From NCBI RefSeq assembly GCF_000236585.1, contig NC_017278.1:1240001-1304000 (forward strand): a stretch of 64,000 nucleotides of DNA, given 5' to 3'. Positions 1 through 64,000 of the stretch are shown here, piece by piece. Origin of the DNA: Thermus sp. CCB_US3_UF1. GTDB taxonomy: Bacteria > Deinococcota > Deinococci > Deinococcales > Thermaceae. Position 1 is the first letter of the stretch, and each line of letters opens with the position of its first letter. The translations under genes and the position numbers were made by a program. Under the pieces are notes generated by a model, which had not been told where the DNA came from, did no database searches, and saw only the letters and a program-made list of their open reading frames with translations.

Positions 1-1452
1 CCGGTCCCCGCTCCCCTTGACCCCGCCGAAGGGGGTGGGGAGGTGGCGGACGTTGTGGCTGTTGAGGTAGACCATCCCCGCCTCCAGCTCCAGGGCCAGG
101 CGGTGGGCCCGCTCCAGGTCCCGGGTGAAGACGTAGGCCGCCAGGCCATAAGGGGTGTCGTTGGCCTTCCTCAGGGCCTCCTCCTCATCCCGGAAGGGGA
201 TGGCCACCAGCACGGGGCCGAAGATCTCCTCCTGGGCGATTTTCATGTGGTTTTCCCCCACGAAGAGGGTGGGCTCCAGGTAGTTCCCCCGGGACAGGTC
301 CTCCCCGCGGAAGGAGGTGGAGGCCCTTTTCCCGCCCACCAGGAGCCTTGCCCCCTCCTCCAACCCGGCCTGGACGTAGCCCAGGACCCGCTCCAGGTGC
401 TCGGGGTGGATGAGGGGCCCCACCTCCGTCTCCGGGTCCAGGGGGTGGCCCACGCGGATGGCCCGGGTGCGCTCCGCCACCTGGGCCACGAAGTCCTCAA
501 AGATGGAGGCCTCTAGGAGGAGCCTGGAGCTTGCCGTGCACCTCTCCCCGTTGAAGGAGTAGATCTGGAAGACCACGGCGTCCAGGGCCCGCTCCAGGTC
601 GGCGTCGGCGAAGACCAGGGCCGGGCTCTTGCCCCCAAGCTCCAAGGAGAGCCGCTTGAGGTGGCGGGCGGCGTTGGCCATCACGATCCGCCCCGTCTCC
701 GTCTCCCCCGTAAGGGTGAGGAGGGGCACCAGGGGATGGGCCACCAAGGCCGCCCCCGCCTCCTCCCCAAAGCCCTGGACCAGGTTGAAGACCCCGGGGG
801 GCAGGTCCGCCTCCTGCAGGATCTCCGCCAGGAGGCTGGCGGTGAAGGGGCTCCACTCCGCCGGCTTCAGCACCACGGTGTCCCCGAAGGCCAGGGCGGG
901 GGCGATGCGCCAGGTGGAGAGCATCAGGGGGGCGTTCCAGGGGGTGATGATGCCCACCGGCCCCGCGGGGACCCTAAGGGCGTAGTAGAGCCACTCCCCG
1001 TCCACGGGGTAGGTGCGGTCCTCCATGGCGTGCTCGGCGTACTCCGCGTAGAAGGCGAAGTTCTCCGCCGCCCGGGCCACCTGGGCCCGGACGATCCTCA
1101 GGACCTGCCCCGCGTCCAGGCACTCCGTAACCGCCAGCTCGTCGGCCCGTTTCTCTATGAGCTCGGCGATCCGCAGGAGGTAGCGCTTCCGTTCCCGGGC
1201 CGGGGTGCGCCGCCAGCGGGAAAAGGCCTCATGGGCCGCCCGGGCCGCCCGGTCCACCTCCTTCTCCCCTCCCCTGGCCGCCTCCCCCAGGACCTCCCCC
1301 GTGGCCGGGTCCAGGGAGGGGAAGGTGGCCCCGTCCTCCGAGGGTAAAAACCTCCCCCCGATGAAGTGCAGGGCAGGCTTTTCCTTGAGGCGCCTCCGCA
1401 CCCCCTCAATGGTCTCCCAGGGGATGCCCGCCACCTGGTCCGCGTACCTCAT
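1..1452 (-). CDS. hpaE: 5-carboxymethyl-2-hydroxymuconate semialdehyde dehydrogenase (HpaE-like), cut by left edge
   Basis: NAD-dependent aldehyde dehydrogenase; 484 codons are visible and the C-terminus runs off the left edge. It has the ALDH landmarks in order: PAGPVGIITPWN (cofactor-binding strand and catalytic Asn), LELGGKSP (general-base Glu), FNGERCTASSR (nucleophilic Cys) and EEIFGPV. HpaE oxidises the ring-opened semialdehyde of 3,4-dihydroxyphenylacetate to 5-carboxymethyl-2-hydroxymuconate. The substrate call rests mainly on the adjoining FAH-family gene; by sequence alone 2-hydroxymuconate semialdehyde dehydrogenase is the alternative. The start ATG at 1452 overlaps the upstream stop (ATGA), so the pair is translationally coupled. 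Last visible gene of a minus-strand operon that continues off the edge. Confidence 0.85.
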   Translation of the reverse strand, partial: MRYADQVAGIPWETIEGVRRRLKEKPALHFIGGRFLPSEDGATFPSLDPATGEVLGEAARGGEKEVDRAARAAHEAFSRWRRTPARERKRYLLRIAELIEKRADELAVTECLDAGQVLRIVRAQVARAAENFAFYAEYAEHAMEDRTYPVDGEWLYYALRVPAGPVGIITPWNAPLMLSTWRIAPALAFGDTVVLKPAEWSPFTASLLAEILQEADLPPGVFNLVQGFGEEAGAALVAHPLVPLLTLTGETETGRIVMANAARHLKRLSLELGGKSPALVFADADLERALDAVVFQIYSFNGERCTASSRLLLEASIFEDFVAQVAERTRAIRVGHPLDPETEVGPLIHPEHLERVLGYVQAGLEEGARLLVGGKRASTSFRGEDLSRGNYLEPTLFVGENHMKIAQEEIFGPVLVAIPFRDEEEALRKANDTPYGLAAYVFTRDLERAHRLALELEAGMVYLNSHNVRHLPTPFGGVKGSGDR

Positions 1453-2189
1453 GCTTCCTCCTCTATGGGGTTTTCCAGGGCCCCCAGGCCCTCCACCTCC
1501 AGGCGCATCACGTCCCCGGGGAAGACCTGGCTGATCCCCTTGGGCGTGCCGGTGAGGAGGACGTCGTAGGGCTCCAGGGTCATGAACTCCGAGACGAACT
1601 CCAGGAGCTCGGCCACGGAGTAGAGCATCCTCGAGGTGTGCCCCTCCTGCCGCAAGGCCCCGTTCACGTAGGCCCTTAGGGCCAGGTTCTGCGGGTCCGC
1701 CACCTCCCCCACCACCAAAAAGGGCCCCAAGGGGAGGAAGGTGTCCCGCCCCTTGGCCCGGATGGGGGGGCGGAAGGTGTCCCGCACGTAGTCCCGGGCC
1801 ACCAGGTCGTTGGCGATGGTGTAGCCCAGGACGTAGTCCAGGGCCTCCCGCGCCCTCACCCGCTTCATGGGCCGGCCCACCACCACGGCCAGTTCCACCT
1901 CGTAGTGGACGAACCGGGCCCCCTTGGGGTAGCGCACCACCCCCAGGTGGGGGAGGAGGGTGTTGGGGGGTTTCCAGAAGAGAGCGGGCTCCTCGGGGCG
2001 GGCCAGGCCCAGCTCCTCCGCGTGGTCGGCGTAGTTCAGGGCCACCCCGATCACCTTCCCTGGGGTAAAGGGGAGGAGCCAGGTGACGGCCTTGGGGTCG
2101 TGCCCCTCCCCGGCCTCGTCCAGGAGGAGGCCGTCCTTGTATACCCCCTGGTGGACCCTCCCCTTGGCGAGGAAGCGGGCCAGCTTCAT
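1449..2189 (-). CDS. hpaG: FAH-family isomerase/decarboxylase of homoprotocatechuate degradation (HpaG/HpcE half-size type)
   Basis: A 246-residue fumarylacetoacetate-hydrolase-fold protein. The start is placed at MKLARFLAKG (ATG at 2189) because it overlaps the upstream stop as ATGA; longer readings add a low-complexity Pro/Gly tail. The metal-binding signature HYEVELAVVVG (Glu97 and Glu99) and the later ANDLVARD (Asp128) are present, with the family's LTGTPKGI motif near the end. Enteric HpaG is a two-domain fusion of about 430 residues; this is one domain. The expected role is 5-oxopent-3-ene-1,2,5-tricarboxylate decarboxylation and/or 2-hydroxyhepta-2,4-dienedioate isomerisation. Only one half is present here, so whether it does both steps cannot be told. 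Neighbours hpaE and a DapA-family gene support the pathway. Confidence 0.82.
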   Translation of the reverse strand: MKLARFLAKGRVHQGVYKDGLLLDEAGEGHDPKAVTWLLPFTPGKVIGVALNYADHAEELGLARPEEPALFWKPPNTLLPHLGVVRYPKGARFVHYEVELAVVVGRPMKRVRAREALDYVLGYTIANDLVARDYVRDTFRPPIRAKGRDTFLPLGPFLVVGEVADPQNLALRAYVNGALRQEGHTSRMLYSVAELLEFVSEFMTLEPYDVLLTGTPKGISQVFPGDVMRLEVEGLGALENPIEEEA

Positions 2190-3076
2190 GCCCCCTCCGG
2201 GATAAGGCCGTAGCGCCGGGCCATGCGGCGAAGCCTCTCCTCCACCTCCGGGGTGGTGGGCCCCAGGGGGAGCCGCCATTCCTTTTCCAAAAGGCCCATC
2301 CAGGCCAGGACCGTCTTCAGGGGGATGGGGTTGGTGTCCCAGAAGATGGCCTCGTTGGCCTCCAGGAGGTGGTCGTGGAGCTCCCGGGCCCCGGCGTAGT
2401 CCCCGGCCAGGGCCCGCTCGCAGAGGAGGGCCACCTCTTTGGGCAGCCAGTTGGCGGTGGCGGCGATGGTGCCCACCGCCCCCAGGCTCATCATGGGCAG
2501 GGTGAGGCTTTCCAGGCCGCAGAAGACCAGGAAGTCCCGCCCCGCCTCCAAAAAGAGGTGGGAGAGGTACTCCAGGTCCTTGGAGGAGTGCTTGAGGCCC
2601 ACGATGTTGGGGAAGTCCCGCCGCAGCCGGGCCACGGTCTTGGGGGCGATCTCCACCCCGGCCCGGCCAGGGATGTTGTAGAGGAGGAGGGGGAAGTCGG
2701 GCACCGCCCTGGCCACCTCAGCGAAGTAGCGGTAAAGGCCTTCCTGGTTGGGCTTCACGTAGTAAGGGACGATGACCAACGCCCCCTGGGCTCCCGCCTC
2801 CTGGGCGAAGCGGGTGAGCTCCAGGGTTTCCTCCAGGCGCAAGGCCCCGGTCCCGGGGATGACGGGCACCCGGCCCGCCGCCTGCTCCAGGACCACTTCT
2901 ATGGCGCGCTTGCGCTCCTCTAGGGTCTGGGTGCCGGGTTCACCGGTGGTGCCCCCCACGCTCAGGCCGTGGGAGCCGCCCCGGATGGCCCGTTCCACCA
3001 GGTTCCTCAGGGCTTCCTCGTCCAGGCGGCCCTGGCGGAAAGGGGTGGGTAGGGGAGGTATGGACCCGCGGAACAT
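2186..3076 (-). CDS. DapA/NanA-family class I aldolase in the hpa operon
   Basis: A 296-residue (beta/alpha)8 dihydrodipicolinate-synthase-family protein. It shows the GGTTGEPG motif (Thr43-Thr44), Tyr133 in LLYNIPGRAG, Arg138 in the same loop, and Schiff-base Lys162 in IVGLKHSSKD, all close to E. coli DapA numbering. Start chosen at MFRGSIPP (ATG 3076); a longer reading adds 16 charged residues with no family counterpart. First gene of the visible hpa operon, overlapping the next gene as ATGA. Thermus is known to make lysine through alpha-aminoadipate, so lysine synthesis is an unlikely job. The position suggests an aldolase or hydratase on a 2-oxo acid, perhaps replacing HpaI, whose usual family (HpcH/HpaI) is not seen here. 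Family call firm, substrate inferred. Confidence 0.8.
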   Translation of the reverse strand: MFRGSIPPLPTPFRQGRLDEEALRNLVERAIRGGSHGLSVGGTTGEPGTQTLEERKRAIEVVLEQAAGRVPVIPGTGALRLEETLELTRFAQEAGAQGALVIVPYYVKPNQEGLYRYFAEVARAVPDFPLLLYNIPGRAGVEIAPKTVARLRRDFPNIVGLKHSSKDLEYLSHLFLEAGRDFLVFCGLESLTLPMMSLGAVGTIAATANWLPKEVALLCERALAGDYAGARELHDHLLEANEAIFWDTNPIPLKTVLAWMGLLEKEWRLPLGPTTPEVEERLRRMARRYGLIPEGA

Positions 3077-3221
3077 CTGGCTCCTTTCCCCCTCACCATC
3101 CCGGGGAAGGGGCAGGAAGGGCAATGGTTTAGGGGGACAAAAAATGACATATTTTTGTGATTTTTGCCAAGGACTTCCCTCTCACCTGGGCCCGCATGGG
3201 GGTGTATTGTGAAAAGCAACA
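3077..3221. promoter_or_regulatory. Divergent control region between the hpa operon and the PucR-type regulator
   Basis: A 145-nt intergenic region. An A/T-rich patch at about 3138-3175 stands out against the GC-rich surroundings and probably carries the hpa promoter; no convincing -35/-10 pair could be fixed. An inverted repeat ATTGT-N8-ACAAT lies at 3206-3223, running into the regulator's start codon, and a perfect 10-bp palindrome CAAACGTTTG lies at 3231-3240, just inside the coding region. Either could be the binding site of the PucR-type protein, which would then autoregulate and control hpa. Confidence 0.45.
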
Positions 3222-4592
3222 ATGAAAGAGCAAACGTTTGGTCATGGCGCCATCGGCTTCCGTCACCTGGCCCAGGAGCTGGGCCTGGGCCTGCAGGTGG
3301 CCTCGGAGCGGCCCGTCCTCTACCTGCTTCCCGAGCCTCGGCCCCTCCTTTCCCCTGAAGGGGCCCTCCTCCTCTTCCGCCCGGAGCACCTTTGGCGCTA
3401 CCGGGGGGCAAGCGGCCTCCTCCTGCCCGCCCCGGACCCCGAGGTGGAGGCCTTCGCCCGGAAGGAGGGCCTGGGCCTGGCCCTTTACCCTCCCTGGCTG
3501 GCCCGGGAGGAGCTGGAACGGGCCATCGCCCTCCGCCTCTTCCAGCGGGCCCCAGGCATGGCCCTGGCAAGCCTCTTGGACCTCCTCCTCAAGCTGCCGG
3601 ACCGCCCCTTTTTGGAGGTGCTGCACCAGGCCACGGGCCTAGCCCTGGCCCGGGTGGCCCCCTGGGGGGAGGTGCTGGGCTTTGCCGGGAGCGTGCCCCC
3701 GGAGCACCCCAAGGAGCCCGGGGAGGGTCGGGGATGGCTGGCCCTCGAGGCCGGCGAGGGCCTTCTCGTGGCCTACGGGGAGGAGGAGGCCCTGGGGCGG
3801 GCCCGGGGGGTTTTGGAGGTGGCGGCCCGCCTCCTCAAGGTGCGGGCCCTGGAGCGGAGCCTGGAACGCATGCGGGAGGAGTCCTTGGGCGGGGCCCTCC
3901 TGGAGGGGCTCATCCTGGGGGAGGCCGATCCCAGCCGGCTTTTCGCCTTCGGCTTCGCCGAGGGGGTGGAGTGGGTCCTGGCCCTGGTGGAGCCCCCCGG
4001 GGTGCCAGGCCGCCACCGCCTGGCCGAGGAGCGACGGCGCGAGGCTACCCTGGAGCTCCGCCGCCGGGCCGGGGACTTCCTGGACCGGCTCGGGGTCCCC
4101 TACCTCCTGGCGGTGCGGGGGAACCGGGTGGTGGCCATGTGGCAGGTCCATAGCCCCAAAAAGGAGGCCGAGGCCCTCCTGAAGGCCCTGCCCTTAGGGA
4201 GCCGCCTGGGGTACTCCGCGGTCCACGGGGACCAGGGGGTGCAGGAAGCCTACCGCGAGGCCCTCATCGCCCTCAAGGCCGCCCGCCCCGGGGAAGCCCT
4301 CTCCTTTAGCGGCCTGGACCCCGTGGCCTTTGTCCTCCTGCAGCAGTCCCCGGAGGACCTGAAGGCCCTGGTGGAGCGCTACCTTCCCCTCTCCCCCAAG
4401 CTTCTCAAGACCCTCGAGGCCTACATGGCCTCGGGCAGCGCCGAGGAGGCTGCCGCCGCCCTCCACGTCCACCCCAACACCCTCCGCTACCGCCTGAAGC
4501 GCATCGAGGCCCTCTTGGGGCCCCTCTCCCACCCCGAGGTCCTGGCCCAGGTCCACCTGGCCCTGCGGGCCCGCAGCCTGCTTTTGGGCTAA
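3222..4592 (+). CDS. PucR/CdaR-family transcriptional regulator
   Basis: A 456-residue protein. The N-terminal ~200 residues resemble the PucR purine-catabolism-type sensor region, followed by a GGDEF-like CdaR middle segment. The C-terminal helix-turn-helix lies at about residues 394-433 (LEAYMASGSAEEAAAALHVH followed by PNTLRYRLKRIE), the typical end of this family. It is divergent from hpaE-hpaG-aldolase, so it is the likely activator of that operon, with an aromatic acid or pathway intermediate as possible ligand (inference). Start at ATG 3222 lacks a clear Shine-Dalgarno, but no later in-frame ATG exists before the conserved N-domain. The first codons overlap a palindrome, which fits autoregulation. 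Confidence 0.85.
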   Translation: MKEQTFGHGAIGFRHLAQELGLGLQVASERPVLYLLPEPRPLLSPEGALLLFRPEHLWRYRGASGLLLPAPDPEVEAFARKEGLGLALYPPWLAREELERAIALRLFQRAPGMALASLLDLLLKLPDRPFLEVLHQATGLALARVAPWGEVLGFAGSVPPEHPKEPGEGRGWLALEAGEGLLVAYGEEEALGRARGVLEVAARLLKVRALERSLERMREESLGGALLEGLILGEADPSRLFAFGFAEGVEWVLALVEPPGVPGRHRLAEERRREATLELRRRAGDFLDRLGVPYLLAVRGNRVVAMWQVHSPKKEAEALLKALPLGSRLGYSAVHGDQGVQEAYREALIALKAARPGEALSFSGLDPVAFVLLQQSPEDLKALVERYLPLSPKLLKTLEAYMASGSAEEAAAALHVHPNTLRYRLKRIEALLGPLSHPEVLAQVHLALRARSLLLG

Positions 4593-4593
4593 G

Positions 4594-5031
4594 ATGGGGT
4601 CCATGGAAAAGTGGAAGGCCATGCTCGTTGCCCTCCTTTTGGGCGGCCTGGGACTGGGGCAAACCCTGGTGGAGGTCACGGCGGTAGCCGCCTTGGCCTC
4701 TAGCCTGGACCCGGCGGTGCGCCTCCCCTCGGGCACCTACAAGGCCAGGAGCCCAGAGCCCCTCTTGCAGCGCTTTCCCGAGGCCCGGGGCTACACCCTG
4801 GAGGCCTTTGCCGCCAAGGGCATCGCCAGCCGGCTGCATGCGGCTTTTGTGCAGCAGGTGCTTACGGGCTTCGCCGCCGCTGGGTACTTTCTGGAGAGCC
4901 AGGAGGAGAAGGTGGTGGCCGGGGAGGTGCGCACCAAATACGTGCTGAAGGATAGCCTGGGCCGTCCGGCCTTGCTCTTAGTGGTGCGGAAGGGGGAGGA
5001 GTTGGTGTACGGGTTTGGCAAGGCTAAGTGA
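4594..5031 (+). CDS. Exported hypothetical protein, 145 aa
   Basis: Not recognised. The N-terminus (MEKWKAMLVALLLGGLGLGQ) is a clear Sec signal peptide, predicted to be cut near the GLG/Q junction, leaving about 120 residues. The remainder is mixed alpha/beta with LPSGTYKARSPEPLLQRFPE and a C-terminal strand-rich part ending VRKGEELVYGFGKAK. No cysteine pair or known motif is visible. It begins one base after the regulator stop and so is probably cotranscribed; ATG 4603 is an equally good start. Convergent with the next gene. Likely a small secreted or periplasmic protein; function unknown. Confidence 0.65.
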   Translation: MGSMEKWKAMLVALLLGGLGLGQTLVEVTAVAALASSLDPAVRLPSGTYKARSPEPLLQRFPEARGYTLEAFAAKGIASRLHAAFVQQVLTGFAAAGYFLESQEEKVVAGEVRTKYVLKDSLGRPALLLVVRKGEELVYGFGKAK

Positions 5032-5038
5032 GTTTCTT

Positions 5039-5058
5039 CACGATAAAACCCGCTCGTG
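5039..5058. repeat. Copy A of a CACGA-N10-TCGTG element
   Basis: Inverted repeat CACGA-N10-TCGTG in the 27-nt gap between two convergent genes. An ungapped alignment of about 53 nt starting at AAGTG matches copy B (10113-10132) at about 32 positions, including AAGTG, TTCACGAT, TCGTG and TCTCC blocks at identical spacing. It has no U-tract on either strand, so it is not a standard terminator. The two copies bracket the 5-kb envelope export operon. Confidence 0.5.
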
Positions 5059-5820
5059 CTAAAAATCTCCCCTAAAAGACACCCGCCACCCCAAGCCGGG
5101 CCAGGCCACCCCGAAGCCCCAACCCTCCCACTCCCCCTCCAAAGCGGCAAACCAGCCGCCCCGGTACCCAGCCAGGAGGCCTAGCCTCCAGCCCTCCAGG
5201 CTGCCCCACCATGCCCCAGCCCAGGCCCAAGGGTAGGTGGCCTCGAGGGTCAAAACCCCCTCCTCCAAGGGCAGGCTCACCCCCAAAAGCCCCACCCCTT
5301 GCCCCGCCTCCCAGCGGGCCTCCCCGTAGGCTACCCCGGGGCCTGCCCTCAGGCTCCAGCCCAGGCCCCCACCCCCAGGGAAGGCATAAGCCCGAAGCTC
5401 GGGAAGGGCCACCTCCAGAAAAGGTCCCCGTTCCATGACCCAGCCCAGGCGGAGGCGGGCCTCCCCGTACCCCGTGAGGTAGCCCCCCCAAACCCCTTCC
5501 TCCCCGCCCGCGGGGCTTGGGCGGTTCCAGGTGTAGGGGAAAAGCCGCCCCTCCCCTAGGGTGAGGGGAAGCCGGCCCAGGGCCAGGGCCCACTCCCCCT
5601 CCTCCCCCACCAGGACCAGGCGCTCCAGGGCCAGCCCCACCTCCCCCGGCGCGCGCCCGTAGGGGGCCAGGGCGAAGCCCAGCCGCCCCCCAGGGAGGGC
5701 CAGCTCCCCCTGAAGGCGGAGGTAGGCACCCCCTAGGCCGCCCAGACCCCAAAGCCCTACCTCGTACCCCTGGGCCAGGGCGGGAAGGAAAAGGGCCAGG
5801 AGGGCCAAGCCGCGAACCAT
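5059..5820 (-). CDS. Putative small outer-membrane beta-barrel protein
   Basis: A 253-residue protein with a signal peptide (MVRGLALLALFLPALAQG). The mature part alternates short Gly/Trp/Tyr/Leu-rich amphipathic strands with turns (for example GYGEARLRLGWVMERGPFLEV) and ends in a C-terminal Phe (VSFRGDF), a feature of many barrel proteins. No family recognised. It is the last gene of the GbsR-FtsX-LolA-ATPase operon, 3 nt after the ATPase stop, so it may be cargo of, or the outer-membrane partner of, that transporter. The barrel call is inferred from composition and strand pattern only. Confidence 0.55.
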   Translation of the reverse strand: MVRGLALLALFLPALAQGYEVGLWGLGGLGGAYLRLQGELALPGGRLGFALAPYGRAPGEVGLALERLVLVGEEGEWALALGRLPLTLGEGRLFPYTWNRPSPAGGEEGVWGGYLTGYGEARLRLGWVMERGPFLEVALPELRAYAFPGGGGLGWSLRAGPGVAYGEARWEAGQGVGLLGVSLPLEEGVLTLEATYPWAWAGAWWGSLEGWRLGLLAGYRGGWFAALEGEWEGWGFGVAWPGLGWRVSFRGDF

Positions 5821-5823
5821 GGC

Positions 5824-6507
5824 CTAGGCGTGCTCCTCCCCCACCACCCGCCCGTCCTCCAGGCGGACGATGCGCTTCACGTGCTCCAGAAGCCTGGGGT
5901 CGTGGGTGGAGAAGAGGAAGGTCACGCCCCGGGCCTCGTTCAGGGCCTTCATCCGCTCGATCAGGGCCAGGCCGTTGCGGGAGTCCAGGTTGGCGGTGGG
6001 CTCGTCGGCCAGGACGATCAGGGGTTCCGCCGCCAGGGCCCGGGCCACCGCCACCCGCTGCTGCTCTCCCCCGGAAAGCTGGCGGGGAAACCGCCCCGCC
6101 TTGTCGGCCAGGCCCAAGGCCGCCAGGGCCTCCCAGGCCCGCCGTTCCCGCTCGGCCCGGGGAAGACCCCGGAGCTCCAGGACAAAGGCGGCGTTCTCCA
6201 AGGCGGTGAGCACGGGAAGGAGGTTGTAGGCCTGGAAGACCAACCCCACCTTCTCCAAGCGGAAGCGGGCCCTTTGGGAGCGGCTGAGGCGGTCCAGCCG
6301 CACCCCTCCCACCCAAACCTCCCCCTCCGTGGGCAGGTCCAGGCCCGCCAGAAGGTGGAGCAGGGTGCTCTTGCCGCTCCCCGAGGGGCCCACCAGGGCG
6401 GTGAACTCCCCGGCCTCCACCGCCAGGCTCACCCCCCGCAGGGCCTCCGTCTCCACCCCGTCCCCCCGGTAAACCTTGCGCACGTTCCTGGCTTCCAAAA
6501 TGGGCAT
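5824..6507 (-). CDS. ABC transporter ATP-binding protein, LolD/MacB type
   Basis: A 227-residue single nucleotide-binding domain. Walker A is GPSGSGKST, the Q-loop lies in [12 protein letters not shown], the signature is [15 protein letters not shown], Walker B is [14 protein letters not shown] and the H-loop is FLFSTHD. The ADEPTANLD form is typical of the LolD/MacB/FtsE group, which pairs with FtsX-fold permeases. Two such permeases are encoded just upstream (6517-7722 and 8415-9593). It probably drives mechanotransmission-type export of lipoproteins or envelope components rather than import. Confidence 0.93.
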
Positions 6508-6516
6508 ACCTTCCCC

Positions 6517-7722
6517 CTAAGGCGTGTAGCGCATGGCCTCCACCGGCTCCAGCCTCGAGGCCAGATACCCTGGCCAAAGGGCGGCCAACACCGCGACCCC
6601 CACGGAGTACCCCAAGGTGAGGAGGACCTCCCCTACCCCTAGCCTCCCATAGAGCACCTCCGGCAGGCCAAACTCCCGGTACTGCTCCAGGATCCACCGG
6701 GGTAGGGGGAGGCGGAAACCATCGGCCAGCTCCAGGTGCACAAGAAGCCCCACCCCCACCCCCACCAGGGCCGCCACCCCCACCAGGAGGAGGCTTTCCC
6801 AGAAGACCAAGGCCAAAAGCCTCCGCCCCGTAAGGCCCAGGGCGGCCAATAGGCCAAACTCCCGCACCCGCTCCACCAGGGAAAGGTAGAGGGCGTTGAG
6901 GAGGATCAGCCCTCCCAAGAGGAAAAAGATACCCACGTAAAGGGCCATCACCGTGTCGTAGAAGGGAAGGATGGCCGCATAAAGGGGGTTGGCCTCCAGC
7001 CAGGTTTCCGCCACCAGCCCCTTAAGATGGGGTTGCAGGGCGGCCTTCAGCGCCTCTAGGGGCTTGAGGTCATACAGGCCTATCCCCGCAAGGCGGATCT
7101 CCAGCCGGGTGACGCGCCCCGGGGCCAGCAGGGCCTGGGCGTCCGCCAGGGGCACCAGGGCGGTGCGGGCTTCCAGGTGCGTTTCCGGCAGGTCTAAAAG
7201 CCCCACCACCCGGAAGGCGTAAACCCCAAGGCCCATCCCCCCGGGGGCGTAGGCCGCCACCTCGTCCCCGAGCCGCACCTTCAGGGCCTGAGCCAGGGCC
7301 TCGCCCAGAAGGGCCTCCCCGGGGCCCTGGGGCAGGCGCCCCGCCACGAGCAGGTTTGCCTGACGGGCGAACCCCTGGGCCTCGAGGCCGGTGAAGGCCA
7401 CCGCCCGGCTCCGCTCCCCGGCGATGAGGAGGCCACCCCCCTCCAAAACCCCCTCCACCTCCGCCCCCTCCGGCAGGGGCAGGCGGGGCGGAAAGAAGGC
7501 CAGGCGCTCCAGGTCCTCCCCTTCCCGGTACCCCTCGGCCCGCACCACCAGGTGGCCGGTCCGCTCCAGCACCAGGCGGAAAAAGGCGTCAAAGGCCCCA
7601 GCGTAGACGGAGAGAAACACCAGGGAGAGGAAGACCACCAAGGCCACCACCCCCCCGGTGGTGAGGCTCCGGCCTGGGGTGCGGAGGAGGTTGCGCCAGG
7701 CCAGCCGCAGCACCCCTAACAC
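6517..7722 (-). CDS. FtsX-fold ABC permease (LolC/MacB-like)
   Basis: A 401-residue permease with the MacB/LolC layout: a basic start (LRLAWRNLLRTPGRSLTTGG), TM1 at about residues 22-46, a large extracytoplasmic domain to about residue 250, then three C-terminal membrane helices at about 255-280, 300-325 and 370-390. The ERVREFGLLAALGLTGRRL loop between TM2 and TM3 is the usual coupling region with the ATPase. Its start overlaps the LolA-like stop by 7 nt. Probably a heterodimer partner of the FtsX protein at 8415-9593. Confidence 0.9.
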   Translation of the reverse strand: MLGVLRLAWRNLLRTPGRSLTTGGVVALVVFLSLVFLSVYAGAFDAFFRLVLERTGHLVVRAEGYREGEDLERLAFFPPRLPLPEGAEVEGVLEGGGLLIAGERSRAVAFTGLEAQGFARQANLLVAGRLPQGPGEALLGEALAQALKVRLGDEVAAYAPGGMGLGVYAFRVVGLLDLPETHLEARTALVPLADAQALLAPGRVTRLEIRLAGIGLYDLKPLEALKAALQPHLKGLVAETWLEANPLYAAILPFYDTVMALYVGIFFLLGGLILLNALYLSLVERVREFGLLAALGLTGRRLLALVFWESLLLVGVAALVGVGVGLLVHLELADGFRLPLPRWILEQYREFGLPEVLYGRLGVGEVLLTLGYSVGVAVLAALWPGYLASRLEPVEAMRYTP

Positions 7723-8411
7723 CCCCTTTCCAGGTACAGGGGGTTGAAGCAGCGCTCCGGCACCGGGCCCACCCGCACCTCACCGATCTCCACCCGGGTA
7801 CGGTACCCGGAACGCAGAAGGTCCCTAAGCTCCATCTCCCGGGGAAGGTAGGCCTCCTGGAAACGTTGGTAGCCTGCAAGGAGGAGTTCCCGCACCCCCT
7901 GGCCCCGCTGGTCGTAGTAGAGCACCCGCTCCACGAGCCCCCCCTTGAGGTAGACCTCTACCCGGCCGTAGGGGGTGGCGGCCCCAGGCCTGGGGGTCAG
8001 GACCAGGACCCCCTTTTCCTCCGCCACGGAAAAAAGCGCCTCCAGGTCCCGGCCCATCAGGTCCTGGTAGGTGAGGTCCGAGCCCAGGAAGCGCTCGCTC
8101 CGCCCCGTGGGGGGAAGGCGGAGGGTGCGGCCCAGCCGGGGATCGTAGAGGTATAGGTCCTGGCCCAAGGAGAGAAAGGCCTGCCCCGCCTCGCTCCTTG
8201 GTTCCAGAACCCGGATATGGGCCCGCTCCCCGTCGGTGTAGACCTGAAGCCGGTAGGTGCGCATCGAGCCTGGCCGCTCCACCAGGAGGGTGTAGACCGC
8301 CTGGTGGGCGGGTCCCCGCAGGCGGTCCAGGGCCGCGCGCAGCTTTTCCTCAGGGCTTTGGCCCAGGGCCATCAGGCCGAGCCACAGGAACAAGAAGGCC
8401 CAGCGTCGCAT
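7716..8411 (-). CDS. LolA-like outer-membrane lipoprotein-sorting family protein
   Basis: A 231-residue exported protein with signal peptide MRRWAFLFLWLGLMALGQ. The body is strand-rich with the SFLSLGQDLYLYDPRLGRTL and FLGSDLTYQDLMGRDLE pattern of the LolA/LolB-fold sorting-protein family that accompanies FtsX-type transporters. A Cys in PERCFNPLYLERGC near the C-terminus has a second Cys as the last residue, a possible disulfide. It sits between two FtsX permeases, which points to a periplasmic lipid or lipoprotein carrier working with them. It is not the housekeeping LolA by context alone. Confidence 0.8.
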   Translation of the reverse strand: MRRWAFLFLWLGLMALGQSPEEKLRAALDRLRGPAHQAVYTLLVERPGSMRTYRLQVYTDGERAHIRVLEPRSEAGQAFLSLGQDLYLYDPRLGRTLRLPPTGRSERFLGSDLTYQDLMGRDLEALFSVAEEKGVLVLTPRPGAATPYGRVEVYLKGGLVERVLYYDQRGQGVRELLLAGYQRFQEAYLPREMELRDLLRSGYRTRVEIGEVRVGPVPERCFNPLYLERGC

Positions 8412-8414
8412 CCT

Positions 8415-9593
8415 TCACTCCCCTTTCAGGTACTGCGGCACCCCCATCCGGAGGAGCAAACGGCCCGGGAAGAGAAGGGCCAAGAGGGCGGAAAGGGCCA
8501 CTACGCCCCCAGCGTACAGGGCGTACTGGGGCCTAAGGGCGGTGTAAAGGTGCTCGGAAAGGCCGGATTCGGGCAGGAGCTCCACGCTCAGGCGCATAAG
8601 GGGACCGAAGACATCGTGGGTGGCGGTGTAGTAGAGGAGGGCGTAGCCCAGGAGGAGGCCCAGGACCAGGCCCAGGCCGCTGGCCAGGGCGGCCTCGAGG
8701 GCCACCTGCCCCGCCAGGCGGAAGGGGGCAAGCCCCAGGCTCTCCGCCACGGCGAACTCCCGGAGGCGCTCCCGCACGCTCACGTAGACGGTGCTGGTCA
8801 CGGCGATGGCCGCCAGGAGCATGAAAAGGCCAAGGAGGGGGATGTATAGGAGGCGGCTCCCCTCGTAGTCGGCCCGGATGGGCCCCATAAGGTCCCACAC
8901 CCCCTTGGCCACCAGGCCCTGGGGCAGGGTATGGTTCAGGGTACGGGCCAGGGCCTCCTCCCGGCCCCGGGGGGCCGCCACCGCCAGGTGGGTGGCCAAG
9001 ACCCCCCTCCCCACCAGGCGCCGGGCATCCTCCAGGTGGAGGTAGACCCCGGCGAAGTCCACGTTGCCCACCCCGGCGCGCACCAGGCCCACCACCTGCA
9101 GGCCCAGGGCCTCCCGGCCGGTTTCCAGTACCAGCCGCTCCCCTAGCCGCACGTCCAGCCGCTCGGCCAGGCGGTGGCCGAGCACCACCTCCCCTGGCCC
9201 CTGGAGCCAGCGCCCGGTGGCCACCTTGAAGGGCACCCGGGAAAGGACCTTTTCCCCTTCCGGATCCACCCCCAGGGCCACCCCTCCCTCCGTACGGTAG
9301 GGGGAACGGAAGAGGGCGTAGAGGGCCAGGCGGGGGGTATGGGGTTCGCGGATGGGGGGAAGGGCCCTAAGGCCGTGTTCCGGATCGGGGTCCTGCCACC
9401 ACTCGCCCTTGGCCACCGCCACCGGGGCTTCCACGTAGCGGGCGTAGGCCTCCACCAGGCTTTCCCCATATCCGTCCAGGAAGCCGAGGAGAAAGAGAAC
9501 GGCCACGGTGACGTAGATCACCACCAGGGAAAGCAGGGCTGTGCGCCTTCGTTGCCGCAGCACGTTACGCCAAGCCAGCCTCAAAAGGCTCAT
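8415..9593 (-). CDS. FtsX-fold ABC permease (LolE/MacB-like)
   Basis: A 392-residue permease starting MSLLRLAWRNVLRQRRRTALL, a basic cytoplasmic start typical of the family. TM1 is at about residues 20-42, a long extracytoplasmic domain follows, and three C-terminal helices include ERLREFAVAESLGLAPFRL as the coupling loop. Start ATG 9593 is preferred over longer readings because it follows GGAGG and matches the sister permease. It overlaps the end of the upstream regulator gene, which appears frameshifted exactly here. Gap of 3 nt to the LolA-like gene. Confidence 0.9.
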   Translation of the reverse strand: MSLLRLAWRNVLRQRRRTALLSLVVIYVTVAVLFLLGFLDGYGESLVEAYARYVEAPVAVAKGEWWQDPDPEHGLRALPPIREPHTPRLALYALFRSPYRTEGGVALGVDPEGEKVLSRVPFKVATGRWLQGPGEVVLGHRLAERLDVRLGERLVLETGREALGLQVVGLVRAGVGNVDFAGVYLHLEDARRLVGRGVLATHLAVAAPRGREEALARTLNHTLPQGLVAKGVWDLMGPIRADYEGSRLLYIPLLGLFMLLAAIAVTSTVYVSVRERLREFAVAESLGLAPFRLAGQVALEAALASGLGLVLGLLLGYALLYYTATHDVFGPLMRLSVELLPESGLSEHLYTALRPQYALYAGGVVALSALLALLFPGRLLLRMGVPQYLKGE

Positions 9594-10032
9594 GCCTCCT
9601 CCTGAAAGCGCGCCAGGAGCCTGGGGGGCTCCTCCTCCAAAAGGCGTATAGGTCCCGCATCTCCCCAAGCCGCTCCCCGCCTTGCCCCTCCAGGAGGGCC
9701 AGCCCCTTCTCCGCTTGCGCGCGGTAGAGGGAAGGGGTGCAGGCCTTTTGCAGAAGGAGGCGCCGCCAGGCCCCTGGGCGGATGGCGTAGCGGTCGGCCC
9801 GCTCCTGTGGACGGCGCAGGCGCTCCACCAGCCGGAGGCGGGCAAGCAGGCGGAGGGCCGGGCCCAGGGCCCCCTTGCTGGCCCCTAGGGCCTGGGCCAT
9901 CTCCTTGGCCGTCTGCTCAGGCGGTTCGGCCACCAGGAGCCAGGCCAGCACCCGGCCCGCCACTCGGGGGAGCCCTACCCCCTCAAAGGGGAGGACGGTC
10001 TCCTCCACCCAGGCCTTGAGGAGGGAGTCCAC
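9565..10032 (-). CDS. GbsR/MarR-family winged-helix regulator with an apparent C-terminal frameshift
   Basis: A 155-residue regulator. Residues ~20-95 form a MarR/GbsR-like winged helix (AKEMAQALGASKGALGPALR recognition region). The GTG start at 10032 is 6 nt after a TAGACT box, suggesting leaderless translation. The last ~23 residues (after DLYAF) are Trp/Arg-rich and overlap the FtsX gene by 29 nt. One extra T in the TTTT run at 9639-9642 would instead give LEEEPPRLLARFQEEA and a stop at 9590, in ATGA overlap with the permease start. The real protein therefore probably ends there. Likely regulator of its own export operon. Confidence 0.78.
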   Translation of the reverse strand: MDSLLKAWVEETVLPFEGVGLPRVAGRVLAWLLVAEPPEQTAKEMAQALGASKGALGPALRLLARLRLVERLRRPQERADRYAIRPGAWRRLLLQKACTPSLYRAQAEKGLALLEGQGGERLGEMRDLYAFWRRSPPGSWRAFRRRHEPFEAGLA

Positions 10033-10050
10033 GGGTTGAGTCTAAATCAA
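10033..10050 (-). promoter_or_regulatory. Leaderless-type promoter and candidate operator of the GbsR/MarR gene
   Basis: On the minus strand TAGACT (10044 down to 10039) lies 6 nt before the GTG start, the spacing expected for transcription starting at the start codon. The same bases lie within an inverted repeat TTGA-N7-TCAA (10036-10050), a form used by MarR-type repressors, so autoregulation is plausible. No clear -35 element. Confidence 0.4.
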
Positions 10051-10112
10051 TGCCCTGTCGGGGGTGAGCTTTGCTAAACCAGCAAGGCTGGGGGCCATTA
10101 AGTGCTACTTTT

Positions 10113-10132
10113 CACGATTTTGCCAGTTCGTG
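10113..10132. repeat. Copy B of a CACGA-N10-TCGTG element
   Basis: Inverted repeat CACGA-N10-TCGTG (7-bp arms if extended to 10111-10134) in the 123-nt gap between serA and the GbsR-like gene. It aligns without gaps to copy A at 5039-5058, with matching AAGTG and TCTCC blocks outside the palindrome. The pair flanks the envelope export operon. Confidence 0.5.
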
Positions 10133-10155
10133 AACTTCTTCTCCTCAAAAGGAGG

Positions 10156-11721
10156 CTAAAGCTCCGCCAGGTCCACCCGCTCCAGCACGGGCAAGGCCCG
10201 CAGGGCCTCCAAAACCTCCGGAGCGGGCTTCTGGTCCACGGCCAAGACGAAAAGGGCCCGCCCTCCGGGCACATCCCGCCCAAGCTGCATCCCGGCGATG
10301 TTCACCCCGGCCTCGCCGAGGAGGGTACCCACCTGCCCCACTACCCCCGGGCGGTCGTAGTTGACGCAGACCAGCATGTACCCCTCGGGGACCACCTCCA
10401 GGGCGTAGTCGTCCACGCCCACCAGGCGGGGCCTTCCCCCCATCACCACCCCCCGGGCGCGGCGCTCCTCCTGGTCGGTGACCAGGCGCACCTCCACCAG
10501 ACGGGTATACCCCTGGGCCTCCTCCGCCCGCCGGGTGACCAGGCGGATGCCCCGATCCTTGAGGAGGGGCCGGGCGGAAACCAGGTTCACCGCCTCGCTT
10601 CCCAGGACACGGGAGAGGAAGCCCTTGGCCACGGCGCTGGCCACAGGCTCGGGATCCTTTTCAAACTGCCCCAGGAAGCTCACCTCCAAGACCTCGGGCC
10701 GGCCCCGGGTGATCTGGGCCAGGAGCTTGCCCAAGGCCTCCCCCAGGGGCAGGAAGCCCTTCAGGGCCTCCAGGGCCTCGGGGTCAAACCCGGTGTTGAG
10801 GGCGTAGGAGAGGTCCCCCTCCAGGGTCCGCACCACCCGCTCCAAAACCGCCTCCCCCACCCGCTCCTGGGCCTCGAGGGTGTTGGCCCCCAGGTGGGCG
10901 GTGAGGACCACCCGGGGATGGGAAAGGAGGGGGTGCTCCTTGGGCGGGGGCTCCTGCACGAAGACATCCAGGCCAGCGGCGAAGAGGTGCCCTTCCTCCA
11001 ACACCTCCAAAAGGGCCTTCTCGTCAATGATCCCCCCGCGGGCGGCGTTGACCACCACCGCCCCCCGGGGCAGGAGGTAAAGCTCCCGCCGGCCGATCAT
11101 GCCCCGGGTCTCCTCGGTGAGGGGGGTGTGCACGGTGAGGAAGTGGCTTTGGCGGAGGAGGTCGGCCAGGTCCTCCAAAAGCTCCACCCCCAGGCTCTCC
11201 GCCCGGGTGCGGGGGATGTAGGGGTCGTAGGCCAGGACCCGCATCTCAAAGCCCTTGGCGAAGCGGGCCACCTGGCCCCCGATGCGGCCCAGGCCCACGA
11301 TGCCCAGGGTCTTCCCCTTGAGCTCCAGGCCCAAAAACTTCCGGTCCCATTCTCCCTGGCGGATCTTGCGGTCGGAAAGGGCGATGCCCCGGGCGGCGGC
11401 CAGGAGGAGGCCAAAGGCCAGCTCGGCTGCCGAACGGGTGTTGGCCTCGGGGACGTTGACCACCAGGATGCCCAGGCGGCTGGCGGCCTCGAGGTCCACG
11501 TTGTCCACCCCCACCCCCCCCCGGCCCACCACCTTGAGCCGCCTTCCCCGGGCCAGGAGCTCGGCGTCCACCTGGGTTCGGCTCCGGGTGATGAGGGCAT
11601 CGTAGGCGGGGATGACCTCCAGCAACTCCTCCCGGCCAATCCCGGGGCGGTAGTCCAGGATCACCCCCGGGTACTTCACGTCCCCCAAACGCATGTCGTC
11701 CGACACCAGAACCCGCCACAT
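10156..11721 (-). CDS. serA: D-3-phosphoglycerate dehydrogenase
   Basis: A 521-residue enzyme of the long SerA type, oxidising 3-phosphoglycerate to 3-phosphohydroxypyruvate, the first step of serine synthesis. The NAD-binding GIVGLGRIGGQVA motif, the catalytic Arg in NAARGGIIDE, the catalytic Glu region and the active-site His in LTAHLGANT are visible. An intervening regulatory domain and a C-terminal ACT domain (YMLVCVNYDRPGVVGQVGTL) follow, so serine feedback control is expected. The ATG is 9 nt after TAGGGT with TTGCTC 17 nt further upstream, a leaderless-type promoter. Divergent from degV. Confidence 0.96.
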   Translation of the reverse strand: MWRVLVSDDMRLGDVKYPGVILDYRPGIGREELLEVIPAYDALITRSRTQVDAELLARGRRLKVVGRGGVGVDNVDLEAASRLGILVVNVPEANTRSAAELAFGLLLAAARGIALSDRKIRQGEWDRKFLGLELKGKTLGIVGLGRIGGQVARFAKGFEMRVLAYDPYIPRTRAESLGVELLEDLADLLRQSHFLTVHTPLTEETRGMIGRRELYLLPRGAVVVNAARGGIIDEKALLEVLEEGHLFAAGLDVFVQEPPPKEHPLLSHPRVVLTAHLGANTLEAQERVGEAVLERVVRTLEGDLSYALNTGFDPEALEALKGFLPLGEALGKLLAQITRGRPEVLEVSFLGQFEKDPEPVASAVAKGFLSRVLGSEAVNLVSARPLLKDRGIRLVTRRAEEAQGYTRLVEVRLVTDQEERRARGVVMGGRPRLVGVDDYALEVVPEGYMLVCVNYDRPGVVGQVGTLLGEAGVNIAGMQLGRDVPGGRALFVLAVDQKPAPEVLEALRALPVLERVDLAEL

Positions 11722-11730
11722 ATACCCTTG

Positions 11731-11759
11731 ACCCTAGCAGAAGCGGCCCCGAGGAGCAA
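11731..11759 (-). promoter_or_regulatory. serA promoter candidate
   Basis: On the minus strand TTGCTC, a 17-nt spacer, then TAGGGT (11736 down to 11731), 9 nt before the serA ATG. The short distance suggests a leaderless or near-leaderless message. Confidence 0.4.
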
Positions 11760-11821
11760 CGGGACGGCTACACTACACCGCCCCCCTGTGGTATCCTGTC
11801 CGGGACCACAAGGAGGCCTGT

Positions 11822-12664
11822 ATGAAGGTAGCCTTGGTAACCGACTCCACCGCCGACCTACCCAAACCCCTGCGGGAACGCCTAGGGGTAAGGGTGGTAC
11901 CCCTGTACGTGAACCTGGGGGGCCGGGTCTACCGGGACTGGGAGGAGATCACCCCGGAGGAGATCTTCCAAAAGGTACGGGAGGGAACGGCCTTCCCCAC
12001 CACCAGCCAGCCTTCCCCCGAGGACTTCCTAAGGGCCTACCAAAGCGCCCTGGAGGAAGCGGACCACGTGCTCTCGGTCCACATCTCCAGCAAGCTCTCC
12101 GGCACGGTGCAGTCGGCGGAGCTGGCGGCGCAGAACTTCCCAGGCCGGGTCAGCGTCTTTGACACCCAGGCCGCCTCCTTGGGGATCGGCATGATGGTCC
12201 TGCGGGCCCACGAGCTCCTGGCGGAGGGCAAGTCCCTGGAGGAGGTCCTGGGGGAACTGAAGCGCCTGCGGCAGGACCACTTCGTCCGCTTCAGCGTGGC
12301 CACCCTGGAGTTCCTCAAGCGGGGCGGGCGCATCGGCGGGGCCCAGGCCCTTTTGGGCACCCTTCTCGGCATCAAGCCCATCCTGACCCTGAAGGAAGGC
12401 CGGGTGGAGGCGGCGGGCCGGGCCCGGGGGGAAAGGAAGGCCCGGGAGGAAATCGTGCGGGACTTCCGCGCCTGGGCGGAGGGGCGGGCCCGGATCCGCG
12501 CCTTCTTCCTCTACAGCGCCGAAGAGGGGGCGGTGAAGGAGCTCAAGGAAATGGTCCTGGCCTCGGGGCTTCCGGTGGAGGAGGCCCTGGTGAGCGAGCT
12601 GGGGGCGGTGATCGCCAGCCACACCGGCCCCGGCACCTACGGGTTCTATGCCTACAGCCTCTAG
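11822..12664 (+). CDS. DegV-family fatty-acid-binding protein (first paralogue)
   Basis: A 280-residue DegV protein. It begins MKVALVTDSTADL (conserved TDSTAD) and carries FPTTSQPSPEDF and VSVHISSKLSGT, the fatty-acid-binding motifs of the family, with GGRIGG and SHTGPGTYG near the C-terminus. In Firmicutes DegV proteins (FakB) present fatty acids to the kinase FakA; no FakA is in this window. A strong AAGGAGG precedes ATG 11822. The gene overlaps a second degV by 17 nt, forming a tandem pair, and a desaturase lies further downstream. Confidence 0.92.
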   Translation: MKVALVTDSTADLPKPLRERLGVRVVPLYVNLGGRVYRDWEEITPEEIFQKVREGTAFPTTSQPSPEDFLRAYQSALEEADHVLSVHISSKLSGTVQSAELAAQNFPGRVSVFDTQAASLGIGMMVLRAHELLAEGKSLEEVLGELKRLRQDHFVRFSVATLEFLKRGGRIGGAQALLGTLLGIKPILTLKEGRVEAAGRARGERKAREEIVRDFRAWAEGRARIRAFFLYSAEEGAVKELKEMVLASGLPVEEALVSELGAVIASHTGPGTYGFYAYSL

Positions 12665-13490
12665 CGTGGCCTTCGTGGCCGACTCCACCCTGGGCCTAAG
12701 CCCCGCCGAGGCCCTGGCCCAGGGCATCCACCTGGTACCCCAGCAGGTGATCTGGGGGGAGAAGACCTTCCGAGACCTGGTGGAGATCCACCCCGAGGAG
12801 GTCCTGGCCCTTCTCGCCCGGGGGGAAAGGCTCTCCACCAGCCAGGTGGCCCCCGAGGACCTGCGGCAAACCTACGAAACCCTCCTGGCGCGGTACGACC
12901 GGGTGCTCTCCGTCCACGTTTCCGGGCAGCTTTCCGGCACCGTGGCCACCGCGGAAGGGGTAGCCCGGGCCTACGGGGGCCGGGTCAAGGTCCTGGACTC
13001 CTGGTCCCTCAACGGCGGGCTCTGGCTGGTTCTGGAAGAAGCCCGCCGCCTCCTCCGGGCCGGGGTGGCCTGGGAGAGGCTGGAGGCGGCGGTGGCCCCG
13101 TACCGGGAGCGGGTCCGGGGGTACGTCCTGCCCAGCGCCCTCACCTACCTTCACCGCTCCGGGCGCATCTCGGGCCTGCAGAGCCTGGTGGGGGGGCTTC
13201 TGCGCATCCTCCCCGTCTTGGAGGTCAAGGGAGGCCGGGTCCTGCCCGGCCCCCGGGTGCGGGGCTTCGCCGAGGGGTTGCGCCGGATGGCCGAGCTTTT
13301 CCGCCGGGACTTCCCCCATGGAGCCCTGGTCCACCTGGCCCACGCGGGGAACCCCGAAGGGGCCAAGGCCCTGGGGGAGGCCGTGCGGGCGGAGGGGGTG
13401 GAGATCCTAAGCACCCTGCAGGCCGGGGCGGCGGTAAGCGTCCACACCGGCCCCGGCACCGTGGCCCTCTTCGCTGGGCCCAGGGGGTAG
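12648..13490 (+). CDS. DegV-family fatty-acid-binding protein (second paralogue)
   Basis: A 280-residue DegV protein and tandem paralogue of the preceding gene. It has FVADSTLGL, LSTSQVAPEDL, VSVHVSGQLSGT, a RSGRISG segment and VHTGPGTVALF. It keeps Ser/Thr residues that hold the fatty-acid carboxylate in the family. Start at ATG 12648 overlaps the first gene; a GTG at 12666 is an alternative giving alignment with MKVALVTDST of the first copy. The two copies probably differ in acyl-chain preference (inference). Confidence 0.9.
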   Translation: MPTASSVAFVADSTLGLSPAEALAQGIHLVPQQVIWGEKTFRDLVEIHPEEVLALLARGERLSTSQVAPEDLRQTYETLLARYDRVLSVHVSGQLSGTVATAEGVARAYGGRVKVLDSWSLNGGLWLVLEEARRLLRAGVAWERLEAAVAPYRERVRGYVLPSALTYLHRSGRISGLQSLVGGLLRILPVLEVKGGRVLPGPRVRGFAEGLRRMAELFRRDFPHGALVHLAHAGNPEGAKALGEAVRAEGVEILSTLQAGAAVSVHTGPGTVALFAGPRG

Positions 13491-13493
13491 GGC

Positions 13494-13952
13494 GTGCGGG
13501 CGGTGGTGCAGCGGGTAGCCCAAGCCTCCGTGGAGGTGGAGGGGGAGGTGGTGGGCCGCATCGGCCTGGGCCTCCTCGTCCTCCTGGGGGTGGGGCAGCG
13601 GGATGCCCTCGAGGACGCCCTCTACCTGGCGCGGAAGATCACCGCCTTGCGCATCTTCCCCGACGAGGAGGGGAAGATGAACCTCTCCCTGAAGGAGGTG
13701 GGCGGGGAGGTTCTCCTGGTGAGCCAGTTCACCCTCTACGCCGACACCCGCAAGGGCAACCGCCCCTCCTTCGTTAAGGCCGCACCCCCGGACCTGGGCA
13801 GGCGGCTTTACGAGGCCGCGGTGGAGGCCTTTTTGGCCGAGGGGGTGCACGTGGAAACCGGGGTTTACGGGGCCCACATGCGGGTGCACCTGGTGAACGA
13901 TGGCCCGGTAACCCTTTTCCTGGACTCGGAGGAGAGGTTCAAGCCCCGCTGA
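13494..13952 (+). CDS. dtd: D-aminoacyl-tRNA deacylase
   Basis: A 152-residue Dtd that hydrolyses D-aminoacyl-tRNAs, proofreading chirality and glycine mischarging. Start is GTG 13494 ([17 protein letters not shown]), 3 nt after the degV stop. The [17 protein letters not shown] motif and the C-terminal [11 protein letters not shown] (Gly-Pro motif) are diagnostic. Length is normal for the family (~145-150). Cotranscribed with the two degV genes. Confidence 0.95.
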
Positions 13953-14059
13953 GAAAGGCCTGGGGCCCTGGGCCACGTGAAAGGCCATGGCCGGCCCTCT
14001 CTCACGGGCCTCATCCTCTCCAGGCGTACCCTGAGGCACGCCCCGAAAGAGGAGCGCCT

Positions 14060-15088
14060 ATGCAGAAAGTAGAACCCAAGGACTGGATCCCCCTCATCAA
14101 GCCCTACACCAAGCCCCACGTGCTCCGCAGCCTCCGCCAGGTGGCCGATACCCTCCTGCCCCTCCTCCTCCTCTTTTACCTGGCCCATAAGGCCCTTTCC
14201 GTTTCCCTCCTCCTCACCCTGCTCCTGGACTTTCTGGCCGCCCTCTTCCTGGTGCGGCTTTTCATCCTGCAGCACGATGCCGGACACGGCTCCTTCTTCC
14301 CGCAAAAGTGGGCCAACGACCTCCTAGGCTTTTTCACCGGGGTCCTGACCCTGGTGCCCTACCACCACTGGCAGCTTTCCCACGCCCGCCACCACGCCAC
14401 CAGCGGCAACCTGGACAAGCGGGGGGTGGGGGACATCTACACCATGACCCTGGCGGAGTACCTGGCCGCCACCCCCTGGCAGCGGCTGCAGTACCGCCTG
14501 TACCGCAACCCCTGGGTCATGTTCCTCCTGGGGCCCATTTACGTCTTCATGCTCTCCTACCGCCTGCCCTTGGGCTACGGCTCGGATAGGCCTTCCGTGC
14601 GCAACTCCGTGGCCCTGACCAACCTGTTTCTCGCCCTGCTCCTGGCGGGCCTCGTGGCCTTCCTGGGGCCCAAGACCCTCCTCCTCGTCTACCTGCCCAT
14701 CCAGTACCTGGCGGGCATGCTGGGCATCTTCCTCTTCTACGTGCAGCACCAGTTTGAGGACGCCTACTGGGAGCACGACCCCCGCTGGGAGCACCTGAAG
14801 GCGGCCATGGAGGGGAGCACCTACCTGAAGCTCCCCCCGGTGCTCCAGTGGCTCACGGGGAACATCGGCTTCCACCACATCCACCACCTGGCCCCCAAGA
14901 TCCCCAACTACCTCCTGCCCAAGGTGCAGGAGGAGGTGGACCTGGTCAAGGTGGCCCCCACGGTGACCCTGAAGGATGCCTTCAAGATAGCCTTCGCCGA
15001 CATGCACCTGCACGACGAGGAAAGCCGGAAGCTGGTGGGCTTCAAGGAAGCCCACCGCCGGCTTAGGGCCGCCCGGGCTAGTGCTTGA
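14060..15088 (+). CDS. Membrane fatty acid desaturase
   Basis: A 342-residue integral membrane di-iron desaturase. All three histidine boxes are present: HDAGH (about residue 74), HARHH (about 110) and the C-terminal HHIHH (about 273). Hydrophobic segments flank the boxes (about residues 30-70 and 185-230). It should introduce double bonds into membrane acyl chains. Ends convergently and overlaps purH by 11 nt. AGAGGAG precedes ATG 14060. The neighbouring degV pair suggests a lipid-related cluster. Confidence 0.92.
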
Positions 15089-16568
15089 AGTGCCGCACCC
15101 CGGTAAAGACCATGGCCAGGCCCAGGGCATCGGCGGCCCGGATGGACTCCTCGTCCCGCACGCTCCCCCCGGGCTGGATGAGGGCGGCGACACCGAAGTC
15201 GGCCGCCAAGCGGACCACGTCGTCAAAGGGGAAGAAGGCATCCGAGGCCAGGACCGCCCCCTGGGCCTTCTCCCCGGCGCTCTTTAGGGCGTGCTTGGCC
15301 GCGGCGTAGCGGTTGGTCTGGCCCACGCCGATGCCCAGGGTCTGGCCCCCCTTGGCCACCACGATGGCGTTGGAGCGCACGTGCTTGACCACCCGCCAGG
15401 CGAAGCGGAGGTCGGCCCACTCGGCCTCGGTGGGGGCTTTCTGCGTCACCACCTTGAGGTCCACGGGGTCTTCCGTGTCCGCCTCCTGCAACAAGACCCC
15501 GCCCCGGAGGCGGCGCAGGTCCAGGTAGGGGCCCGCGGCGGGGAAAGGTACCCGGATGAGGCGCAGGTTCTTCTTCCGCCCCAAAAGGGCCAGGGCCTCC
15601 TGGGTGAAGTCCGGGGCCAGGATCACCTCCAGGAAGACCTCCCCCATGGCCTCGGCCGTGGGGCCATCCAGAGGACGGTTGAGGGCCACGATGCCGCCGA
15701 AGATGGAAACGGGATCGGCCTCATGGGCCTTCCGGTAGGCCTCCAAGGGGGTTTCCCCCAGGGCCACCCCACAGGGGTTCTGGTGCTTTACGGCCACGCA
15801 GGCGGGCTCGGCGAACTCCGAAACCAGGTTCCAGGCGGCCTCGGCGTCCAGGTAGTTGTTGAAGCTCATGGCCTTGCCCTGGAGGATCTCCGCCTCCAAG
15901 AGGGGCCCCTTCTCCCCCGCCACCCGGTAAAGGGCGGCTTTCTGGTGGGGGTTCTCCCCGTAGCGCAAGGGGGCTTCCCGCTTCAGGACCAAGAACTTCT
16001 CCGGCGGGAACTCCTCTTGGGAAAGCCACTCGGCGATGGCGGCGTCGTAGGCGGCGGTGTGGGCGAAGGCCTTGCGGGCCAGCTCCCGGCGGAACTCTGG
16101 GGTGGGGCCGGCCTTTAGGGCCTCGAGGACCCGGGGATAGTCCTCGGGGTCGCAGACGGGGAGGACGGCCAGGTGGTTCTTGGCCGCTGCCCGGAGCATG
16201 GCCGGGCCCCCGATATCGATCTGCTCCAGGGCCTCGGCGAAGGAGGCCCCCTGGGCCACGGTCTTTTGGAAGGGGTAGAGGTTGACCGCGAGCACGGCGA
16301 TCCGCTCCAGGCCTAGGGCCTTCAGCTCCCCCTCCTGGTCCGGCCGGGCCAGGAGGCCGGCGTGCACCTTGGGATGGAGGGTCTTGACCCGGCCCTCCAG
16401 GATCTCTGGGAAGCCGGTGAAGTCGGAGATGTAGGTGACGGGAAGGCCGGCTTCCGCCAGGGCCCTATGGGTGCCCCCGGTGGCCAGAAGGCGGAAGCCC
16501 AGGTCCAGAAGACCTTGGGCGAAGGGCAGAAGCCCCCGCTTGTCCCAAACGGAAAGAAGGGCCCACAT
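15078..16568 (-). CDS. purH: Bifunctional AICAR formyltransferase / IMP cyclohydrolase
   Basis: A 496-residue PurH catalysing the last two steps of IMP synthesis. The N-terminal cyclohydrolase domain ([18 protein letters not shown], then [13 protein letters not shown]) is followed by the transformylase domain with the catalytic Lys-His pair in [10 protein letters not shown]. Start chosen at ATG 16568 ([10 protein letters not shown]) because it sits 7 nt after TAAAAT on the minus strand, fitting a leaderless message; ATGs at 16577 and 16607 are longer options. Divergent from yqeY with only 31 nt between starts. Confidence 0.95.
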
Positions 16569-16575
16569 GAAGGGC

Positions 16576-16592
16576 ATTTTACCCGCTAGACT
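16576..16592. promoter_or_regulatory. Back-to-back leaderless-type -10 boxes for purH and yqeY
   Basis: Minus strand TAAAAT (16581-16576) lies 7 nt before the purH ATG; plus strand TAGACT (16587-16592) lies 7 nt before the yqeY ATG. Both spacings put transcription starts at or next to the start codons. No strong -35 boxes. Confidence 0.4.
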
Positions 16593-16599
16593 AAGGGGG

Positions 16600-16986
16600 A
16601 TGAGCATCTACGAGGCCCTGAAGGAGACCATCAAGGAGGCCATGAAAGCCCGGGACCAGAAGACCCTGGACTTCGCCCGGGTGGTGAAGGCGGAGCTGGA
16701 CCGCAAGGGGGACGGCAAGCCCCTACCCGACCTCGAGGCGGTGAAGGTGCTCAAGGCCCTCCGGGAGATCGCCCTGGAGCAGGGCAACGCCTTTGAGGTG
16801 GAGTTTTTGGATCGTTTCCTGCCCAAGGAGATGAGCGAGGAGGAGATCGAGGCCTGGATCAAGGAGAACCTTGACCTTTCCCAGTTCAAAACCCCCCTGG
16901 CGGCCATCGGGGTGGTAACCAAGGCCCTAGGGCCCAGGGCCCCCGGGGAAAAGGTACGCCGGGTGATCGAGCGCCTCGCCCCATGA
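16600..16986 (+). CDS. GatB/YqeY-domain protein
   Basis: A 128-residue protein of the YqeY family, homologous to the tail domain of the GatB amidotransferase subunit. It begins MSIYEALKETIKEAMKARDQ and contains LRMLKA-equivalent ARVVKAELDRKG and a conserved EEEIEAWIKENL helix. The family binds tRNA-like substrates but its precise role is unsettled. ATG 16600 is preferred because it follows a TAGACT box by 7 nt; upstream in-frame sequence lies antisense to purH. Overlaps the NUDIX gene as ATGA. Confidence 0.92.
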   Translation: MSIYEALKETIKEAMKARDQKTLDFARVVKAELDRKGDGKPLPDLEAVKVLKALREIALEQGNAFEVEFLDRFLPKEMSEEEIEAWIKENLDLSQFKTPLAAIGVVTKALGPRAPGEKVRRVIERLAP

Positions 16987-17531
16987 GCCCTTGGGAACGC
17001 CTCTTCATTGAGGAAGTCCTCTCCGAGCCCGTGCGGGTGGTGCGGGAACGGGTGCGCACCCACACGGGCAAGGAGATCACCTACATCTACCGCCCCGGGC
17101 CCGTGGCGGCCAGCTTCGTCCTCCCCATCACCCCCAGGGCCACCGCCCTCCTGGTCCGCCAGTACCGCCACCCCACGGGCAAGTTCCTCTTGGAGATCCC
17201 CGCGGGCAAGGTGGACCCCGGGGAAACCCCGGAGGAGGCCGCCCGGCGGGAACTCCTGGAGGAGGTGGGGGCCAGGGCCGCCGAGGTCCTCCCCTTACCC
17301 CCCTTCCACCCCCAGCCCTCCTTCACCGCCGTGGTCTTCCACCCCTTTTTGGCCCTGGGGGCCGAGGTGGTGGCCAAGCCCGCCCTGGAGGACGGGGAGC
17401 TTTTGGAAACCCTGGAGCTCCCCCTCGTGGAGCTCTACGCTCTCTTGGAAAGGGGCCAGGTGGAGGACGCCTCCACCGCCCTAACCCTCTTCTACGCCCG
17501 GCCCCACCTGCGGGAGCGGGGCCTCCTCTAA
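16983..17531 (+). CDS. NUDIX hydrolase (ADP-ribose pyrophosphatase-like)
   Basis: A 182-residue NUDIX protein. The complete Nudix box GKVDPGETPEEAARRELLEEVGA spans about residues 75-97 (GX5EX7REUXEEXGU), preceded by LLVRQYRHPTGKFLLEIPAG, the pattern of ADP-ribose pyrophosphatases that produce AMP and ribose 5-phosphate. Length is normal. Cotranscribed with yqeY. Substrate is inferred by family; other nucleoside diphosphate derivatives are possible. Confidence 0.9.
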   Translation: MSPWERLFIEEVLSEPVRVVRERVRTHTGKEITYIYRPGPVAASFVLPITPRATALLVRQYRHPTGKFLLEIPAGKVDPGETPEEAARRELLEEVGARAAEVLPLPPFHPQPSFTAVVFHPFLALGAEVVAKPALEDGELLETLELPLVELYALLERGQVEDASTALTLFYARPHLRERGLL

Positions 17532-17567
17532 CGCAACTCCCTGCAGGAAAGCGCATAAAGTAGGCCT

Positions 17568-17595
17568 GGGAAAGGCTTTCCCGGACTGGTAGACT
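17568..17595 (+). promoter_or_regulatory. Palindrome and -10 box upstream of the aminotransferase gene
   Basis: GGGAAAG-G-CTTTCCC (17568-17582) is a perfect 15-nt palindrome, 7 nt upstream of TAGACT (17590-17595), which lies 8 nt before the aminotransferase ATG. The palindrome sits where a -35 box would be, so it may be an operator. Confidence 0.35.
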
Positions 17596-17603
17596 GGCCG
17601 CGT

Positions 17604-18900
<1,297 letters not shown>

Positions 18901-18902
<2 letters not shown>

Positions 18903-18934
18903 GGAGGAGGCCGGGTGTTTCCGGCCTCCTCCTT
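18901..18934. terminator. Bidirectional hairpin between convergent operons
   Basis: A perfect 14-bp stem AAGGAGGAGGCCGG / CCGGCCTCCTCCTT with a 6-nt GTGTTT loop, starting in the aminotransferase stop codon. There is no long T-run on either side, so it may act by structure alone or protect transcript ends. It separates the aminotransferase from the oppositely oriented BMP gene. Confidence 0.65.
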
Positions 18935-18944
18935 GGCCCTAAGC

Positions 18945-20084
18945 CTACTTGGGCTCCCCCGGCCAGTCCCCCACCACCCCGGGGGCGGCCCACTCCAGGG
19001 TGAGGAGCTCCTGCAGGGTGGCCTTCCGCCCGGCCGGCACCCGCACCACCCCGTTCCGGTCGCGAATGGGGCCGGTGAAGGGGTCAAAGGTGGGCTTGGG
19101 GCTTTGCATGTCCTTGAGGAGGGCCAGGATGCGGTCGTAGACGGAAACCTTCTTCCCGTCCACGGTCATCTGGGCCTTCTGCAAGAGGGAAACATGCTTG
19201 GGGTTGATGGGCACGCCGTAGTCCGCTCCCATCTCCACCGCCTTCTGCTGCAGGAGCCAGAAGTAGTCCACGTTCTGCAGGTTCTTGGCGGTGTAGACCC
19301 CTTCCTTCACCTTTTTGAGGAAGTCAATGTAGATGACATCCCAGTGGACGATCTGCCCCGAGACCACGTGGTCGGGGGCGAACTTGAGCATGGGGGTGTA
19401 GTGGCCGAAGGAATAAGCCCCCTTCTTGGCAGCGGCCTGGATGACCGTGGGGGTATCCTCGGTGAAGGCGAAGACATCGGCCCCCTGGGCCAGAAGGGCC
19501 TCCGTGGCCTCCCGGGCCTTGGCCGGGTCGTACCAGGCGTTGATCCAGCGCACCAGGACCTGGGCCTTGGGGTTCACCGCCCGCACCCCCAGGGCGAAGG
19601 CGTTGATGTGCCGCTTCACCTCGGGGATGGGGAAGGCGGCCACGTAGCCCACCTTGCCGCTTTTGCTGAGGGCGCCGGCGGCCAGGCCGTTCAGGTAGTA
19701 GACCTGATAGAAGTCGGCCATGTAGGTGGCCACGTTGGGGGCCCGCTTGATGCCGGTGGCGTGGGCGAAGAGGACGTTGGGGTACTTCTTGGCCCCCTCG
19801 AGGACCGCCTCCATGTAGCCGAAGCTGGTGGCGAAGATCACCTGGCACCCTTCCCGCACAAAGCGGTCAATGGTGGGCAAGGCCTGGGCCTCGGGCACGC
19901 TTTCCACGTAGCGGGTTTCCAGCCAGGGAAGGGCGGCCTCCGCCTTCTTCCGCCCCAGGTCGTGGGCGTAGGTCCAGCCGGCATCCCCGATGGGCCCCAC
20001 GTAGATGAAGCAGGCCTTCAGCTTCTCCCCTTGCCCCAGGGCCAACCCCAGGACCAGTACCAGTAGCCCCAAGAGTCTTTTCAT
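18945..20084 (-). CDS. BMP-family ABC substrate-binding protein (nucleoside type)
   Basis: A 379-residue exported protein of the Bmp/Med/PnrA family. The signal peptide (MKRLLGLLVLVLGLALGQG) has no lipobox Cys. CFIYVGPIGDAGWTYAHDLG, DRFVREGCQVIFATSFGYME and KVGYVAAFPIPEVKRHINAFALG are family landmarks of purine nucleoside or purine binding proteins. It is the last gene of the operon, after the ATPase and two permeases, with 3 nt to the upstream permease stop. Likely captures a nucleoside or nucleobase outside the inner membrane. Confidence 0.9.
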   Translation of the reverse strand: MKRLLGLLVLVLGLALGQGEKLKACFIYVGPIGDAGWTYAHDLGRKKAEAALPWLETRYVESVPEAQALPTIDRFVREGCQVIFATSFGYMEAVLEGAKKYPNVLFAHATGIKRAPNVATYMADFYQVYYLNGLAAGALSKSGKVGYVAAFPIPEVKRHINAFALGVRAVNPKAQVLVRWINAWYDPAKAREATEALLAQGADVFAFTEDTPTVIQAAAKKGAYSFGHYTPMLKFAPDHVVSGQIVHWDVIYIDFLKKVKEGVYTAKNLQNVDYFWLLQQKAVEMGADYGVPINPKHVSLLQKAQMTVDGKKVSVYDRILALLKDMQSPKPTFDPFTGPIRDRNGVVRVPAGRKATLQELLTLEWAAPGVVGDWPGEPK

Positions 20085-20087
20085 GCG

Positions 20088-20921
20088 CTACCTCCCCCGC
20101 TCAAAGGGCACGCCCAGGGCCCGAGGGGCCCGGGCGCGGCCCGAGAGGGCCAGGACCAGGATAACCAAGAGGTAAGGCATGGCGGCAAAGGCCTCGGACG
20201 GTATAGGTACACTGCCCTGGAGGCGGAACTGGAGGAAGAAGAGCAGGCCGAAGAGGTAGGCCCCAAAGGGGGCCCGCAAGGGCTGCCAAGCGGCCAGGAT
20301 CACCAGGGCCACGGCCACCCAGCCGAGGCCCGCGGTCATGCCGTCCGTCCAGGAGGGGCGGTAGGCCAGGGAAAGGTAAGCCCCGGCCAGGCCGATCAGC
20401 CCACCCCCCAGGGCCAGGGCCCCGTAGCGCACCCCCTCCACACTTACGCCGAAGAGGTCCGCCGCCTTGGGGTTTTCCCCCACGCTCCGCAGGTAGAGGC
20501 CAAAGCGGCTGCCATAGAGGAGGAAGTGGAGGAGGAGGGCCAGGAAAAAGGCCGCCAGGGCCATCCCCCCCTCGGGGAGGGGGGCCTCGAGGGGCAGGCC
20601 TTCATAGCGCTTGCCCAAAAGCCCCGAGGCCCCAAGGCCCAAGGCGGAAAGGGCGAGCCCCGCCACAAACTGGTTGGCCCGGAGGGATACGGCGAACACC
20701 CCCAGGACCAGGCTCAGGAGAACCCCGGTTCCCACCCCGGCCAAGACCCCAGGCCCTGGGCCTGCCTTTAGGGCCGTGGCGAAGGCGGCCAGGGCGCTTA
20801 GGGCCATGATCCCCTCCACCCCCAGGTTCACCACCCCGCTCCGCTCGGCCAGAAGGGCCCCCAAAGCGGCCAGGAGGATGGGGGTGCCGAAAAGGACCGC
20901 GCGCAACAACGCCTCTTCCAT
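20088..20921 (-). CDS. ABC permease of BMP/nucleoside importer (NupQ-like)
   Basis: A 277-residue BPD_transp_2-family permease with about eight hydrophobic segments and the RSGVVNLGVEGIMAL motif near residue 30 that marks nucleoside/sugar permeases of this class, followed by RSVGENPKAADLFGVSVEGV. Overlaps the upstream permease stop by one base. Forms the membrane channel with the 20921-21970 permease. Confidence 0.9.
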   Translation of the reverse strand: MEEALLRAVLFGTPILLAALGALLAERSGVVNLGVEGIMALSALAAFATALKAGPGPGVLAGVGTGVLLSLVLGVFAVSLRANQFVAGLALSALGLGASGLLGKRYEGLPLEAPLPEGGMALAAFFLALLLHFLLYGSRFGLYLRSVGENPKAADLFGVSVEGVRYGALALGGGLIGLAGAYLSLAYRPSWTDGMTAGLGWVAVALVILAAWQPLRAPFGAYLFGLLFFLQFRLQGSVPIPSEAFAAMPYLLVILVLALSGRARAPRALGVPFERGR

Positions 20922-21970
20922 CAGCGCCTCCAGATCAGCCTATGCCGGCTCCAAGCCTCGGCCCCGATGAGGGCCAAAAGGAGAAGGCCCGCCACCACGT
21001 CCACCACCCGGAAGGGCATGGAAAGGGCCATCTTCAAGGCATCCCCCCCCGCCAGGATGAGGCCCAAGAGGGGAGCAGTAACCAGGACCAGGAGGGGCCT
21101 ACCCCGGGCCAGCCAGGCCACCAGGATGGCGGTGAAGCCGTAGCCCAGGGAGATCTGGGCAGGCTCCAAAAGCCTCAGGTGGATCCCCGCCACCTCCCCC
21201 ACCCCGGCGAGCCCCGAGAGGAAGCCCGAGAGGAGGGCGGCCAGGGCCAGAAGGGGCCCCCCCCGCAGGCCCAGGTAACGGGCCGCCTGGGGGTTTTCCC
21301 CCAGGACCCGCCAGGCGAAGCCCAAAGGGGTACGGAAGAGGAGCAGCTGGAGGGCCAAGGCGGCCAGCACCCCCAGGAGGAGGGTGGGCCAGTGGACCAG
21401 GGTATCCCCAAGCCTGGGGAGCTGGGCCTCCTGGGGGAAGCGGTCGGTGTAGAGGAAGCCGAAGACGAACTGCCCCTTCCAAGGCCCCGCCACCAGGTAG
21501 ACCACCAGGTAGTAGGCCAGGTAGTTCTGCATCAGGGTGGTGAGGATCTCGCTGGCGCCAAAGCGCACCCGCAGCCAGGCCGCCAGGCCCACCCAAAGGG
21601 CCCCCAGGCCCCCGCCCAGGAGGAACATGAGGGGAAGGGTCCAGGGCCCAGGGGGGAGGAAGAGGGCCACGTAGGCCGCCCCCACCGCCCCCAGAAGGAG
21701 CTGCCCCTCCGCCCCGATGTTGAAGAAGCCCACCCGGAAGGCCAGGGCCAGCCCCGCCCCGATGAGAAGCAGGGGGATGGCCCGCCGCCCCACCTCGGCC
21801 AGGCCCAAGGGGTCGGTCAAGGGGGAAAGGAGGAGGCCATAGGCCCGCCAGGGGGACACGCCGTAGGCCAGGAAGACCAGGCCCAAGGCGGCCAGGGCCA
21901 GGAGGAGGAAGGCGGCGTAGGCCAAGGCCACCTTGCGGGGGGTGGGGCTGGGGTCCAGTTCCCACCTCAT
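20921..21970 (-). CDS. ABC permease of BMP/nucleoside importer (NupP-like)
   Basis: A 349-residue permease of the same BPD_transp_2 family. An N-terminal extension with a first helix at about residues 15-40 is followed by the VGFFNIGAEGQLLLGAVG motif (about residue 90), WRVLGENPQAARYLGLRGG and further helices. Overlaps the ATPase gene as ATGA and the next permease by one base, consistent with fixed stoichiometry. Confidence 0.9.
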   Translation of the reverse strand: MRWELDPSPTPRKVALAYAAFLLLALAALGLVFLAYGVSPWRAYGLLLSPLTDPLGLAEVGRRAIPLLLIGAGLALAFRVGFFNIGAEGQLLLGAVGAAYVALFLPPGPWTLPLMFLLGGGLGALWVGLAAWLRVRFGASEILTTLMQNYLAYYLVVYLVAGPWKGQFVFGFLYTDRFPQEAQLPRLGDTLVHWPTLLLGVLAALALQLLLFRTPLGFAWRVLGENPQAARYLGLRGGPLLALAALLSGFLSGLAGVGEVAGIHLRLLEPAQISLGYGFTAILVAWLARGRPLLVLVTAPLLGLILAGGDALKMALSMPFRVVDVVAGLLLLALIGAEAWSRHRLIWRR

Positions 21971-23436
21971 GCCCGCCCCTCCGTCATCATCCGCCCCAGG
22001 CGCTCCCGGTCCGCCTCCTCCCGGGGGATGGGCCCCACCAGGCGGCCATGGTACAGGGCGGCCACGCGGTGGGAAAGGGAAAGGATTTCGTCCAGGTCCT
22101 CGCTCACCAGGAGAACCGCTGCGCCTTGGCGCACTAGGTCCAGGATGCGCCCGTGCACCTCCTCCGCCGCCCCCACGTCCACCCCGTAGGTGGGGTGCAT
22201 GGCCAAGAGGAGCTTGGGCTTATGGCGCAACTCCCGAGCCAGGATCACCTTCTGCACGTTCCCCCCGGAGAGGAAGCGCACCGGGGTCTTAGGGGAAGGG
22301 GTCTTGATCCCGTACTGGGCGATGAGGCGTTCGGCGTCCTGTTCCATGGCCCGGTAGTCCAGAAGCCCCCGGCGGGCGTAGGCCGGGTAGGTGCGGAGGG
22401 CCAGGTTTTCCGCCACGCTCATCCCCCCCACCACGCCCGCGGCCCGCTCCTCGGGGATGTGGGCCACGCCCAAGGGGTAAAGCCGGGCGGGATCCCTGGG
22501 AAGGGGCTCGCCCAGGTAGCGGACCTCCCCCCGGTAGGGCCTCTGCCCCGCCAGGGCCTCCAGGAGCTCCGTCTGCCCGCTTCCCGCCACCCCGGCGATG
22601 CCCAAAACCTCCCCGGCCCGCAGGGTGAAGCTCACCCCCTGCACGGGGAAGCCGTGCCGGGGGACCAGGAGGTTTTGCACCTCCAGGACCACCTCCTCCC
22701 GGGGCGGGGGTACCCGGGCGGGAGGGGCCACGCTCCGGCCCACCATGAGCCGGACCAGGAGGTCCCTGTCCGCCTCCTCCCGGGGCACCTCCCCCACCTT
22801 CTCCCCCGCCCGGAGGACGGCGATGCGGTCGGCGATGGACAAGACCTCCTCCAGCTTGTGGCTGATGAAGATGACCGCGAGGCCCAAGGCCTTCAGGCGG
22901 CGCACCTCCTGGAAGAGGTCCTCGGCCTCCTTGGGGGTGAGGACGCTGGTGGGCTCGTCCAGGATGAGGACCTTGGGACGGGAGAGGAGGGCCCGCAGGA
23001 GCTCCACCCGTTGCTTCTCCCCGGCGGAAAGCCGGGCTATGGGGGCCTCGAGGTCCACCTTCAGGGGATGGTCCTGAAGGAGCCCCTTGAGGCGCTCCAA
23101 GAGGCGGGGGCGGGAGAAAAAGGGGGGAAGGTCCAGGCCCAGGGCCAGGTTCTCCGCCACGGTGTGGGCCTGGATGAGCTCGGGGTGCTGGGGCACCAAG
23201 GCGATGCCCAGGCGCTGCGCCTCCCGCGGGGAAGGGATGCGCACCTCCTGGCCCTCCAGGAGGATCCGCCCCTCGTCGGGGGCATAAAGGCCGTACAGGA
23301 GGCTCACCAGGGTGGTCTTCCCCGCCCCGTTCTCCCCCAACAGGGCCAGGACCTCCCCCCGGCCCACCTCCAAGGTGATCCCGCGGTTGGCCACCACGGG
23401 CCCAAAGCGCTTGGTGATCCCTTCCAGTCGCAGCAT
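21967..23436 (-). CDS. ABC importer ATPase with two nucleotide-binding domains (NupO-like)
   Basis: A 489-residue tandem ATPase. Domain 1 has Walker A GENGAGKTT, signature LSAGEKQRVELLRAL and Walker B VLILDEPTSVLTP. Domain 2 has the degenerate Walker A GVAGSGQTE, signature LSGGNVQKVILAREL and a Walker B region LLLAMHPTYGVDVGA. Degeneracy of the second site is normal in the RbsA/NupO group. First gene of the operon; the order ATPase-permease-permease-binding protein is the reverse of the usual one. Divergent from the amidotransferase-like gene. Confidence 0.93.
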   Translation of the reverse strand: MLRLEGITKRFGPVVANRGITLEVGRGEVLALLGENGAGKTTLVSLLYGLYAPDEGRILLEGQEVRIPSPREAQRLGIALVPQHPELIQAHTVAENLALGLDLPPFFSRPRLLERLKGLLQDHPLKVDLEAPIARLSAGEKQRVELLRALLSRPKVLILDEPTSVLTPKEAEDLFQEVRRLKALGLAVIFISHKLEEVLSIADRIAVLRAGEKVGEVPREEADRDLLVRLMVGRSVAPPARVPPPREEVVLEVQNLLVPRHGFPVQGVSFTLRAGEVLGIAGVAGSGQTELLEALAGQRPYRGEVRYLGEPLPRDPARLYPLGVAHIPEERAAGVVGGMSVAENLALRTYPAYARRGLLDYRAMEQDAERLIAQYGIKTPSPKTPVRFLSGGNVQKVILARELRHKPKLLLAMHPTYGVDVGAAEEVHGRILDLVRQGAAVLLVSEDLDEILSLSHRVAALYHGRLVGPIPREEADRERLGRMMTEGRA

Positions 23437-23493
23437 GGGACGGGCCCAGGGCCCGGCCTAGAGGATACCACGGGGGAAAAGCCCCCAAGGGAT

Positions 23494-23499
23494 TAGGAT
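23494..23499 (+). promoter_or_regulatory. -10-like box, leaderless type
   Basis: TAGGAT lies 6 nt before the ATG at 23506 with no Shine-Dalgarno between, so the message probably starts at or near the start codon. Confidence 0.35.
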
Positions 23500-23505
23500 G
23501 GCCCC

Positions 23506-24201
23506 ATGCGCCTCATCGGGATCGCCACCCAGTACCGCGCCGGGGAAGGGCCCATGGCCAGGAGGTTCTTGGGCCTTCTGGAGCCCTACCTGGAGGCCCT
23601 GCGCAGCCAAGGCCTGGCCTATGTCCTGCTGCCGCCCCAGCCCCAGGAGGCCCTGGAGCGCATCCTCCCCCATCTGGACGGCCTTCTCCTCCCAGGGGGT
23701 GGGGACGTAGACCCCGCCCTCTACGGGGAAGAGCCCCATCCCCGCCTGGGGGAGGTGAGCCCGGAGCGGGACGCCCACGAGGTCTTCCTGGCCCGCCACG
23801 CCGCGGAAAGGGGCCTTCCCACCCTGGGGGTCTGCCGCGGGGTGCAGGTGATGAACGTGGCCCTGGGGGGGACGCTTTACCAGGACCTCGAGGCCCAAGG
23901 CCTGGGAAGGGTGCAGCACCACCAGAAAAGCCCCCCTCCAGCCCTGGGCCACGGGGTACGCTTGGTGGGGGAAAGTCCCCTAAGGGGCCTTTTTCCCGAG
24001 CGGTTTCGCGTGAACTCCTACCATCACCAGGGCCTCAAGGCCTTGGGCCGGGGCCTGCGCCCCGCGGCCCTGGCCCCCGACGGGCTGGTGGAGGCGGTGG
24101 TCCTGGAAGGCCACCCCCTCTTCCTGGGGGTGCAGTGGCACCCGGAACTCCTACCGGAGCAATGGCCCCTTTTCGGCCTCCTCCAGGCCCCCCACGGCTA
24201 A
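23506..24201 (+). CDS. Class I glutamine amidotransferase-like gamma-Glu hydrolase (PuuD type)
   Basis: A 231-residue peptidase C26 family protein. The nucleophile is in TLGVCRGVQVMNVALGG (Cys ~107), and the His/Glu of the triad are in LGVQWHPELL near residue 210. LLLPGGGDVDPALYGE is the typical oxyanion-side loop. PuuD cleaves gamma-glutamyl-GABA; other family members hydrolyse related gamma-glutamyl amides. Stand-alone here, so the substrate is open. It lies divergent from the nucleoside importer. Confidence 0.88.
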   Translation: MRLIGIATQYRAGEGPMARRFLGLLEPYLEALRSQGLAYVLLPPQPQEALERILPHLDGLLLPGGGDVDPALYGEEPHPRLGEVSPERDAHEVFLARHAAERGLPTLGVCRGVQVMNVALGGTLYQDLEAQGLGRVQHHQKSPPPALGHGVRLVGESPLRGLFPERFRVNSYHHQGLKALGRGLRPAALAPDGLVEAVVLEGHPLFLGVQWHPELLPEQWPLFGLLQAPHG

Positions 24202-24240
24202 CCCGATCCCGGTAGGCTGGAAGGGCCAAGGGAGGTCAAG

Positions 24241-24711
24241 ATGCGGGAGATGCTGCAAAAACGGTTCCCCGACCTGGTGGTGCTCTTCGTGGTCCTGGGG
24301 TGCTTCGCCACCCTGGCCGAGCTCCTCCTCATGGGGCACACGGAGGGCATCCAGCTCCTCGCCCCGGTGGCCGCCAGTCTAGGGGCCATGGCCGCAGGTC
24401 TTGGGCTCCTCCTTCCCCTGAGCGAGCCCCTGGCCGTGGGCGTGCTCCTCCTGGTCAGCTTGGCGGGCCTAGTGGGCACGGCGGAGCATTGGGCCGAAAG
24501 CCTCGCGTCCCGCCCGGCCATGGTCCAGCTGGTGGACCAGGAGGGGGAAGCCTACCCCGCCCTGCCCCAAGGGGAAGGGGCCACCCAGGAAGGAGGTAAA
24601 GGAAGCGGCCAGGAAGGGGGCGAGGCCACGCCTCCCCCCTTGGCCCCCCTAAGCCTCTCGGGCCTGGGGTTCCTGGGGGCCCTGGCCCTTCTGGCCTGCA
24701 GACCCTCCTAG
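24241..24711 (+). CDS. Small membrane protein of unknown function
   Basis: Not recognised. 156 residues with three N-terminal membrane helices (about residues 12-34, 39-59 and 62-81), an acidic Gly/Gln/Glu-rich linker (about 98-128) and a final hydrophobic segment (about 137-153). The N-terminal basic start MREMLQKRFPD suggests a cytoplasmic N-terminus. GGGAGGT precedes ATG 24241. Stops convergently with the LysA-family gene through a shared CTAG. No domain suggests a function. Confidence 0.7.
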   Translation: MREMLQKRFPDLVVLFVVLGCFATLAELLLMGHTEGIQLLAPVAASLGAMAAGLGLLLPLSEPLAVGVLLLVSLAGLVGTAEHWAESLASRPAMVQLVDQEGEAYPALPQGEGATQEGGKGSGQEGGEATPPPLAPLSLSGLGFLGALALLACRPS

Positions 24712-25862
24712 CCCTCCTCGAGGTCCCAAAGCCGCTCCAAGGGCTCCCGCGCCCGCAACACCTCCCAGCCTTCCCCGGTCCAGAGGAGTTCCAGGGGCCT
24801 CGGCGTGTCCAGGTAGTTCAAGGCCATGCTCCCCCCATAAGCCCCCGCGTGCAGGATGGCCAGGGCCTCCCCTTCCCGGGGCAAGGGCAGCCGCACCCCC
24901 CGGGCCAGGACGTCCCCCGCCTCGCAGGCCGGCCCCGCCAGGTCCACCTCCACCTCCTCCCCTCCCTCGTAGAGGGGGAGGACCGGGTGCCGAGCCCCGT
25001 AGAGGGCAGGCCGCAGGAGGCTGGTCATGCCGGCATCCAGGAGGAGGTAGGGCCGGCGGGTCCGCTTCCACCCCACCACCCGGGCCACCAGCACCCCGGC
25101 TTCGGCCACCAGGTACCGGCCCGGCTCCAACCAGACCTGGGCCCCGTACCGCCCTGCCAGGGCTTGCATGGGCTCCGCCAGGGCCTCCAGGTCCAGGTCC
25201 AGGCCAAACCCGCCCCCCAGGTCCAAAACCGCCACCGGGCCCACCGCGGGGAAGAGGTCGTGCAAAACCCGGTAGCCCTGAAGGAAGTCCTCGGGGGCCT
25301 CGAGGGCCGAGCCTAGGTGGAGGTGGAGGCCCAGGAAGGACAAACCTGCCCCAAGAACCTCCCGCACCAGCCGGGGCACGTCCTCCGGCAAAACGCCGAA
25401 CTGGCTCTCCCCCCGTCCGGTGGCCAGGTGGCCATGGGTGCGCACGGGAAGGTCGGGGTTGACCCGGAGAAGGACCCGGGCCCCAGGCAGGGCCTTGGCC
25501 ACCCGTCCCAGCTCTCCCTCGGAGTCCAAGACCACCACGGGAGGGGCTCCCTCGAGGGCGTGAAGCGCCTCCCAGGTCTTCACGGGGCCGTTCCAAACCA
25601 CCCTTTCCGGGGGAAAACCCGCCCGGTAAGCCCGGAGCACCTCCCCCAAGGACACCGCCTCCGCCCCAAAGCCCAAGGCCACAAGGCGCCGCAAAAGCCC
25701 CAGCCGGGGGTTGGCCTTGAGGGCGTAAAAGAGGCGGGCAAAGGGAAAGGCCCTTTGGAGGCGCTGGGCCTGGCGCTGGATCCGGCTCCAGTCGTAGGCG
25801 TAAAAGGGGGTGGGGTAGCGGGCCAAGGCCTCCCGCAAGGCCATCAAGAAGGGTGTATCCAC
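24708..25862 (-). CDS. lysA: LysA-family PLP decarboxylase (diaminopimelate decarboxylase-like)
   Basis: A 384-residue fold-type III (alanine-racemase-like) decarboxylase. The Schiff-base Lys is in FYALKANPRLG (about residue 49), with HLHLGS, VLDLGGGFG (phosphate binding), VWLEPGRYLVAEAG, GPACEAGDVLA (nucleophilic Cys loop) and GAYGGSMALNYLDTPRP. These match DAP decarboxylase well. Thermus is known for making lysine via alpha-aminoadipate and for ornithine in its peptidoglycan, so the true substrate may differ. GTG 25862 follows TAATCT by 6 nt; ATG 25844 is an alternative start. Confidence 0.85.
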   Translation of the reverse strand: MDTPFLMALREALARYPTPFYAYDWSRIQRQAQRLQRAFPFARLFYALKANPRLGLLRRLVALGFGAEAVSLGEVLRAYRAGFPPERVVWNGPVKTWEALHALEGAPPVVVLDSEGELGRVAKALPGARVLLRVNPDLPVRTHGHLATGRGESQFGVLPEDVPRLVREVLGAGLSFLGLHLHLGSALEAPEDFLQGYRVLHDLFPAVGPVAVLDLGGGFGLDLDLEALAEPMQALAGRYGAQVWLEPGRYLVAEAGVLVARVVGWKRTRRPYLLLDAGMTSLLRPALYGARHPVLPLYEGGEEVEVDLAGPACEAGDVLARGVRLPLPREGEALAILHAGAYGGSMALNYLDTPRPLELLWTGEGWEVLRAREPLERLWDLEEG

Positions 25863-25898
25863 CCTTCTAGATTAAGGGCCTAAGCTAAACCTGGAGCC

Positions 25899-26975
25899 AT
25901 GGACCAGGTCCTGACAGGACGCATCCTCGGCCCAGGGGGCTGGGTGCAGGGCCGGGTGTGGTTCACCCACCGTATCGAGGCCCTGGAGGAAGCCCCCGTG
26001 GAAGGCCCCTACATCCTCCCGGGCTTTTTGGACCTCCACGTCCACGGCGGGGGAGGGTTTGAGGTCATGGCCGGCCCCGAGGGGGTGGAGGGCACCCTGC
26101 GCTTCCACCTCCGCCACGGCACCACCGGCCTCCTGGCCACCACCCTCACCGCACCCCTCCCCGAGCTGGAACGGGCCCTGAAGGGCATCGCCCAGGCCAT
26201 GGCCGGCCCCTGGGGGGAGGCCCTCCTCGGGGTCCACCTGGAAGGCCCCTTCCTCTCCCCAGAGCGCCTCGGGGCCCAGCCCCCCTTCCCCCTCCCCCCG
26301 GACCCCGGGGTGGCCCAGGCCCTCCTGGCCTTGGCCCCGGTGCGGGTCCTCACCCTGGCCCCCGAGCTTCCCGGGGCCCTGGGGCTGGTGCGCCTCCTGG
26401 CCCAAAGGGGGGTGCGGGTCCAGCTGGGCCACACGGGGGCGGGCTACGTTGAGGCCCTGGCCGCCCTGGAGGCCGGGGCCTCGGGCTTCACCCACCTCTA
26501 CAACGCCATGACCCCCCTGCACCACCGGGAGCCCGGGACCGTGGGCCTGGCCCTGGAGCGGGGGAGGTGGGCCGAGCTGATCCCCGACGGGCTCCATGTG
26601 CACCCTGCGGCCCTGCGCCTGGCCCTCAAGGCCATCCCCGGCCTTTACTTCGTCAGCGACGCCGTGGCCGCGGCGGGGATGCCCGACGGGCCCTACCCCC
26701 TGGGGGCCCACCGGGTGGAGAAGCGGGGGGAGGGGGTGTGGCTGGGGGAGGGCCTGGCGGGGAGCACCCTCACCCTGGACCGGGCCCTGAGGAACCTGGT
26801 GGCCTGGGGGGTACCCCTGGAGGAGGCGGCCAGGCGGCTTTCGGCCCTCCCTGCCCGGTACCTGGGCCTTGCGGACCGGGGGGAGATCGCTCCCGGCAAG
26901 CGGGCCGACCTGGTGGTGCTGGACGAGGGGCTCAGGGTCCAGGCCGTCTACCTAGGGGGGAGGCGGGTGGCCTAG
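25899..26975 (+). CDS. nagA: N-acetylglucosamine-6-phosphate deacetylase
   Basis: A 358-residue amidohydrolase-superfamily enzyme. DLHVHGGGG (metal site start, about residue 46), HLEGPFLSPE (metal Glu), QLGHTGAG, THLYNAMTPLHHREPG, LIPDGLHVHP and the catalytic Asp in YFVSDAVAAAG are all in order. It converts GlcNAc-6-P to GlcN-6-P and acetate in amino-sugar and murein recycling. Slightly short for the family (~380) but complete. Convergent stop overlaps the DppC-like gene via CTAG. Divergent from lysA over 36 nt. Confidence 0.93.
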   Translation: MDQVLTGRILGPGGWVQGRVWFTHRIEALEEAPVEGPYILPGFLDLHVHGGGGFEVMAGPEGVEGTLRFHLRHGTTGLLATTLTAPLPELERALKGIAQAMAGPWGEALLGVHLEGPFLSPERLGAQPPFPLPPDPGVAQALLALAPVRVLTLAPELPGALGLVRLLAQRGVRVQLGHTGAGYVEALAALEAGASGFTHLYNAMTPLHHREPGTVGLALERGRWAELIPDGLHVHPAALRLALKAIPGLYFVSDAVAAAGMPDGPYPLGAHRVEKRGEGVWLGEGLAGSTLTLDRALRNLVAWGVPLEEAARRLSALPARYLGLADRGEIAPGKRADLVVLDEGLRVQAVYLGGRRVA

Positions 26976-27796
26976 CGCCCCCTAGGGTCCAACACGTCCC
27001 TGAGGCCATCCCCCAAGAGGTTGAAGGCCAAGACGGTAAGGAGGATGCCCAAGGCGGGGGCTGTGGCCGCCCAGGGCGCCTCGGCCATGTAGTTTCGGGT
27101 CTCCGCCACCATGGCCCCCCACTCTGGGGTAGGCGGCTGGGCCCCGAAGCCGATGAAGGAAAGCCCCGCCGCGGTGAGAATGGCCGCCCCTACCTCGTAG
27201 CTGGCCTGGACCAGTACAGGGGCAAGGGCATTGGGCAGGAGGTGGCGGAAGAGGATCCGCCCCTGGCTCGCCCCTAGGGCCCTAGCCGCCTCCACAAACT
27301 CCCGCTCCCGCAGGGCCAGCACCTGGGCCCGCACCAGGCGGGCGTAAATGGGCCAGGTGACCAGGGCTACAGCCAGGACGGTATTCACCAGGTTGGGACC
27401 CAGGGCGGCGGCGATGGCCATGGCCAGGATGAGGGAGGGGAAGGCGAAAAAGATATCGGTAAGGCGCATGAGGAGGCTATCCCAGCGCCCCCCAAGCCCC
27501 CCCGCCAGGAGGCCCACCGCTGTGCCCAAGAGGGAGGCCAAGAGGACCACGCCAAAGCCCACCCCTAGGCTGATGCGGGCCCCGTGGACCACGCGCGCCC
27601 AGACATCCCGGCCTAGCTGATCGGTGCCCAAGGGATACTCAGGGGAAGGAGGCCTGAGGCGCTGGAGGAGATTCTGCTCCAAGGGATCCCTGGCAAAAAG
27701 GGGCCCAAGAAGGGCCAAGAGGACCAGGCCAAGGAGGAGGAAAAGTCCCAAAAGGGCTCCTGGATTGCGAAGGAAACGCCGTAAGAGCTTAGGCAT
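26972..27796 (-). CDS. Peptide/opine-type ABC permease (DppC-like)
   Basis: A 274-residue permease of the nickel/peptide family with the N-terminal segment NPGALLGLFLLLGLVLLALLGPLFA and PLGTDQLGRDVWARVVHGARISL. The ATPase-coupling EAA-type loop is EFVEAARALGASQGRILFRHLLPN. Start chosen at MPKLLRRFL (ATG 27796), overlapping the DppB stop by 8 nt. Third gene of a binding protein-DppB-DppC operon that has no ATPase genes. Confidence 0.92.
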   Translation of the reverse strand: MPKLLRRFLRNPGALLGLFLLLGLVLLALLGPLFARDPLEQNLLQRLRPPSPEYPLGTDQLGRDVWARVVHGARISLGVGFGVVLLASLLGTAVGLLAGGLGGRWDSLLMRLTDIFFAFPSLILAMAIAAALGPNLVNTVLAVALVTWPIYARLVRAQVLALREREFVEAARALGASQGRILFRHLLPNALAPVLVQASYEVGAAILTAAGLSFIGFGAQPPTPEWGAMVAETRNYMAEAPWAATAPALGILLTVLAFNLLGDGLRDVLDPRGR

Positions 27797-28796
27797 ACCG
27801 GATCCTCGGGTCCAAGAGGGCATACAAGAGGTCCACCACCAGGTTCAGGAGGGAATAGACCAGTCCCACCAGCAGGGTTACCCCCATGACCGCGGGGAAA
27901 TCCAGGCTGGTGGCGGACTGGGTGACATAGCGGCCCAGCCCAGGCCAGGAGAAGATGGTTTCCGTCAGGACGGCTCCCGAAAGTAACCCTCCCATGAGCC
28001 CGCCTAAAAGGGTGAGGATGGGCAAGGCCGCGTTCTTCAGGGCATGGCCCAGCACCACGCGGCGTTCCGAAAGCCCCTTGGCCCAGGCGGTGCGCACGTA
28101 GTCCTGGCTCAAAACCTCCAACATGGCCGCCCGGGTCATGCGGGCCAGGAGGGCGGCAGAGGCTGAACCCAGAACAAAAGCAGGCAGGAGGAGGTGGAGG
28201 AGGGCGTCGCGAAAGGCCACCCAGTCCCGGACCAGAAAAGCGTCCAAGGTGACCATACCCGTGATCCGGGGAGGGGGGATGAGGTAGGGATCCAACCGGC
28301 CCGGTCCAGGGAGAAGCCCCATTTGCCGGTGGAGGAGGTCCAGGAGGAAGATGGCCAGGAAGAAGACCGGGGTGGAACCCAGGAGCAGGGCGAAAAGGCG
28401 CACCAAAAGATCGGGAGGGCGGTTTTGGCGCAAGGCCGCCCAGATCCCCGCAGGAAGCCCCAGAAGCACCGCCACCAAAAAGGCAGCCAGGGATAGCTCC
28501 AAGGTGGCGGGGAAAAACTCCTTTAGATCCTCGGCTACGGGTCTACCCGTGCGCAGGGAGCGGCCCAGGTCAAGGCTCAGGAGCCTTTGCAGGTAGATGC
28601 CGTACTGTACCAGGAGGGGCTTATCCAGGCCGTAACGCTGGCGGAACTCCTGGATCTGCTCCTCTCGGGCATTTTCCCCCAAAGCGGCCACCGCAGGATC
28701 AATGGGGATCACCTGGGCGATGAAAAAGGTGACAAAGGTAACACCCAGCCCCACGAAAAGAACCATGAAAAGCCTTCTTAAAAGATAGGCACCCAT
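27789..28796 (-). CDS. Peptide/opine-type ABC permease (DppB-like)
   Basis: A 335-residue DppB-type permease. Typical start MGAYLLRRLFMVLFVGLGVTF, the periplasmic FRQRYGLDKPLLVQYGIYLQ segment, SLRTGRPV, and the coupling loop QDYVRTAWAKGLSERRVVLGHALKN are present. Six membrane segments are expected. The ATG lies 2 nt after the T-run of an intrinsic terminator (28799-28825) and has no Shine-Dalgarno, which should limit permease expression relative to the upstream binding protein. Confidence 0.92.
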   Translation of the reverse strand: MGAYLLRRLFMVLFVGLGVTFVTFFIAQVIPIDPAVAALGENAREEQIQEFRQRYGLDKPLLVQYGIYLQRLLSLDLGRSLRTGRPVAEDLKEFFPATLELSLAAFLVAVLLGLPAGIWAALRQNRPPDLLVRLFALLLGSTPVFFLAIFLLDLLHRQMGLLPGPGRLDPYLIPPPRITGMVTLDAFLVRDWVAFRDALLHLLLPAFVLGSASAALLARMTRAAMLEVLSQDYVRTAWAKGLSERRVVLGHALKNAALPILTLLGGLMGGLLSGAVLTETIFSWPGLGRYVTQSATSLDFPAVMGVTLLVGLVYSLLNLVVDLLYALLDPRIRYA

Positions 28797-28798
28797 GG

Positions 28799-28825
28799 AA
28801 AAAACCCGCGACCCCAGGTCGCGGG
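28799..28825 (-). terminator. Intrinsic terminator between binding-protein gene and dppB-like gene
   Basis: On the minus strand a perfect 9-bp stem (CCCGCGACC/GGTCGCGGG, 3-nt loop) is followed by TTTTTT at 28804-28799, then CC and the DppB ATG. It lies 18 nt after the binding-protein stop, in its direction of transcription. It is probably a partial terminator that makes binding protein exceed permease. Confidence 0.85.
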
Positions 28826-28842
28826 CCTCACTATACCAAGAT

Positions 28843-30405
28843 CTAGGGTTGCTTGCCCACCTGCCAAAGGGGCACGGACATCATGGGGTTCTTCAAGAAG
28901 CCCTCTACCTTGGCCGAGAGGCCTATGGGCAAAAGGGGCTGGTACAGGACGACGTAGGGACCTTCCCGGAGAACCTTTTCCGTGAGAAGCCTGTACAGGG
29001 CCTTGCGCTTCTCAGCCTCCACCTCGAGGGCCGCCTGGCGGGCCAGCTTGGCGGCCACCTCGTCCTCGTAGCTGTTGCGCCAGGCCAGGGAGCGCGCCGC
29101 GTAGTCCGACCAAGGCGTGGCGTTGCCATCGGGGTCAGGGAAATCGGGGCTCCAGGCCACCAGGACCATCTGGTGGTTCTGGGCCCGATAGGTGGCGAGG
29201 AGCTCCGCGTTGGGGATGGTGCGGATGCGAGCCCGAAGGCCAGCCTTGGCCATATCGGCCTGCAACTTGGCGGCCACATCGGGGCAGGGCACGCCTCCGC
29301 CGCAGATGCCCGTATTGGCCAAGAGCTCAAACTCCAAACCCTGGGGATAACCCGCTTCAGCCAGGAGGCGCTTGGCCCGCTCGGGATCGTACTTGTAGGG
29401 AGCAGTGGGGTTATGGCCCAGAAGACCTTTGGGGATAAGGGTTTGCACCTTCAGGGCGTTCCCCTGGAGAAGCCCCTGGATGAGTTCATCCTGGTTTACC
29501 GCCCAGCGCACCGCCTCCCGGACCTTGGGGTTGGCGAAGGGGCTTCCCGCCTTCATGTTCATGGCCAAGTACTGGAGGCGCAGGGTTTCGGCCCGCACCA
29601 CCTTGAAGCGGGGGTTAGCGGCCAGAGCCCTCACGGCCTCGGGGGTGAGCCCCTCGGCGATGTCGATCTCCCCAGACTCCAGGGCGGTGCGGAGCACAGC
29701 CGGTTCCTGAATGTAGCGCAGCACCACCCGTGGCACCTTGGGCTTGATGCGGGCGTGGGGATTGGCCTCGAGGATCACCTGGTTCCCCCGCTCCCAGCGC
29801 ACCAGACGGTAGGGGCCGGAGCCGGCGGAGTTATTGGTGAGGAAGTCCTTGCCGAAGTCACCTCCCTTGGCGTTCCTTTGTGCCTCCTCCGAGTCCACGA
29901 TGCCCCCGATGGTGAAGGTGAGGATGGCGAGGAAGGACTGAGGGGAAGCGGCTTTGGGAATGCGCACCTCCACGGTGTAGGGATCCAGGGCCTTGGTGGC
30001 CCCCGGTTTGAGCTGGGCGATGTTGGTGAAGAGGAAGGAACCCGGTCCCTTGAGGGCCAGGGCCCGCTCAAAGCTAAAGACCACGTCCTTGGCCGTCACC
30101 TCCCGGCCGGTGGAAAACTTGCTCCCCCGGCGGAGCTTGAAGGTAAGGATCCAGTCCGTGGTACCCCGCTCCACCTTCCAGCTCTCCGCCAGGCCAGGCC
30201 GCAGGGTGGAGAGGTCATTCCCTTCAAAACGCACCAGGGTTTCGTAGAGGTTATCGGCGATCATCACCCCGCTGAACTCGTAGACCACCTGGGGATCCAG
30301 GGTGATGAGGTCCGTCCAGTCCCCGCCATAAACCAGGATCTGGGTCCGATCCTGGGCCCAGGCCAAACCCAAGGCCACCACCAACCACCATAGCCAGCGC
30401 CTCAT
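28843..30405 (-). CDS. Family 5 ABC substrate-binding protein
   Basis: A 520-residue SBP_bac_5 protein. Start chosen at ATG 30405 (MRRWLWWLVVALGLAWAQ, signal peptide, no lipobox Cys); a longer reading adds 21 residues ahead of it. SAGSGPYRLVRWERGNQVIL, LEANPHARIKPKVPRVV and RLLAEAGYPQGLEFELL are family features. NTGICGGGVPCPDVAAKLQAD carries two Cys that could form a disulfide. Oligopeptides, opines or other organic solutes are possible ligands. First gene of the operon. Confidence 0.9.
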   Translation of the reverse strand: MRRWLWWLVVALGLAWAQDRTQILVYGGDWTDLITLDPQVVYEFSGVMIADNLYETLVRFEGNDLSTLRPGLAESWKVERGTTDWILTFKLRRGSKFSTGREVTAKDVVFSFERALALKGPGSFLFTNIAQLKPGATKALDPYTVEVRIPKAASPQSFLAILTFTIGGIVDSEEAQRNAKGGDFGKDFLTNNSAGSGPYRLVRWERGNQVILEANPHARIKPKVPRVVLRYIQEPAVLRTALESGEIDIAEGLTPEAVRALAANPRFKVVRAETLRLQYLAMNMKAGSPFANPKVREAVRWAVNQDELIQGLLQGNALKVQTLIPKGLLGHNPTAPYKYDPERAKRLLAEAGYPQGLEFELLANTGICGGGVPCPDVAAKLQADMAKAGLRARIRTIPNAELLATYRAQNHQMVLVAWSPDFPDPDGNATPWSDYAARSLAWRNSYEDEVAAKLARQAALEVEAEKRKALYRLLTEKVLREGPYVVLYQPLLPIGLSAKVEGFLKNPMMSVPLWQVGKQP

Positions 30406-30474
30406 ACACCCTCCTCCGGGCTTTAGACCCTTATGAGCCATCCTAGCCAGGCCCTTTCCCTGGGTCAAGGCCCT

Positions 30475-31281
30475 TCACAGAGGAGGCGTAAACCGCCCGT
30501 CCACCGCCGTCCAGCCCCCATCCACCAGGAAGAGGGTGCCCGTCACGTAGCTGGCCGCCGGGGAGGCCAGGTAGACCACGGCCATGGCCACCTCCTCGGG
30601 CCTGCCCCAGCGCAAAAGGGCCGTCTTCTCCGCGTAGGCCCGGTACCATTCCGGCCGCGCCCGGATGGGGGCGGTGAGGGGGGTCTCGATGGGGCCAGGG
30701 GCGATGGCGTTGGCCCGCACGCCGTAGGGCCCAAGCTCCGCGGCCAGGGTGCGGACAAGCTGCAGGATCCCCGCCTTGGTGGCGGCGTAGACCCCTTGCC
30801 CCGGCTCCACCACCAAGGCCCGGATGGAGGCGAAGGCGATGAGGCTCCCCGAACCCCTTTCCCGCATGGCCCGCCCCCCAGCCCGCAGGAGGCGGAGGGT
30901 GGCCTTGAGGTTCAGGTCCACCACCCGATCGATCTCCTCGTCGGTGTAGTCCAGAAGGGGCTTGCGCACGTTGATGGCCGGGGTGGAGACCAGGGTGTCC
31001 AGGCGGCCCAACCGCTCCAGAACCCTCGCCACCAGCCCCTCCCCTGCCCCGGGCTCCCCCAGGTCCAGGGGGTAGGCCAAAGCCTCCCCACCCCCCTGGC
31101 GGATGGCCTCCTGGGCAGCCTCGAGGCCCTCCCGGTCCTTGTCGGCCAGGACCACCCGGGCCCCGAAGGCCGCCAGGGCCTCCGCCGAAGCCCGCCCGAT
31201 CCCCGAAGCCGCCCCCACCACCAGGGCCACCTGCCCCGTCAGGTCCAGAAGCTTGCGGTAGTCCATAGGCTTTGGCCCCAT
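30475..31281 (-). CDS. SDR-family NAD(P)-dependent oxidoreductase
   Basis: A 268-residue classical short-chain dehydrogenase. Cofactor motif [11 protein letters not shown], Asp in LADKD favouring NAD(H), catalytic Ser in [13 protein letters not shown] (Tyr and Lys), and [10 protein letters not shown] follow the fold order. The usual NNAG strand is replaced by STPAINV. The C-terminus [19 protein letters not shown] is typical. Substrate unknown. Divergent from mmsA over 59 nt, possibly part of the same catabolic route. ATG 31266 is an alternative start. Confidence 0.88.
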
Positions 31282-31340
31282 CCTACCACCCTTGCGAAGC
31301 CTCCTCCCGGGGAAGAAGAATGGAGCCCAAGGAGGAAAGG

Positions 31341-32765
31341 ATGCTCAAGAACCTGATTGGCGGCCGTTGGCGGGAGGTGGACCGCCCCACCCTCCCCGTC
31401 CTCAACCCGGCCACGGAGGAGGTCCTGGAGGAGGTCCCCCTCTCGGGCCCCGAGGAGGTGGACCAGGCGGTGCAAGCCGCGGAAAAGGCTTTCGCCACCT
31501 GGAGCCAGACCCCGCTTCTGGAACGCCTCCGCCTCCTTTTCCGCTTCAAAGGGCTTTTGGAGGAGCACGCCGAGGACCTGGCCCGCCTCGTGACCCTCCA
31601 CCACGGCAAGACCCTGGAGGAGGCCCGGGGGGAGGTGCGCCGGGGGATCGAGGTGGTGGACTTCGCCCTCTCCGCCGCCACCCTCCTCCAGGGAAGGACC
31701 CTGCGGGAGGTCACCCCCGGGGTGGACCAGAACCTCTTCCACTACCCCCTGGGCGTGGTGGCGGGCATCCCCCCCTTCAACTTCCCCGTCATGATCCCCT
31801 TGTGGATGCTCCCCATCGCCGTGGTGGCGGGGAACACCTTCGTCCTCAAGCCCTCCGAACGCACCCCCTTGGGGGCGGTGCGCCTGGCCGAGCTCTTCCT
31901 GGAGGCCGGCTTCCCCGAAGGGGTCCTCAACCTGGTCCACGGGGGCCGGGAGGCCGCCGAGGCCCTGGCGGCCCATCCCGGGGTGCGGGCGGTCCAGTTC
32001 GTGGGCTCCGAGGCGGTGGCCCGCCGGGTCTACGCCCTGGCCGCCGCCCACGGCAAGCGGGTCTCCGCCGCCGGGGGGGCCAAGAACCACCTGGTGGTCC
32101 TGCCCGACGCGGATCTGGACCTGGCCGTCCCCGCCATCCTCAACTCCGCCTTCGGCAACGCCGGGGAGCGGTGCCTGGCGGGGAGCGTGGCCGTGGGGGT
32201 GGGCGGGGTCGGGCCGGAGCTTTTGGAGCGGGTGGTGGAGGCCGCCCAGAGGCTCAAGGTGGGCCCAGGCTGGGAGGAAGGGGTGCAGGTGGGCCCCCTG
32301 ATCCGGGAGGAGCACCGCCAGCGGGTGGTGGGCTACATCCAAAGGGGCCTGGAGGAAGGGGCCAGCCTGGCCCTGGACGGCCGGGGGGTGGAGGGGCGGG
32401 GCTTCTTCCTCGGGCCCACCGTCCTCGCCGGGGTCTCCCCCCGGATGGCCGTGGGGCGGGAGGAGATCTTCGGCCCCGTCCTCTCCGTGGCCTTCGCGGC
32501 CAGCCTGGAGGAGGCCATCGCCCAGGCCAACGCCGTAGCCTACGGCAACATGGCCTGCGTCTTCACCCAAAGCGGCCGGGCGGCCCGGGCGTTCCGGGAA
32601 AGGGTCCAGGCGGGCATGGTGGGGGTGAACGTGGGCGTGGCCCAGCCCTTCGCCTTCTACCCCTTCTCCGGCTGGAAGGCCTCCTTCTTCGGCGACCTCC
32701 ACCCCCACGGGCCCGACGCCTTCCTCTTCTACACCCAAAGAAAGGTGGTGGTGGAACGGTGGTGA
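31341..32765 (+). CDS. mmsA: Methylmalonate-semialdehyde dehydrogenase (CoA-acylating) type
   Basis: A 474-residue ALDH of the MmsA/IolA group. Distinctive marks are [38 protein letters not shown], and the nucleophile Cys in [13 protein letters not shown]; the group lacks the general-base Glu of ordinary ALDHs and has [10 protein letters not shown] there. It should convert methylmalonate or malonate semialdehyde plus CoA to propionyl- or acetyl-CoA, as in valine or inositol catabolism. Start ATG 31341 follows AAGGAGG; upstream ATGs lack one. Stop overlaps the next start (GTGA). Confidence 0.9.
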
Positions 32766-33918
32766 GGAAGGCCCTCCTGGCGGCGGAAGCGGTGGAGGAA
32801 GGGGAGGTGGTGGAGCTCCTCAAGGCCCTGGTGCGCCTGCCCAGCCACTACCCGGGCCCGGGGGAGGAAGGGGTGGTGGCCTTCCTCGAGGCCTACCTCC
32901 AGGAACGGGGGCTAAAGCCCTTCCGCCAAGAGGCGGCCCCGGGAAGGCCCAACCTGGTGGCGGACCTGGGGGAGGGGGAGGGGGGCCTCATCCTGGAGGG
33001 GCACACCGACGTGGTGACCCCAGGGGAGGAGGCCCTTTGGACCTACCCCCCCTACGGGGCCGTGGTGGAGGGGGGCGGCTTTATGGCCGGGGGGCCTGCG
33101 ACATGAAGGGGGGGCTGGCCGCCCTGGTGGGGGCCCTCTTGGCAGTGAAGCGGGTCCTGGGGAAGCCCAAGCGCCCCCTGCGCCTGGCGGCCCTGGCGGA
33201 CGAGGAGGGGATGATGCGGGGGGTGAAGGCCTTCCTCGAGGCCGGCCTGGCCCGAGGCTTCCGGGGGGCCTTGGTGGCCGAGCCCGAGGCCATGGAGGTC
33301 TGCCTCTGGCAGAAGGGGGCCCTGCGCCTCCGCCTCCTCTTCCCAGGGCGGATGGCCCACGGGGCCATGCCCTACGCGGGGGATAACCCCATCCCCAAGG
33401 CGGCCCGCTTCGTCGTATCCCTAAAGGAGCTGGAGGGGAAACTCCAGGCCGCCTTCCCCCACCCCCACCTGGGACCGCCCTACCTCACCCCCACCCGGTT
33501 CCTGGCCAGCGCCGGGGAGGGGCAGCTGAACGTCATTCCCCCTATGGCCGAGGTGGCCCTGGACGTGCGCACCGTACCCGGGATGGACCACGGGGAGCTT
33601 TTGGCCCGGATCGGGGAGCTGGCGGGGGTAGGGGTGGAGGTCCTCGAGGACCGCCCCCCCGTGGAAACCCCCAGGGAGGACCCCCTGGTCCAGGCCGCCG
33701 AGGAGGCCCTCAGGCTCCTTGGCCTCCCCGTCCGCCTGGGCGGGGTGCCCGGGGCCACGGACGGCACCTTCCTGAGGGCCTGGGCCGGGCTTCCCGTGGT
33801 GGTCATGGGCCCCGGGGAGAAGACCCTCCCCCACCAGGTGGACGAGTGGGTGGACCTGGAGGAGGTGGTCCTGGCGGCCCGGGTCTACGCCGCCTTGGCG
33901 GTGCTCTACCTGGACTGA
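32762..33918 (+). pseudogene. M20-family amidohydrolase (ArgE/DapE-like) split by a single-base frameshift
   Basis: Reads as two frames. From GTG 32762 the first frame carries ILEGHTDVVTPGE (metal His and Asp) and hits a stop at about 33106. The rest continues in another frame (stop 33918) with LYGRGACDMKGGLAAL (bridging Asp), LAALADEEGMMRG (catalytic Glu pair), AEPEAMEV and TLPHQVDEWV (C-terminal metal His). Adding one G to the GGGGGG run at 33070-33075 joins them perfectly as VVEGGRLYGRGACDMKGG. All metal ligands are intact, so this is either a recent mutation, phase variation or a sequence error. Function if intact: deacylation of an N-acyl amino acid. Cotranscribed with mmsA. Confidence 0.85.
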
Positions 33919-33956
33919 CCCCTGCCCGTGGTAAGGTAAGGGCCAAGGAGGTTCCC

Positions 33957-35441
33957 ATGCGCACGCGGCTCCTTTGGCCCTTGCTGGTGCTATTTGGCCT
34001 GGCCCTGGCCCAGACCCGAGGGGGCGAGCTCCGGGTGGCCATCCTGGCCGAGCCCCCGGTCCTGGACCCCACGGCCTCCACCAGCCAGGAAATCCCCCGG
34101 ATGCTTTACGATAACGTCCTCCAGGGCCTGGTGAAGTTCAACGAGAAGGGGGAGATCGTCCCTGCCCTGGCGGAGCGCTGGCAGGGAAGCCCCTCCAGCC
34201 TCACCTGGACCTTCTACCTGAGGCGGGGGGTGCGCTTCCACAACGGCAGCCCCTTCACCGCCGAGGACGTGGTCTTCAAGTTCAACCGGGCCCGGGACCC
34301 CCGGTCCGGCCACACCCACCCCGAGTACTACCGGGACATCCAGGCGGTGGAGGCCAAGGACCCCTACACGGTGGTCTTCCGCCTGCGCCAGCCCAACCAG
34401 GACTTCCTCTTCAACCTGGCCCGGCCCGACTCGGTCATCGGCCCCAAGGGGCGGGTGGAGGAGCAGAGGACCCAGCCCATCGGCACCGGGCCCTTCCGCT
34501 TCGTGGCCTGGGAGCGGGGGGTAGGGGTGCGGCTGGAGCGGTTTGAGGGCTACTACGAGCCGGGCCTCCCCTACCTGGACCGGGTCTTCTTCCGCTTCCT
34601 CCCCGATCCCAACGCCCAGATCGCCGCCCTCAGGGCCGGGGACATCCAGGTGATCGGCCTGGGGGTGAGCCCGGAAAACGCCCTGGTGTTGGGCCGGGAC
34701 CCCAACTTCAAGGTGGTCACGGGCTTCACCACCACGGAGATCACCGTGGGCATGAACAACGCCCGTCCCCCCTTCAACGACCCCAGGGTGCGCCGGGCCA
34801 TCCAGCACGCCGTGGACAAGAAGGCCCTGGTGGAGGGGGTGATGCTGGGCTACGGCACCCCCATCGGCAGCCACCGCTCCCCCGGGGAGAGCTGCTACGA
34901 GGACCTCTCGGGCCTCTACCCCCACGACCCCGCCCGGGCCCGGGCCCTCCTGCAGGAGGCAGGGTACGGGCCCGCCAACCCCTTGCGCTTCACCTTCACC
35001 CTGGCCGCCCCCTATCCCTACGAGCGGCGCCTGGGGGAGGCCATCGCCGCCCAGCTTTCCCAGATCGGGGTCCAGGCGCGGCTGGAGGTGGTGGAGTGGG
35101 CCACCTGGCTCTCCCGGATCTTCCGCGGGGCGGACTACCAGATGACCATCATTGGCCACTCCGAGCCCCACGACATCGGGGTCTACGCCAACCCCAACTA
35201 CTACTTCCGCTACGACTCCCCCCGCTTCCGGGAGCTCTACGCCCAGTACCTGAGGACCCCCGACCCCAAGCGGGCCTGCGAGCTCATGAAGGAGATGCAG
35301 CGCCTCCTGGCCCAGGACGCGGTGAACCTTTGGGTGATGAATAGCCCCTACCTGGCGGCCATGCGCAAGGAGGTCATGGGCTGGTGGGGCAACCAGCCCA
35401 CCCCGAGCCTCAACGTGACCCGGGTGTACCTGAGCCGGTAG
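33957..35441 (+). CDS. Family 5 ABC substrate-binding protein (peptide/opine/glutathione type)
   Basis: A 494-residue SBP_bac_5 protein with signal peptide MRTRLLWPLLVLFGLALAQ. ILAEPPVLDPTASTSQEIPR, YLRRGVRFHNGSPFTAEDVV, IGTGPFRFVAWERGVGV, NNARPPFNDPRVRRAIQHAV and DIGVYANPNYYFRYDSPRF fit the family. Start ATG 33957 follows AAGGAGG. First gene of a binding protein-DppB-DppC set directly downstream of the M20 gene, so the ligand could be the N-acylated or peptide substrate of that enzyme (inference). Confidence 0.92.
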   Translation: MRTRLLWPLLVLFGLALAQTRGGELRVAILAEPPVLDPTASTSQEIPRMLYDNVLQGLVKFNEKGEIVPALAERWQGSPSSLTWTFYLRRGVRFHNGSPFTAEDVVFKFNRARDPRSGHTHPEYYRDIQAVEAKDPYTVVFRLRQPNQDFLFNLARPDSVIGPKGRVEEQRTQPIGTGPFRFVAWERGVGVRLERFEGYYEPGLPYLDRVFFRFLPDPNAQIAALRAGDIQVIGLGVSPENALVLGRDPNFKVVTGFTTTEITVGMNNARPPFNDPRVRRAIQHAVDKKALVEGVMLGYGTPIGSHRSPGESCYEDLSGLYPHDPARARALLQEAGYGPANPLRFTFTLAAPYPYERRLGEAIAAQLSQIGVQARLEVVEWATWLSRIFRGADYQMTIIGHSEPHDIGVYANPNYYFRYDSPRFRELYAQYLRTPDPKRACELMKEMQRLLAQDAVNLWVMNSPYLAAMRKEVMGWWGNQPTPSLNVTRVYLSR

Positions 35442-36377
35442 ATGCGGGGCTTCCTCCTCCGGCGGGTCCTCCTGGCCCTCCTCACCCTCTGGCTTGCCGC
35501 CAGCCTGGTCTTCGCCTTCCTCCTCCTCCTCCCCGGGGACCCGGTGCAGGCCATCCTGGGCCTCGAGGCCTCGGAGGAGGCCCGGCTGGCCCTGGAACGG
35601 GCCCTAGGCCTGGACAAGCCCCCTTTGGAGCGCTACCTGGGCTGGCTCCTGGGCCTTGGGCGGCTGGACCTGGGGGAGTCCATCCGCTACGCCAAGCCCG
35701 TGGCCGAGCTCCTTGGGGAGAGGCTTCCCCTCACCCTGGCCCTGGTCCTCCTGGGCCTAGGGGGGGCCCTCCTCCTGGCCCTACCCCTGGCCCTGCTGGC
35801 GGTGCGCCTTCCCCCCTTGGACCTCACCCTAAGCGGCCTTATGGGCCTCTTGCAGTCCGTGCCCACCTTTTTCCTGGGGGTGGTCCTCCTTTACGCCCTG
35901 GCGGTCCACCTCCCCCTCCTTCCCGCCAGCGGCTTCCCCGGCTGGGAACGCCCTGGGGAAGCCCTCCGCCACCTCCTCCTCCCCGCCCTGACCCTGGCCC
36001 TTTCCCGGGCGGCCATCCTCTTCCGCATGGCCCGGGCCAGCCTCCTGGAGGTCCTGGGCCAGGACTACGTCCGCACCGCCCGGGCCAAGGGGGTGCCCGA
36101 GGCCCGGGTCCTCCTGAAGCACGCCCTCAGGCCCGCAAGCCTCCCCCTGGTCACCCTATTGGGCCTGGAAGGGGGCTTCCTCCTCACGGGGGCGGTGGTG
36201 GTGGAGGCGGTCTTCGCCCTGCCCGGGATGGGGAGCCTGGCCCTCACGGCCCTCGAGGCCCGCGACTACCCCCTCCTCCAGGGCCTGGTCCTGGCCATGG
36301 CCGCCCTCATCGTCCTCCTCAACCTAGTGGTGGACCTCCTCTACGGCCTCCTGGACCCGCGGGTGGAGTATGCGTAG
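35442..36377 (+). CDS. Peptide-type ABC permease (DppB-like)
   Basis: A 311-residue permease. MRGFLLRRVLLALLTLWLAASLVF is the first helix; ESIRYAKPVAELLGERLPLTL and the coupling loop QDYVRTARAKGVPEARVLLKHALRP are typical. The ATG directly abuts the upstream TAG. Overlaps the DppC-like start by 8 nt. Confidence 0.93.
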   Translation: MRGFLLRRVLLALLTLWLAASLVFAFLLLLPGDPVQAILGLEASEEARLALERALGLDKPPLERYLGWLLGLGRLDLGESIRYAKPVAELLGERLPLTLALVLLGLGGALLLALPLALLAVRLPPLDLTLSGLMGLLQSVPTFFLGVVLLYALAVHLPLLPASGFPGWERPGEALRHLLLPALTLALSRAAILFRMARASLLEVLGQDYVRTARAKGVPEARVLLKHALRPASLPLVTLLGLEGGFLLTGAVVVEAVFALPGMGSLALTALEARDYPLLQGLVLAMAALIVLLNLVVDLLYGLLDPRVEYA

Positions 36378-37167
36378 CCCAAGCCTCCTCCTGGGAAGCC
36401 TCCTGGTGGGGTTCTTCCTCCTCCTGGCCCTGGCCTCCTCCCTCTACCCCGTGGACCCCAACGCCCCGGACTTCCTCCGCCGCCTCGCCCCCCCTTCCCC
36501 CGAACACCCCCTGGGGACGGACCACCTGGGCCGCGACCTCCTGGCCCGGGTCCTCCACGGGGCCAAAAACGCCCTCTGGGTGGGCGGGGTGGCCGTGGCC
36601 CTGGGCTTTGGCCTGGGGGTGGCCCTGGGGCTTCTGGCGGGCTACCTGGGCCGGGGATGGGACGGGGTCCTAAGCCTCCTCATGGAGGCCCTCTACGCCC
36701 TGCCGGGCCTCCTTCTCGCCCTCCTCCTGGCCGCCCTCCTAGGCCCAGGGGGCCTGAGCAGCACCCTGGCCATAGGGGTTTCCATGGTGCCCGCCTTCTT
36801 CCGCGTGGCCCGGGCCGGGGCCTTGGGCCTAAAGGGCGCCCCCTTCGTGGAAGCCGCCTTAGCCCTGGGGGCGGGGCCGGGACGGATCCTCCTCCGCCAC
36901 CTCCTGCCCAACCTGCTGGGGCCCCTCCTGGTCCAGGCCAGCCTGGCCTTCGCCGCCGCCCTCTTGGCCGAGGCGGCGCTCTCCTACCTGGGCCTTGGGG
37001 TCCAACCCCCAGCCCCCAGCCTGGGCCGGATGCTCCGGGAGGCGCAAGGCTTCCTCCCCCTTTCCCCCTACCCTGCCCTGGTGCCGGGGCTGGCCCTCTC
37101 CCTGGGGGTGCTGGGCTTTAACCTCCTGGGAGATGGCCTTAGGGACCGGCTGGACCCCAGGCGCTAG
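36370..37167 (+). CDS. Peptide-type ABC permease (DppC-like)
   Basis: A 265-residue permease. It contains HPLGTDHLGRDLLARVLHGAKNAL and the coupling loop APFVEAALALGAGPGRILLRHLLPN. Shorter than most DppC because the N-terminal region before the first helix (LLLGSLLVGFFLLLALASSLY) is minimal. Last gene of the set; no ATPase gene follows before the gene at 37227. Confidence 0.92.
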   Translation: MRSPSLLLGSLLVGFFLLLALASSLYPVDPNAPDFLRRLAPPSPEHPLGTDHLGRDLLARVLHGAKNALWVGGVAVALGFGLGVALGLLAGYLGRGWDGVLSLLMEALYALPGLLLALLLAALLGPGGLSSTLAIGVSMVPAFFRVARAGALGLKGAPFVEAALALGAGPGRILLRHLLPNLLGPLLVQASLAFAAALLAEAALSYLGLGVQPPAPSLGRMLREAQGFLPLSPYPALVPGLALSLGVLGFNLLGDGLRDRLDPRR

Positions 37168-37226
37168 GGACTTGCATACCTTTGCGGGGTCGTAGTAGTT
37201 TTTCCCCATAAGGAAAGGAGGCCAGC

Positions 37227-38036
37227 ATGTGCGCCCCTTTGGTGATGGAACAGGTGGCCCGTAGCCTTTCCCGTAGGGCCTTCCTGGGGGCTGGGCTTGG
37301 GCTTTTGGCCGGGCAGGCCCTGGCCCAAGCCCCCGTGCCGGGCAAGGCCTTCCGCCAGGCGGTGGACCTGACCCACGAGCTTTCCCCCGAGATCCCCCTC
37401 TTCCCCGGGGCGGAACCCATGCGCATCACCACCCTGGTCACCGTGCGCAAGGACGGCTACTACGGCAACCGCCTGGACCTCTGGGAGCACTCGGGCACCC
37501 ACATGGACGCCCCCGCCCACTTCGTGGAGGGTGGGCTGACCGCGGAGAAACTCCCCCTAGGAAGCCTCATCGCCCCCCTAGCGGTGGTGGACATCCGGGA
37601 AAAGGCGGCCCGCAACCCCGACGCCCAGGTCACCGTGGACGACCTCCTGGCCTACGAAAGGCGCCATGGCCGCTTGCCCCGGGGGGCCTTCGTGGCCATG
37701 CACTCGGGCTGGGAGGCGCGCTGGCGCGACCCCAAGGCCTTCTTGAACCAAGACGCGGGGGGCACCCTGCACTTCCCTGGCTTCTCCCCCGAGGCGGCGG
37801 AGTTCCTGGTGCGGGAGCGGGAGATCGTGGGGGTGGGGGTGGACACCCTCTCCCTGGACTTCGGCCCCTCCAAGGACTTCAAGGCCCACCTCGTCTTCCT
37901 GGGGGCGGGGAAGTACGGCCTGGAGAACCTGGCGGGCCTGGCCCAGGTACCGCCCTCGGGGGCCCTCCTCTTCGTGGGCGCCCCCAAGCACCGGGGGGCC
38001 TCGGGTGGGCCGGTGCGGGCGGTGGCGGTATGGTGA
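37227..38036 (+). CDS. Cyclase-family metal hydrolase with Tat signal (kynurenine formamidase fold)
   Basis: A 269-residue protein of the cyclase/KynB family. The metal motif is HSGTHMDAPAHF (about residues 91-102), with VDLTHELSPEIPLFPG before it and a later GVDTLSLDFG strand. The N-terminus has a twin-arginine signal, SRRAFLGAGLGLLAGQALAQA, so the enzyme is probably exported folded with its metal. Known cytoplasmic relatives hydrolyse amides or lactones; the substrate here is unknown. AAAGGAGG precedes ATG 37227. Overlaps the next gene by 7 nt. Confidence 0.85.
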   Translation: MCAPLVMEQVARSLSRRAFLGAGLGLLAGQALAQAPVPGKAFRQAVDLTHELSPEIPLFPGAEPMRITTLVTVRKDGYYGNRLDLWEHSGTHMDAPAHFVEGGLTAEKLPLGSLIAPLAVVDIREKAARNPDAQVTVDDLLAYERRHGRLPRGAFVAMHSGWEARWRDPKAFLNQDAGGTLHFPGFSPEAAEFLVREREIVGVGVDTLSLDFGPSKDFKAHLVFLGAGKYGLENLAGLAQVPPSGALLFVGAPKHRGASGGPVRAVAVW

Positions 38037-38578
38037 TCTCCTGGCTGCGGGTGCCCGAGGAGGCCGAGCTTTCCGAGGAGGTGCGGGAGCTTTTTGCCCG
38101 CCTTCGCGAGAAGACGGGGTTTGTGCCCAACGTGGCCCGGGCCTTCGCCTTGAGCCCCCGCTTTCTCCTCTGGTTCCGGTACTACGACCACCTCATGCGA
38201 GGGGAGGGCCTCCTGACCCGGGAGGAAAAGGAGGCCATGGCCATCGCCATAAGCGGGGAGAACCGCTGCGAGTACTGCGTGGCCAGCCACAAGCGCTACC
38301 TCAAAGACCTCACCGGAGACCCCATCCTCCCCGAGGTCCTGGCCGCCAACCCCCGCCGGGCGGACCTTCCCCCTAGAACCCGGGCCCTGGTGGACTTTGC
38401 CCTAAAGGTAACCCACCGCCACCACGAGATGACCGAGGGGGACCTAAGGCCCCTGAGGGAGGTGGGGCTTTCCGATGAGGCCATTCTCGAGGCCGCCGAG
38501 GTAGCGGCCATGTTCAACTTCACCAACCGCCTCCTCAACGCCTTGGGCTTCAAGCCCAATCCTGAGTACTACGCTTAG
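38030..38578 (+). CDS. Peroxidase-related / AhpD-like carboxymuconolactone decarboxylase family protein
   Basis: A 182-residue protein of the AhpD-like family. GENRCEYCVASHKRYL (about residues 77-92) carries the CxxC plus His proton-relay motif used for peroxide reduction. The N-terminal LREKTGFVPNVARAFALSP and later ALVDFALKVTHRHHEMTEGD match uncharacterised peroxidase-related enzymes. Overlaps the cyclase gene, so the two are cotranscribed; a shared substrate is not evident. Confidence 0.88.
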   Translation: MVISWLRVPEEAELSEEVRELFARLREKTGFVPNVARAFALSPRFLLWFRYYDHLMRGEGLLTREEKEAMAIAISGENRCEYCVASHKRYLKDLTGDPILPEVLAANPRRADLPPRTRALVDFALKVTHRHHEMTEGDLRPLREVGLSDEAILEAAEVAAMFNFTNRLLNALGFKPNPEYYA

Positions 38579-38589
38579 TCCACCTCCTC

Positions 38590-38603
38590 TTCTTTACAAA
38601 GAA
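38590..38603. promoter_or_regulatory. Inverted repeat upstream of the TRAP operon
   Basis: TTCTTT-AC-AAAGAA lies 4 nt upstream of the TRAP operon -35 box. Position suits an activator or repressor site. Lack of a T-run and a very short loop argue against a terminator. Confidence 0.35.
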
Positions 38604-38607
38604 AGGG

Positions 38608-38637
38608 TTGCCAGCCATGCCCAAGAACGGCTAAAGT
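38608..38637 (+). promoter_or_regulatory. TRAP operon promoter candidate
   Basis: TTGCCA (38608-38613), an 18-nt spacer and TAAAGT (38632-38637), followed by GGAGG at 38645-38649 and the dctP start. Confidence 0.5.
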
Positions 38638-38658
38638 ATTAGTCGGAGGTGCATGATT

Positions 38659-39615
38659 ATGCAAAAAGCCTTAGTGGCCCTAGCCCTCCTTTTGGCCACC
38701 GTCCAGGCCCAGACCTGGAACATGGCCACCCCCTACCCCCCGGCCAACTTCCACACCCAGAACATCCTGCAGTTCGCCAAGGAGGTGGAGGAGGCCACGG
38801 GGGGCCGGGTGAGGATCACCGTCCACCCGGGGGGCTCCCTCTTCCCCCACCCCCAGATCCTACCGGCGGTGCGCAATGGCCAGGTGCAGCTGGGGGAGGT
38901 CCTCATGTCCCTCCTGGCCAACGAGAACCCCCTCTTCAACCTGGACTCCATCCCCTTCGTGGCCACCAGCTACGAGGAGGCGAGAAGGCTCTACCAGGCC
39001 CAGCGGCCTGAGGTGGAGAGGTGGCTTGCCCAGCGGGGGGTGGTCTTCCTCTATGCCGTACCCTGGCCGCCCCAGGGGCTTTACACCAAGCGCCCGGTGG
39101 CCTCGGCCCAGGACCTCAAGGGGATCCGCTTCCGCGCCTACAACCCCGCCACCGCCCGCCTGGCCGAGCTCCTGGGCATGAGCCCCGTCCAGGTGGAAGC
39201 CGCCGACATCCCCCAGGCCTTCGCCACCGGGATCGTGGAGGCCATGATCACCTCCCCCGTGACCGGGGTGGACAGCCAGGCCTGGGACTTCTCCCGCTAC
39301 TTCTACGACCTCAAGGCCTGGATCCCCAAGAACATGGTGGTCATGGGCCGCCGGGCCTTTGAGGGCCTCTCCCCCCAGGACCGGGAGGCCCTCCTGCAGG
39401 CGGCCCGCCGGGCCGAGGAACGGGGCTGGCGCCTAAGCCAGGAGCAGGAAGAGCGGGCCCTCCAGACCCTGGCCAGCCGGGGCATGCAGGTGGTAAAGCC
39501 CTCCCCCGCCCTCATGGCGGATCTGAAGAAAGCCGGCCAGACCATGATCCTGGACTGGCAGAGGCAGGTGGGGGCCACGGGGGTCCAGATCTACCGGCGC
39601 TACCTGGGCCGATGA
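38659..39615 (+). CDS. dctP: TRAP transporter substrate-binding protein (DctP family)
   Basis: A 318-residue periplasmic TRAP receptor. The signal peptide is MQKALVALALLLATVQAQ. NMATPYPPANFHTQNILQFA, GGRVRITVHPGGSLF and LKGIRFRAYNPATARLAELLG (the conserved Arg region that grips a carboxylate) place it in the DctP family. Start ATG 38659 is favoured over 38653 because it is 9 nt from GGAGG. Ligand is probably an organic acid; linkage to PxpA downstream raises 5-oxoproline or another dicarboxylate-like solute (inference). Confidence 0.9.
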   Translation: MQKALVALALLLATVQAQTWNMATPYPPANFHTQNILQFAKEVEEATGGRVRITVHPGGSLFPHPQILPAVRNGQVQLGEVLMSLLANENPLFNLDSIPFVATSYEEARRLYQAQRPEVERWLAQRGVVFLYAVPWPPQGLYTKRPVASAQDLKGIRFRAYNPATARLAELLGMSPVQVEAADIPQAFATGIVEAMITSPVTGVDSQAWDFSRYFYDLKAWIPKNMVVMGRRAFEGLSPQDREALLQAARRAEERGWRLSQEQEERALQTLASRGMQVVKPSPALMADLKKAGQTMILDWQRQVGATGVQIYRRYLGR

Positions 39616-40097
39616 GCCTCTGGGAAAGGACCCTGGCAGGCCTCTTCCGCCTGGCGGAGGCCTTGGCCCTCCTCATGGGCCTCTTCATCCTCCTGGTCAT
39701 CCTGGCCCAGGTCCTGGGACGGTACCTGGGCTTCGTGGTGCCCTCAGCCTTGGAGGTGGCGGGCTTCGCTACCGCCGGGCTCATCTTCCTGGGCCTTGCC
39801 CCCACCCTGCGGGCAGGGGGGCACATCCGGGTGGGCCTCCTCCTGGGGCGCCTCCCTCCGGGGGCTAGGCGGGTGGCCGAGGCGGTGGCCCTGGGGCTTG
39901 GCCTCCTCGGAAGCCTTTACGCCACCTGGCAGAGCTGGCTTAGGGTGGTGGAGAGCTACCACTTTGGCGACCTGGCCCCGGGGCTTCTGCCCCTGCCCCT
40001 ATGGCTTCCCCAAAGCTTCCTGGCCCTGGGGCTTTCCTTTTTCACCCTGGCCCTCCTCGAGGCCGGGTGGAAAGCCCTGAAGGGAGGCAAGGGATGA
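39612..40097 (+). CDS. dctQ: TRAP transporter small permease (DctQ family)
   Basis: A 161-residue four-helix membrane protein with helices at about residues 15-37, 48-66, 85-105 and 128-150. FVVPSALEVAGFATAGLIFLGLAPTLRAGGHIRVGL matches the conserved central part of DctQ. It overlaps both neighbours as ATGA, as usual for dctPQM. Confidence 0.9.
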   Translation: MSLWERTLAGLFRLAEALALLMGLFILLVILAQVLGRYLGFVVPSALEVAGFATAGLIFLGLAPTLRAGGHIRVGLLLGRLPPGARRVAEAVALGLGLLGSLYATWQSWLRVVESYHFGDLAPGLLPLPLWLPQSFLALGLSFFTLALLEAGWKALKGGKG

Positions 40098-41395
40098 ACC
40101 CTTTGGAAGCCGGGGCCATCCTGGTCCTCCTCCTTTTCCTCCTTCTGGGCCTTGGGGTCCACGTGGGGCTTTCCCTCCTCTGGGTGGGGCTTGCGGGCCT
40201 GGCCCTTTTCACCTCTGCTCCCCCAGGGCCCAACCTGGCCACGGCCCTCTGGACGGCCACCTCGGGCTGGAGCCTGGCCGCCCTCCCCCTCTTCGTCTGG
40301 ATGGGGGAGGTCCTCTACCGCTCCCGCCTGGCCCAGGGGCTTTTCCAGGGCCTAAGCCCCCTCCTCGCCCGCCTCCCCGGGGGGCTCCTCCACGTGAACG
40401 TGGTGGCCAGCGCCCTTTTTGCCGCCGTCATCGGCTCCTCCGCCGCCACCACCGCCACCGTGGGCCGCTTCACCCTGCCCGAACTCCTCAGGCGGGGCTA
40501 CCCCAGGCCCCTGGCCCTGGGCTCCCTGGCGGGGGCGGGAACCTTGGGCTTCCTCATCCCCCCCAGCGTGATCATGATCGTCTACGGGGTGATGGCCGAG
40601 GTCTCCGTGGCCCGGCTCTTCATGGCGGGGGTGGTGCCGGGGGTGGTCCTGACCCTCCTCTTCATGCTCCTCCTGGTCCTCCTGGCCTTCCGCCACCGCC
40701 GGGCCCTGCCCCAGGAGCCCCCCACCGGCCTGGGACAGGCCCTACGGAGCCTGCTGGGGGTCTTCCCCATCCTCTTCCTCATCCTCCTGGTCCTGGGCTC
40801 CATCTACCTGGGGGTGGCGACCCCCACGGAGGCCGCGGCCATCGGGGTGGCAGGGGCGCTCCTGCTTGCCGCCCTGAACGGGGAGCTTTCCGGGAGGTTG
40901 TTCTGGGAAAGCCTCCAGGGGGCGGTGCGCACCACCAGCATGATTGGCCTCATCCTGGCGGGGGCTGGGGTCCTCACCCTGGCCATGGGCTTCACCGGCA
41001 TCCCCCGGGCCCTGGCCGCCTGGGCGGTGGAGGCGGGCATCACCCCTACCCTCCTCATCCTCTTCCTCAGCCTGGTCTACATCGTGCTGGGCTGGTTTCT
41101 GGACGGGATTTCCATCGTGGTCCTCACCATCAGCGTCATCCTGCCGGTGGTAAAGGCCATCGGCGTGGACCCCTTGTGGTTTGGCATTTACCTGGTCATT
41201 ATGGTGGAGTTGGCCCAGATCACGCCCCCCGTGGGCTTCAACCTCTTCGTCATCCAGTCCCTCACGGGGGAAGACCTTTTCCGCATCGCCCGCTACGCCC
41301 TGCCCTTCATGGGGGTGCTCCTTTTCATGGTGGTCCTCCTGGTCCTTTTCCCCGGCATGGCCACCTGGCTCCCCCGAACCATGACGGGGGGATGA
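40094..41395 (+). CDS. dctM: TRAP transporter large permease (DctM family)
   Basis: A 433-residue, about 12-helix sodium-dependent transporter. FAAVIGSSAATTATVGRFTLPELLRRGYPRPLALGSLAGAGTLGFLIPPS and the second repeat's DGISIVVLTISVILPVVKAIGVD followed by ELAQITPPVGFNLFVIQ are family signatures (shown here in pieces: AAVIGSSAATTATVGRF; GFLIPPSVIMIVYG; QITPPVGFNLFVI). Start at ATG 40094 (MNPLEAGAILV) overlaps dctQ as ATGA. Confidence 0.93.
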   Translation: MNPLEAGAILVLLLFLLLGLGVHVGLSLLWVGLAGLALFTSAPPGPNLATALWTATSGWSLAALPLFVWMGEVLYRSRLAQGLFQGLSPLLARLPGGLLHVNVVASALFAAVIGSSAATTATVGRFTLPELLRRGYPRPLALGSLAGAGTLGFLIPPSVIMIVYGVMAEVSVARLFMAGVVPGVVLTLLFMLLLVLLAFRHRRALPQEPPTGLGQALRSLLGVFPILFLILLVLGSIYLGVATPTEAAAIGVAGALLLAALNGELSGRLFWESLQGAVRTTSMIGLILAGAGVLTLAMGFTGIPRALAAWAVEAGITPTLLILFLSLVYIVLGWFLDGISIVVLTISVILPVVKAIGVDPLWFGIYLVIMVELAQITPPVGFNLFVIQSLTGEDLFRIARYALPFMGVLLFMVVLLVLFPGMATWLPRTMTGG

Positions 41396-41496
41396 GACGA
41401 GGCTCATCCCTAGAAGGCTTTTATACCTGACGGCAAGGCGGAACTGGGCATCCTTTTAGGCGAAGGGGAAACTTGGCTTACCCTATGAGGGAGGAG

Positions 41497-42252
41497 ATGA
41501 TACGCATAGACCTCAACGCCGACGCGGGGGAGTCCTACGGGGCCTTTGCCTATGGCCACGACCGGGAGCTTTTTCCCCTGGTGACCTCGGTCAACCTGGC
41601 CTGCGGCTTCCACGGGGGAAGCCCCGGGCGCATGCGGGAAGCGGTGGCCCTGGCCAAGGCCCACGGGGTGGCCGTGGGGGCCCATCCTGGTTTCCCCGAC
41701 CTGGTGGGGTTTGGCCGGCGGGAGATGGCCCTAAGCCCCGAGGAGGTCTACGCCGATGTCCTCTACCAGATAGGGGCCCTCTACGCCTTCTTGAGGGCTG
41801 AAGGCCTAGGCCTCCACCACGTGAAGCCCCACGGGGCCCTTTACCTCAAGGCCTGCCGGGACCGGGAGACCGCCCGGGCCATCGCGGAGGCGGTGCGGGC
41901 CTTCGATCCGGAACTCCCCCTGGTGGTCCTCCCCGGAACCGTCTACGAGGAGGAGGCCAGGAAGGCGGGGCTTAGGGTGATGCGGGAGGCCTTTCCCGAA
42001 CGGGCCTACCTGCGAAACGGCCAGCTTGCCCCCCGCTCCCTGCCCGGAAGCTGGATCACCGACCCCGAGGAGGCCGCCCGGCGGGCGCTAAGGATGGTCC
42101 TCGAGGGCAAGGTGGAAGCCCTGGACGGGGGCGAGGTGGCGGTGCAGGCGGAAACCCTCTGCATCCACGGGGATAACCCCAAGGCCCCTGAGGTGGCCCA
42201 GGCGGTACGCCAGGCCCTGGAAGGGGCGGGCGTGGCGGTGAAGGCCTTCTAA
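41497..42252 (+). CDS. pxpA: 5-oxoprolinase subunit A / LamB-YcsF family protein
   Basis: A 251-residue protein. MIRIDLNADAGESYGAF, LVTSVNLACGFHGG, VGAHPGFPDLVGFGRREMAL, HVKPHGALY and the ending ETLCIHGDNP are conserved across PxpA. With PxpB and PxpC it cleaves 5-oxoproline to glutamate using ATP; no pxpB or pxpC is present in this window. Start ATG 41497 has GAGGGAGGAG just upstream; ATG 41485 is an alternative. It follows the TRAP transporter by about 100 nt in the same direction. Convergent with the MFS gene. Confidence 0.9.
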   Translation: MIRIDLNADAGESYGAFAYGHDRELFPLVTSVNLACGFHGGSPGRMREAVALAKAHGVAVGAHPGFPDLVGFGRREMALSPEEVYADVLYQIGALYAFLRAEGLGLHHVKPHGALYLKACRDRETARAIAEAVRAFDPELPLVVLPGTVYEEEARKAGLRVMREAFPERAYLRNGQLAPRSLPGSWITDPEEAARRALRMVLEGKVEALDGGEVAVQAETLCIHGDNPKAPEVAQAVRQALEGAGVAVKAF

Positions 42253-43403
42253 GCCCCCTCCCCCCTGCCCTGCACCAGCCAGGCCGAGGAGGCCATGAGC
42301 AGGGAGAAGAGGAGCACCGTGAGGGCGAAGGCGGGGGCGTGGCCATAGGGGCGGTCTAGGAACGCGTAGACCAGACCCCCCAAGGCGCTTCCCAGGGCCT
42401 GCCCCAGGGTCCGGGCCACGGAAAGGGCCCCTGAGGCCAGGCCCTCCAAGCCCTTGGGGGCCAGGGAGAGCACCTGGGCGTTGTTGGCCGCCTGGAAGAG
42501 GGCCCGCCCCGTGCCCAGGAGCACAAGCCCCAGGCCTGCTCCCCACAAGGGGTGGAGGAGGGGCAAAAGGGCAAAGGCCACCCCCGCCCCCACCAAGAGG
42601 TAGGCCCCCCGCAAGGCCACCGGGGCGTAGCCCCGCCGGTCAGCGGCCCGCCCCGCCCAGGGCCCTAGGAGGAGAAGCTGCAAGGGACCAAGGAGGAGCA
42701 AGCCCCCTATGGCCGCCGGGGAAACCCCCTCCTCGGAGAGGAAAAAGGCCAGGACCACGGTGGTCCCTAGGGTGTGGAGGAAGTAGAGAGCCGTGGCCAA
42801 AAGGGCCGCCATAAAGCCTGGGGCCCGCAAAAGCGCCCTAAGATCCGCCCGCTGGGGGGGCAGGCCGGGCAGGTGGCGGGCCAGGGCCAAGGCCAGAAGG
42901 GCAAAGGGCAGGGGGAGAAGGAAGACGTAGCGGGCCTCGAGGGAAGCCGCCATGCCCCCCAAGGCCGGCCCCAGCAGCGTGCCCGCGGCCACGGTGCCCG
43001 CCACCATGCCCATGGCGTAGCCCCGGGCCTGGGGGAAGCTGCTGGTGGCCAGTCCCGGCACCAAGCCCACCACCATGGCCGTGGCCACCCCCTGGAGGAA
43101 GCGCAGAGCATAGACCTGGCCCAAAGAAGAGGCCGAAAAGAGGAGAAGGGCAAGGAGGGAGTGAAGGAGGAGGCCCAGGCGGAAGAGCCGCGCCGCCCCC
43201 ACCCTTCCCCCAAACCAGGCCAAGGGCAAGTAGGCCAAGGCCGCCCCCAAAAGCCCCGCCGAGGCCACCCCCTGGGCCGCCTCAGGCCCCACCCCGAACG
43301 CCCGGGCCAGGAAGGGGAGCACCGGGGCCAGGCTGCTTTCGCTGACCGTTCCCAAGAGGACGCCGGAAAGAAGGGCCAGCAGCCTAGCCTTCACACCCGG
43401 CAC
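42249..43403 (-). CDS. Major facilitator superfamily transporter
   Basis: A 384-residue, 12-helix MFS protein. The first-half loop motif GGRVGAARLFRLGLLLHSLLALLLF and the second-half AGRAADRRGYAPVALRG are typical, and YAMGMVAGTVAAGTLLGPALGG resembles the helix 5 motif of drug/H+ antiporters. Start GTG 43403 follows GAGGGG; TTG 43421 is a longer option. Last gene of the minus-strand aromatic operon, so it may import an aromatic acid or export a toxic intermediate. Confidence 0.85.
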   Translation of the reverse strand: MPGVKARLLALLSGVLLGTVSESSLAPVLPFLARAFGVGPEAAQGVASAGLLGAALAYLPLAWFGGRVGAARLFRLGLLLHSLLALLLFSASSLGQVYALRFLQGVATAMVVGLVPGLATSSFPQARGYAMGMVAGTVAAGTLLGPALGGMAASLEARYVFLLPLPFALLALALARHLPGLPPQRADLRALLRAPGFMAALLATALYFLHTLGTTVVLAFFLSEEGVSPAAIGGLLLLGPLQLLLLGPWAGRAADRRGYAPVALRGAYLLVGAGVAFALLPLLHPLWGAGLGLVLLGTGRALFQAANNAQVLSLAPKGLEGLASGALSVARTLGQALGSALGGLVYAFLDRPYGHAPAFALTVLLFSLLMASSAWLVQGRGEGA

Positions 43404-43437
43404 CTTACCCCTCGGCCCCAAGGCGCAGGTTCCCCCC

Positions 43438-44439
43438 TCACCCCCCTGCCCGCCAAAGGTCCGGACGCCTGCGCCCCCCCACCTCCACCCCCGGCCAGAG
43501 GGGATCCTCGGTGAGGTTCTCCAATCCCCCCTCGGTCAGGAGGAAGGTGTCCTCCACCTTGGCCCCCGGGAGGCTCGGGTTCCAGGCCAAGGCCATCCCG
43601 GGTTGCAGGCGCAAGGGGTGCCCGGGCGTGGCCACGGCCTCGCGGGGACGGTACCCCCCCACCCCCCCTTGGTGGTGCTCCTCCCAGGCCCCCGGAAAAC
43701 CCACCGCCCCGTAGGCCGCCTGAAGGCTCGCCAAGACCGCCCCCAAGGAGGTTCCCGGGCGGGAATGGTCCAAGGCCACCCCCTCCACCCGCAAGACCTT
43801 GCGGTAACGGGCCTCCACCTCCCTATCCCCAAGGTGGGCCATCCGCGTCAGGTTGGCCACCAAACCCCGCCGCTCGGCGCAGACCACGGCCATGAAGGCC
43901 CGCCCCAAGGGGTAGTCCTTGGGCAGGGGGTGGCGGTGGCGGAAGACCCGCTCCTCCCCGGCCACCAGAAGGAGCAGGGGACGTATCCCCAAGGCCCATA
44001 GGGCCTCGGATAGGGCCCCGGCCAACTCCCTCTCCCGCCAGCCGGGCCTTGCCGCCCGCACCACCTCCCCCACCGCATGAGCGGCCTCCCTCCCCAGACG
44101 GCGGAAGGTGGCTTGGGCTTCCTGGGAGAGGCGCAGGCGCAAGGGGGTGAGGTCGTGTTCCAGGTCGTTGGGGCTTCCCGGTGGAGGGAAGGCGTACCAC
44201 GGATGGACCCGCACGGGCAGGCCCGGCACCTCCTCCTCCAGCATGCGGGGGTGCTCGATGCGGGTGGTGTGGAGGACGATCTCCTCCCCCACCTCCAGGT
44301 AGGCCACGCCCTCCCCCAAGCCCAGGGTGTTGCTCCCCCCCGTGAGCCAGGCGAAGTTTTCCGGTTGGGAGACGAAAAAGCGGGAAAAACCCCGCTCCCT
44401 CATGAAGGCTTGCAGCCGTCCCCAGTGCTCCTGGTCCAT
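43438..44439 (-). CDS. Pita-bread-fold (M24/creatinase-like) protein lacking most metal ligands
   Basis: A 333-residue protein with an N-terminal creatinase-type domain and a C-terminal M24 fold. Against canonical M24 peptidases, the first two Asp ligands correspond to Cys and Asn (AVVCAERRGLVANLTR), the central His motif survives as EEHHQGGVGGY, the first Glu is replaced in LAWNPSLPG, and the last Glu is kept in KVEDTFLLTEGG. It is thus unlikely to be a dimetal aminopeptidase. Creatinase shows that the fold can work without metal. Its place in a gal/lig-like operon suggests a hydrolase or lyase on a ring-cleavage product (inference). Confidence 0.78.
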   Translation of the reverse strand: MDQEHWGRLQAFMRERGFSRFFVSQPENFAWLTGGSNTLGLGEGVAYLEVGEEIVLHTTRIEHPRMLEEEVPGLPVRVHPWYAFPPPGSPNDLEHDLTPLRLRLSQEAQATFRRLGREAAHAVGEVVRAARPGWRERELAGALSEALWALGIRPLLLLVAGEERVFRHRHPLPKDYPLGRAFMAVVCAERRGLVANLTRMAHLGDREVEARYRKVLRVEGVALDHSRPGTSLGAVLASLQAAYGAVGFPGAWEEHHQGGVGGYRPREAVATPGHPLRLQPGMALAWNPSLPGAKVEDTFLLTEGGLENLTEDPLWPGVEVGGRRRPDLWRAGG

Positions 44440-44461
44440 GGCGCGCTTCCCCTCCCCCAGG

Positions 44462-45250
44462 CTATTCCGCCAGGGGCAGGGCCGCCAACTCCCGAAGCTG
44501 CGCCGCCGCGGCCTGGGCCACCCTGGGCTCCACCCCCAGTTCCCGGAGGAGTTCGGCCGCCGCCAGCATCTCCTCGTGCCGCCTTAGGGCGTGGCGCAGG
44601 CTCCCCTCCACCAGGCGGTCCACCAGCCCCTCGTCCGCTTCCTTGAAGCTTTGGGCGATGTTGGCCCGGATCTCCCCCTCCAGTCCCAGCCGCCTGGCCG
44701 CCTCCAGGGCCTCCACCACCGCCGCGGCCATGCCCTTGAAGAAGACGCTCCTCAGGAGCTTCCGGGTGGCGGCCTCTCCCGGGCCTTCCCCCACCACCTC
44801 CACCCGGGCCCCTAAGGGGACCAGGGCCCGGGCGTAGGCCTCAGCACCGGGGCCGGAAACCAGGGAAGGGGTCTTGAGCCCCCGGCCCGGTACGGGGCTC
44901 ATCAGGGCCACGTCGGCGAAAAGGGCCCCCGTGGAGGCCACCGCCGCGGCCAGGGTCCGCTTGAGCCCGGGGGAGGCGGTGTTCAGGTCGGCGAAAACCT
45001 GGCCCGGCCGCAGCACCGGGGCCACCCGCTGGACCACCTCCAGGGCCACCCGGGCCCAGTTCACGGAAAGGACCAGGTCCACGCCCTCCGCGGCCTCCGC
45101 CTCGCTGCCCGTCCGCCAGATCCCCAGGACGCCCTTCTCGGGCAAGGGGTCGTAGCCCACCACCTCCGCCCCAGCCTGGAGAAGGTCCTTAGCGATCTCC
45201 GACCCCGCCTCCCCCAGGCCCAGCACCCCTACCCGCAACCTCCTAGCCAT
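44462..45250 (-). CDS. 6PGDH-like NAD(P)-dependent dehydrogenase with DUF1932 C-terminal domain
   Basis: A 262-residue beta-hydroxyacid-dehydrogenase-like protein. The Rossmann motif is VGVLGLGEAGSEIAKDLL, followed by DLNTASPGLKRTLA and the DUF1932-type helical C-terminus with KLLRSVFFKGMAAAVVEALEAA (the Lys-containing active-site helix). Substrate unknown. In this operon it could oxidise a ring-cleavage hemiacetal or semialdehyde, the step done by LigC in the 4,5-cleavage pathway, but LigC is from another family. Overlaps the aldolase gene by 8 nt. Confidence 0.82.
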   Translation of the reverse strand: MARRLRVGVLGLGEAGSEIAKDLLQAGAEVVGYDPLPEKGVLGIWRTGSEAEAAEGVDLVLSVNWARVALEVVQRVAPVLRPGQVFADLNTASPGLKRTLAAAVASTGALFADVALMSPVPGRGLKTPSLVSGPGAEAYARALVPLGARVEVVGEGPGEAATRKLLRSVFFKGMAAAVVEALEAARRLGLEGEIRANIAQSFKEADEGLVDRLVEGSLRHALRRHEEMLAAAELLRELGVEPRVAQAAAAQLRELAALPLAE

Positions 45251-45911
45251 CCCCCGCCTCCCGAGCCCGCTCCACCTGGGCCAGGGCCTCCTTTAGCCCC
45301 TCCCGCAGGCCGTAAAGGTCCAGGGAGAGCTCCCCCCGGGCAAACCGCTCCCGCAAGGCAGCCTCGCGGCCAGCCCGTTCCCTAGCCCTCTGCAAAACCT
45401 CCCGGGCCCGCTCCCGCCGCACCACCACCACCCCGTCCCCGTCCAGGACCAGGTAGTCCCCCAGCCGCACCTCCACCCCCCCTACCCGCACGGGCACCCC
45501 CAGGCCCAAAACCCTCTCCCGCCTGGCCCCCCGGGGGCTCACCCAGCGGGCCCAAACAGGGAGGCCCAGGGAAACGAGCTCGTCCCGGTCCCGCACCGCC
45601 CCATCCACCAGGAGGGCCGCCGCCCCCTGGGCCTTGGCCTGGGTGGCCAGCAGCTCCCCCACCAGGGCCACCGGTTCCGGCTCGGGCATGCCTAGGACCA
45701 GGACCTCCCCCGGCCTCAAGGCTGCCATGGCCGCATGGGCCCCCAGGTTGTCTCCTTGGGCGCAGAGGACCGGCAGGGCCGGCCCCGCCGCCTTGGCCCC
45801 CTCGGGAATCCGCAGGAAACCCGCCTGTACCAGGCCCTCCCTTCCCGAGGCCTCGTACAGGGTGGCGCTCCCCAAGGCCGCCAGCTCCCGCACCTCCTCC
45901 GGGCTCAGCAT
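45243..45911 (-). CDS. ligK: 4-carboxy-4-hydroxy-2-oxoadipate aldolase / RraA-family protein (LigK/GalC type)
   Basis: A 222-residue RraA-fold aldolase. The signature is GDNLGAHAAMAALRPGEVLVL with AALLVDGAVRDRDELVSLGLPVWARWVSPRG, where the Arg-Asp pair binds pyruvate and the divalent metal. The C-terminal GLKEALAQVERA helix is as in LigK. LigK/GalC splits 4-carboxy-4-hydroxy-2-oxoadipate to pyruvate and oxaloacetate and also decarboxylates oxaloacetate. Directly follows the GalB gene, its pathway predecessor. Pathway call is strengthened by this pairing. Confidence 0.88.
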   Translation of the reverse strand: MLSPEEVRELAALGSATLYEASGREGLVQAGFLRIPEGAKAAGPALPVLCAQGDNLGAHAAMAALRPGEVLVLGMPEPEPVALVGELLATQAKAQGAAALLVDGAVRDRDELVSLGLPVWARWVSPRGARRERVLGLGVPVRVGGVEVRLGDYLVLDGDGVVVVRRERAREVLQRARERAGREAALRERFARGELSLDLYGLREGLKEALAQVERAREAGDG

Positions 45912-45920
45912 CCTCCCCTC

Positions 45921-46631
45921 CTAAAGGCTGCGGACCACCTGGGGCAAGACCCTCTGGAAGGCCTCGGCCCGCGCAATCTCCTTCTGGCCGGAGATCCGCC
46001 GGGCGTGGTTGGCCCGGTGCTCGGCCCGTTCGGCGTAGTAGCGCTGCAGGTACCGCTGCGAAGCGAAGGCCTCCATGGCGGCTACCTTCTTCTCCCACAC
46101 CGGGGTGATGTCCAGGAAAAGGTTGGGCACAAACCCGCAAAGCTCCGGCTGGTGGGGCTCAAAGAGGAGAAACTCGGGAGGGTTTATGGTCCTGAAGGCG
46201 CTGGCCACCCCCGCGCCCGAGGCCAGCTGCCGGGCCAGCTCCGTGGCCTCGTAGGCCACGGGGTGGTCGGGGTTGAAGGGATCCTGGGGGGTGTGGGTGA
46301 TGAGAACCTGGGGGGCGAAGTCCACCAGGATGCCCACCAGCCGCTCCAAGGCCTCCTCCCCCACCCGCAAGGGGTAGTCCCCCAGGTCCAAGGGGAGGAA
46401 GTCCGCCCCCAGGATGGCCGCCGCCTGGCTAGCCTCCTGGTGGCGGATGGCCTTCACCCTTTCCAAGGTCTGTCCGGGCTCCTTCCAGAGCTCCCCCGAC
46501 TCCCCCCGCTCCCCGTAGCTCAGGGCCACCACCAGGGCCTTTCCCCCCTGGGCCACGGTCAGGGCGATGGCTCCCCCCGCCCGCCAGACAAAGTCCGCGG
46601 CATGGGCGCTAACCACCAGGAGCCGCTTCAT
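45921..46631 (-). CDS. galB: 4-oxalomesaconate hydratase, GalB (PIG-L family) type
   Basis: A 236-residue protein of the PIG-L/LmbE deacetylase fold. The metal motif is AHAADFVWRAGGAIAL (His, Asp), with VVALSYGERGESGELW and a third ligand in FNPDHPVAYEAT. These and the LFEPHQPELCGFVPN and HARRISGQKEIARAEAFQRV tracts match my recollection of the GalB hydratases of gallate degradation rather than sugar deacetylases. GalB hydrates 4-oxalomesaconate to 4-carboxy-4-hydroxy-2-oxoadipate. ATG 46631 overlaps the upstream stop (ATGA). Confidence 0.88.
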   Translation of the reverse strand: MKRLLVVSAHAADFVWRAGGAIALTVAQGGKALVVALSYGERGESGELWKEPGQTLERVKAIRHQEASQAAAILGADFLPLDLGDYPLRVGEEALERLVGILVDFAPQVLITHTPQDPFNPDHPVAYEATELARQLASGAGVASAFRTINPPEFLLFEPHQPELCGFVPNLFLDITPVWEKKVAAMEAFASQRYLQRYYAERAEHRANHARRISGQKEIARAEAFQRVLPQVVRSL

Positions 46632-47539
46632 CCCCCACCTCCTCGCGCCAAAAGGCTGGGCACCTCCACGGCCATATGCCGCACCTCTGCCTCGGAAAAA
46701 CCCGCCCCCAGGAGCCGGTCGGCGAAGAGGGCCAAGCCCTCTTCCACCGGGGGGTTTTTGGGCTGGCCCAGGTCCGTGGAGAGGAAGCTCCGCTCCACCC
46801 CTGCCCCCCGTATGGCGGCAAACAGCCTTTCCCAAGGGACTTTCCCCGTCCATGAGGGAGCCAGGCAGCGCTCCAAGTAGGCCCCTTGCCCCGCCAGGTA
46901 CCTCTGCTCCTCTATGGAAAGGTTCTGGGTGGGATAGTCGGGATGGGTGACCACCACCTGCCGGACGCCTTCCTCGAGGGCAGCCTCCACCACCTTTAAA
47001 ACCTCCTCCCGGGAAAGGTGGCCCGTGGCCAGGACCAGGCCGTGGCGGGCCACCACCCGGAGCACGGCCCGCGCCTCGGGCCGTACCCGGCCCGTCCCGT
47101 CCAGGACGGCGATGGGCGGCGGGAGGAGCCCCTGCCCGGCAAACTCCCCCTGCAGCCTGGCCCATTGGGGCCGCTTCTCCGCAGGAAGCCCCTCCACCTC
47201 CCCGGCCTCGTTGGCCGCGTCCACGGTGGGCATCCAGACAAAGCGAGCCCCAGCCCGGGCCGCCACCTCCACGGCCAAAGGGTTCAGGCCCCCCACGGCG
47301 TGGTTCAGCACCACCGCCCCCAGAACCTCCACCCCGGGTACCGCCTTGCGCACCACCTGGGCCCGCTCCGCCGTGGGGGCGTAGTGGGATTTGAGGAGGA
47401 AACCCCTAAGCCCCAGTTCCCGAAAGCGCCAGGCCAGGGTGAGGTCATCGGTCTTGCGGGGAAGGATGTCGGGCTCCACGTGGACGTGGAGATCGTAAGC
47501 CCCCTGCACCAGGGCCAGGGCCCGCTCGCTTGGCCTCAC
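46628..47539 (-). CDS. DUF6282-like TIM-barrel metal hydrolase
   Basis: A 303-residue amidohydrolase-like barrel. DLHVHVEPDILPR (metal HxH, about residues 17-19), FLLKSHYAPTAERA, LATGHLSREEVL, VVVTHPDYPTQNL and FLSTDLGQPKNPPVEEG give the expected order of metal and catalytic residues. I recognise it as a DUF6282-type protein with no established reaction. Its place between regulator and GalB suggests a lactonase or hydrolase acting just before 4-oxalomesaconate, the LigI step, though LigI belongs to a different amidohydrolase branch. Confidence 0.8.
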   Translation of the reverse strand: MRPSERALALVQGAYDLHVHVEPDILPRKTDDLTLAWRFRELGLRGFLLKSHYAPTAERAQVVRKAVPGVEVLGAVVLNHAVGGLNPLAVEVAARAGARFVWMPTVDAANEAGEVEGLPAEKRPQWARLQGEFAGQGLLPPPIAVLDGTGRVRPEARAVLRVVARHGLVLATGHLSREEVLKVVEAALEEGVRQVVVTHPDYPTQNLSIEEQRYLAGQGAYLERCLAPSWTGKVPWERLFAAIRGAGVERSFLSTDLGQPKNPPVEEGLALFADRLLGAGFSEAEVRHMAVEVPSLLARGGGG

Positions 47540-48195
47540 GCCCCACCCCCCTTGGCCTGGCGCAAGGCGGCGATGACCCCCTGGAGGTGGGCCTTCATGG
47601 CCCTTTCCGCCGCCTCCTCATCGTGGGCGGCCACCGCCTCCAGGATAAGGCGGTGCTCCTCCAAGGAGCGCTGCGAGCGCCCCGGCACCAAAACCGTGCG
47701 GAACTGGTGCCGCACCCCTTGGGCCCGCAGGGCCTCGATGAGCCTCCTGGCCGCTCCATGGCCGGAGATCTCCACCAGGGTGCGGTGGAAAAGGCTATTG
47801 AGCTCGGACATGCCCAAAAGGTCCCCCTCCCGGAAACGGGCCTCCATCTGGGCGTGGATCTGGCGCAACCGGGCGATCGCCTCCGGCGTGGCCTTGCGGG
47901 CCGCGTGGCGCACCGCCAGGCATTCCAGGGCCATGCGGGCCTCGAGGATCTCCACCGCCTCCTCCTCGGTAATGACCCGCACCCAGGCCCCCCGGTAGGG
48001 CTCGCTCTCCACCAGACCGTCCTGTTCCAGCTTGGCCAAGGCGGTGCGGATGGCCGCCCGCCCCAGGCCGAAACGCTCGGAAAGCTCCTTCTCCACCAGG
48101 CGCTGCCCGGGAAGGAGCTCCCCCTGCAGGATGGCCTCCCGCAACCGTTGGTAGGCCTGCTGCACCTCGGTGGCCTTCTCTAGAGCCGGCATCAC
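47536..48195 (-). CDS. GntR-family (FadR/FCD-type) transcriptional regulator
   Basis: A 219-residue regulator. The winged helix at about residues 12-75 contains YQRLREAILQGELLPGQRLV and ELSERFGLGRAAIRTALAKL; the C-terminal FCD domain keeps the metal-ligand pattern (LNSLFHRTLVEIS, EEHRLILEAV, HLQGV). The ligand is probably an aromatic acid or ring-cleavage acid. It lies inside the gal/lig-like operon, overlapping both neighbours, and is the best candidate to bind the ATTGT-NN-ACAAT operators at 49215 and 62916. ATG 48192 region overlaps the dioxygenase stop. Confidence 0.92.
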   Translation of the reverse strand: MMPALEKATEVQQAYQRLREAILQGELLPGQRLVEKELSERFGLGRAAIRTALAKLEQDGLVESEPYRGAWVRVITEEEAVEILEARMALECLAVRHAARKATPEAIARLRQIHAQMEARFREGDLLGMSELNSLFHRTLVEISGHGAARRLIEALRAQGVRHQFRTVLVPGRSQRSLEEHRLILEAVAAHDEEAAERAMKAHLQGVIAALRQAKGGGA

Positions 48196-49181
48196 GCCTC
48201 CTCCACCGGGGGAACCCCGTAGGTGTGGAAGCTCTCCACGGTTTTAAGCCCCCAAGCCTGGCCCTTCTTCCGCTCCTCCTCGTCCCAAACGATGGGCTTC
48301 CAGTCGGGGGCCAAAAGAAGCCGGGCTCCCGGGCAAGCCACCTCAAAACGGCACCCCCCCGGCTCGTAGACGTAGAGGAAAAAGGTCTGCTGGATGGCGT
48401 GCTTGTGGGGGCCGGTCTCGATGAAGACCCCGTGCTCCAAGCAGACGTCCGCCGCCCGCAAAACCTCCTCTCGGCTGTCCACGGCGTAGGTGAAATGGTG
48501 CAGCCGCCCCTTGGCCCCTAGGTGGTCCTTGGTGATGGCCACGTCGTAGGTTTTGTTGGTGCAGGTGAGCCAGGCCCCTTGCTCGCTGCCGTCGCGGAAG
48601 AGGATCTGCTCCGTCACCTTCATGCCCAGGAAATGTTCCATGAAAGCCCGCACCGCCCCCACATCGGAGGCCAAGAGGTTCACGTGGTCCAGCCGCCTCA
48701 GGTTGGCCCCCCTTCCGGGAAAGCGGGAGGCCTGGTTCTTCAAGGCGGGCCGGGTGGCCTCCGTGGGGGTGTACCAGCGGGTTTCGTAGTAGAGCTCCAT
48801 CGGGTGCCCATCCGGGGTGCGGAAGCGGTAGGCGGGGCCGTGCCCCAGGTCGCCTTCCGTCCACCCTTCCCCCAGACCCAAGGCCTCCAGGGCCCGGACC
48901 CGCCGCAGAAGCCCCTCGGGGCTCTTGGCGCGGAAGGCCAGGTGGCCGAGGCCGGGCCTTTTGTCCGCGGTGAGCTTCAGGGTGTGGAACTCGTAATCGT
49001 CCCAGCCCCGCAGGTAGTAGGAGTCCCCTTCGTGCCCGCTCACCTCCATCCCCATGACCTGGGTAAAAAAGCGCAGGCTTTCCTCCAGCTTCGGGGTGAG
49101 GAGTTCCAGGTGGGCCAGGTGGGCCAGGTCCCCGTAGGGCCAACGCCCCCAGGCATCTTGGGTAAAAGCGTGCGCTTCCAT
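48192..49181 (-). CDS. Type I (VOC) extradiol ring-cleavage dioxygenase, catechol 2,3-dioxygenase-like
   Basis: A 329-residue two-domain VOC dioxygenase. Fe(II) ligands appear as the His in LRRLDHVNLLA (about residue 151), the His in GRLHHFTYAV (about 215) and the Glu in GGCRFEVACPG (about 268). [22 protein letters not shown] and the C-terminal HTYGVPPVEEA resemble thermophilic/Bacillus-type catechol dioxygenases. Its sister at 61907-62878 shares these blocks. First gene of the operon with GalB and LigK, so its substrate may be a carboxylated catechol such as protocatechuate or a gallate-like acid (inference). Start ATG 49181 follows GAGGGGG. Confidence 0.9.
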   Translation of the reverse strand: MEAHAFTQDAWGRWPYGDLAHLAHLELLTPKLEESLRFFTQVMGMEVSGHEGDSYYLRGWDDYEFHTLKLTADKRPGLGHLAFRAKSPEGLLRRVRALEALGLGEGWTEGDLGHGPAYRFRTPDGHPMELYYETRWYTPTEATRPALKNQASRFPGRGANLRRLDHVNLLASDVGAVRAFMEHFLGMKVTEQILFRDGSEQGAWLTCTNKTYDVAITKDHLGAKGRLHHFTYAVDSREEVLRAADVCLEHGVFIETGPHKHAIQQTFFLYVYEPGGCRFEVACPGARLLLAPDWKPIVWDEEERKKGQAWGLKTVESFHTYGVPPVEEA

Positions 49182-49194
49182 AGCCTTCCCCCTC

Positions 49195-49230
49195 ACCCTA
49201 CGCCAACGTCAACGAAATTGTCAACAATCT
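49195..49230 (-). promoter_or_regulatory. Promoter and GntR-type operator of the gal/lig-like operon
   Basis: On the minus strand TTGACA (49224-49219), an 18-nt spacer and TAGGGT (49200-49195) form a good promoter 13 nt before the dioxygenase ATG. The -35 lies inside the 16-bp site AAATTGTCAACAATCT (49215-49230, plus strand), core ATTGT-NN-ACAAT. The same site recurs at 62916-62931 over another TTGACA. Confidence 0.65.
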
Positions 49231-49253
49231 TGTTCGCCCATGGACCGCGGCGG

Positions 49254-49270
49254 GTTCGGCATAACGGAAC
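49254..49270. promoter_or_regulatory. Candidate IclR-type operator GTTC-N9-GAAC upstream of the ALDH/Liv operon
   Basis: GTTC-N9-GAAC with centre GGCATAACG (one more G/C pair extends it to GGTTC/GAACC). It lies 57 nt before the ALDH start. A matching GTTC-N9-GAAC, also with ATA at the centre, lies upstream of the IclR gene at 61396-61412. Confidence 0.45.
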
Positions 49271-49327
49271 CACCCGGTAGCCCAAGGCCGTGGGCCTAGC
49301 CTACCTTGAACCTCGGAGGCCACAACC

Positions 49328-50791
49328 ATGACCCAAACGGCAAAGCACGTGGGCTTGTACATCGCCGGCGCATGGCGCCCGGCCCAGGAAGGCCGACGCT
49401 TCCAGCGGCGAAGCCCCCTGGACGGGCAGGCGGTAAGCGAAGCGGAAGCGGCAGGCCTCGAGGACGCCCACCAAGCGGTGGAAGCGGCCTTGGAAGCCTT
49501 CCCCGCATGGTCGGAAACCCCGCCCAGCCAGCGGCGAGACCTCCTCTGGAAGGCGGCGGAGGCCCTCGAGGCCCGGCTGGAAGCCTTTGTAGAAGCCATG
49601 GTGGAGGAAACGGGGGCTACCCCCGGCTGGGCCCACCTCAACGTGCACCTGGCGGCGGGCATGCTGAAGGAAGCCGCCGCCCTCACCACCCAGATCACCG
49701 GGGAGGTCATCCCCTCAGACCGGCCGGGCACCCTGGCCTTTGCCGTCCGCCAGCCCGTGGGCGTGATCCTCAGCCTGGCCCCCTGGAACGCCCCCGTGAT
49801 CCTGGGGGTGCGGGCCCTGGCCACCCCCTTGGCTTGCGGCAACACCGTGGTCTTCAAGGGCTCCGAGCTCTCCCCTCGCACCCACGCCCTCATCGTGGAG
49901 GCCTTGGCCGAGGCAGGCCTACCCCCGGGGGTGGTCAACTTCCTCACCACCGCCCCCGAGGACGCCCCCCGGGTGGTGGAGGCCCTCATCGCCCATCCCG
50001 GGGTACGCCGGGTCAACTTCACCGGCTCCACCCGCACCGGCCGCATCATCGCTGAGCTGGCTGGACGGCACCTGAAGCCCGTGTTGTTGGAACTAGGGGG
50101 AAAGGCCCCGGCCATCGTCCTCAAGGACGCCGACCTGGAAGCGGCCGCCCGGGCCATCGCCTTCGGCGCCTTCGCCAACCAAGGGCAGATCTGCATGTCC
50201 ACGGAAAGGGTGGTGGTGGAGGAGGCCGTGGCCGACGCCCTGGTGGAGCGATTGGCCCAAAGGGCCGCTAGCCTCCCTGTGGGCGACCCGCGCACGGGGC
50301 AGGCGGCCTTGGGCTGCCTGGTGGAGCCCAAGGCCGCCGAACGGGTGGCCTCCTTGGTGGAAGAGGCCCTGGCCCAGGGAGCCAGGCTGGTGGCGGGTGG
50401 GCGGAAGCAGGGCCCCTTCTTCTGGCCCACGGTGCTGGACCGGGTAACCCCTAAAATGCGCATCTACCACGAGGAGTCCTTCGGCCCTGTGGCGGTGGTG
50501 GTCCGGGTGGCCGACGAAGAGGAGGCGGTGCGGGTAGCCAACGACACCGAGTACGGGCTCTCCGCCGCCATCTTCACCCGGGACATCGCCAAGGGGCTCA
50601 AGCTGGCCAAGCGGGTGCAGTCGGGGATCTGCCACATCAACGGCCCCACGGTCCACGACGAGCCCCAGATGCCCTTTGGGGGCGTCAAGGCCTCCGGGTA
50701 CGGCCGCTTTGGCGGCAGGGCCGGCATCCACGAGTTCACCGAGCTCCGCTGGATCACGGTGCAAACGGAACCCCTGCAGTTCCCCTTCTAA
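49328..50791 (+). CDS. NAD(P)-dependent aldehyde dehydrogenase (aromatic-aldehyde type)
   Basis: A 487-residue ALDH. VILSLAPWNAPVILGVRALA (Asn in APWN), LLELGGKAPAIVL (Glu), AFANQGQICMSTERVVV (nucleophile Cys), EESFGPVAVVV and EPQMPFGGVKASGYGRFGG are present. The APWNAP and QGQICMSTER variants are those of salicylaldehyde/vanillin/benzaldehyde dehydrogenases rather than of 2-hydroxymuconate semialdehyde dehydrogenase (a separate gene, 56178-57686). First gene of an operon with a Liv-type importer, suggesting entry of an aromatic aldehyde or alcohol. Confidence 0.88.
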   Translation: MTQTAKHVGLYIAGAWRPAQEGRRFQRRSPLDGQAVSEAEAAGLEDAHQAVEAALEAFPAWSETPPSQRRDLLWKAAEALEARLEAFVEAMVEETGATPGWAHLNVHLAAGMLKEAAALTTQITGEVIPSDRPGTLAFAVRQPVGVILSLAPWNAPVILGVRALATPLACGNTVVFKGSELSPRTHALIVEALAEAGLPPGVVNFLTTAPEDAPRVVEALIAHPGVRRVNFTGSTRTGRIIAELAGRHLKPVLLELGGKAPAIVLKDADLEAAARAIAFGAFANQGQICMSTERVVVEEAVADALVERLAQRAASLPVGDPRTGQAALGCLVEPKAAERVASLVEEALAQGARLVAGGRKQGPFFWPTVLDRVTPKMRIYHEESFGPVAVVVRVADEEEAVRVANDTEYGLSAAIFTRDIAKGLKLAKRVQSGICHINGPTVHDEPQMPFGGVKASGYGRFGGRAGIHEFTELRWITVQTEPLQFPF

Positions 50792-50803
50792 GGGAGGAAA
50801 GCC

Positions 50804-52003
50804 ATGAAAGAGAGCCGGAGGAGGTTTCTCGCCCAAGGACTGGCCGCCGCTGCCCTGCTGGCCGGGGCCAAGGCCCAGGGCCGTACGGTGCGCATCGGCT
50901 ACTCCATCTCCAAGACCGGCCCCTACGCTACGGGCGCCGGGATCACCACCCTGCCCAACTACCGCCTCTGGGTGGAGGAGGTGAACGCCGCCGGCGGGCT
51001 TAAGCTGGCCTCCGGGCCGGCCCGCATCGCCGTGGTGGAGTACGACGACCGCTCCAGCCCCGAGGAGGCCATCCGCAACATCGAGCGCCTCATCACCCAG
51101 GACAAGGTGGACTTCGTCCTGCCCCCCTGGGGCACGGCCATGAACCTGGCGGTGGCCCCGGTCTTCGCCCGCCATGGCTACCCCCAGGTGGCGGTGACCA
51201 ACCTGAGCGAGAAGACCCCGGAGTTGGTCCGCCGCTGGCCCAGCTACTTCTCCTTCCTCGGCCTTCCCTCCCAGTACGCCGAGGCCCTGGCCCTCCTCCT
51301 GCGCAACCTGGCCGCCGCGGGGAAAGGAGGGCGCCGGGTAGCCGTGGTGCACACGGACGACGAGTTCGGCTTGGAGCTCTCGGGCGCCTTCCGCCGGGCG
51401 GCGCAAAAGGAAGGGTTGGAACTGGTCTATTTCCAGAGCTACCCCCAGGGCTTTAGCGACTTCCAGTCCCTCTTAAACGCGGTTAAGGGCCGCAACCCCG
51501 ATGCCTTCGTGGCCTTCAGCTACCCGGCGGAAACCCTAGCCCTGCCGGAGGCCGCGGCGGTGGTAGGGTTCAACCCCGCCGTCTTCTTCCTGGGGGTAGG
51601 CACGGCCTTCCCCGTGTTCCGGCAGCGCTACGGCGCCCGGGCCGAGGGGATCATGGGCTTGGGCGGCGTGGCCCCCAACCAGGCCTGGCGGGGTTACCTG
51701 GAACGGCACCAGGCGGTCACGGGCCAGGAGCCCGATCGCTGGGCCAGCCAGGCCACCTACGCCTCCCTCCAGGCCCTCAAGGCGGCCATCGAAACCGCGG
51801 GCAAGGTGGACCGCTTCCAGATCGTTCGCCTTCTGCGCCAGGAAACCTTTGACACCATCCTGGGGCCCTTGAGGCTAGAGGGCAACATCTTCCGGGGCAA
51901 CTGGCTTATCGGCCAGTGGCAGGACGGGGAGTTCGTGGCCCTGATGCCGGAAAGGCCCGGGGCCCAGGCCCCCCGGGTGCCCAAACCCGCCTGGAGCCGG
52001 TAG
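50804..52003 (+). CDS. Branched-chain-type ABC substrate-binding protein (LivJ family)
   Basis: A 399-residue periplasmic-binding protein with a twin-arginine-like signal (SRRRFLAQGLAAAALLAG). VRIGYSISKTGPYATGAGIT, VDFVLPPWGTAMNLAVAPVF and RVAVVHTDDEFGLELSGAF belong to the Peripla_BP_6 fold. In aromatic-catabolism clusters such proteins bind aromatic acids rather than leucine; the flanking genes support that here (inference). GGAGG lies before ATG 50804, 12 nt after the ALDH stop. Confidence 0.9.
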   Translation: MKESRRRFLAQGLAAAALLAGAKAQGRTVRIGYSISKTGPYATGAGITTLPNYRLWVEEVNAAGGLKLASGPARIAVVEYDDRSSPEEAIRNIERLITQDKVDFVLPPWGTAMNLAVAPVFARHGYPQVAVTNLSEKTPELVRRWPSYFSFLGLPSQYAEALALLLRNLAAAGKGGRRVAVVHTDDEFGLELSGAFRRAAQKEGLELVYFQSYPQGFSDFQSLLNAVKGRNPDAFVAFSYPAETLALPEAAAVVGFNPAVFFLGVGTAFPVFRQRYGARAEGIMGLGGVAPNQAWRGYLERHQAVTGQEPDRWASQATYASLQALKAAIETAGKVDRFQIVRLLRQETFDTILGPLRLEGNIFRGNWLIGQWQDGEFVALMPERPGAQAPRVPKPAWSR

Positions 52004-52007
52004 GCCC

Positions 52008-52883
52008 ATGGCCCTCCTGGATGCCATGATCACCGGGGCCATCGCCGGAGGGGTTTACGGCCTTTTGGCCCTGGGGCTGGCCCTTCAGTACGGGGTGGCC
52101 CGCATCCTCAACCTGGCCTATGGGGAAGCCGTGGCCCTGGGGGGTATCCTGACCGCCTTGCTCTACCAGGGGGCAGGGATGAGCCCCCTCCTTTGCCTCC
52201 TCCTCCTGCCCCCCCTGTTTACCCTGGGCCACCTCTTCCTCCACCGCTGGCTCTTCCTGCCCCTGCTGGGCCGGCGGCTGGCCGTGGACGGGGAGAAGGA
52301 GGGTCGGGTCATCCTGCTTACCTTTGGCCTTTCCTTCTTGGTCCAAGGGCTACTGGCGGCGGAACTGGGAGGACGGCTTTTTAGCTACAGCTTCCTGGGC
52401 CAGGGGGTGGCCCTGGGGCCCAGCGCCGTGGCCCTCAACCGTCTCCTGGCCTTCGCCTTGGGGCTCGTCTTGGTGGTTGCGGTGCACCTCTTCCTGAACC
52501 GCACCCGGCTGGGGACCGCGGTGCGGGCCCTAAGCCGGGAACCGGAGGAGGCCCTCCTGGTAGGGGTTCCCGCCCCCAGGCTCAGCGCCTGGGTCTTCGC
52601 CTTAGGGGGTGGGGTGGCCGCGGCCACGGGGGTGCTCCTCAGCATGTTCCAGGCCCTAGCCCCCTCCTCGGGGCCCGAGCTCACCCTGAAGGCCTTGGTG
52701 GTGGTCATCTTAGGCGGCCTGGGCGGGGCCCCGGGGGCCTTGGCGGGCGGGATGGTCCTGGGGATGGCCGAGGGGCTGGTAGCCCGATTCCTCAACCCGG
52801 GGCTCAGCTTGGCCGCGGTGTACGGCCTCTTCGTCCTGGCCGTCTGGTACCTGCGGGGCAAGAGGGAGGAGGCGCGGCAGTGA
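52008..52883 (+). CDS. livH: Branched-chain-type ABC permease (LivH family)
   Basis: A 291-residue permease with about eight helices. GGVYGLLALGLALQYGVARILNLAYGE (read as GVARILNLAYGEAVALGG) is the LivH start motif and GGLGGAPGALAGGMVLGMAEGL the coupling region. It begins 4 nt after the binding-protein stop and overlaps the next gene as GTGA. Confidence 0.9.
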   Translation: MALLDAMITGAIAGGVYGLLALGLALQYGVARILNLAYGEAVALGGILTALLYQGAGMSPLLCLLLLPPLFTLGHLFLHRWLFLPLLGRRLAVDGEKEGRVILLTFGLSFLVQGLLAAELGGRLFSYSFLGQGVALGPSAVALNRLLAFALGLVLVVAVHLFLNRTRLGTAVRALSREPEEALLVGVPAPRLSAWVFALGGGVAAATGVLLSMFQALAPSSGPELTLKALVVVILGGLGGAPGALAGGMVLGMAEGLVARFLNPGLSLAAVYGLFVLAVWYLRGKREEARQ

Positions 52884-54532
52884 AGGCCTATTTGGCCCTT
52901 TTCTTCCTCCTGGCCTTTTCCCTGCCCCTTTGGGGAAGCGAATACCTCCTCTCCGCCGGGCTTTCCGTCCTCCTCTACGCCACCTTAGGGGCGGCGTGGG
53001 CCACCTTCACCGGCCCCGCCCGCCACCTGAGCCTAGCCACTTCCGCCTTCTTCGGCATCGGGGTCTACGCCGTGGCCCTGGGGCACCAAAGCCTTCCCTG
53101 GCCTCTTCTTTGGGCTTTGGGCTTCCTGGGTAGCGGCCTTCTGGCCCTTCTGGTGGGCCTAGCCACCCTGAGGCTCCAGGGGATCTACTTCACCGTCTTC
53201 ACCTACGGCCTGGCGGAGCTGGTGCGCCAGCTGGTCACCTGGACCCAGCGCAACCTAGGGGGCTCGGTGGGCAGCTACGTCTTCGTGGAGGTAAGCCCGG
53301 AAACCCTTTACTACATCCTGGCAAGCCTGGCCCTGCTGACCTGGGGGCTAGGGAGCTGGTTCCTGCAAAGCCGGTACGGCCTAGCCCTATGGGCTGTAGG
53401 GGACGACGAAACCGCAGCCCGCCACGCCGGGGTGAGGGCCTTTGGCCTTAGGGTCTTGGCCTTTGCCCTCACCGCAGGGGCCATGGGGGTGGTGGGGGCG
53501 GTGGTGGCGCCCCGCTGGGTCTACGTGGACCCTGGCCTGGCCTTCAACCCCTCCCTCTCCTTCCTCACGGCCATCGCGGCCCTCTTGGGGGGCTTGCGCA
53601 ACCCGGCGGGGGCTTTTTTGGGTGCCCCACCCCTGGTCCTTCTCCACGACCTCCTGAGCGGGCGTTTCCCCCACCACGCCACCGCCCTCATGGGCCTGGC
53701 CTTCATCCTGTTGGTGTACTTCCTGCCTCGAGGCCTCCTGGGCCTCTTCCCCGAGAGCGCTCGGAAGAACCCCGCCCCTGCCAGGGCCCGGAGGCTGAGC
53801 CGAGGAGACCCTCCCCCAAAGGGGCTCCTCGAGGCCCAAGGCCTGCGCAAGGCCTTTGGCGGGCTGGTGGCCGTGGCGGAGTTGGGCCTCGAGGTACGCC
53901 CCGGGGAAGCAGTGGGCCTGATCGGGCCCAACGGCTCCGGAAAAACCACGGCCCTGGGGCTTTTGGCGGGAACCCTCCGGCCTGACCGGGGGCGTGTGGT
54001 CTTCCTGGGGCAGGAAACCACCGGCCTACCCCCCGAACGCCTGGCCCGCATGGGCCTGGCCCGGACCTTCCAGCAGGTGCGCCTGTTTCCCTCCCTGGAC
54101 GTCTACCAGCATGTTTACCTTCCTCTAAGCCTTCTGCGGCCCCGAGAGGCACGGGAAACCGCCTGGGGGATCCTCTCCCGCTTGGGGCTTGAGGAAAAAG
54201 CCCACCTCTACCCCGCCTCCCTCCCCTACCTGGACCAGAAGCGCCTGGAACTGGCCCGGGCCCTGGCCCTCTCCCCCCGGCTCCTCCTCCTGGACGAGTG
54301 GCTGGCGGGCCTAAACCCCTCGGAACTCCAGGAAGCCCTGGACCTGCTCCACTCCCTGAAGGAGGAGGGGATAAGCCTCCTGCTGGTGGAACACCTGATG
54401 GCCGCCATCAGGGCCCTTTGCGACCGGGTTTACGTCCTCTCCTTCGGGGAGCTCCTGGCCCACGGCCCCCCCGAGGCCGTCCTCCGGGATCCTCGGGTGG
54501 TGGAGGTCTACCTGGGGGTGGAACATGCTTGA
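52880..54532 (+). CDS. Fused LivM permease - LivG ATPase
   Basis: A 550-residue fusion. Residues 1-~290 are a LivM permease (GAAWATFTGPARHLSLATSAFFGIGVYAVAL region; coupling part FLTAIAALLGGLRNPAGAFLG). After a Pro/Arg-rich linker (about 291-312) comes a LivG ATPase with Walker A GPNGSGKTT, FQQVRLFP, Walker B LLLLDEWLAGLNPSE and H-loop LLVEHLM. The signature reads LPYLDQKRLELARAL, with Asp where LivG usually has Gly or Gln. Start GTG 52880. Fusion fixes a 1:1 ratio of the two halves. Confidence 0.9.
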   Translation: MKAYLALFFLLAFSLPLWGSEYLLSAGLSVLLYATLGAAWATFTGPARHLSLATSAFFGIGVYAVALGHQSLPWPLLWALGFLGSGLLALLVGLATLRLQGIYFTVFTYGLAELVRQLVTWTQRNLGGSVGSYVFVEVSPETLYYILASLALLTWGLGSWFLQSRYGLALWAVGDDETAARHAGVRAFGLRVLAFALTAGAMGVVGAVVAPRWVYVDPGLAFNPSLSFLTAIAALLGGLRNPAGAFLGAPPLVLLHDLLSGRFPHHATALMGLAFILLVYFLPRGLLGLFPESARKNPAPARARRLSRGDPPPKGLLEAQGLRKAFGGLVAVAELGLEVRPGEAVGLIGPNGSGKTTALGLLAGTLRPDRGRVVFLGQETTGLPPERLARMGLARTFQQVRLFPSLDVYQHVYLPLSLLRPREARETAWGILSRLGLEEKAHLYPASLPYLDQKRLELARALALSPRLLLLDEWLAGLNPSELQEALDLLHSLKEEGISLLLVEHLMAAIRALCDRVYVLSFGELLAHGPPEAVLRDPRVVEVYLGVEHA

Positions 54533-55223
54533 GGTGGAAGGGTTTACGGTAACCTACGGCGCTCACCGCGCGGTGCGGGGGGTGGGGCTCACCCTGGAAC
54601 CTGGGGAGGTGGTGGCCGTTTTGGGAGCCAACGGCGCGGGCAAGAGTTCCCTGCTGCGGGGGCTCTTGGGCCTGGCCCCCGCCGAAGGACGGGTGAGCCT
54701 GGACGGGAAAGACCTAAGCCGCTGGGTGCGGCGTGGGGAGACGGAGGCCTTGGCCGCCCAGGGCCTGGCCTTGGTGCCGGAGCGGGGCGGGGTGTTCCGC
54801 AGCCTAAGCGTGCGGGAAAACCTCCTCCTGGGAAGCTTCCTTCGGGAAGCACCCCCTTGGGAGGAGGTTTTGGACCTCTTCCCCCACCTCCGGGAACGCC
54901 TGGAGCAGAAGGTGGGCTCCATGAGCGGGGGGGAGCAGCGCATGGTGGCCCTGGCCCGGGCCTTAGCGCAACGGCCCCGCTACCTCCTCCTGGATGAACC
55001 CACCTTGGGCCTGGCCCCCATCCTAGCCCGCCGCCTCCTGGCCACCCTCACCGCTTTCGCGGCAAAAGGGGTGGGGGTGCTGCTGGTGGAGCAAAACGCG
55101 GGCCTGGCCCTCCAGGTGGCCCGCCGGGCCTACCTCCTGGAGGAGGGGCGGGTGGTGGGGGAGGGGCCGGCGGAGGCCCTGCTCCGCTCCCCCAGCGTGC
55201 GCCGGGCCTACCTGGGGGGCTGA
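54525..55223 (+). CDS. livF: Branched-chain-type ABC ATPase (LivF family)
   Basis: A 232-residue ATPase. Walker A GANGAGKSS, the LivF-type ALVPERGGVFRSLSVRENLLLG, signature MSGGEQRMVALARAL, Walker B YLLLDEPTLGLAP and LLVEQNAGLAL are present. It overlaps the LivM-LivG gene by 8 nt and its last 16 nt overlap the antisense tautomerase gene. Confidence 0.93.
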   Translation: MLEVEGFTVTYGAHRAVRGVGLTLEPGEVVAVLGANGAGKSSLLRGLLGLAPAEGRVSLDGKDLSRWVRRGETEALAAQGLALVPERGGVFRSLSVRENLLLGSFLREAPPWEEVLDLFPHLRERLEQKVGSMSGGEQRMVALARALAQRPRYLLLDEPTLGLAPILARRLLATLTAFAAKGVGVLLVEQNAGLALQVARRAYLLEEGRVVGEGPAEALLRSPSVRRAYLGG

Positions 55224-55384
55224 GCCCCCTCGTGGGGAGCTTCTTCCCAGACGAATACCCGCAGGCGCCCCTTGGGGGTTCCCAGGACCTCTTGGAAAAG
55301 AACCTCAGCCTCGGCCTTCAGGGCCTCCCTTTCTTCCTGGGAAAGCGACCTTTCCCGGGAAACGAGCACTTCCAGCAAGGGCAT
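55208..55384 (-). CDS. Small 4-oxalocrotonate tautomerase-like protein with Pro1, 58 aa
   Basis: A short gene found by direct reading of the minus strand. It translates as MPLLEVLVSRERSLSQEERE, continues through KAEAEVLFQEVLGTPKGRLR and ends VFVWEEAPHEGAQPPR. Pro directly after Met, the beta-alpha-beta pattern, an Arg before the second strand (GRLRVFVWE) and the length all fit the 4-OT family, whose Pro1 is the catalytic base. It follows the hydratase gene by 10 nt and closes the catechol meta-pathway operon, running 16 nt into livF. It may supply 2-hydroxymuconate tautomerase activity, because the gene in the usual position lacks Pro1. Confidence 0.72.
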   Translation of the reverse strand: MPLLEVLVSRERSLSQEEREALKAEAEVLFQEVLGTPKGRLRVFVWEEAPHEGAQPPR

Positions 55385-55394
55385 CCCCCACCCC

Positions 55395-56171
55395 CTAGAC
55401 GAAGCGCAGGCTCAGGGCCCTACCCCCGGTGCCCACCAGGGTGAAGAGGTCTCCCCGCCCCGCCGGCTGCACCGGGGCCCAGGCCCCAGACATGACGATC
55501 TCCCCCGGCTCCAGGGCCACGCCAAAAGCCGCCAAGGCGTTGGCCAGCCAGGCCACCGCCCGGGCCGGGTGGCCTAAGCAGGCCGCCCCCATCCCCTGGG
55601 CCAGGGGCTCCCCGTTGCGGTACAAGACGAAGCCCAAGGTGGAAAGATCCTCCTCCAGAAGGGATTTCTCCCAAGGCCCCACGAAGAAGGCCCCAAAGGA
55701 GGCGTTATCGGCGATGGTGTCCTCAATGCGGATGCGCCAGTCGGCGATGCGGGAGTCCACGATCTCTAGGGCAAAGGCCACAGCCTCGGTGGCGGCCAGG
55801 ACCTCGGCGGGGGTCACGTGGGGACCCTTAAGGCGCCTCCCCAGGAGAAAGGCCAGCTCTCCCTCCACCCGGGGCTGGAGGAAAAGGCCATGGTCCACCT
55901 CGGCCCTTTCCCCCACCCCCAGGAAGCGGCTCTGCCACAGCTGGCCGAAGTCGGGCTGGTCCACCCCCAGCTGGGCCTGCACCGCCTTGGAGGTGAGGCC
56001 GATCTTGCGCCCCACCACCTTGTCCCCCCGGGCCAGGCGCAGGGCGTTCCAGGCCTCCTGCACCCGGTAGGCGGCCTCTACCCCTCGTAGGCCCCGCTCG
56101 GAAAAGGGGGGGATGGGCTTACGGGTTTCCCAGGCCACTTCCAGCTCGCGCGCCAAGATCTCAGGATCCAT
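55395..56171 (-). CDS. dmpE: 2-oxopent-4-enoate hydratase (DmpE/XylJ type)
   Basis: A 258-residue hydratase of the FAH-like 2-keto-4-pentenoate family. VVGRKIGLTSKAVQAQLGVD, QPDFGQLW, LQPRVEGELAFLL (metal Glu pair) and VDSRIADWRIRIEDTIADNAS are as in DmpE, separating it from the decarboxylase paralogue at 57698-58408. It adds water to 2-hydroxypenta-2,4-dienoate to give 4-hydroxy-2-oxovalerate, the aldolase substrate. The two paralogues form a complex in mesophilic systems. 6 nt from the upstream stop. Confidence 0.9.
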   Translation of the reverse strand: MDPEILARELEVAWETRKPIPPFSERGLRGVEAAYRVQEAWNALRLARGDKVVGRKIGLTSKAVQAQLGVDQPDFGQLWQSRFLGVGERAEVDHGLFLQPRVEGELAFLLGRRLKGPHVTPAEVLAATEAVAFALEIVDSRIADWRIRIEDTIADNASFGAFFVGPWEKSLLEEDLSTLGFVLYRNGEPLAQGMGAACLGHPARAVAWLANALAAFGVALEPGEIVMSGAWAPVQPAGRGDLFTLVGTGGRALSLRFV

Positions 56172-56177
56172 AGGGGT

Positions 56178-57686
56178 TCACCGGTTGGCCAGGCACACGT
56201 TCTTGGTCTCGTAGTAGAACTCGTAGCCGTAGTGGCCGCCTTCGCGGCCAATCCCCGACTGCTTGGCCCCGCCAAAGGGCACGCGGAGGTCGCGGACAAA
56301 CCAGTCGTTCACCCAGACCGTGCCCACCTCCAGGGCCTCGGACACCCGCACCGCCTGGCCCAGGTCCCGGGTCTGGACGATGGCGTTGAGGCCGTAGGGG
56401 GTGTTGTTGGCCAGGGCGATGGCCTCCTCCTCCGTGTCAAAGGGCAGGACCACCACCATGGGCCCGAAGATCTCCTCCTGGCAGACCTTGTCCGAAGGCT
56501 TCACGTCCACCACCACCGTGGGCTCCAGGAAGTAGCCCTTGTCAAAGGGGTGGGGGAGGTCGGGCCGCTTCCCCCCCGTGAGGAGGGTGGCCGTCTCCCT
56601 GGCGATCTCCACGTAGGCCATCACCTTCTGAAGGTGCTCCTCGGCGATCAGGGCCCCCATGCGGGTCTCGGGATCCAAGGGATCCCCCACCTTGAGGGCG
56701 CGGGCCGCGGCCACCAACCTTTCCAGGAAGGGCTCGTAGATGGAGCGCTGCACCAAAAGCCGGGAGCCCGCCAGGCAGACCTCCCCCTGGTTGAAGAAGC
56801 TGGCCCTGAGGGTCACCTCCACCGCCCGGTCCAGGTCAGCGCTTTCAAAGATCAGGTTGGGGGCTTTGCCGCCCAGCTCCATGGAAAGCCGCTTCAGACC
56901 ATCGGCGGCGTTTTTCATGATGATCTTGCCCGTGGTGGTCTCCCCGGTGAAGGAGATGAGGCGCACCTGGGGGTGGCGGGTGAGGAGCTCCCCAGCGGAG
57001 CCGGGCCCAAAGCCGTGGACCACGTTGAAGACCCCGGGGGGAAGTCCAGCCTCGTGGGCGCAGCGGGCCAGGAGCCAGGCCCCCAAGGGGGTGAACTCGG
57101 CGGGCTTCAGGACGGCGGTGTTGCCGAAGGCCAGGGTGGGGCCGATCTTCCAGGTGGCCAACATGGAGGGCATGTTCCAGGGGGTGATGAGGGCCGCCAC
57201 CCCCACGGGGAAGCGCAGCACGTAGTTGACGTAGCCGTTCTCCATGGGGTAGGCCTCGGAGCCGTGGGTCACGGCAAAATCGGCGAAGAACTCGATGTTG
57301 TTGGCCATGCGCTCCACATACCCCAGGCGGTTCTCGTGGATGGGCCGGCCCACGTCCAGGCTTTCCAGCACCTCAAAAACCGGCTTGTACTCCCGGATCT
57401 TCTCGGCGAAGCGGCGCAGGTAGGGCCGCCTCTGGCTGGGCGGGAGCTTGCTCCATCGGGAAAAAGCCTCCCAGGCCGCGGCCACCGCCGCTTCCACCTC
57501 CTTTTCCCGCCCCTCGGGGGCGGTGGCGATGACCTCCCCCGTGGCCGGGTAGACCACGGGGAAAAGGTTCTCCCCGCGCACGAACTCCCCGCCAATGTAG
57601 TGGGTGACCTCGAGGGGCAGGTCAAAGGGAAACCCCAAGGCCCGCACCCGTTCCAGCGTTTCCCGGTACAGCTTGGCGTCTACCAT
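56178..57686 (-). CDS. dmpC: 2-hydroxymuconate semialdehyde dehydrogenase
   Basis: A 502-residue NAD-dependent ALDH. FPVGVAALITPWNMPSMLAT, KRLSMELGGKAPNLIF (Glu), FFNQGEVCLAGSRLLV (nucleophile Cys) and RVPFGGAKQSGIGREGGHYG are characteristic of XylG/DmpC. It oxidises 2-hydroxymuconate semialdehyde to 2-hydroxymuconate, the oxalocrotonate branch of meta cleavage. Start ATG 57686 follows AGGAGG by 7 nt; an upstream in-frame GTG adds two residues. It sits between the hydratase and decarboxylase genes. Confidence 0.92.
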   Translation of the reverse strand: MVDAKLYRETLERVRALGFPFDLPLEVTHYIGGEFVRGENLFPVVYPATGEVIATAPEGREKEVEAAVAAAWEAFSRWSKLPPSQRRPYLRRFAEKIREYKPVFEVLESLDVGRPIHENRLGYVERMANNIEFFADFAVTHGSEAYPMENGYVNYVLRFPVGVAALITPWNMPSMLATWKIGPTLAFGNTAVLKPAEFTPLGAWLLARCAHEAGLPPGVFNVVHGFGPGSAGELLTRHPQVRLISFTGETTTGKIIMKNAADGLKRLSMELGGKAPNLIFESADLDRAVEVTLRASFFNQGEVCLAGSRLLVQRSIYEPFLERLVAAARALKVGDPLDPETRMGALIAEEHLQKVMAYVEIARETATLLTGGKRPDLPHPFDKGYFLEPTVVVDVKPSDKVCQEEIFGPMVVVLPFDTEEEAIALANNTPYGLNAIVQTRDLGQAVRVSEALEVGTVWVNDWFVRDLRVPFGGAKQSGIGREGGHYGYEFYYETKNVCLANR

Positions 57687-57697
57687 CCCCACACCTC

Positions 57698-58408
57698 CTA
57701 CACCACCTGGGCCAGGAGCACCCCCCCCTCGGCCCAGACTTCCAAGACCCCCCTTTCCAGGGGCACCGCCGGGGCCGGGGAGCCCAGGAAGACCACCTGC
57801 CCCGCCCTAAGCCCCCCCACCCGCTCCGCCAGCCAAGAAAGCCTCTCTCCCGGATCCCCCAGGGCCTCTACGGGCCCCTCCGCCACCCTTTCCCCGTTGA
57901 GGTAGAGGCGAAGGTGGCCTCGAGGGAGGCGGGCCCAGGGCCTAAGCCCGAGGAGGAACCCCCCTCCGGAGGCGTTGTCCGCCACCACCTCGGAAGCGGT
58001 GAAGCGGTACCCCTCCCAAACAGAGTCCAGGAGGTCCACCGCCAGGAAGAAACCCGCCACGGCCCCATAAGCCCGCCCCGGGGTAGCCCCTGGGGGCAGG
58101 TCCTCCTTCAAGAAAACCGCCACCTCCGGCTCGGCGCGGGGCTGGAGGAAGCGGGAAAGCTCCACCCCTTCCCGAAGCATCCCCGGGGAAACCCGGCCAA
58201 AGATGGGTTCCCGCACGCCCATCTGGGCTTGCTTGGCCGGGGAGACCAGGCCCAGCTTAAACCCCTTCCAGGGCCCAGGGCAGAGGGCCTCCTGCACCCG
58301 GTAAGCCCCTTCCAGGCCCACCCCCCAGTCCCGCCCCCCAAGGAGGCGGTGGCCCTGGGCCCGGGCCTGCCGGATGGCTTCCAGAAGGGCCTTCTCCTCT
58401 TCCCTCAT
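57698..58408 (-). CDS. dmpH: 4-oxalocrotonate decarboxylase (DmpH/XylI type)
   Basis: A 236-residue paralogue of the hydratase, slightly short for the family (~260). GFKLGLVSPAKQAQMGVREP and IFGRVSPGM correspond to the GYKMGLTSRAKMEQMGV and PIYG region of DmpH; FLQPRAEPEVAVFL holds the metal Glu pair and SEVVADNASGGGFLLG follows. It decarboxylates 2-oxohex-3-enedioate to 2-hydroxypenta-2,4-dienoate. Start ATG 58408 overlaps the tautomerase stop (ATGA); longer readings are low-complexity. Confidence 0.87.
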   Translation of the reverse strand: MREEEKALLEAIRQARAQGHRLLGGRDWGVGLEGAYRVQEALCPGPWKGFKLGLVSPAKQAQMGVREPIFGRVSPGMLREGVELSRFLQPRAEPEVAVFLKEDLPPGATPGRAYGAVAGFFLAVDLLDSVWEGYRFTASEVVADNASGGGFLLGLRPWARLPRGHLRLYLNGERVAEGPVEALGDPGERLSWLAERVGGLRAGQVVFLGSPAPAVPLERGVLEVWAEGGVLLAQVV

Positions 58409-58599
58409 GCCCCCTCCCGGTCCGCCATCAACCGGCCCCCCACCGCCCAGTGAGCGCGGGGTACCTCGTAGAGGATCACCCGCACCTCCTCCGGGTCCTC
58501 CCCCAGGAGGCGGGCGGCCATCTCTGTAAGCCTCTGGACCAGCTCCCGCTTCTTTTCCAGGGAACGGCCCTCCAGCAGGGTCACCTTGAGCACCACCAT
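58405..58599 (-). CDS. 4-oxalocrotonate tautomerase homologue lacking Pro1
   Basis: A 64-residue protein starting MVVLKVTLLEGRSLEKKREL and continuing VQRLTEMAARLLGEDPEEVR, then VILYEVPRAHWAVGG. The LLEGRS block (Arg11 equivalent), the Arg of EEVRVIL (Arg39 equivalent) and an aromatic residue near position 50 (Trp) are kept, but the residue after Met, the catalytic Pro1, is Val. No in-frame upstream start brings a Pro into place. It stands where dmpI belongs, between the aldolase and the decarboxylase, with ATGA overlap. It may be inactive, a partner subunit, or mechanistically changed. Confidence 0.85.
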   Translation of the reverse strand: MVVLKVTLLEGRSLEKKRELVQRLTEMAARLLGEDPEEVRVILYEVPRAHWAVGGRLMADREGA

Positions 58600-58607
58600 A
58601 CACCCCC

Positions 58608-59651
58608 CTAGTCCGCCAGGGCCCCGGACTCCTTCTCCTTCAGCTCTAGGGCCACCCGGAGGATCCAGTCCTCCTGGCCCGCCACCGCCTGCCGGCGGCC
58701 CAGCTCCAGGAGGATGGCCAAGGGGTCCACCCCCAGCTCCTTGCCGATGCGCTTGGCGTGGAGGAGGAAGGTGGAGTAGACCCCGGCGTAGCCGATGGCC
58801 ACGGAGTCCCGGTCCGGGTAGGGCTGGAAGTGCAGGATGGGGCCCAGCACGTACTCCGCCGCCTCCAGGAGCTTGAAGACATCCAGGCCCGGGTTCAGCC
58901 CCGCCTTGTCCAGCACCGCCGCCAGGACCTCCGTGGCCGCGTTCCCCGCCCCCGCCCCGTACCCCCGCAGGGTGCCGTCCACCCAGTCGGCCCCCGCGGC
59001 CAGGGCCGCCAGGGTGTTGCCTATGGCCAGGCCCAGGTTGTTGTGGGCGTGGAAGCCCACCTGGGCCCGGCCCAAGGCCTCCTTCAAGGCCTTCACCCGC
59101 GCGTAAGCGTCCTGGGGCAGCATGGCCCCGGCGGAGTCCACGACGTAGACCACATCCGCCCCGTAACCCTCCATCAGCCGGGCCTGCTCCGCCAGAAACT
59201 CCGGGGGGCGCATGTGGCTCATCATGAGGAAACCCACGGCCAGGAGACCCATCTCCTTGGCCATGCCGAAGTGCTGCTCGGAGATATCCGCCTCGGTGCA
59301 CTGGGTGGCGATGCGCACCACCTGGATCCCCGCCTCCACCGCCTCCTTGAGCTCCTTGCGGGTGCCGATACCGGGCAGGAGAAGGGCCGCCACCTTGGCC
59401 CGCCTCACGCCCTCCCGTACCGCCCGGATGAGCTCCAGCTCGTCCACCCGGGAAAAGCCGTACTGCAAGGAGCTCCCCCCAAGCCCATCCCCGTGGGACA
59501 CCTCGATGGCGTACACCCCGGCCTGGTCCAGGGCCTGGGCGATGGCCCGGGCCTCCTCGGGGGTGTACTGGTGGCGGTGGGCGTGGGAGCCGTCGCGGAG
59601 GGTGGTGTCCACCACCACCGGGGGCTTGGCCGCAGCCAGGTCCCAGCTCAC
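58608..59651 (-). CDS. dmpG: 4-hydroxy-2-oxovalerate aldolase
   Basis: A 347-residue class II pyruvate aldolase of the HMGL-like family. [20 protein letters not shown] (catalytic Arg and metal Asp, plus His) at about residues 14-33 and [18 protein letters not shown] (metal His pair) are present, with a C-terminal communication domain. It splits 4-hydroxy-2-oxovalerate into pyruvate and acetaldehyde and channels the aldehyde to the dehydrogenase encoded just upstream. ATGA overlap with that gene. Confidence 0.96.
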
Positions 59652-60568
59652 GCCACCACCTCCTCGGGCCGCTTGCCCAAAAGGTGCTGGGCGAAGACCT
59701 CCCCCACCCTCCGGGCCGAGGCGGTCATGATGTCCAGATTCCCCGCGTACTTGGGCAGGTAGTCCCCCGCTCCTTCCACCTCTAGGAGCATGGAAACCAC
59801 CGTCCGCTCCCCCCAGGGGGTGGGCAGGCGCTCAAAGACCGGGTCGGCCTTCAGGCGGTAGCCGGGCACGTAGGCCTGCACCTCCGCCTCCATGGCCCGG
59901 ATGCTTTGCACGATGGCCTCCCGGTCCACCTCCTCCGCCTCGGGAATGACCCGCACGGTGTTGGTCATGAGGATGGGCGGGTCCGCCGGATTCAGGATGA
60001 TGATGGCCTTCCCCCGCCCAGCCCCCCCGATGGCCTCCAGGCCCCGGGCGGTGGTAAAGGTGAACTCGTCGATGTTCTGCCGGGTGCCGGGCCCCGCCGA
60101 ACGGGAGGCCACCGTAGAAACCATCTCCGCGTAGCGCACCGGGGCCACCCGGTGCACCGCGTAGACCAGGGGGATGGTGGCCTGGCCGCCGCAGGTGATG
60201 AGGTTGACGTTGTCCTTGTCCAGGTGGGCCTTCAGGTTCACCGGGGGGACCACGTAGGGCCCCCGGGCCGCAGGGGTGAGGTCGATGGCGATCTTCCCCG
60301 CCTCCTTGAGGAGCTTGGCGTGGCGCACGTGGGCCTTGGCGCTAGTGGCGTCAAAGACGATGCGGATCTCCGGCCTTTCCAGGATGTAGGCAATCCCCTC
60401 GTGGCTGGCCTCTAGACCCAGGGCCCGGGCCCGGGCCAACCCCTCGGAGGCGGGGTCTATCCCCACCACCGCCACCAGCTCCATGTGCCCCGGGTGCTTG
60501 AGGAGCTTGTACATCAGGTCCGTGCCGATGTTCCCGGAGCCTAGGACCGCCACCTTGACCTTGTCCAT
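59648..60568 (-). CDS. dmpF: Acetaldehyde dehydrogenase (acylating)
   Basis: A 306-residue DmpF/MhpF enzyme. The Rossmann motif is [18 protein letters not shown], the nucleophile Cys is in [15 protein letters not shown] (about residue 129), and [13 protein letters not shown] follows. It converts acetaldehyde and CoA to acetyl-CoA with NAD and forms the channelling complex with DmpG. Its start overlaps the IclR gene end by 28 nt. Confidence 0.96.
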
Positions 60569-61323
60569 GCCTCCTCCCCCATGTAGCCCAGGCGCTCGGA
60601 AACGGTGCGGGTGGCCTCGAGGATGGCCTTCCGGTACTCCTCCTTTAGTTGCTGGAAGCGGTAGAAGGGCACGGAGAGGCTCATGGCGGCCACCACCTCC
60701 CCGGTATGGTCCCGGATGGGCGCGGCCACGCAGCAGAGCTCGGGCACCACCTCCTCGATGTCGTAGGCGTACCCCCGCTCCCGCACCGCCTGGAGCTCGG
60801 TCCTGAGCTCATCCAGGGTGGTGATGGTGTTGGGGGTGAAGGCGGGCATACCCCGCTCGGCCACGATCCTTTCCACCTCCTCCCAGGGACGGAAGGCCAA
60901 AAGGACCTTCCCCACCCCGCTGCAGTGGGCGGGAAGCTCCACCCCCACCCCGGTGTTCACCACCCGCACCGCCCGGGTGCCCTCCAGCTTCTCCACGTAG
61001 ACCACCCGCCCGCACTCCAGCACCGCCAGGTGGGTGGTCTCCCCAAAGCGGGCCACCAGCTCCTCCATAGCCCGCCTGGCCTCCTGCCGCCAGGAGCTGG
61101 TGGAGAGAAGGACCTGGGAAAGGGCCAGGATGCGCCAGCCGAGGCGGTAACGCCCCTCCCGGCTCCGCTTGAGGAGCCCGATCTGGCTCAGGGTGGCCAA
61201 AAGGGCGTGGGCGCTGGACTTGGGAAGGCCCAGGGCCTTGGCCACCTCGCTCACCCCCCACTCCGGGTGCTCCCGGGTGAAGAGCTCCAGAACCTCGCCG
61301 ACCTTCTGCACCGTTCCTAGCAT
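60541..61323 (-). CDS. IclR-family transcriptional regulator
   Basis: A 260-residue regulator. The N-terminal winged helix has [20 protein letters not shown] and [20 protein letters not shown]; the C-terminal effector domain carries [36 protein letters not shown] and [20 protein letters not shown]. Start ATG 61323 ([14 protein letters not shown]) matches the family. First gene of the meta-pathway operon, so it probably regulates it, and candidate sites lie in the divergent region upstream. Effector likely an aromatic acid or hydroxymuconate (inference). Confidence 0.93.
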
Positions 61324-61386
61324 GGGCCTCACCTCCGAGGGTAGTGGGATGGAGGGCCTTGGCCGATGGGTTCTTCCAGGATAGCC

Positions 61387-61412
61387 GAACGTTTCGTTCT
61401 GTATAGGCGAAC
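61387..61412. promoter_or_regulatory. Overlapping inverted repeats in the IclR divergent control region
   Basis: GAACG-TTT-CGTTC (61387-61399) is perfect, and its right arm starts a second repeat GTTC-N9-GAAC (61396-61412, centre TGTATAGGC). The latter matches the site upstream of the ALDH/Liv operon in spacing and central ATA. Minus strand TATACA within it could be a -10 for the IclR operon. The region separates IclR from the 61499 gene. Confidence 0.5.
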
Positions 61413-61498
61413 ACCCGGCTTGTGGCCCGGGGAAACCGGGGCCTATGGTGAGGGACAAACGTCCAAGCTGCCCCCAAGCGGCGGAAGAGGGTGGAAAC

Positions 61499-61906
61499 GT
61501 GGCCAACCTAGACCTGCGAATGCCCGAGGAAGAGCTGGAGCGTCTGCGCGACCGTTACCGGGAGCTCATCGGCTTCGTGCCCCCCAGGATCCAGGCCCGC
61601 ACCGACCTCCTGGCGCGGCTGGATCCCGAAACCTTGCGCCTGCAGGAGGAGCTTAGAGCTAGGCTCATGTACCCCTCCTGTTTTGACGTGAAGACGGCCC
61701 AGCTCATGCTCTTCGGCATGCTCCTCATGGACCTTTCCGACGCAGCCCGGCTCCACGCCATCGCCGCCCGAAGGGCGGGGGCCACCTACGAGGAGCTCAA
61801 CGCGGTGGTGGGGCTGGCCTTCCTTTTCCGAGGCCTGCCCGCCGCCAACCGCGGAGCGGAGGTGATCCAGGAGATCCGGCGCATGGAGGAGGAAGGGAGG
61901 CTTTAG
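61499..61906 (+). CDS. Carboxymuconolactone decarboxylase-like (AhpD-fold) protein
   Basis: A 135-residue small helical protein. YPSCFDVKTAQLMLFGMLLM and ARLHAIAARRAGATYEELNA match the CMD/AhpD fold, including the HAIAARRAGAT helix. It has a single Cys and no CxxC, so disulfide peroxidase chemistry is unlikely. Start GTG 61499 follows AGAGGGTGG; ATG 61520 is a shorter option. It precedes the dioxygenase gene by one base, so it is cotranscribed with it. Possibly acts on a lactone or decarboxylates a ring-cleavage intermediate; not proven. Confidence 0.75.
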   Translation: MANLDLRMPEEELERLRDRYRELIGFVPPRIQARTDLLARLDPETLRLQEELRARLMYPSCFDVKTAQLMLFGMLLMDLSDAARLHAIAARRAGATYEELNAVVGLAFLFRGLPAANRGAEVIQEIRRMEEEGRL

Positions 61907-62878
61907 ATGGAAGGATTTGACGTGGTCCAGCTGGCACACGCGGAGATCTACACCCCCAACCCCGAAGGCACCCTATGGTTCTTCACCGAGCTCTTGGGCC
62001 TGGAGGTCACCGCCCGGGAAGGGCAGTCCGTCTACCTGCGGGCCTACGAGGACTGGTACCACCACTCCCTGAAGGTGACCGAGGCCAAGGAAGCGGGCCT
62101 GGGGCATATCGCCTGGCGCACCGCTTCCCCCGAGGCCCTGGCGCGAAGGGTGAAGGCCCTGGAGGCCGCGGGCCTGGGGGAGGGATGGACGGAAGGGGAC
62201 CTGGGGCACGGCCCCGCCTACCGCTTCCGCACCCCGGACGGGCACCGCATGGAACTTCTCTTTGAGGTGGAGTACTACCAGGCCCCTCCGGAGAAGCGGA
62301 GCAAGCTGAAAAACCGCCCTTCCAAGCGCCCCTTGAGGGGGGTACCGGTGCGGCGGCTGGACCACGTGAACTGCCTCTGCGCCGAGGTGACCCCCAACCG
62401 GCGCTTCTTTGAAGAGGTTTTGGGCTTCAGGCTTCGGGAACAAAAGGTGCGGGGAGAAGGCGAAGAGCTTGGGGCCTGGCTTTCCGTGAGCCCCTTGGTG
62501 CACGAGATCGGCCTCATGCGGGACGCCACGGGCTCCAAAGGCCGCTTCCATCACATCGCCTTCTGGTACGGCTACCCCCAGCACCTGATGGACCTGGCCG
62601 ACCTCTGCATGGACTACGAGGTCCGCATCGAGGCCGGTCCCGGCAAGCACGGCACCACCCAGGCCTACTTCATGTACGTCTTCGAGCCCGGGGGGACGCG
62701 GGTGGAACTCTTCGGGGACACCGGCTACCTCATCTTCGACCCCACCTGGAAGACGGTGGTCTGGGACGTAACCAACGTGAACGACCTGGAGAAGAGCACC
62801 ATCTGGTTCGGGGGGCAGCTCCCGGAAACCTTCTACACCTACGGGACCCCTCCCGTGCGGGAGAGGGCGGGGGTGTGA
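61907..62878 (+). CDS. Type I (VOC) catechol 2,3-dioxygenase
   Basis: A 323-residue two-domain extradiol dioxygenase. Fe(II) ligands are the His in [13 protein letters not shown] (about residue 149), the His in [11 protein letters not shown] (about 212) and the Glu in [12 protein letters not shown] (about 265). [20 protein letters not shown] and [20 protein letters not shown] match Bacillus/Thermus-type catechol 2,3-dioxygenases and the sister enzyme at 48192-49181. Divergent from the meta-pathway operon, so it is the likely catechol ring-opening step feeding 2-hydroxymuconate semialdehyde to DmpC. Confidence 0.92.
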
Positions 62879-62915
62879 AGGTTCCCAGGAGGTCCCCGGG
62901 GCTTTATAGTAGACA

Positions 62916-62951
62916 AAATTGTTGACAATCTCGGCGGCCATCAGGTACCCT
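62916..62951 (+). promoter_or_regulatory. Promoter with the second copy of the GntR-type operator
   Basis: AAATTGTTGACAATCT (62916-62931) contains TTGACA (62922-62927); after an 18-nt spacer comes TACCCT (62946-62951). This repeats the arrangement at 49195-49230: operator core ATTGT-NN-ACAAT over the -35 and an 18-nt spacer. It should drive the LivJ-like gene at 62984 under the same regulator. Confidence 0.65.
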
Positions 62952-62983
62952 AAGACCCAATAAACCCAAAGGAGGCATCAAGG

Positions 62984-64000
62984 ATGAGCAAGGTCAACCG
63001 CAGGCAGGTGGTCAAGGCTGGGCTAGGCATGCTGGGGCTGGCGGCTTCCTCCCGCTTTTCCTTTGGCTTGGCGCAACGGGATGAGCCCATCCGCATCGGG
63101 GTGGTCCTCTCCTACTCCGGCCCTTACGCCCGACTGGGGCAGGAGATCACCCGGGGAATGGAGCTCTACCTGGAGAAGGTAGGGTACCAGGCGGGCGGGC
63201 GGCGCATCCAGCTCCTGAAGGAGGACGAGGAGGCCGATCCCGCGGTGGCGGTACGCAAGGTGCGCAAGCTGGTGGAGCAGGACCGGGTCCATCTTCTTTC
63301 CGGCATCATCCTCTCCTCCTCCGCCTACGGCATCCGCGACTACGTCCACGAGCGGCAAATCCCCCTGGTGGTGGCCAACGCCGCCGCCAACGGCATCACC
63401 CGGGAGCGCCGGAGCCCCTACATCTTCCGCACCTCCATCAGCGCCTGGCAGCAGCACTACCCCATGGGGCCCTGGGTGGCCAGGAACGTGGGCAAAAAGG
63501 TTTTCCTCCTGGCCCTGGACTACGCCTTCGGCAAGGAAGCCACGGCGGCCTTCAAGGAAGGGTTCCTGGCCGCGGGGGGCGAGGTGGTGGCCGAGGTCTA
63601 CACCCCCTTGGGCAGCACCGACTACAGCGCGGTCATCTCCCGCATCGCCGCCGCCCGGCCCGAGGCGGTGCACGCCGTGCTCTCCGGCAGCGATGCGGTG
63701 ATCTTCATGCGCCAGTTCGTCCAGTTCGGCCTGAACCGCACGGTGCAGCTAGCGGTGAGCGGGGAGGTTACCGACGAAAACGTCCTGGAGGCCATCGGGG
63801 ATGCGGCCATCGGGGCTAAGAGCGGGGACCACTGGGTCTACACCCTGAACAACTCCGCCAACCGGGAGTTCATCCGGGCCTACCGGCAGAAGTACGGGGG
63901 GGTGCCCAACCACTTCGCCGTCCGGGGCTACGACGCCATGCAGTTCATCGTGGACGCCCTCAACGTGGCCCAAGGGGACGTGAGCAACAAGACCCGGCTC
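62984..64000 (+). CDS. Branched-chain-type ABC substrate-binding protein (LivJ family), cut by right edge
   Basis: 339 codons are visible; the C-terminus lies beyond the window. The N-terminus MSKVNRRQVVKAGLGMLGLA is a twin-arginine-like signal. IRIGVVLSYSGPYARLGQEI, LLSGIILSSSAYGIRDYV, FLLALDYAFGKEATAAFKEG and SDAVIFMRQFVQFGLNR are Peripla_BP_6 features of aromatic or amide binding proteins. AAAGGAGG precedes ATG 62984. It has its own promoter with the GntR-type operator, so it may bind the substrate of the gal/lig-like pathway rather than catechol. Confidence 0.9.
   Translation, partial: MSKVNRRQVVKAGLGMLGLAASSRFSFGLAQRDEPIRIGVVLSYSGPYARLGQEITRGMELYLEKVGYQAGGRRIQLLKEDEEADPAVAVRKVRKLVEQDRVHLLSGIILSSSAYGIRDYVHERQIPLVVANAAANGITRERRSPYIFRTSISAWQQHYPMGPWVARNVGKKVFLLALDYAFGKEATAAFKEGFLAAGGEVVAEVYTPLGSTDYSAVISRIAAARPEAVHAVLSGSDAVIFMRQFVQFGLNRTVQLAVSGEVTDENVLEAIGDAAIGAKSGDHWVYTLNNSANREFIRAYRQKYGGVPNHFAVRGYDAMQFIVDALNVAQGDVSNKTRL

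Follow-up and report, generated by a model that had tools for sequence, protein, structure and literature searches.

The M24-fold protein encoded in the analysed window (a stretch of 64,000 nucleotides from Thermus sp. CCB_US3_UF1) is probably a sugar enzyme: the metal site of the fold has been lost, and the genes for its relatives belong to operons for the use of galactose, xylose and other sugars. Tentatively, it is proposed to be a metal-free aldose 1-epimerase (mutarotase) that would fill the galM slot, in a subfamily working on free aldoses. On an equally tentative footing, the subfamily may represent a widespread metal-free mutarotase of Deinococcota, cyanobacteria, Pantoea and haloarchaea, built on the M24 fold, non-orthologous to GalM and annotated as a metallopeptidase. 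If true, this would give a role to proteins that carry a peptidase name in two domains of life, add a new fold to the mutarotases while extending the pita-bread fold to sugar chemistry, and supply the galM/xylM step that Thermus-type sugar pathways lack.

Fold and metal site of the window protein

The gene was found at the coordinates given in the preliminary description (Table 1). A Pfam search identified matches to Peptidase_M24 (PF00557; 1.8e-11, 44.6 bits against a cut-off of 23), confirming that an M24 domain is present, and to Creatinase_N (PF01321; 2.5e-5); the source genome contains four M24 matches, including this one. The protein was modelled with AlphaFold2 at a mean pLDDT of 95.9 and a pTM of 0.92, and superposition of the model, a check that the preliminary description had itself proposed, agreed with the pita-bread fold predicted there. 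VIA-align Z scores were 30.3 to the E. coli Xaa-Pro aminopeptidase 5cnx, 28.3 to EutD/DoeA (6yo9), 28.1 and 28.0 to the creatinases 1kp0 and 1chm, and 27.5 to Spt16. Nearly the whole length of the model was covered by its matches to M24B peptidases, EutD/DoeA, creatinase, DddP and Spt16, with Z scores from 30.3 to about 26 among the matches listed. The Xaa-Pro aminopeptidases and dipeptidases (M24B; YpdF, prolidase) are alike in full-length fold and are distant sequence matches of the window family (1pv9, 4.5e-19 with a profile); in the window protein, however, other residues stand in for four of their five metal ligands and for the conserved His that comes next.

Residue equivalences rest on sequence alignments, the main one joining 46 subfamily members with 15 further M24 proteins from the source organism's own bacterial family, of which 14 have canonical ligands; the exception, L139, is also one of the 20 control loci used below. 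The canonical D-D-H-E-E ligands align to V185, N196, G259, N287 and E296, and only the last is kept. By alignment, the same four ligands are absent across the whole subfamily, the pattern being present in 36/36 aligned Deinococcota members (alignment A2, from which disrupted and most near-identical loci were excluded) and in 26/26 members of alignment A1, including those of cyanobacteria, Pantoea and haloarchaea; such consistency argues against chance or decay. With the dimetal centre gone, peptidase activity is improbable, as had been proposed. A metallopeptidase with an alternative metal site would be in keeping with the M24 fold, but is highly improbable in view of this subfamily-wide loss and of the sugar-operon context described below.

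The ligand loss noted in the preliminary description thus stands in corrected form. Its Asp-to-Asn and Glu-to-Asn replacements were right, whereas its count of three replaced ligands has to be raised to four, as His is also replaced (by Gly259). The first ligand Asp was rightly recognised as lost, but its replacement had been read as Cys187. In a gapless alignment this residue lies two positions past the Asp, which is matched by Val185; a profile alignment to 1pv9 opens a gap nearby that would allow C187 at this position, and neither residue is Asp. The assignment to V185 is the most likely one. This position is V, I, L or T in the subfamily, and C187 is invariant in A2 and replaced by Gly, Thr or Val in the Pantoea and haloarchaeal members of A1. 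The last Glu does remain, as E296, but the central His region, said to remain as well, does not do so as a ligand: G259 of the HHQGG motif occupies the place of the ligand His and R266 that of the next conserved His, while H255 matches the canonical second-shell His.

Table 1. Features of the M24-fold gene and its neighbours (window coordinates)
Feature	Position	Strand	Basis
Metal-less M24-fold protein, 333 aa	43438..44439	-	ORF, ATG start; Pfam; AlphaFold2 model
MFS transporter, 16 bp downstream of the M24 gene	42249..43421	-	Pfam MFS_1, 2.4e-36
NAD-binding/DUF1932 dehydrogenase, terminal gene of the conserved aromatic operon	44462..45250	-	Pfam
Remainder of the operon: C23O, GntR/FCD, DUF6282, PIG-L, RraA/LigK-like	45243..49196	-	Pfam/NCBIfam
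N-domain residues E62, R65, E69	44233..44256	-	Invariant in A1 and A2
His170, candidate acid/base	43930..43932	-	Invariant in A1 and A2
Val185, first ligand-Asp position (most likely)	43885..43887	-	Joint alignment with canonical M24
Cys187, Asp replacement in the preliminary description	43879..43881	-	Alignment; two past Asp, gapless
Asn196, second ligand-Asp position	43852..43854	-	1pv9 profile and joint alignments
HHQGG motif, residues 255-259; G259 at ligand His	43663..43677	-	Invariant; alignments
Arg266, next conserved His position of canonical M24	43642..43644	-	Alignments
Asn287, first ligand-Glu position	43579..43581	-	Alignments
Glu296, sole retained ligand; candidate acid/base partner	43552..43554	-	Alignments

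A set of polar residues is invariant in both A1 and A2, comprising E62, R65, E69, R164, H170, R199, H255, H256, Q257, R266, N287, K294, E296 and D297, and the window copy retains every invariant residue of the subfamily. In the gapless alignment, the canonical substrate-site His falls two residues before H170. The loss of the metal site could also mark a non-catalytic pseudoenzyme, binding sugars or regulating within sugar operons, and Spt16, a non-peptidase M24 homologue, is a parallel for such a loss. This is unlikely, however, as an active site would call for just such a dense array of invariant polar residues (three His, with Glu, Asp, Lys and Arg), which bacterial and haloarchaeal members share.

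Creatinase provides a metal-free precedent within the fold, and the preliminary description was right to look to metal-free enzymes of this kind. A metal-free site of the type proposed here has its precedent in the ectoine hydrolase EutD of S. meliloti, which scores 837.8 bits to TIGR02993 and has lost the same four ligands as the window subfamily while keeping the last Glu. EutD nevertheless carries a Glu at the first-Asp position, where the window protein has V185 in the gapless alignment, and the window subfamily lies in sugar, not ectoine, operons. No match to TIGR02993 or NF038259 was found in the window protein by NCBIfam search, the only match being PRK10879 at 19.3 bits against a cut-off of 465. 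Creatinase (creatine amidinohydrolase) is likewise similar in fold but only 14-15% identical over the aligned part, and again the window family differs in its sugar-operon setting.

Genomic context of the subfamily and of the window copy

A gene for xylA, xylB, galT, galK, GH42, GH36 or a FucI-like protein was found within 5 kb of the M24 gene in 30 of the 31 other Thermaceae genomes that carry it, compared with 0/20 other M24 loci of the same bacterial family used as controls. The survey, with queries taken from loci L029, L057 and L033 (L057, from G017, being among the 31) and applied equally to the controls, excluded the source genome and G027, which has a 49-residue fragment. Within 300 bp and on the same strand, galK was present in 18/31 and galT in 19/31. 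The one exception, G032, has its gene near a contig end, with a fragment of a xyl-type SDR gene downstream. Orthologues thus lie in operons for free sugars, and the window copy itself does not. The typical Meiothermus-type order is GH42-GH36-galT-M24-galK, and on Thermus plasmids xylA-xylB-M24 is followed by Gfo/Idh/MocA and SDR genes ('Thermus' and 'Meiothermus-type', as labels for relatives' genomes, are inferred from named relatives). A galA-galT operon in T. thermophilus HB27 is noted in the accessible part of PMC5307791, which also refers to other work on the gal loci of Thermus, where the neighbouring ORF may be mentioned.

Outside the Thermaceae, sugar-type neighbours were found at 13 of 17 fetched Deinococcota loci, in a context of FucI-like isomerase, PfkB, aldolase and Gfo-Idh genes. 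A FucI-like isomerase is among the neighbours in eight (one of which, L084, also has GH31), and other loci have galK (L098), GH43 (L088), or Gfo/Idh or aldolase genes (L087, L090, L099). With the labels and scans used, no sugar neighbour was seen at L086, L089, L093 and L095, two of which are on contigs shorter than 4 kb. Beyond Deinococcota, loci were drawn from plasmid records. Among 19 annotated plasmid loci in all, those of Thermus included, 16 have glycosidase or sugar-catabolism genes nearby. Cyanobacterial M24 loci have malQ and glucoamylase genes and haloarchaeal ones arabinofuranosidase or GH2, with no obvious sugar gene near one Natrinema locus (L035). Two Pantoea plasmid loci have GMC and SDR oxidoreductase genes (order GMC-M24-SDR) together with ROK and MFS genes.

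The gene appears to have moved between operons. Copies in the xyl and gal operons of G049 are 96.0% identical, and in the tree xyl and gal copies of Thermus are intermixed, sisters swapping operons, with the window copy among them and nearest to xyl copies. The activity is therefore expected to be one that serves both D-xylose isomerisation and the Leloir pathway. In G049, the gal genes are separated from the M24 gene by a glycerol-3-phosphate oxidase/dehydrogenase-like gene (L052:6212-7762). Some Thermus copies are disrupted (G025, G041, plasmid pTHTHE1601); at L053, L055, L030 and G027:C106:15964-16110, disrupted or fragmentary copies still have gal genes as neighbours. For the window copy, dN/dS was 0.15-0.30 in comparisons with seven Thermaceae copies (74-80% identity) and 0.37 with an eighth copy, taken from a different Thermaceae genus, which indicates purifying selection; together with its complete set of invariant residues, these values rule out a pseudogene.

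The setting of the window copy is atypical, as it has moved out of a sugar operon and now lies beside an operon for aromatic catabolism; xylA was not found in the source genome in one search. This conserved Thermaceae operon (C23O-GntR-DUF6282-PIG-L-RraA-DUF1932; 44462-49196, minus strand) is accompanied by a divergent aldehyde dehydrogenase gene and resembles a meta-cleavage pathway with a LigK-like aldolase at its end. Its DUF6282 gene occurs in 17/50 Thermaceae genomes, including the source genome, and at L121 (G048; 5829-8003) its C23O gene matches as two separated pieces, as if interrupted. The preliminary description had suggested from this neighbourhood that the protein acts on an aromatic-derived acid, and a role of this kind, acquired by co-option, would suit the position of the gene, which follows the DUF1932 gene on the same strand after about 22 bp, as well as its purifying selection. 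It is nevertheless very unlikely. Ten of 16 other loci of the operon were fetched, and an M24 match was absent from the retrieved stretch in 10/10, one of which (L127) is truncated where its contig ends. G035 has the flanking TRAP/LamB genes in common with the window, but between DUF1932 and LamB it carries a different reading frame that by inspection looks like a TRAP-type solute-binding protein. Since the aromatic operon is conserved without the gene and orthologues lie in sugar operons, the aromatic-acid interpretation fails as a function of the family. In its new place the window copy may retain the ancestral activity, or it may have been co-opted.

Candidate reaction and the distribution of GalM

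The step common to these sugar pathways is the handling of the free aldose anomer. The protein is a candidate mutarotase because interconversion of free-aldose anomers is the obvious step shared by the xyl and Leloir pathways, and it would then stand in for GalM by supplying the required anomer to galactokinase, xylose isomerase, or other sugar isomerases or dehydrogenases. In such a mechanism, E296 or one of the invariant His residues would deprotonate the C1 hydroxyl and H170 or H255/H256 would protonate the ring oxygen, upon which the ring would open, the aldehyde rotate, and the ring close as the other anomer. The sugar hydroxyls could be held, at the former place of the metals, by R199, R266, N287, K294 and D297, along with E62, R65 and E69 of the N-domain.

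GalM-type aldose 1-epimerases (PF01263) would share this reaction and the position in galactose and xylose operons. They have a fold unrelated to that of M24, however, and no PF01263 or PF05025 match was found in the window protein by Pfam search. The sulfoquinovose mutarotase YihR belongs to the classical aldose-1-epimerase family, unlike the window subfamily. As an overlooked mutarotase found through its operon context, YihR does offer a precedent, according to the accessible part of PMC5902678. Within the accessible part of the open-licence PMC literature, no link of M24 proteins to mutarotases or to these sugar operons was found.

PF01263 was found in none of the 27 same-genus genomes and not in G049, whereas of these 28 genomes galK is present in 27 and galT in 28. 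PF01263 does occur in 18 of the remaining 22 Thermaceae genomes; 17 of these 18 carry the M24 gene too, so that both are present in 17 of the 21 non-Thermus Thermaceae genomes having the M24 gene. The sole non-Thermus Thermaceae genome without the M24 gene, G020, also lacks galK and galT and has a fragmented assembly. In one Meiothermus-type genome, the PF01263 protein reaches 32.9 bits, far below the galM_Leloir cut-off of 397.65, and RbsD/FucU was found in 4/50 Thermaceae genomes. A strict replacement of GalM fails by presence and absence, because the two families co-occur in these 17 Meiothermus-type genomes; a weak contrast remains in family f5, where of 39 genomes three have both, 14 the M24 gene only, 11 PF01263 only and 11 neither, giving a tendency to mutual exclusion with a one-sided p of 0.038 when relatedness is ignored. 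Of the 27 same-genus genomes, 16 have galT (nearly all of them also galK) and neither of the two families, so that a mutarotase is not essential in them. Mutarotation proceeds rapidly on its own in the heat, which fits the many Thermus genomes with neither family. Overall, the distribution of GalM is suggestive, not decisive, in favour of a mutarotase.

Against a mutarotase stand the location of the window's own copy outside a sugar operon, the disruption of several Thermus copies, and the frequent Gfo/Idh/MocA, GMC and SDR neighbours, which would also suit an enzyme acting on oxidised sugars. Another sugar chemistry in the same pocket, by an aldonolactonase or an enzyme acting on the keto-sugar produced by these neighbours, accordingly ranks next, although it is rather unlikely. 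Gfo/Idh/MocA genes adjoin the M24 gene in xyl operons and at other Deinococcota loci, the Pantoea gene lies between GMC and SDR genes, and the xylose route of Haloferax is oxidative, as stated in the accessible part of PMC3102087. The arrangements galT-M24-galK and xylA-xylB-M24, however, serve pathways with no lactone or keto-sugar step, in which an oxidoreductase is not needed.

Hydrolysis of a C-N bond, for which the preliminary description had cited creatinase, was not indicated, because the steps encoded by galT, galK, xylA and xylB involve no C-N bond and the Glu of EutD is V, I, L or T here. The closest metal-free precedents of the fold do cut C-N bonds, and a creatinase- or EutD-like hydrolase might clear the glycosylamines or Amadori products to which reactive aldoses give rise, but this is distinctly unlikely, no recurring amine-handling genes having been seen beside the M24 gene in the loci examined.

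Two further observations concern the surrounding operons. Of the FucI-like isomerases (L085:5079-6485, L091:6722-8095, L096:13489-14667 and L092:2132-3505), the three that were scanned matched nothing in Pfam at 1e-5, and that of L092 has a weak NCBIfam match to sulfoquinovose isomerase. Their operons, which also hold genes for a PfkB kinase, a LacD-type aldolase, Gfo/Idh and the M24-fold protein, may encode a sugar pathway yet to be characterised. In a Meiothermus-type gal operon, a gene for a PIG-L family deacetylase (L057:10918-11766) follows galK.
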